A DNA stretch of 12,767 nucleotides from assembly GCA_905205085.1 (NCBI GenBank), contig CAJLCG010000068.1:1-12767 (forward strand), in the 5' to 3' direction. This DNA comes from an uncultured Oscillospiraceae bacterium (GTDB taxonomy: Bacteria > Bacillota > Clostridia > Oscillospirales > Oscillospiraceae). The translations under genes and the position numbers were made by a program. This document shows positions 1 through 12,767 of this stretch, piece by piece. Position 1 is the stretch's first letter; every line of letters starts with the position of its first letter. The notes below the pieces were generated by a model that worked only from the letters and a program-made list of their open reading frames with translations, was not told the DNA's origin and did no database searches.

Positions 1-2
1 TT

Positions 3-122
3 GAACAGCTGGAGAAAAAGGTGGCGGAACACAACAATGTGGTAGAGCGTACCTACAAGCTGGAGGGACAGATGACCGAGGTGCAGCACGACATCCGGGA
101 CCTTAAGAGTGTAAAGGCATAA
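3..122 (+). CDS. C-terminal end of an XhlA-like phage lysis-module protein (partial)
   Basis: Only the last 39 codons are in the window; the frame is open from base 3 to the TAA at 120-122. The peptide is charged and helical (begins EQLEKKVAEHNN, ends DIRDLKSVKA) and reads as an amphipathic or coiled-coil helix. It resembles the small XhlA/hemolysin-like proteins that often precede holin and amidase genes in Firmicutes prophages. That assignment rests mainly on position just before a holin-like gene and an endolysin, because the start and any membrane anchor lie outside the window. No other reading frame here is open to the same extent. It could instead be the tail of a phage structural or base-plate accessory protein. 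Confidence 0.55.
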   Translation, partial: EQLEKKVAEHNNVVERTYKLEGQMTEVQHDIRDLKSVKA

Positions 123-191
123 GAAGAACTGAGAGAGGTTCAAAGAAGTCTTGGCCGAAAGAACACGGATATCCGGAGAAGGAAAGGAGAA

Positions 192-521
192 ATGAAACCG
201 ATGCCTGAGTTCATGGCGTATCTGCCTGTGCTGCTGACCGTGGTGCTGGGGCTGACTCTGGTGACCAATGTCATCGTACAGGTGCTCAAGGGGCTGCTGT
301 ACGACCGCATTCCCACTAATCTGCTGGCCTTTTTGACCGCGGCAGCGGTGACCACAGGGGCGGGCTTTGCCCTGTGGTCCTATTATGGATTTTTCATTAC
401 CGGGTGGATGATTGCCGCCCTGATTGCCCTGTGTTTTTTGGTGGCATTTGCCGCCATGTATGGCTATGATAAGCTGGTGCAGATGGTGGAGCAGGCCGGA
501 TGGATGAACAGCAAAAAATGA
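192..521 (+). CDS. Putative phage holin, 109 aa
   Basis: This is a small hydrophobic protein with about three predicted membrane segments: roughly residues 8-30 (LPVLLTVVLGLTLVTNVIVQ), 43-64, and 70-93. It ends in a short charged tail containing the GYDKLVQ stretch. A holin makes the membrane lesion that releases endolysin from the cytoplasm. The call is based on size, topology and position, since holins share little sequence. The start ATG at 192 has an AAAGGAGA ribosome binding site just upstream. The last 22 nt overlap the endolysin gene, which suggests coupled translation. It could also be an uncharacterised small membrane protein of a defective prophage. Confidence 0.65.
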   Translation: MKPMPEFMAYLPVLLTVVLGLTLVTNVIVQVLKGLLYDRIPTNLLAFLTAAAVTTGAGFALWSYYGFFITGWMIAALIALCFLVAFAAMYGYDKLVQMVEQAGWMNSKK

Positions 522-1339
522 AGCTGTATCAACAGTTTTTGTCCCGGAATGACTGCTATCGGGCCGGACGGACCATCACACCTCGGGGGGTGATGGTCCA
601 CTCCACCGGGGCCAACAATCCCAACCTGTGCCGATATGTGCCGGGCAATGAGACGATTGGCCGCAACACCGGCGGAAATCACTGGGATATGCCGGGCGTG
701 GGGGCCTGCGTTCATGCCTTTATCGGCAAGTTGGCCGACGGAAGTGTAGGGGTTGTGCAGACCCTGCCCTGGAACATGCGGGGCTGGCACTGTGGAACGG
801 GCAGCCGTGGCAGCGCCAACAATACACACATCTCCTTTGAGATCTGTGAGGACAGCCTGGAGAATTCCGACTACTTGGAATCCGTCTATCAGGCGGCTGT
901 GGAGCTGACGGCAGAGCTGTGCAGGCAGTACGGTCTGGACCCGGAGGCAGACGGTGTAGTGCTCTGCCACAGCGAAGGACATGCCCGAGGAATAGCCAGC
1001 AACCATGCCGATGTGATGCACTGGTTTCCCAAGTTCGGCAAGAATATGGATACCTTTCGGGCCGATGTAGCCCGGGTGCTGAGGGGGGAGGACGAGATGA
1101 CAGAGGAGCAGGTGCGGGCCATCATCCGGGAGGAACTGGCCGCCCAGGAGGCCCAAAGGGCGGCGGAGCCGGCGGACGACTGGGCCAAGCCCTACATCCA
1201 GGAGGCAGTCCAGGCCGGTATTTTGGACGGCGTAGAGGATGGCCGGGGCGGCATTACCATTGCCAGGCCCAAGGCCAATCCCACCCGGCAGGAGATGGCC
1301 ACCATGGGCGTGGCGCTGCTGAAGCATAATCAGGGCTAA
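500..1339 (+). CDS. N-acetylmuramoyl-L-alanine amidase (endolysin) with SLH-like C-terminus
   Basis: The 279-aa protein is an Amidase_2 (PGRP/T7-lysozyme type) zinc amidase that cleaves the bond between MurNAc and the stem peptide. Residues 28-185 carry the family features: MVHSTG with His34, ISFEICED with Glu114, and LCHSEGHARG (His157, His161) followed by NHADVMHWF (Asp171). His34, one of the histidines at 157/161 and Asp171 are the likely zinc-site residues. Residues 228-275 (from WAKPYIQEAVQAGILDG to PTRQEMATM) look like one SLH-type wall-binding repeat. There is no signal peptide, which fits holin-dependent release. ATG 500 has GGAG at 488-491. The ATG at 518, in a perfect ATGA overlap with the holin stop, is an alternative start giving 273 aa. 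The catalytic domain is confident; the phage origin is inferred from the neighbours. Confidence 0.9.
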   Translation: MDEQQKMKLYQQFLSRNDCYRAGRTITPRGVMVHSTGANNPNLCRYVPGNETIGRNTGGNHWDMPGVGACVHAFIGKLADGSVGVVQTLPWNMRGWHCGTGSRGSANNTHISFEICEDSLENSDYLESVYQAAVELTAELCRQYGLDPEADGVVLCHSEGHARGIASNHADVMHWFPKFGKNMDTFRADVARVLRGEDEMTEEQVRAIIREELAAQEAQRAAEPADDWAKPYIQEAVQAGILDGVEDGRGGITIARPKANPTRQEMATMGVALLKHNQG

Positions 1340-1381
1340 TTTGGAAGGCTGTGCTGCTTTCCGGAGGACAGTCTGCGCGTG

Positions 1382-1427
1382 AAAAAACAAGGGGCACCTG
1401 CCAGAAGGCAGGTGCCCCTTGCTTTAA
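1382..1427 (-). terminator. Shared intrinsic terminator, best for the minus-strand DUF2812 operon
   Basis: A perfect 15-bp stem (CAAGGGGCACCTGCC at 1388-1402, complement at 1407-1421) closes an AGAA loop. The A6 run at 1382-1387 becomes a U-tract when read on the minus strand, 20 nt after the stop codon of the DUF2812 gene. On the plus strand the tail is only CTTTAAA, so it is probably weaker for the endolysin transcript. Confidence 0.88.
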
Positions 1428-1441
1428 ATGGGAGCGGAGAG

Positions 1442-2653
1442 TCAGGGAACCACCATAGCGGCGATCTCCTCCAGGTGGTCCTCCAGGTCCTGGGGCCCCC
1501 AGTAGCGCAGGATCACGGCGCGGCCGTTTCCAGCGGCCGCGGCCACCTGGTATTCGCTGTTGGAGCTGGAAGCGATGGCCAGATAGTCTGCCTCGCCCAC
1601 CTGGTGCTCTGTCACGGACCAGGGGCCCAGGGGCTCCTCATCCACCCGGCGGGCGGCGTCCTCATGGACAGTCTGGTAGTCCAGCAGGTCCCGAGCCAGG
1701 GGTTGGTCCAGAGCGGGGAAGAGGGGGCGGTACCAGTGGAGGGTCATATGCACTGAAATCTGATCTTTGACGATGCTGCCGCTCTGCATCACCTCCCACT
1801 GGGTGGGGAACAGGAGTGTCCCGGTCCGCTGGCAGGAATTGGAGATGGTAACGCCGTTGTACTCGGAGAGATTGGGGTGGTAGTCCTCCCCCTCCCACTG
1901 GGTAAGAAGGACCGGTTCAAAGTCCCCGGGGCGGCCCTCCGTGCCCAGCGACCAGAGGTTCTGGGGCAAGGAGAGGAGTGCCCGGGCCAGAAACATGCAC
2001 AGTAGCAGGGTGAGGAAGAGCAGGTACGACGCATTGCGCACGCCATACCAGCGGGAGCTGGCGGGGACAGGGGTCAGGGCGTGGCCCACCTCCAGATGGA
2101 CGATCATGCGGTGTACCCGCCGCCAGTCCAACAGGGCGGGAATCAGATACACCAGTGAGAGAAACCCAAACAGCAGGCCCATATTGGTAAGGTCACTCAG
2201 GGTCAGCGCAGTGAGAAGCGACCCGTGGCCCAGAACCCCAATGAGAGACAGCACAAAAGAGAACGCCAAAATCCAGGCAAGGAAGGAACAGCTTCGCTTG
2301 ACCTTCCGTTCCATCTGTCTTAAAAGCTGGGCGTGGGTTTGGGGGTCGGTGTGAGGCTCCGGGGCATAGGGGTCTTGGGTGCAGAAGAGAAGCAGCAGCC
2401 CCGTGGAGCACACATATTCCCAACCCATCTCGCGATAGAGAGTGAGCAGACCGGGGACAGGATCAGGCTCCCGGTCGGTGTTACAGTAGTCCAGCCGGTA
2501 GCGGACGGTGCGGGGAGTATCCCGGGTAAAGGTGCACAGCAGAGAGCCGTACTGTTTGAGATACAGGCCCCGGGCTGCCTGCTCCTCCAGCCAGTTTTCC
2601 GTGCCGGGGATGTCATAGGGATGTACAGGGATCAGCTTGCGGACGTATTTCAT
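1442..2653 (-). CDS. DUF2812-family membrane protein C (third in operon), 403 aa
   Basis: The N-terminal ~105 residues match the DUF2812 pattern: LIPVHPYDIPGTENWLEEQA, then GLYLKQYGS, then MGWEYVCSTG and a DPYAPEPHTDP segment. Three hydrophobic segments follow at about 122-142, 155-174 and 208-226, then a ~175-residue region ending AAGNGRAVILRYWG and DLEDHLEEIAAMVV. The start at 2653 was chosen over the upstream ATG at 2755 because GGAGG (complement of 2661-2665) sits just before it and the longer form would run into the preceding gene. It lies 25 nt after gene B and ends 20 nt before the terminator. The molecular function is not known. Of the three paralogues it has the shortest N-terminal domain. 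Confidence 0.85.
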   Translation of the reverse strand: MKYVRKLIPVHPYDIPGTENWLEEQAARGLYLKQYGSLLCTFTRDTPRTVRYRLDYCNTDREPDPVPGLLTLYREMGWEYVCSTGLLLLFCTQDPYAPEPHTDPQTHAQLLRQMERKVKRSCSFLAWILAFSFVLSLIGVLGHGSLLTALTLSDLTNMGLLFGFLSLVYLIPALLDWRRVHRMIVHLEVGHALTPVPASSRWYGVRNASYLLFLTLLLCMFLARALLSLPQNLWSLGTEGRPGDFEPVLLTQWEGEDYHPNLSEYNGVTISNSCQRTGTLLFPTQWEVMQSGSIVKDQISVHMTLHWYRPLFPALDQPLARDLLDYQTVHEDAARRVDEEPLGPWSVTEHQVGEADYLAIASSSNSEYQVAAAAGNGRAVILRYWGPQDLEDHLEEIAAMVVP

Positions 2654-2678
2654 AAAAATTCCTCCGTTTCGCAAGGAG

Positions 2679-3971
2679 TCAATCCTGCGCCAGACGCTGA
2701 ACCAGCAGCTCCAGAGCGGCCTTACTGTCCACCGCGCCGGAGCAGTTGAGGACAAACACCCGATTATCCGCCCAGCCGATGTAAACGGTGTTGGCAGCAG
2801 TTTGGTCCGGATTCCGGTAGATAAAGCGGGTCAGACCGTCCAGGCCGGGGACGGACAGCGCTTCTTCCTGCGTGAAGTCAGCGGCGTTTAACCCATCCGG
2901 GTTAGATGTGGAGGTATCTGCATTACAAATCTTGCGAAATTGTTCCAGAGCATTGTGGCGAGCCGCCACCTGGCCCCGGTACACCGCCTGGGCCAGGGAG
3001 GGAGAGAGGGTCTGGACCGACTCCTGGTAGAGCCGGGTATCCTGCTTCGGCCCGTCGTTTACCCGCACCATGCCGCCCTGGGCTACATCATACTGCTGAG
3101 GGGCTAGCAGGGAGTGGTCGAAGGTGTCGTTGCGCAGCAGTTCCGCAGGCCCGTATTCCCGCAGAGCGGCTCCAGCGGGAAGCACCTCCTGCAAGGTGAC
3201 GTGGGGAAAGTCCCACTCCTCCGGACCGGAGAGATACTGGGTACGCTGCGCACCGGACAGGATAAGAAAAATCGCAAACAGGACAAACGCGGCCAATGAA
3301 AAGAGAGAGATCAGATTATGGCAGAGCTCGGGATAGCGGCGGGAACCCGCAGGGGGCCATTCTCCCCGGCGAAAACTGGCCTGGACCCGGCGAATACCCC
3401 GGGAGGTACGCCATCCCTGGATGACTACATTAAGGACAAGGGTCAGCATAGTGGCATAGATGGGGATGAGCACATCGGAATGGAGGATCAGGCGCATAAC
3501 AAATTCCATGGGTCCGTTGAGCAACTGAGGCCACTCGTCCCAAAACAGCACAGCGGCCCAAACCAGCAGGATAGGCAGGCTGATCCATGCCCAGCGCACC
3601 TGTTTCTTCATGGCCCAGCACAGACTGTCCGCGTCATTATAGAGCTCCGGAGCCTCCGGATCATCACAGCGGTAAATGGCGTAGAGCTGGTTGATCTGAC
3701 CTACATAGTTCCATCCCAGCGCCTGGTATCCTTCCTCCCGCTTTTTCAGTTCCACCACTCCAAGCCGCTCTTGCATGGGGTCCAGACGATAGCGGGCGTG
3801 GACAGCGGATGGGTCCTTTTTAAAATAAGCAATGCCGATAAAGCTCCATCCCGGCCACTTCACCAGGGCGTAGCCTGCCTGGGCCTGCTCGTTGAGCCAG
3901 GTTTGCAGGCCGGTAAAATCCCACAGGCCATAGGGGACAAGCTTTTTTACCCGTTTTTCCTCGCGCTTCAT
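2679..3971 (-). CDS. DUF2812-family membrane protein B (second in operon), 430 aa
   Basis: It is the same build as its two neighbours. An N-terminal DUF2812 domain (residues ~9-118; LVPYGLWDFTGLQTWLNEQA, LGWNYVGQINQLYAIYRCDD) is followed by hydrophobic segments at about 127-145, 166-186 and 220-240 and a C-terminal soluble region to residue 430. The region ends NTVYIGWADNRVFVLNCSG and a final helix (ALELLVQRLAQD), comparable to the ends of A and C. The start ATG at 3971 has AAGGAGGG about 7 nt upstream. The gap to gene A is 16 nt, so the two are almost certainly co-transcribed. Function is unknown. In Firmicutes, DUF2812 genes often sit next to PadR regulators, as here. A single cysteine occurs near the end of the C-terminal region, so a disulphide there is unlikely. 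Confidence 0.87.
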   Translation of the reverse strand: MKREEKRVKKLVPYGLWDFTGLQTWLNEQAQAGYALVKWPGWSFIGIAYFKKDPSAVHARYRLDPMQERLGVVELKKREEGYQALGWNYVGQINQLYAIYRCDDPEAPELYNDADSLCWAMKKQVRWAWISLPILLVWAAVLFWDEWPQLLNGPMEFVMRLILHSDVLIPIYATMLTLVLNVVIQGWRTSRGIRRVQASFRRGEWPPAGSRRYPELCHNLISLFSLAAFVLFAIFLILSGAQRTQYLSGPEEWDFPHVTLQEVLPAGAALREYGPAELLRNDTFDHSLLAPQQYDVAQGGMVRVNDGPKQDTRLYQESVQTLSPSLAQAVYRGQVAARHNALEQFRKICNADTSTSNPDGLNAADFTQEEALSVPGLDGLTRFIYRNPDQTAANTVYIGWADNRVFVLNCSGAVDSKAALELLVQRLAQD

Positions 3972-3987
3972 GTGATAGCCCTCCTTT

Positions 3988-5190
3988 TTAAAGGCGTTCC
4001 AGCATGGCGGCGAACTGATCCAGATGTTCGGTCAAATTTTGCTCCCCATAGTAGTCAGCAAAGAGTACGGTATTTCCGCGGCGAAGAATAAGTACCCCGC
4101 CGGGTAAGAAAACGCGAGTCTCCCCGGTGAGCTCGTTGGTATGGGTCCATTCCTCCCGAGGGGCGTAGTGTATTTCATCCAGCCCATAAGTGAGGGCCAT
4201 CTCCTCGTATTCCCCGGAGTCGTTGATTTTTTGACGGCTCCACTCCTCGGTCCTTCGCTCTGCCAGCACCTCCAGTGGATAGCGGACGATGGAAATTTCC
4301 AGATGAGGGACATCGTCTGGGTTCTGGTTCGGGCCAAAGGAACCATACTGCCGGAAGTACCAATGCTCTGGGTCCAGCAACGTGCCTCCGTGGGAGATAT
4401 AGTCCGGATTATACATGTAGTTTCCGGAGAGGCGAAAGTCTTTCCCCTCAATATCGGTGAGGGTGACAAAGCCTGAGCCCTCCAGATCATAGGGACGGTA
4501 GTCGGTTCCGGAAAGGAGCTGAATGGTATTGACCAGAACCGGCAGCAGGATCAGCCATCCCACTGCCAGCAGCCAGCCCACGCCACGGTGTCCATGAACC
4601 TTGCTGCCCCTTTGTACCGCCCGGCGGTAACCCATCAGGTGGAACAGCCCCAGCAGGTAAGACAGATCGATGAGAAGGAAACCCAACATAGCCAGCAGGA
4701 AGGGGATAGTGGTGCCGTTGGAGAAAGTTTCCACAGGGTAGTACCGAAGCCACCACAGGTCAATTTCCCAAGGTGCGCCCTGCCAATAGAGTCCCAGCAA
4801 CAGGAGATTGGCAGCCAGGAGCAGTGCCCCGCCGGCCAGCTTCTGGCGGAAGAATTTCTTTAGTGTGTAGTCCAGAGTATCCGGATCGGTGTGGGCGCAG
4901 GCTTCCAGATCGGTAGAGGCGTAGACGTAGTAGTTTCCCCGGAACATGCCCCAATACTGCCAGCCTGCGTCCTCATAGATGGCGTTTCCCTCCGGGTCCT
5001 CGTCGGTATTGCCCAGGATGGGCTCCAGATGGACCTGTACCGACTCCGGGTGACTGCGCTCAAAGCAGACCAGCGGCCCGAAGGTCATGGTGAAACGCAG
5101 TCCCTGGGCGGCCATAGAACTCAGCCAGCCCTCCAGACCGGAGATATCAAAGCCTCCAAAGGGAAGGATGCGGATGGTGGTTTTGGTCAT
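3988..5190 (-). CDS. DUF2812-family membrane protein A (first after padR), 400 aa
   Basis: The DUF2812 domain spans residues ~6-112: ILPFGGFDISGLEGWLSSMA, AAQGLRF, GWQYWGMFRGNYYVYASTD, then EACAHTDPDTL. Membrane segments are predicted near 119-137, 161-185 and 203-226. The remaining ~170 residues are hydrophilic and end VLILRRGNTVLFADYYGEQ followed by LTEHLDQFAAMLERL. If the N-terminus is cytoplasmic, three spans would place this end outside the cell. The ATG at 5190 overlaps the padR TGA (ATGA, 5187-5190), and its ribosome binding site GAGGAGG lies inside the padR 3' end, so translation is probably coupled. The function is not established. The tight coupling suggests the protein and the PadR regulator act in one response, which is inference. 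Confidence 0.87.
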   Translation of the reverse strand: MTKTTIRILPFGGFDISGLEGWLSSMAAQGLRFTMTFGPLVCFERSHPESVQVHLEPILGNTDEDPEGNAIYEDAGWQYWGMFRGNYYVYASTDLEACAHTDPDTLDYTLKKFFRQKLAGGALLLAANLLLLGLYWQGAPWEIDLWWLRYYPVETFSNGTTIPFLLAMLGFLLIDLSYLLGLFHLMGYRRAVQRGSKVHGHRGVGWLLAVGWLILLPVLVNTIQLLSGTDYRPYDLEGSGFVTLTDIEGKDFRLSGNYMYNPDYISHGGTLLDPEHWYFRQYGSFGPNQNPDDVPHLEISIVRYPLEVLAERRTEEWSRQKINDSGEYEEMALTYGLDEIHYAPREEWTHTNELTGETRVFLPGGVLILRRGNTVLFADYYGEQNLTEHLDQFAAMLERL

Positions 5191-5498
5191 AACAGCGCCT
5201 CCTCTCCGTCCCGGACGCAGGCACGCAGCCGTTCCAGCTCCTCTTCATAGGCCTCCCGGCCCTTGGAGGTGAGGCGGTAGGTGCGCTTGCGTCCCTCCAC
5301 TTCGGTCTCCTCGATGAGTTTTTCGTCCTGAAATTTATTCAGCAGGGTGTATAGGGTACCAGGGCCCAGCTTTACCCGTCCCCGGGTCTTTTTTTCCACG
5401 AAAGCGGCCACATCGATGCCGCACATCTCGCCGTGGAGAAAGGCCATGAGAACGTAAAACATAGGCTCGGTGAGCGGGCCGCGGTTCTTGCCTCCCAT
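5187..5498 (-). CDS. PadR-family transcriptional regulator, 103 aa
   Basis: This is a short winged-helix DNA-binding protein of the PadR type. The signature runs LTEPMFYVLMAFLHGEMCGID, then VKLGPGTLYTLLNKFQDEKLI (recognition helix region) and the wing EVEGRKRTYRLTSKG, followed by a C-terminal dimerisation helix (EAYEEELERLRACVR). The length of 103 aa fits the compact PadR-s2 subgroup, which lacks a long C-terminal domain. The start at 5498 is preceded by AGGAGGTGA and has the expected domain edge; longer in-frame starts run through the promoter. It is the first gene of the operon with the three DUF2812 genes and almost certainly represses it, because its promoter is embedded in three copies of an ATATC-N7-GATAT dyad. 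The effector is unknown. Confidence 0.92.
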   Translation of the reverse strand: MGGKNRGPLTEPMFYVLMAFLHGEMCGIDVAAFVEKKTRGRVKLGPGTLYTLLNKFQDEKLIEETEVEGRKRTYRLTSKGREAYEEELERLRACVRDGEEALL

Positions 5499-5512
5499 GG
5501 CGTCACCTCCTA

Positions 5513-5563
5513 ATATCACGTTTCGATATCGTCTAATGATATTATAATATCGCCCCTCGATAT
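5513..5563. promoter_or_regulatory. Three tandem 17-bp inverted repeats, putative PadR operators
   Basis: Three dyads with ATATC and GATAT half-sites held 7 nt apart lie at 5513-5529 (ATATCACGTTTCGATAT), 5526-5542 (ATATCGTCTAATGATAT) and 5547-5563 (ATATCGCCCCTCGATAT). The third is the most symmetric, with 6-bp arms, and exactly fills the 17-bp spacer between -35 and -10. The other two cover the end of the -10 and the start region. Centres are 13 and 21 bp apart. Sites 1 and 2 share the central ATAT. The placement predicts autorepression by the adjacent PadR protein. Confidence 0.75.
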
Positions 5564-5569
5564 TGTCAA
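5541..5569 (-). promoter_or_regulatory. Perfect-consensus sigma-A promoter of the padR-DUF2812 operon
   Basis: Read on the minus strand, TTGACA (5564-5569) and TATAAT (5541-5546) are separated by exactly 17 bp. All twelve hexamer bases match the housekeeping consensus. Transcription should start near 5534, giving a leader of about 36 nt with the AGGAGG site before the ATG at 5498. Such a strong promoter would need tight repression, which the overlapping operators could give. Confidence 0.88.
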
Positions 5570-5604
5570 CAGGCACTGAAAATTCTCCCCTGGGCGACAC
5601 CGGG

Positions 5605-5639
5605 TTGTGACGGCTTTCGTTGGGGAGAGACACTATAAT
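5605..5639 (+). promoter_or_regulatory. Candidate spoIIG promoter with over-long spacer
   Basis: A perfect TATAAT sits at 5634-5639, about 40 nt before the spoIIGA start, but no -35 hexamer lies 16-18 bp upstream. The nearest match, TTGTGA at 5605-5610, leaves 23 bp. In Bacillus subtilis the spoIIG promoter likewise has an over-long spacer and is activated by Spo0A. A GGCGACA segment at 5593-5599 (TGTCGCC on the other strand) shares five bases with the 0A box TGTCGAA. The Spo0A role is inference. Confidence 0.45.
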
Positions 5640-5677
5640 GGACGGTGTTGACAAGCAGGGGAGAGGAGGAGAAGGTC

Positions 5678-6532
5678 ATGACCGTCATCTATGTGGACAC
5701 CCTGTTTCTGCTCAACGCCCTGGTGGACTACCTGCTGCTGCTGTGCGCCGCCCGGCTGGCCGGGGAGCCCTTGAAGCGTCTACGCTTTGCCCTGGGAGCA
5801 GTGCTGGGAGGCGGCTACGCGGTGGCCATTTTCCTGCCTGGACTGGGTTTTCTGGAGCGGCCAGCCTGCCGGTTTGCCGCGGCGGTACTGATGGTGCTGG
5901 CCGCCTTTTGGGGTAGCCGACGGCTGGGGCGGCAGGTGCTGATTTTTTTTGCCCTGTCCTGCGCCTTTGCCGGAGGAGTGTTGGCCATCTCTATGCTGGG
6001 AGGACAGGGCCTGAGCCTGAATCGCGGGGTCATCTACTCGGGGATGGATTTGAAGATCGTGCTGCTGTCAGCAGCGGGGTGCTATGTGGCATTGTCTCTG
6101 CTGCTTCAAAAAGCTGTAAGGCATACTAGATTTACAGGAGAACTGAAAGCGGTGCGCCTGGAACTGGGAGCGCGGGCGGTGGAACTCACCGCCCTCACCG
6201 ACACGGGGAATACCCTGACCGACCCGGTGACCGGCCAGGGGGTTATGGTGGCGGAGGGGGAGCGGCTGCTGCCTCTGTTTGAACCGTCCCAGCGCCCCAG
6301 TACCCAGGAATTGCAGGACCCGGCAGGGGCCATGGAGCGGCTGACCGGAGCGGGAGGCCATTTTCGCCTATTGCCCTACCGCTCGGTAGGGGTAGACCGG
6401 GGACTGCTGCTGGCGGTGCGGGTAGACCGGGCGGTGGTAAACGGAGAGAACCGGGGGGCCATGGTGGTGGCCCTGTCCCCCAACCCAGTGTCCGACGGGG
6501 GCGGCTACGGGGCCCTGCTAGGGGAATGCTGA
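5678..6532 (+). CDS. spoIIGA: SpoIIGA, sporulation sigma-E factor processing aspartic peptidase
   Basis: SpoIIGA is a membrane-embedded aspartic protease in the sporulation septum that cleaves the pro-sequence from pro-sigma-E in the mother cell, after a signal from the forespore protein SpoIIR. The 284-aa protein starts [13 protein letters not shown] and has about five membrane segments (near residues 5-25, 36-56, 60-80, 87-107, 127-145). The C-terminal protease domain holds the catalytic motif [11 protein letters not shown] with Asp175, plus PYRSVG (233-238) and [17 protein letters not shown] near the end, all typical of the family. The start at 5678 follows GAGGAGGAGAAGG; the upstream ATG at 5645 lacks a good site. 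The stop overlaps or abuts the sigE start region, as expected for the spoIIG operon. The first gene of that operon is intact here. Confidence 0.95.
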
Positions 6533-6546
6533 AAGGATGGATGGAT

Positions 6547-7260
6547 ATGAGCAATAGTTGGAAAGCGCGGATTCTGGCCCTGCTGGAGCGATTGGGGCTG
6601 TGGTCGCCGGGGAAGATCATGTACATCGGGGGCAGCGACACCCTGCCCACCCCTCTGAGCCGGGAGGAGGAGGGAGAACTGATGGAGCGGCTCCAGCAGG
6701 GGGACCAGCGGGCCCGGCAGACCCTCATTGAGCACAACCTGCGCCTGGTGGTCTATATTGCCCGGCGGTTTGAAAATACAGGCATCAACATTGAGGACCT
6801 CATCTCCATCGGGACCATCGGCCTTATTAAGGCGGTGGGTACCTACCAGCCCGCCCGGAGCATCAAGCTGGCCACCTATGCCTCCCGGTGCATCGAAAAT
6901 GAGATCCTTATGTATCTGCGCAAAACCTCCAGCCAGAAGACGGAGCTCTCCTTTGACGAACCCCTGAACACCGACTGGGACGGCAACGAGCTGCTTCTCT
7001 CCGATATTTTGGGCACTGACGGAGATCTGGTCATGCGGCCCATCGAGGCGGATGTGGACCGCCAGCTTCTCCGCCAGGCTCTGGAAAAGCTGGACGAGCG
7101 GGAGCGGACCATCATTACCCTGCGCTTCGGCCTGGGGGGCGGAGAGGAGCAGACCCAGAAGGAAGTGGCCGACCAAATGGGCATCTCCCAATCCTACATC
7201 TCCCGGCTGGAGAAGCGGATCATCCAGCGTCTAAAGAAGGAGATGCTGCGCCTGATGTGA
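6547..7260 (+). CDS. sigE: RNA polymerase sporulation sigma factor SigE (pro-sigma-E)
   Basis: Sigma-E directs early mother-cell transcription during endospore formation. From the ATG at 6547 the protein has 237 aa, close to the usual ~239. The N-terminal ~25 residues ([14 protein letters not shown]) form the amphipathic pro-sequence, and the conserved [14 protein letters not shown] marks the processing region near residue 26. Region 2 carries [20 protein letters not shown], then [12 protein letters not shown] and [17 protein letters not shown] (residues ~64-125). Region 4 holds the helix-turn-helix [20 protein letters not shown] (203-222). The start at 6547 was chosen because AAAGGA at 6532-6537 is 9 nt away. 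ATGs at 6526 (overlapping spoIIGA) and 6541 are possible, adding 7 or 2 residues. The sigG gene that often follows sigE is not next; rex is. Confidence 0.96.
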
Positions 7261-7300
7261 GAGGGCGCAGGAATTTCCAAGGCGGGGTGGGGAAAATGGT

Positions 7301-7329
7301 TTGACAGAAAAAGAGGGATGGGGTAAACT
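7301..7329 (+). promoter_or_regulatory. Promoter of the rex-SLH operon
   Basis: TTGACA at 7301-7306 is followed after 17 bp by TAAACT (7324-7329, four of six consensus bases). No terminator separates sigE from rex, so read-through from spoIIG during sporulation is possible, but this element allows independent housekeeping expression. Confidence 0.65.
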
Positions 7330-7347
7330 GTAAACGATATTTTCAGT
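7327..7347. promoter_or_regulatory. Imperfect dyad between the rex -10 and start codon
   Basis: ACTGTAAA (7327-7334) and TTTTCAGT (7340-7347) form 8-bp arms with one mismatch around a 5-nt centre, overlapping the -10 and start region. It is a possible operator, but arm sequence and spacing differ from the usual Rex site (TTGTTAA-N4-TTAACAA), so I do not assign it to Rex. Confidence 0.25.
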
Positions 7348-7361
7348 ATTGGAGCGGGACT

Positions 7362-8033
7362 ATGAAACGCAACACCAGAGTTTCCACCGCGGTGATCCGG
7401 CGTCTGCCCCGGTATTACCGCCAGCTCTCTGAGCTGCAGCGCAAGGGTGTGATCCGGATCTCGTCCAGCGCATTGGGAAAGTCCATGGGGCTGACCGCCT
7501 CCCAAATCCGTCAGGATTTGTTCTGCTTCGGCGGGTTTGGTCAGCAGGGCTACGGATATAAGGTGGACAGCCTGAAGGAGCAGATTGGCGAGATCCTGGG
7601 CATCAACCGGGGTCATACCATTGTGGTGCTGGGGGCAGGTAACTTGGGCCGGGCCCTCATTGAAAATTTTAAATTCTCTAACAACGGATTCCAGCTGCTG
7701 GCCGCCTTTGACGTGCAGGAGCGGACGGTAGGCACCCAGATTGCCGGGGTGCCCGTTTACCATGCCGACACCTTGGAGGAGTTTTTGAAGGAGAATCCGG
7801 TGAGTGTGGGCCTGCTCACCGTGCCCAAGTCCGCTGCCCAGATCATGGGGGAGCGGCTGGTGGCGGCGGGGGTCCGCGGTATTTGGAACTTCACCAACTG
7901 TGAAATTACTGTCCCCAATGAGGACGTGGTGGTGGAGAGCGTACATTTTTCCGACAGCCTGCTTGCTCTGAACTATATGATCTCCCAGCGGGAGGACGGC
8001 CAGGAGCAGGAGGATGGAAAGGACGAGACATGA
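7362..8033 (+). CDS. rex: Redox-sensing transcriptional repressor Rex
   Basis: Rex senses the NADH/NAD+ ratio: it binds DNA and represses fermentation and anaerobic-respiration genes until NADH releases it. The 223-aa protein has an N-terminal winged helix (residues ~8-80; VIRRLPRYYRQLSEL, ISSSALGKSMGLTASQIRQD, FGGFGQQGYGY). A Rossmann NAD(H)-binding fold follows, with VVLGAGNLGRAL (GAGNLG at 91-96), FDVQERTVG, and the C-terminal swapped helix around VESVHFSDSLLALNYM. All landmarks are present and the length is about normal. The last ~14 residues are an acidic Gln/Glu-rich tail. The ATG at 7362 has GGAGCGGG upstream. The stop overlaps the next gene by ATGA, so Rex and the SLH protein are translated together. 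Targets cannot be judged here, and no clear Rex box was found in the window. Confidence 0.96.
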   Translation: MKRNTRVSTAVIRRLPRYYRQLSELQRKGVIRISSSALGKSMGLTASQIRQDLFCFGGFGQQGYGYKVDSLKEQIGEILGINRGHTIVVLGAGNLGRALIENFKFSNNGFQLLAAFDVQERTVGTQIAGVPVYHADTLEEFLKENPVSVGLLTVPKSAAQIMGERLVAAGVRGIWNFTNCEITVPNEDVVVESVHFSDSLLALNYMISQREDGQEQEDGKDET

Positions 8034-9109
8034 AGCACAAAAAGATCCTTGTCGTGGTGGGGGCTGTGGCCCTGACTGCGGCACTGGCCGGGGGCGCCCT
8101 GGCCCTGAGTGGGGGAGACAGCCTGGTCTCTCTCAGCTATTTGAACAATACCTTCCTGCCCTCCGCCCAGACCCAGCTGGAGCAGACGGCGACGCAGCCC
8201 CTTCAGGAGGCCTACGATGAGGCAGTGGCCAAGCTCCAGGGGGAGGATGGACAGAGCGGCCTCTACAGCGATAGCCTGAACAGCCGTACCTTCACCCAGG
8301 GGGATGTGATCGGCCTGCCCACCGGCTCGGGATTCCTGGCCATCTCCGGCTCGGCTCAGGTGAGCCACAACGGCGCAGTGGTTGATGTGACCGAAGGCCG
8401 GGAGGTGGCCTCCGGTGCCCATCTGACGGCGGGGCACCGCTACCTGGTGGGTGAGAACACCACCGCCCAGGTGAAGGTGACTTCCGGGATCCTATACCTG
8501 GGTATCCAGGGCAGCTACACCTTTACCGACAGTACCGCCGCCCACCTGCCCTTTGTGGACGTGGCCTGCTGGGACTGGTATGAGGCGTCGGTGAAGTTTG
8601 TCTACAACAAGGGGCTGTTTTCCGGTATGAGCGAGGATACCTTCGGTCCCGGTGTCACCATGGACCGGGCCATGCTGGTCACGGTGCTCTACCGCCTGGC
8701 CGGTTCCCCTCAGGACCAGATGGACAGCGCCACGGCTGCCTTTGACGACGTGCCTGTGGGCAGCTGGTACGAACCTTTTGTTCGCTGGGGCGCCTCTCAG
8801 GGCGTGACCGCCGGCATGGGAGACGGGCTGTTTGCCCCGGAGCAGAGCGTCACCCGCCAGCAGGTGCTGGTGATGCTGCGGGGCTTTGCCTCCTCCCAGC
8901 TGGGGATGGAACTTACCGGCCAGACCGACCTCACCCAGTACGCCGACTATAACCAGGTAGCCGACTGGGCGAAGGAGGCGGTGTCCTGGGCGGTGGCCAA
9001 CGGCCTCATTACCCCCTCGGCGGAGAACACCCTCCGTCCTGCTGACACGGCCAGCCGTGCCGAGGTGGCCGGTATCCTGATGAACTTCAGCAACCGTTTC
9101 CTCGGTTAA
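8030..9109 (+). CDS. Secreted SLH-domain cell-surface protein, 359 aa
   Basis: A signal peptide (MKHKKILVVVGAVALTAALAG, likely cut near residue 26) leads to a helical Gln-rich stretch (45-72) and a beta-rich domain of unknown function (~85-168; TQGDVIGLPTGSGFLAISG, VTEGREVASGAHLTAGHRYL). Three S-layer homology repeats complete the protein: ~173-225 (LPFVDV, YNKGLFSGMSEDTFGP, DRAMLVTVLYRL), ~237-286 (FDDVPVGSWYEPFV, SQGVTAGMGDGLFAP, TRQQVLVML) and ~303-356 (YADYNQVADWAKEAV, VANGLI, SRAEVAGILMNF). SLH triplets bind secondary cell-wall polymer, so the protein should be displayed on the surface. The ATG overlaps the rex stop, and AAAGGA lies upstream. Why a surface protein is coupled to a redox repressor is unclear. 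The central domain could be a carbohydrate or peptide binding module, but I do not recognise it. Confidence 0.9.
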   Translation: MKHKKILVVVGAVALTAALAGGALALSGGDSLVSLSYLNNTFLPSAQTQLEQTATQPLQEAYDEAVAKLQGEDGQSGLYSDSLNSRTFTQGDVIGLPTGSGFLAISGSAQVSHNGAVVDVTEGREVASGAHLTAGHRYLVGENTTAQVKVTSGILYLGIQGSYTFTDSTAAHLPFVDVACWDWYEASVKFVYNKGLFSGMSEDTFGPGVTMDRAMLVTVLYRLAGSPQDQMDSATAAFDDVPVGSWYEPFVRWGASQGVTAGMGDGLFAPEQSVTRQQVLVMLRGFASSQLGMELTGQTDLTQYADYNQVADWAKEAVSWAVANGLITPSAENTLRPADTASRAEVAGILMNFSNRFLG

Positions 9110-9121
9110 ATCCAACCTGTC

Positions 9122-9153
9122 ATCCGCTCGGGAAAATCCCGGGCGGATTTTTT
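9122..9153 (+). terminator. Intrinsic terminator of the rex-SLH operon
   Basis: A 12-bp stem with one T-G wobble (ATCCGCTCGGGA at 9122-9133, partner at 9137-9148) closes an AAA loop and is followed by a T6 run, 12 nt after the SLH gene stop. Confidence 0.9.
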
Positions 9154-9157
9154 CTGC

Positions 9158-9184
9158 ACCCTTTTGCCTGAGGTACATAGTATG
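9158..9184 (+). promoter_or_regulatory. Possible late mother-cell (sigma-K-like) promoter for the mini-protein gene
   Basis: CATAGTATG at 9176-9184 matches the sigma-K -10 pattern CATANNNTA in all but the last base. An AC at 9158-9159 lies 16 bp upstream, as expected for the -35. The motif is short and could arise by chance. No sigma-A promoter is evident between the preceding terminator and the mini-gene, which lends it some weight. Confidence 0.3.
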
Positions 9185-9239
9185 AAACTGAGAGCGGCCC
9201 ACAGCCGCCTCAAAACTTCATTTTCAGGAGGTACTCATT

Positions 9240-9383
9240 ATGGGGTGCTGCAATAACGGTTTTGGCGGCGGTGGCTGCCTGTGGATCATCGTACTCATCC
9301 TCATCCTGTGCTGCTGCTGCGGCAATGGGAGCAGCTACAATAACAACGGCTGCGGCGGTAACAACGGCTGCGGCTGCTGCTGA
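9240..9383 (+). CDS. Tiny cysteine-rich transmembrane protein, 47 aa
   Basis: An ATG at 9240 with a strong AGGAGGT site (9226-9232) opens a 47-codon frame ending TGA at 9381-9383. The protein has a Gly/Asn/Cys-rich head (MGCCNNGFGGGGC), one hydrophobic span (LWIIVLILIL, residues 14-23), then CCCCGNG and a Gly/Asn/Cys-rich tail ending NNGCGCC. Eleven of 47 residues are cysteine. It resembles the tiny one-span glycine-rich proteins of spore-formers (YjcZ/Tiny_TM_bacill type) and the small clostridial proteins listed as 'chorion class high-cysteine'. It stands alone between two terminators. The RBS, exact terminator and protein-like composition support a real gene. A spore-coat or metal-binding role is conjecture. 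Confidence 0.78.
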   Translation: MGCCNNGFGGGGCLWIIVLILILCCCCGNGSSYNNNGCGGNNGCGCC

Positions 9384-9399
9384 GACACATAAGGAGTGC

Positions 9400-9436
9400 G
9401 CACCGGCCGCCCTTTGGGGCGGCTGGTGCCTTTTTT
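9400..9436 (+). terminator. Intrinsic terminator after the cysteine-rich mini-gene
   Basis: A 13-bp stem with one G-T wobble (GCACCGGCCGCCC at 9400-9412, partner 9417-9429) has a TTTG loop and a T6 run at 9431-9436, 16 nt after the stop codon. Its presence so close supports the mini-gene as a separate transcription unit. Confidence 0.9.
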
Positions 9437-9452
9437 GTGAGAGAAGAAGCGG

Positions 9453-9482
9453 CTGACACAGGCGGCGGGGGTATGATATAAT
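9453..9482 (+). promoter_or_regulatory. Extended -10 promoter of the diaminopropionate ammonia-lyase gene
   Basis: CTGACA at 9453-9458, an 18-bp spacer and a perfect TATAAT at 9477-9482. The TGA just before it gives the TGN extended -10 element. Transcription should start near 9489, leaving a leader of about 45 nt. Confidence 0.75.
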
Positions 9483-9492
9483 AAACCAAAAA

Positions 9493-9519
9493 CGCCCGCC
9501 GGAGATTCCAGGCCGGGCG
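9493..9519 (+). promoter_or_regulatory. GC-rich hairpin in the 5' leader of the ammonia-lyase mRNA
   Basis: CGCCCG (9493-9498) pairs with CGGGCG (9514-9519), and two further G-C pairs are possible above a bulge. The foot lies 2 nt before the GGAGGAG ribosome binding site at 9522-9528. It may tune translation or stabilise the mRNA; no ligand-binding structure is evident. Confidence 0.35.
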
Positions 9520-9533
9520 GTGGAGGAGCGCCT

Positions 9534-10721
9534 ATGAACTATTATATCAATCATAAGTCCCAACCCAAGCCCGCCGCCCTGTCCCATACGGACGCCCAAT
9601 CGGTGCAGCGGGCCATGCGCTTTCATCAGACCATTCCCGGCTATGCCCCCACGCCTCTGGTCGCTCTGCCTGCCTTGGCCCGGGAGCTGGGGGTGGCTAA
9701 GCTGTGGGTGAAAGACGAGTCTCAGCGCTTTGGTCTCAACGCCTTTAAGGGGCTGGGAGGCAGCTGGGCCATTGCCCGGTGGATGGGGGAGAAGCTGGGG
9801 CTGGAGGGGGAGCAGCTCACCTTCCAGGCCCTCACCGATTCTCAAAGCCGGGAGAAGCTGGGGGAGATCACCTTCGTCACCGCCACCGACGGCAACCACG
9901 GCCGGGGCGTGGCCTGGGCGGCCCGGAAGCTGGGCTGCCGGGCGGTGGTCTATCTGCCAAAGGGCAGCGCCCAGGAGCGGTTGGACAATATTCTGGCCCT
10001 GGGGGCCCAGGCGGAGATCACTGACCTCAACTACGACGATGCGGTGCGCCTGGCCGCCCGCAAGGGGGAGGAAAACGGCTGGGTTCTGATTCAAGATACC
10101 GCCTGGCCGGGGTACGAGCAAATCCCCGCCTGGATCATGGAGGGTTACACTACCCTGGCCGGGGAGATCTTTGAGCAGCTGGCTCAGGCAGGGGAGAAGC
10201 CTCCCACCCACCTGTTTTTGCAGGCCGGTGTGGGCAGCTTTGCCGGGGCGGTACTGGGCAGCGCCCTGTGCCGGTGGGGAAAGGACTGCCCCGTTACCTG
10301 CATCGTGGAGCCCGACCAAGCCGACTGCCTGTACCGCACCGCCCGGGCGGCGGACGGCAAGCTGCACCCGGTGACGGGGGAGATGAACAGCATGATGGCG
10401 GGGCTGTGCTGTGGGGAGCCCTGCACCCTGGCCTGGGACATCCTGGGCCCCTGTGCGGATGCCTTCCTGTCCTGCTCCGACGACTATGCCGCCCTTGGGA
10501 TGCGGCTGCTGGGCCGCCCCAGAGGGGGAGACCCTGCCATCGTCTCCGGCGAGTCGGGGGCGGCGGGTGTAGGAGCCCTGGCGGGCGTCCTCCAGGAGGA
10601 GGGACTCCACGACCTGCGCTGGACCCTGGGGCTGGATGAGAGGTCTCGGGTGCTGTGCATCAGCACCGAGGGGGACACCGACCGGGCCAACTACCAAAAG
10701 ATCCTGCAAGCGAGCAAATAA
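9534..10721 (+). CDS. Diaminopropionate ammonia-lyase (PLP enzyme), 395 aa
   Basis: This fold-type II PLP enzyme (EC 4.3.1.15, YgeX-like) converts 2,3-diaminopropionate to pyruvate and two ammonia. The pattern is diagnostic: RFGLNAFKGLGGSWA with the PLP lysine at Lys72, FVTATDGNHGRGVAW with Asp119, and LIQDTAWPGYEQIPAWIMEG with Asp188. These are the counterparts of the lysine and two aspartates known in the Escherichia coli enzyme. The glycine loop LQAGVGSFAGA (229-239) and VSGESGAAG (337-345) hold the cofactor phosphate and ring. The length of 395 aa is normal (E. coli ~398). The ATG at 9534 has GGAGGAG at 9522-9528. It is monocistronic between its own promoter and a bidirectional terminator. 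No other catabolic genes are adjacent, so the supply of substrate is unknown. A related threonine-dehydratase-like activity is the main alternative. Confidence 0.92.
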   Translation: MNYYINHKSQPKPAALSHTDAQSVQRAMRFHQTIPGYAPTPLVALPALARELGVAKLWVKDESQRFGLNAFKGLGGSWAIARWMGEKLGLEGEQLTFQALTDSQSREKLGEITFVTATDGNHGRGVAWAARKLGCRAVVYLPKGSAQERLDNILALGAQAEITDLNYDDAVRLAARKGEENGWVLIQDTAWPGYEQIPAWIMEGYTTLAGEIFEQLAQAGEKPPTHLFLQAGVGSFAGAVLGSALCRWGKDCPVTCIVEPDQADCLYRTARAADGKLHPVTGEMNSMMAGLCCGEPCTLAWDILGPCADAFLSCSDDYAALGMRLLGRPRGGDPAIVSGESGAAGVGALAGVLQEEGLHDLRWTLGLDERSRVLCISTEGDTDRANYQKILQASK

Positions 10722-10766
10722 AAAACATGGGGCCTGCTGACCAAGTCAGCAGGCCCCATGTTTTTT
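10720..10766. terminator. Bidirectional intrinsic terminator between converging genes
   Basis: A perfect 15-bp stem (CATGGGGCCTGCTGA at 10726-10740, partner 10746-10760) with a CCAAG loop is flanked by A6 on the left and T6 on the right, so it works on both strands. It overlaps the ammonia-lyase TAA at 10719-10721 and touches the TGA of the facing regulator gene at 10766. Confidence 0.95.
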
Positions 10767-11311
10767 CAGTCGCCGTAATAGATGAGCATACTCAGCTCTG
10801 CTGGCTCCGTCCCCGGATTGCGGTAGCCATGGGGCACATCGCAGGGGAAGCGGATGGAGTCCCCCTGGGATAGGGCAAAAGATTCCTGGTCTACGGTGAT
10901 CTCCACCTGCCCGGCAAAGACGGTGATATACTCCGAGGAGCCCTTTAAGTGGGGCTGGGCCTCCAGCGCGCCTTCCGGCTGGATGACGATGCGGTAGGTC
11001 TCAAAACGGGTCTGGTCCTGAAAGGGGAAGAGGGGGTAGTTGAGATACCGCCCCTCATCTTCTGCCAGAGGTTCTCCCTGGTGGAGCACCTCTACTCCCG
11101 GCTGCCGGTCCTCCACCAGGGAGGTGAAGGATACCTTGTACCCGTTGGCGATCTTCCACAGTACCGAGATGGTGGGGTTTACCTCCCCCTTTTCGATCTG
11201 GGCCAGCATGCTTCGGGATACCCCAGTGGCGGCGGCGGCCCCGTCCAGGGTGAGCTTTTTTGCCTCCCGGGCCTGGCGGACATTTTTTGCTACAAGGCTG
11301 GTTACATCCAT
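10766..11311 (-). CDS. XRE-family regulator with C-terminal cupin domain, 181 aa
   Basis: An N-terminal Xre/Cro helix-turn-helix (residues ~9-63; VRQAREAKKLTLDGAAAATG, VSRSMLAQIEKGEVNPTISV) is joined to a cupin beta-barrel (~106-178). Cupin motif 1 is QPHLKGSSEYITVFAG (His121, Glu127) and motif 2 is QGDSIRFPCDVPHGYRN (His161). This class of ~180-aa regulators usually senses a small molecule or metal in the cupin and controls an adjacent exporter or amino-acid gene. The start at 11311 follows AGAGGGA; the longer frame to 11365 lacks such a site and would cover the divergent promoter. It is divergent from a LysE-type exporter, its likely target, and probably autoregulated. The effector is not identified. 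The converging ammonia-lyase hints at an amino-acid ligand, which is speculative. Confidence 0.92.
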   Translation of the reverse strand: MDVTSLVAKNVRQAREAKKLTLDGAAAATGVSRSMLAQIEKGEVNPTISVLWKIANGYKVSFTSLVEDRQPGVEVLHQGEPLAEDEGRYLNYPLFPFQDQTRFETYRIVIQPEGALEAQPHLKGSSEYITVFAGQVEITVDQESFALSQGDSIRFPCDVPHGYRNPGTEPAELSMLIYYGD

Positions 11312-11323
11312 ATTGATTCCCTC

Positions 11324-11352
11324 TTGACAAGATATTGGATGAATCATACAAT
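11324..11352 (+). promoter_or_regulatory. Strong sigma-A promoter of the LysE-family exporter gene
   Basis: TTGACA at 11324-11329 and TACAAT at 11347-11352 with exactly 17 bp between them, eleven of twelve consensus bases. Expected start is near 11359, about 60 nt before the ATG. The -35 lies only 12 bp from the start codon of the divergent regulator, so a regulator bound here could control both genes. No clear minus-strand promoter was identified. Confidence 0.82.
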
Positions 11353-11401
11353 ATAATAAATCCAAGATGCTGGACTTATTGTCTTATATTTTATCATCCA
11401 A
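11335..11401. promoter_or_regulatory. Dyads in the regulator-exporter intergenic region, putative operators
   Basis: A 26-bp dyad at 11355-11380 has 10-bp arms AATAAATCCA and TGGACTTATT with one mismatch around AGATGC, and it covers the predicted exporter start site. A wider perfect repeat, TTGGATGA (11335-11342) and TCATCCAA (11394-11401), flanks it. Such symmetric sites between a regulator and its divergent partner are plausible binding sites for the XRE-cupin protein. Confidence 0.5.
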
Positions 11402-11418
11402 GAGGGAGGAAGTCAAAT

Positions 11419-12000
11419 ATGTTCCCCTGGTTCTCCTTTTTGACTTACGCGGTGGTCACCGCCGTTACCCCCGGCCCCAACAACATCATGTCCATGTCCA
11501 ACGGCAGCCGGAAGGGATTTCGCGGGGCGCTGCCCTTCAACCTGGGCATCTGGGTTGGATTTTCCATTGTGATGCTGCTGTGCACTGCTTTCTGTGACGG
11601 GCTGTCCGCCCTGATCCCCATAATCAAGCTGCCCATGCTGGCGGCGGGGGCGCTGTATATGCTCTATCTGGCCTGGGAGACCTTCCGGGGCGGGGAGATC
11701 CGGGAGGACCACTCCCGGGATGGATTCTGGTCCGGTCTTGCCTTGCAGTTCATCAACCCCAAAATCTATCTCTACTGCATTTTGTCCATGGAGGCCTATA
11801 TCCTGCCCTTCTACCACGGACAGCTGCTGCCTTTGACCGCCTTTGCCCTGCTGCTGGCCTTCATTGGCTTTGCCTTTACCCTATGCTGGTCTGCCTTCGG
11901 TTCTGTGTTCCGGCTGCTGTTCTCCCGCCATGCCCGGGTGGTGAATACCATTATGGCTCTGCTGCTGGTCTACTGTGCCATCTCCCTGTTTTTCAACTGA
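11419..12000 (+). CDS. LysE/RhtB-family amino-acid exporter, 193 aa
   Basis: It is a small integral membrane protein of the LysE/RhtB export family, which moves amino acids or analogues out of the cell. The family motif TPGPNNIMSMSNGSRKG occupies residues 17-33 after the first span. Further spans run near 38-58, 68-88, 108-130, 136-160 and 172-191, giving about six segments, and FINPKIYLYCILSM (111-124) is the second conserved motif. The length of 193 aa is slightly short but normal for this subgroup. The start at 11419 follows GAGGGAGGA; an upstream in-frame ATG at 11335 falls inside the promoter and was rejected. It is divergent from the XRE-cupin regulator, which probably controls it. The substrate cannot be told from sequence. 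Confidence 0.92.
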   Translation: MFPWFSFLTYAVVTAVTPGPNNIMSMSNGSRKGFRGALPFNLGIWVGFSIVMLLCTAFCDGLSALIPIIKLPMLAAGALYMLYLAWETFRGGEIREDHSRDGFWSGLALQFINPKIYLYCILSMEAYILPFYHGQLLPLTAFALLLAFIGFAFTLCWSAFGSVFRLLFSRHARVVNTIMALLLVYCAISLFFN

Positions 12001-12002
12001 AC

Positions 12003-12040
12003 AAAAAACGGTGCAAGTGGAACCACTTGCACCGTTTTTT
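12003..12040. terminator. Bidirectional intrinsic terminator between exporter and YoaK-family genes
   Basis: An uninterrupted 18-bp inverted repeat including A6 and T6 flanks (12003-12020 with 12023-12040) has an AA at its centre, with a GC-containing core CGGTGCAAGTGG. It begins 3 nt after the exporter stop and overlaps the TAA of the facing gene at 12039-12041. Confidence 0.93.
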
Positions 12041-12701
12041 ACTCTTCTCTCTGTGCCCGCTCCCGGAACATCATGCCAAAGGCGATGAGCAGGGGCAGGA
12101 TGGCGGCCAAAGCGGTCTGGTTGTGCAGCCAGTGGCTGAGCAGGCCACTGAGCACCGCTCCGGTGACAAAGCTGAGGATCAGTCCGTAGTACAGCCCCAC
12201 CTTGTTCAGGGCGTCCCGCTCCCGGTGGGACAGCCAGAAAAACAGGTGCTCGGTGCCGCTTCTTAGGTTGCCGGTGCACATGGTGGTGGCGCAGCCGCAG
12301 CCGTTGAATTTCCGGAAGGAGTCCACCTGTACCGCGCTGGCAAAGGAGATCATCAGGTTGGCCAGGGGATTAAGGGTCTGGGGGAGAAAAGCCACCACAG
12401 CGATGGCCACGCACTCCACCAGCAGCAGGTACTGCCGCCAGTGGAGCCAGCCTCCCTCGTCGCCCAGGCGGCGGCGGAGCAGCTCAGTGACCAGTACCCC
12501 GGCGGTGTAGGCCAGCACAGGCAGCAGGTAGTGGAGCACCTGGGACCAGTTGCCCAGGGAGACATTGATTCCCAGCAGCACCAGGTTGCCCGTCTCTGCC
12601 GTGGCAAAGACCTGGCCCCGGTTGAGATAGCTGTATGCGTCCAGAATGCCTCCCGCCAGGGCCAGCAGCAGGCTGAGCCCTCTCTGACTGAATCGTTTCA
12701 T
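12039..12701 (-). CDS. YoaK/DUF1275-family membrane protein, 220 aa
   Basis: The family signature appears at the N-terminus: ALAGGILDAYSYLNRGQVFA then TAETGNLVLLG (residues ~14-44). Predicted spans fall near 10-24, 55-75, 90-108, 112-126, 166-187 and 195-213. The second conserved element, TGNLRSGTEHL (143-153), is preceded by a cysteine-rich NGCGCATTMC (134-143 region, Cys135, 137, 142). DUF1275 proteins are conserved bacterial membrane proteins without an established function. The ATG at 12701 has AAGGGGAG upstream. Its stop lies in the bidirectional terminator, and a terminator-like hairpin sits just before its leader. It appears monocistronic within the window. Confidence 0.9.
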   Translation of the reverse strand: MKRFSQRGLSLLLALAGGILDAYSYLNRGQVFATAETGNLVLLGINVSLGNWSQVLHYLLPVLAYTAGVLVTELLRRRLGDEGGWLHWRQYLLLVECVAIAVVAFLPQTLNPLANLMISFASAVQVDSFRKFNGCGCATTMCTGNLRSGTEHLFFWLSHRERDALNKVGLYYGLILSFVTGAVLSGLLSHWLHNQTALAAILPLLIAFGMMFRERAQREE

Positions 12702-12724
12702 CCAATCGCTCCCCTTCTGTCATC

Positions 12725-12764
12725 AAAAAACGGACGTGGTGAATCCTTTGATTCACCACGTCCG
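12725..12764 (-). terminator. Intrinsic-terminator-like hairpin 24 nt before the YoaK-family start codon
   Basis: A perfect 15-bp stem (CGGACGTGGTGAATC at 12731-12745, partner at 12750-12764) has a CTTT loop. On the minus strand it ends in a U6 run (12730-12725), a full terminator. It either ends a gene to the right of the window or acts as an attenuator in the YoaK-family leader. The right-hand flank is cut by the window edge. Confidence 0.85.
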
Positions 12765-12767
12765 TCT

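What the first reader, a model, noticed from the sequence alone, without database searches (positions are those of the whole stretch)
5513..5569. PadR operator array interlocked with a perfect promoter
The minus-strand promoter matches the sigma-A consensus at all twelve bases with a 17-bp spacer. That spacer is itself a perfect dyad, ATATCG-N5-CGATAT, of the same 17-bp length. Two further copies of ATATC-N7-GATAT lie over the -10 and start site, overlapping each other by the shared ATAT. A strong promoter with a dyad exactly filling the spacer and two more immediately downstream suggests tight, cooperative autorepression by the 103-aa PadR. The pattern also gives a search motif for other targets.
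Basis: partly seen in the sequence, partly recalled or inferred. Interest (0 to 1): 0.7.

Follow-up and report, generated by a model that had tools for sequence, protein, structure and literature searches.

The report
PadR repressor's promoter-fused operator array
A small gut-bacterial repressor gene carries three mirror-image DNA sites built into its own strong promoter, and the same arrangement recurs in front of related regulator–membrane-protein operons across Clostridia, so it is very probably the switch by which the repressor controls itself and its neighbours.

Summary
Chance gives 0.0025 per window; there are three. They precede padR and three DUF2812 membrane-protein genes. In 81 padR promoters the dyads keep a fixed register: O2 within one mismatch in 76, O3 in 49, O1 in 27. 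So the core operator is O2, whose central A is the predicted +1; the spacer dyad is accessory. Flanks hold 1 site in 837 kb against 128 in 8.9 kb upstream of padR. A DUF2812 census, chosen by neither PadR nor operator, finds the dyad in 29 of 44 PadR-DUF2812 promoters (shuffles: mean 2). An array-only search hits PadR promoters at 14 of 16 places. Autorepression by PadR is very likely; cooperativity is not shown. The operator differs from published PadR boxes (ATGT-N8-ACAT; TACT-N11-12-AGTA). Unexpected: Cys26 and Cys94 are conserved in 81 and 80 of 81 PadRs and absent together elsewhere, hinting at a thiol or metal switch. New variant of a known kind.

The parts
5564..5569 (-). -35 element TTGACA
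   Evidence: exact in 62 of 81 promoters
5547..5563 (-). O1: 17-bp dyad ATATCGAGGGGCGATAT that is exactly the promoter spacer (axis at -21)
   Evidence: same register, at most 1 mismatch, in 27 of 81 promoters
5541..5546 (-). -10 element TATAAT
   Evidence: exact in 51 of 81
5526..5542 (-). O2: core operator ATATCATTAGACGATAT; overlaps the -10 by 2 bp, axis on the predicted +1
   Evidence: at most 1 mismatch in 76 of 81, perfect in 67
5534..5534 (-). Predicted transcription start (A), the central base of O2
   Evidence: inference from the -10 spacing plus conservation of T-A here (A in 94%, cluster-weighted)
5513..5529 (-). O3: ATATCGAAACGTGATAT, overlaps O2 by 4 bp (13-bp step), ends 1 bp before the ribosome-binding site
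   Evidence: at most 1 mismatch in 49 of 81
5503..5511 (-). Ribosome-binding site AGGAGGTGA
   Evidence: sequence
5187..5498 (-). padR, 103-aa PadR-family repressor (winged helix plus one C-terminal helix), with conserved Cys26 and Cys94
3988..5190 (-). DUF2812 membrane protein 1 (400 aa); its ATG overlaps the padR stop
2679..3971 (-). DUF2812 membrane protein 2 (430 aa)
1442..2659 (-). DUF2812 membrane protein 3 (405 aa)
1382..1425 (-). Hairpin with a T-run that probably ends the operon
   Evidence: -37.9 kcal/mol, z -8.65; not listed by the terminator scan

Best explanation
5513-5569 is the operator-promoter of an autoregulated padR-DUF2812 operon. A sigma-A promoter drives padR and three DUF2812 membrane-protein genes. 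PadR dimers bind ATATC-N7-GATAT dyads: O2, centred on the start site, is the core; O3 (13 bp downstream) and O1 (21 bp, two turns, upstream, inside the spacer) add occupancy. Bound PadR excludes RNA polymerase from the -10/start region, so the operon is off or low until a signal releases PadR, and PadR then restores repression. Shown by computation: the sites, their fixed register, their near-exclusive link to PadR promoters, the gene order. Inferred: that this PadR is the binder, the start site, repression and any cooperation. Unknown: the signal and what the DUF2812 proteins do (probably envelope-facing; a sensor or antirepressor role is a guess).
For: Register: of 120 offsets from the -10, only four (-17, -9, +4, +17) hold a dyad (at most 1 mismatch) in three or more of 81 promoters. 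Specificity: 128 perfect dyads in 8.9 kb of padR upstream DNA against 1 in 837 kb of flanks; 77 of 81 loci have at least one. Genome-wide: 47 sites in 20 genomes (4 for the reversed control), 35 of them at PadR promoters; of 59 PadR genes over cut-off in 13 genomes only 14, all PadR-DUF2812, carry the site (coordinates compared by eye). Array pattern alone: 6 places in 391 class genomes (control 0) and 10 in 398 phylum genomes (control 2); 14 of 16 directly upstream of PadR, a fifteenth before a transporter operon 3.4 kb from such a PadR. DUF2812-anchored census: 29 of 44 PadR promoters carry the dyad, shuffles mean 2.0 (maximum 7), control tiles 9 of 510; in 24 of 28 with a promoter of 9/12 or better a dyad overlaps the -35 to -10 span. 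Gene order: DUF2812 follows padR in 78 of 80 loci, the other two end at contig ends.
Against: No binding or expression data. The 80 relatives were picked by PadR peptide patterns and are related (53 clusters at 85% PadR identity). O1 is absent from 54 of 81. 15 of 44 census promoters have no dyad within one mismatch, and 7 of 51 DUF2812 regions had no PadR in the stretch fetched. One array place (L153) has no PadR in its 3-kb locus, and the phylum search had 2 control hits. A similar dyad precedes a MarR-like/ABC gene pair in two genomes (L103, L104), so the motif is not wholly PadR-specific. The loose pattern TANAATATCRNNNNNYGATAT was mostly noise: only 4 of 30 loci examined were PadR-DUF2812. 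O2 and O3 share ATAT, so both may not be filled at once.
Confidence: 0.88

Rival explanations
1. The dyads are sites of a different, unlinked regulator that happens to control padR-DUF2812 operons.
For: A similar dyad occurs before a MarR-like/ABC gene pair (L103/L104); no binding data.
Against: Sites are almost limited to PadR promoters within each genome; the array also marks operons of another PadR clade with an ABC/UPF0014 transporter instead of DUF2812, where PadR is the shared gene.
Confidence: 0.07
2. PadR binds here but O2 and O3 are alternative, mutually exclusive sites; the array sets graded rather than cooperative repression. (This is a variant of the best explanation, not an exclusive alternative.)
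For: O2 and O3 share GATATC, so two dimers would need the same major groove; other clades use a 15-bp step (19 pairs) with less overlap.
Against: The 13-bp step is strictly kept in this clade. RTP dimers sit on the A and B sites of one ter (PMC10331603, passages; that the two overlap is recalled), so side-by-side filling by a winged-helix dimer is possible.
Confidence: 0.4
3. The downstream dyad acts as an RNA hairpin in the 36-nt leader rather than as an operator.
For: O3 can form a 7-bp stem next to the ribosome-binding site.
Against: Fold z-score only -0.96, 33 of 200 shuffles as good; the same dyad occurs upstream of the start (O1); O3 keeps register with O2.
Confidence: 0.03
4. PadR acts as an activator through the spacer dyad, as MerR proteins do.
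For: A dyad lies between -35 and -10.
Against: The spacer is the optimal 17 bp (78 of 81), so no untwisting is needed; O2 covers the start site; O1 is dispensable.
Confidence: 0.02

Closest known systems
cdPadR1 of Clostridioides difficile (PadR-s2; PMC5050560, passages read)
   Same: Small PadR, binds two inverted repeats in its own promoter, one over the predicted -35/-10 region.
   Different: Operator TACT-N11-12-AGTA with AT-rich core and loose spacing, about 200 predicted genomic sites; here ATATC-N7-GATAT in rigid register with mostly one PadR locus per genome. TACT-N11,12-AGTA has 0 matches in this window.
LmrR of Lactococcus (PMC5428041, passages; PMC3506622, passages)
   Same: PadR-s2 fold, autorepression, 2:1 dimer:operator stoichiometry reported for lmrCD.
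   Different: ATGT-N8-10-ACAT operator (no perfect match in this window) and a drug-binding Trp; the window PadR has no Trp.
Listeria LltR-DUF1700-DUF4097 operon (PMC6624303, passages)
   Same: PadR heading an operon of membrane and exported DUF proteins; lltR, lmo0600 and lmo0601 rise over 100-fold in the lltR mutant.
   Different: Different DUF families; no LltR operator sequence appeared in the passages searched.
Replication terminator protein RTP (PMC10331603, passages)
   Same: Dimer, two dimers on the A and B sites of one ter, ter site in its own promoter area.
   Different: Not a PadR: only a sub-threshold PF02334 match, and only in one relative (L144).

Membership tests
PadR family (PF03551) | Pfam PadR domain over the curated cut-off | tested here: met
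   45.8 bits against cut-off 27
PadR subfamily 2 (LmrR/bcPadR type) | About 110 aa, winged helix plus a single C-terminal helix | tested here: met
   103 aa; monomer model from a shallow alignment with helices 11-21, 30-37, 46-58, strands 62-76, helix 78-101 (pLDDT 73); Foldseek top matches Rv3488, 1xma, LmrR, E about 3e-4 to 5e-4
PadR subfamily 2 (LmrR/bcPadR type) | Conserved Trp in the C-terminal helix (drug site of LmrR; PMC3506622 passages) | tested here: not met
   No Trp in the window PadR; Trp anywhere in 9 of 81. PadR-s2-like in fold, but not an LmrR-type drug binder by this feature
Published PadR operator | ATGT-N8-ACAT box at the promoter | tested here: not met
   No match at 5499-5700 even with one mismatch; 2 one-mismatch matches elsewhere in the window, chance 2.35
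Autorepressing PadR | PadR binds its own promoter and represses it | not testable with these tools
   Only comparative evidence here
DUF2812 family (PF11193) | Pfam domain over cut-off in the downstream genes | tested here: met
   41.4, 39 and 60.6 bits against cut-off 27.8
RTP (PF02334) | Pfam RTP domain over cut-off | tested here: not met
   No match for the window PadR at E 0.001; 22.8 bits against 26.7 in L144

The most novel reading that the evidence does not exclude
The PadR of this clade is a thiol or metal switch: Cys26 (between the first and second helix) and Cys94 (dimer helix) form a coupled pair whose oxidation or metal loading re-angles the dimer and releases the overlapping 13-bp operator array, turning on DUF2812 membrane proteins as an envelope or oxygen-stress response in gut Clostridia.
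Probability: 0.2. Interest if true: 0.62.

Novelty: new variant of a known kind. Interest (0 to 1): 0.42.

Why it matters
It gives an operator code for a widespread, little-studied regulator-membrane protein module (PadR-DUF2812). The Listeria LftR authors found no typical PadR box at their promoters and suggested that the LftR site might differ from it (PMC4517056, passages); this is a concrete alternative code for small PadRs of Clostridia, with clade-specific array steps (13 or 15 bp). It makes the regulation, the start site and the inducing signal of DUF2812 operons directly testable, and the cysteine pair says where to look for the signal.

Tried and rejected
Loose pattern TANAATATCRNNNNNYGATAT over 391 class genomes: 57 genomes hit; the tool's control columns also had many hits (not tallied); of 30 loci examined only 4 were PadR-DUF2812. 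Replaced by the 13-bp array pattern.

RNA-hairpin reading of O3: z -0.96, rejected. Mobile or phage origin: no relative confirmed in viral contigs, no match of 5450-5700 in the phage records. Published PadR boxes: absent at the promoter.

Paper searches (open-licence PMC only): no paper holds both PadR and DUF2812; the two papers that hold DUF2812 were seen as listings only.

Own errors: and 42 locus L041 was mis-anchored, corrected (counts quoted; the base percentages still contain it, one row of 81). In one search L041 was scored as lacking O1, so the tree's minimum of 8 changes of O1 is probably 7; not rerun, and the tree is poorly resolved (103 columns, 18 of 78 inner branches starred). 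An hmmsearch hit in L267 (14 bits, Fur-like by eye) was dropped as not PadR before the count of 44.

Full report
What is there. The window's minus strand carries a consensus sigma-A promoter, TTGACA-17-TATAAT (5569-5541), the only 12/12 match in the window. Its spacer is the dyad ATATCG-AGGGG-CGATAT (O1, 5563-5547). Two more ATATC-N7-GATAT dyads follow: O2 (5542-5526), sharing two bases with the -10, and O3 (5529-5513), sharing ATAT with O2. Perfect dyads occur three times in the window, against a mean of 0.0025 in Markov resamplings. The stretch is 33% GC in a 60% GC window. Downstream lie padR (103 aa, PF03551), three DUF2812 genes and a strong hairpin with a T-run. The first DUF2812 ATG overlaps the padR stop. 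On the other strand runs spoIIGA-sigE-rex.

Conservation in close relatives. One scan of genome contigs gave the 80 best of 127 relatives found. With the window this makes 81 promoters. Measured from the first base of the -10, a dyad with at most one mismatch sits at +4 (O2) in 76, at +17 (O3) in 49, at -17 (O1) in 27 and at -9 in 17; of 120 offsets tried no other holds three or more. O2 is perfect in 67, and all three are perfect in 13, window included. The five promoters without O2 are L030, L033, L036, L038 and L062; four of them have O1. The spacer is 17 bp in 78. In the flanks of these loci, 837 kb, there is one perfect dyad; in 8.9 kb of padR upstream DNA there are 128, and 77 of 81 loci have at least one. 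DUF2812 (phmmer against the window's three) directly follows padR in 78 of 80 loci; L012 and L029 end within 107 bp of padR. Four of the 78 were missed by the script's start filter and read from its listing. spoIIGA or sigE is a neighbour in 33 of 80, so the dyads do not depend on it.

What the three sites are. O2 is the conserved one. Its dyad axis falls on the base seven positions after the -10, the usual +1; that base is A in 94% and preceded by T in 81% (cluster-weighted). The inner bases TTAGA are conserved in O2 (0.6-1.6 bits) but hardly in O1 or O3 (at most 0.5 bits), which fits a start site inside the operator; the start is predicted, not mapped. O1 competes with another promoter feature: a TGn extended -10 occurs in 0 of 19 promoters with perfect O1, in 7 of 8 with O1 one mismatch off, and in 31 of 54 without O1 (Fisher p 4e-6 for the first against the third, ignoring kinship). 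On the PadR tree O1 comes and goes several times (with the flaw told under Tried and rejected).

Specificity. In 20 genomes the pattern ATATCRNNNNNYGATAT gives 47 sites, reversed control 4. Of these 35 lie at PadR promoters: 30 at the padR orthologue, one at a second PadR-DUF2812 pair (L109) and four at another PadR in two genomes (L098, L099; Pfam). The 12 others were read by eye from their reading frames: five or six lie inside a frame (L082, L090, L105, L107, L108, perhaps L102), two before a MarR-like/ABC gene pair (L103, L104), one each before a GntR-like (L106) and another helix-turn-helix gene (L083), and two are intergenic without a clear reading (L101, L110). In 13 genomes with 59 PadR genes over cut-off, 14 have the site, all PadR-DUF2812.

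Searches not biased by PadR. The 13-bp array TATCRNNNNNYGATATCRNNNNNYGATA was sought in 391 genomes of the class (6 places in 5 genomes, control 0) and 398 of the phylum (10 places in 9 genomes, control 2); some genomes are in both sets. Fourteen of the 16 places are directly upstream of a PadR gene: eight with DUF2812 next, six of another PadR clade. Of these six, five have an ABC-type gene next by eye (Pfam confirms ABC and UPF0014, that is FetAB-like, for L145 and UPF0014 for L149) and one (L144) a kinase-like gene. One more place (L146) precedes an ABC/UPF0014 operon 3.4 kb from the PadR of L144. L153 has no PadR in its locus. A DUF2812 search of 196 class genomes gave 56 matches in 40 genomes; of 51 regions fetched 44 have a PadR upstream, and 29 of these have a dyad within one mismatch in the 185 bases searched, 26 a perfect one. 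Shuffles give a mean of 2.0 loci, maximum 7; control tiles 9 of 510. Most of these PadRs score far lower than the window's clade on its profile (about 33-105 bits against 160 for L258 and L265). Their arrays mostly step by 15 bp (19 pairs) or 24 bp (8); the 13-bp step occurs in two, L258 and L265, both of the window's clade. In 24 of 28 with a usable promoter the dyad overlaps the -35 to -10 span, most often so that its right half supplies the first three bases of the -10 (offset -14, 15 loci). Promoter-operator fusion is thus common to the PadR-DUF2812 group, although 15 of 44 promoters show no dyad.

How it works. I take PadR to be the binder and the effect to be repression (0.88). The core site on the start excludes polymerase; O1, two helical turns upstream, and O3 add to it. 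Whether O2 and O3 are filled together is open: they share GATATC. RTP shows that two dimers can serve one ter site (PMC10331603, passages; that its A and B sites overlap is recalled).

The protein. The model has the PadR-s2 layout and matches Rv3488, 1xma and LmrR. The PadR-s2 Trp is absent. Instead Cys26 is present in 81 of 81 and Cys94 in 80 of 81, neither lying in the peptide patterns used to find the set. In 17 further PadRs found by operator patterns, both are Cys in eight and neither in nine, never one alone: L116, L141-L143, L148, L151, L152, L155 against L156, L109, L098 and six of the other clade. This looks like a functional pair, though shared descent also explains part of it. A redox or metal role is inference.

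DUF2812 proteins. Three hydrophobic segments each; the AlphaFold model of the first (25 sequences, pLDDT 89) has a soluble N-terminal domain, long helices over the hydrophobic part and a C-terminal domain. Function is not known; similarity of the C-terminal part to the extracellular domain of PknH is middling.

Compared with what is known. Self-binding small PadRs are known: LmrR (ATGT/ACAT) and cdPadR1 (TACT/AGTA); Listeria LltR heads an operon of membrane and exported proteins (passages of PMC5428041, PMC5050560, PMC6624303). Neither published box is at this promoter. New here, as far as the searches reach (listings of open-licence papers, the first 15-20 of longer lists), are the operator sequence, its rigid overlapping geometry and its link with DUF2812.

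Noticed in passing
window 5187-5498, PadR residues 26 and 94: Cys26 (81/81) and Cys94 (80/81) are conserved in this PadR clade and absent together in others (both in 8, neither in 9 of 17 further PadRs).
   Followed up: partly
window 5605-5680 (+): The divergent spoIIGA promoter seems to keep a TTnTGACnnnTTT-like block and CCTATAAT-like block about 21-23 bp apart in the window and relatives printed (15 loci, judged by eye, not counted), recalling the long-spacer spoIIG promoter of B. subtilis (recalled, not looked up).
   Followed up: no
L144, L146, L145, L149, L157: PadR genes of another clade carry the same overlapping array, mostly before ABC/UPF0014 (FetAB-like) genes; in one genome a second array stands before the transporter operon itself.
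   Followed up: partly
L219-L266: Other PadR-DUF2812 clades use mainly a 15-bp or 24-bp step instead of 13 bp, so operator geometry changes with the PadR clade.
   Followed up: partly
L003, L008, L011, L026, L046 and others: The number of tandem DUF2812 frames after padR varies from one to about five between relatives (some may be split genes).
   Followed up: no
L103 2290, L104 2151: ATATCAATCATTGATAT lies at the start of a MarR-like gene followed by an ABC-type gene in two related genomes, a look-alike operator of another family (by eye).
   Followed up: no
L098 1501-1548, L099 1501-1548: Two dyads 31 bp apart precede a different PadR gene, next to a small gene with hydrophobic stretches, in two related genomes.
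   Followed up: no
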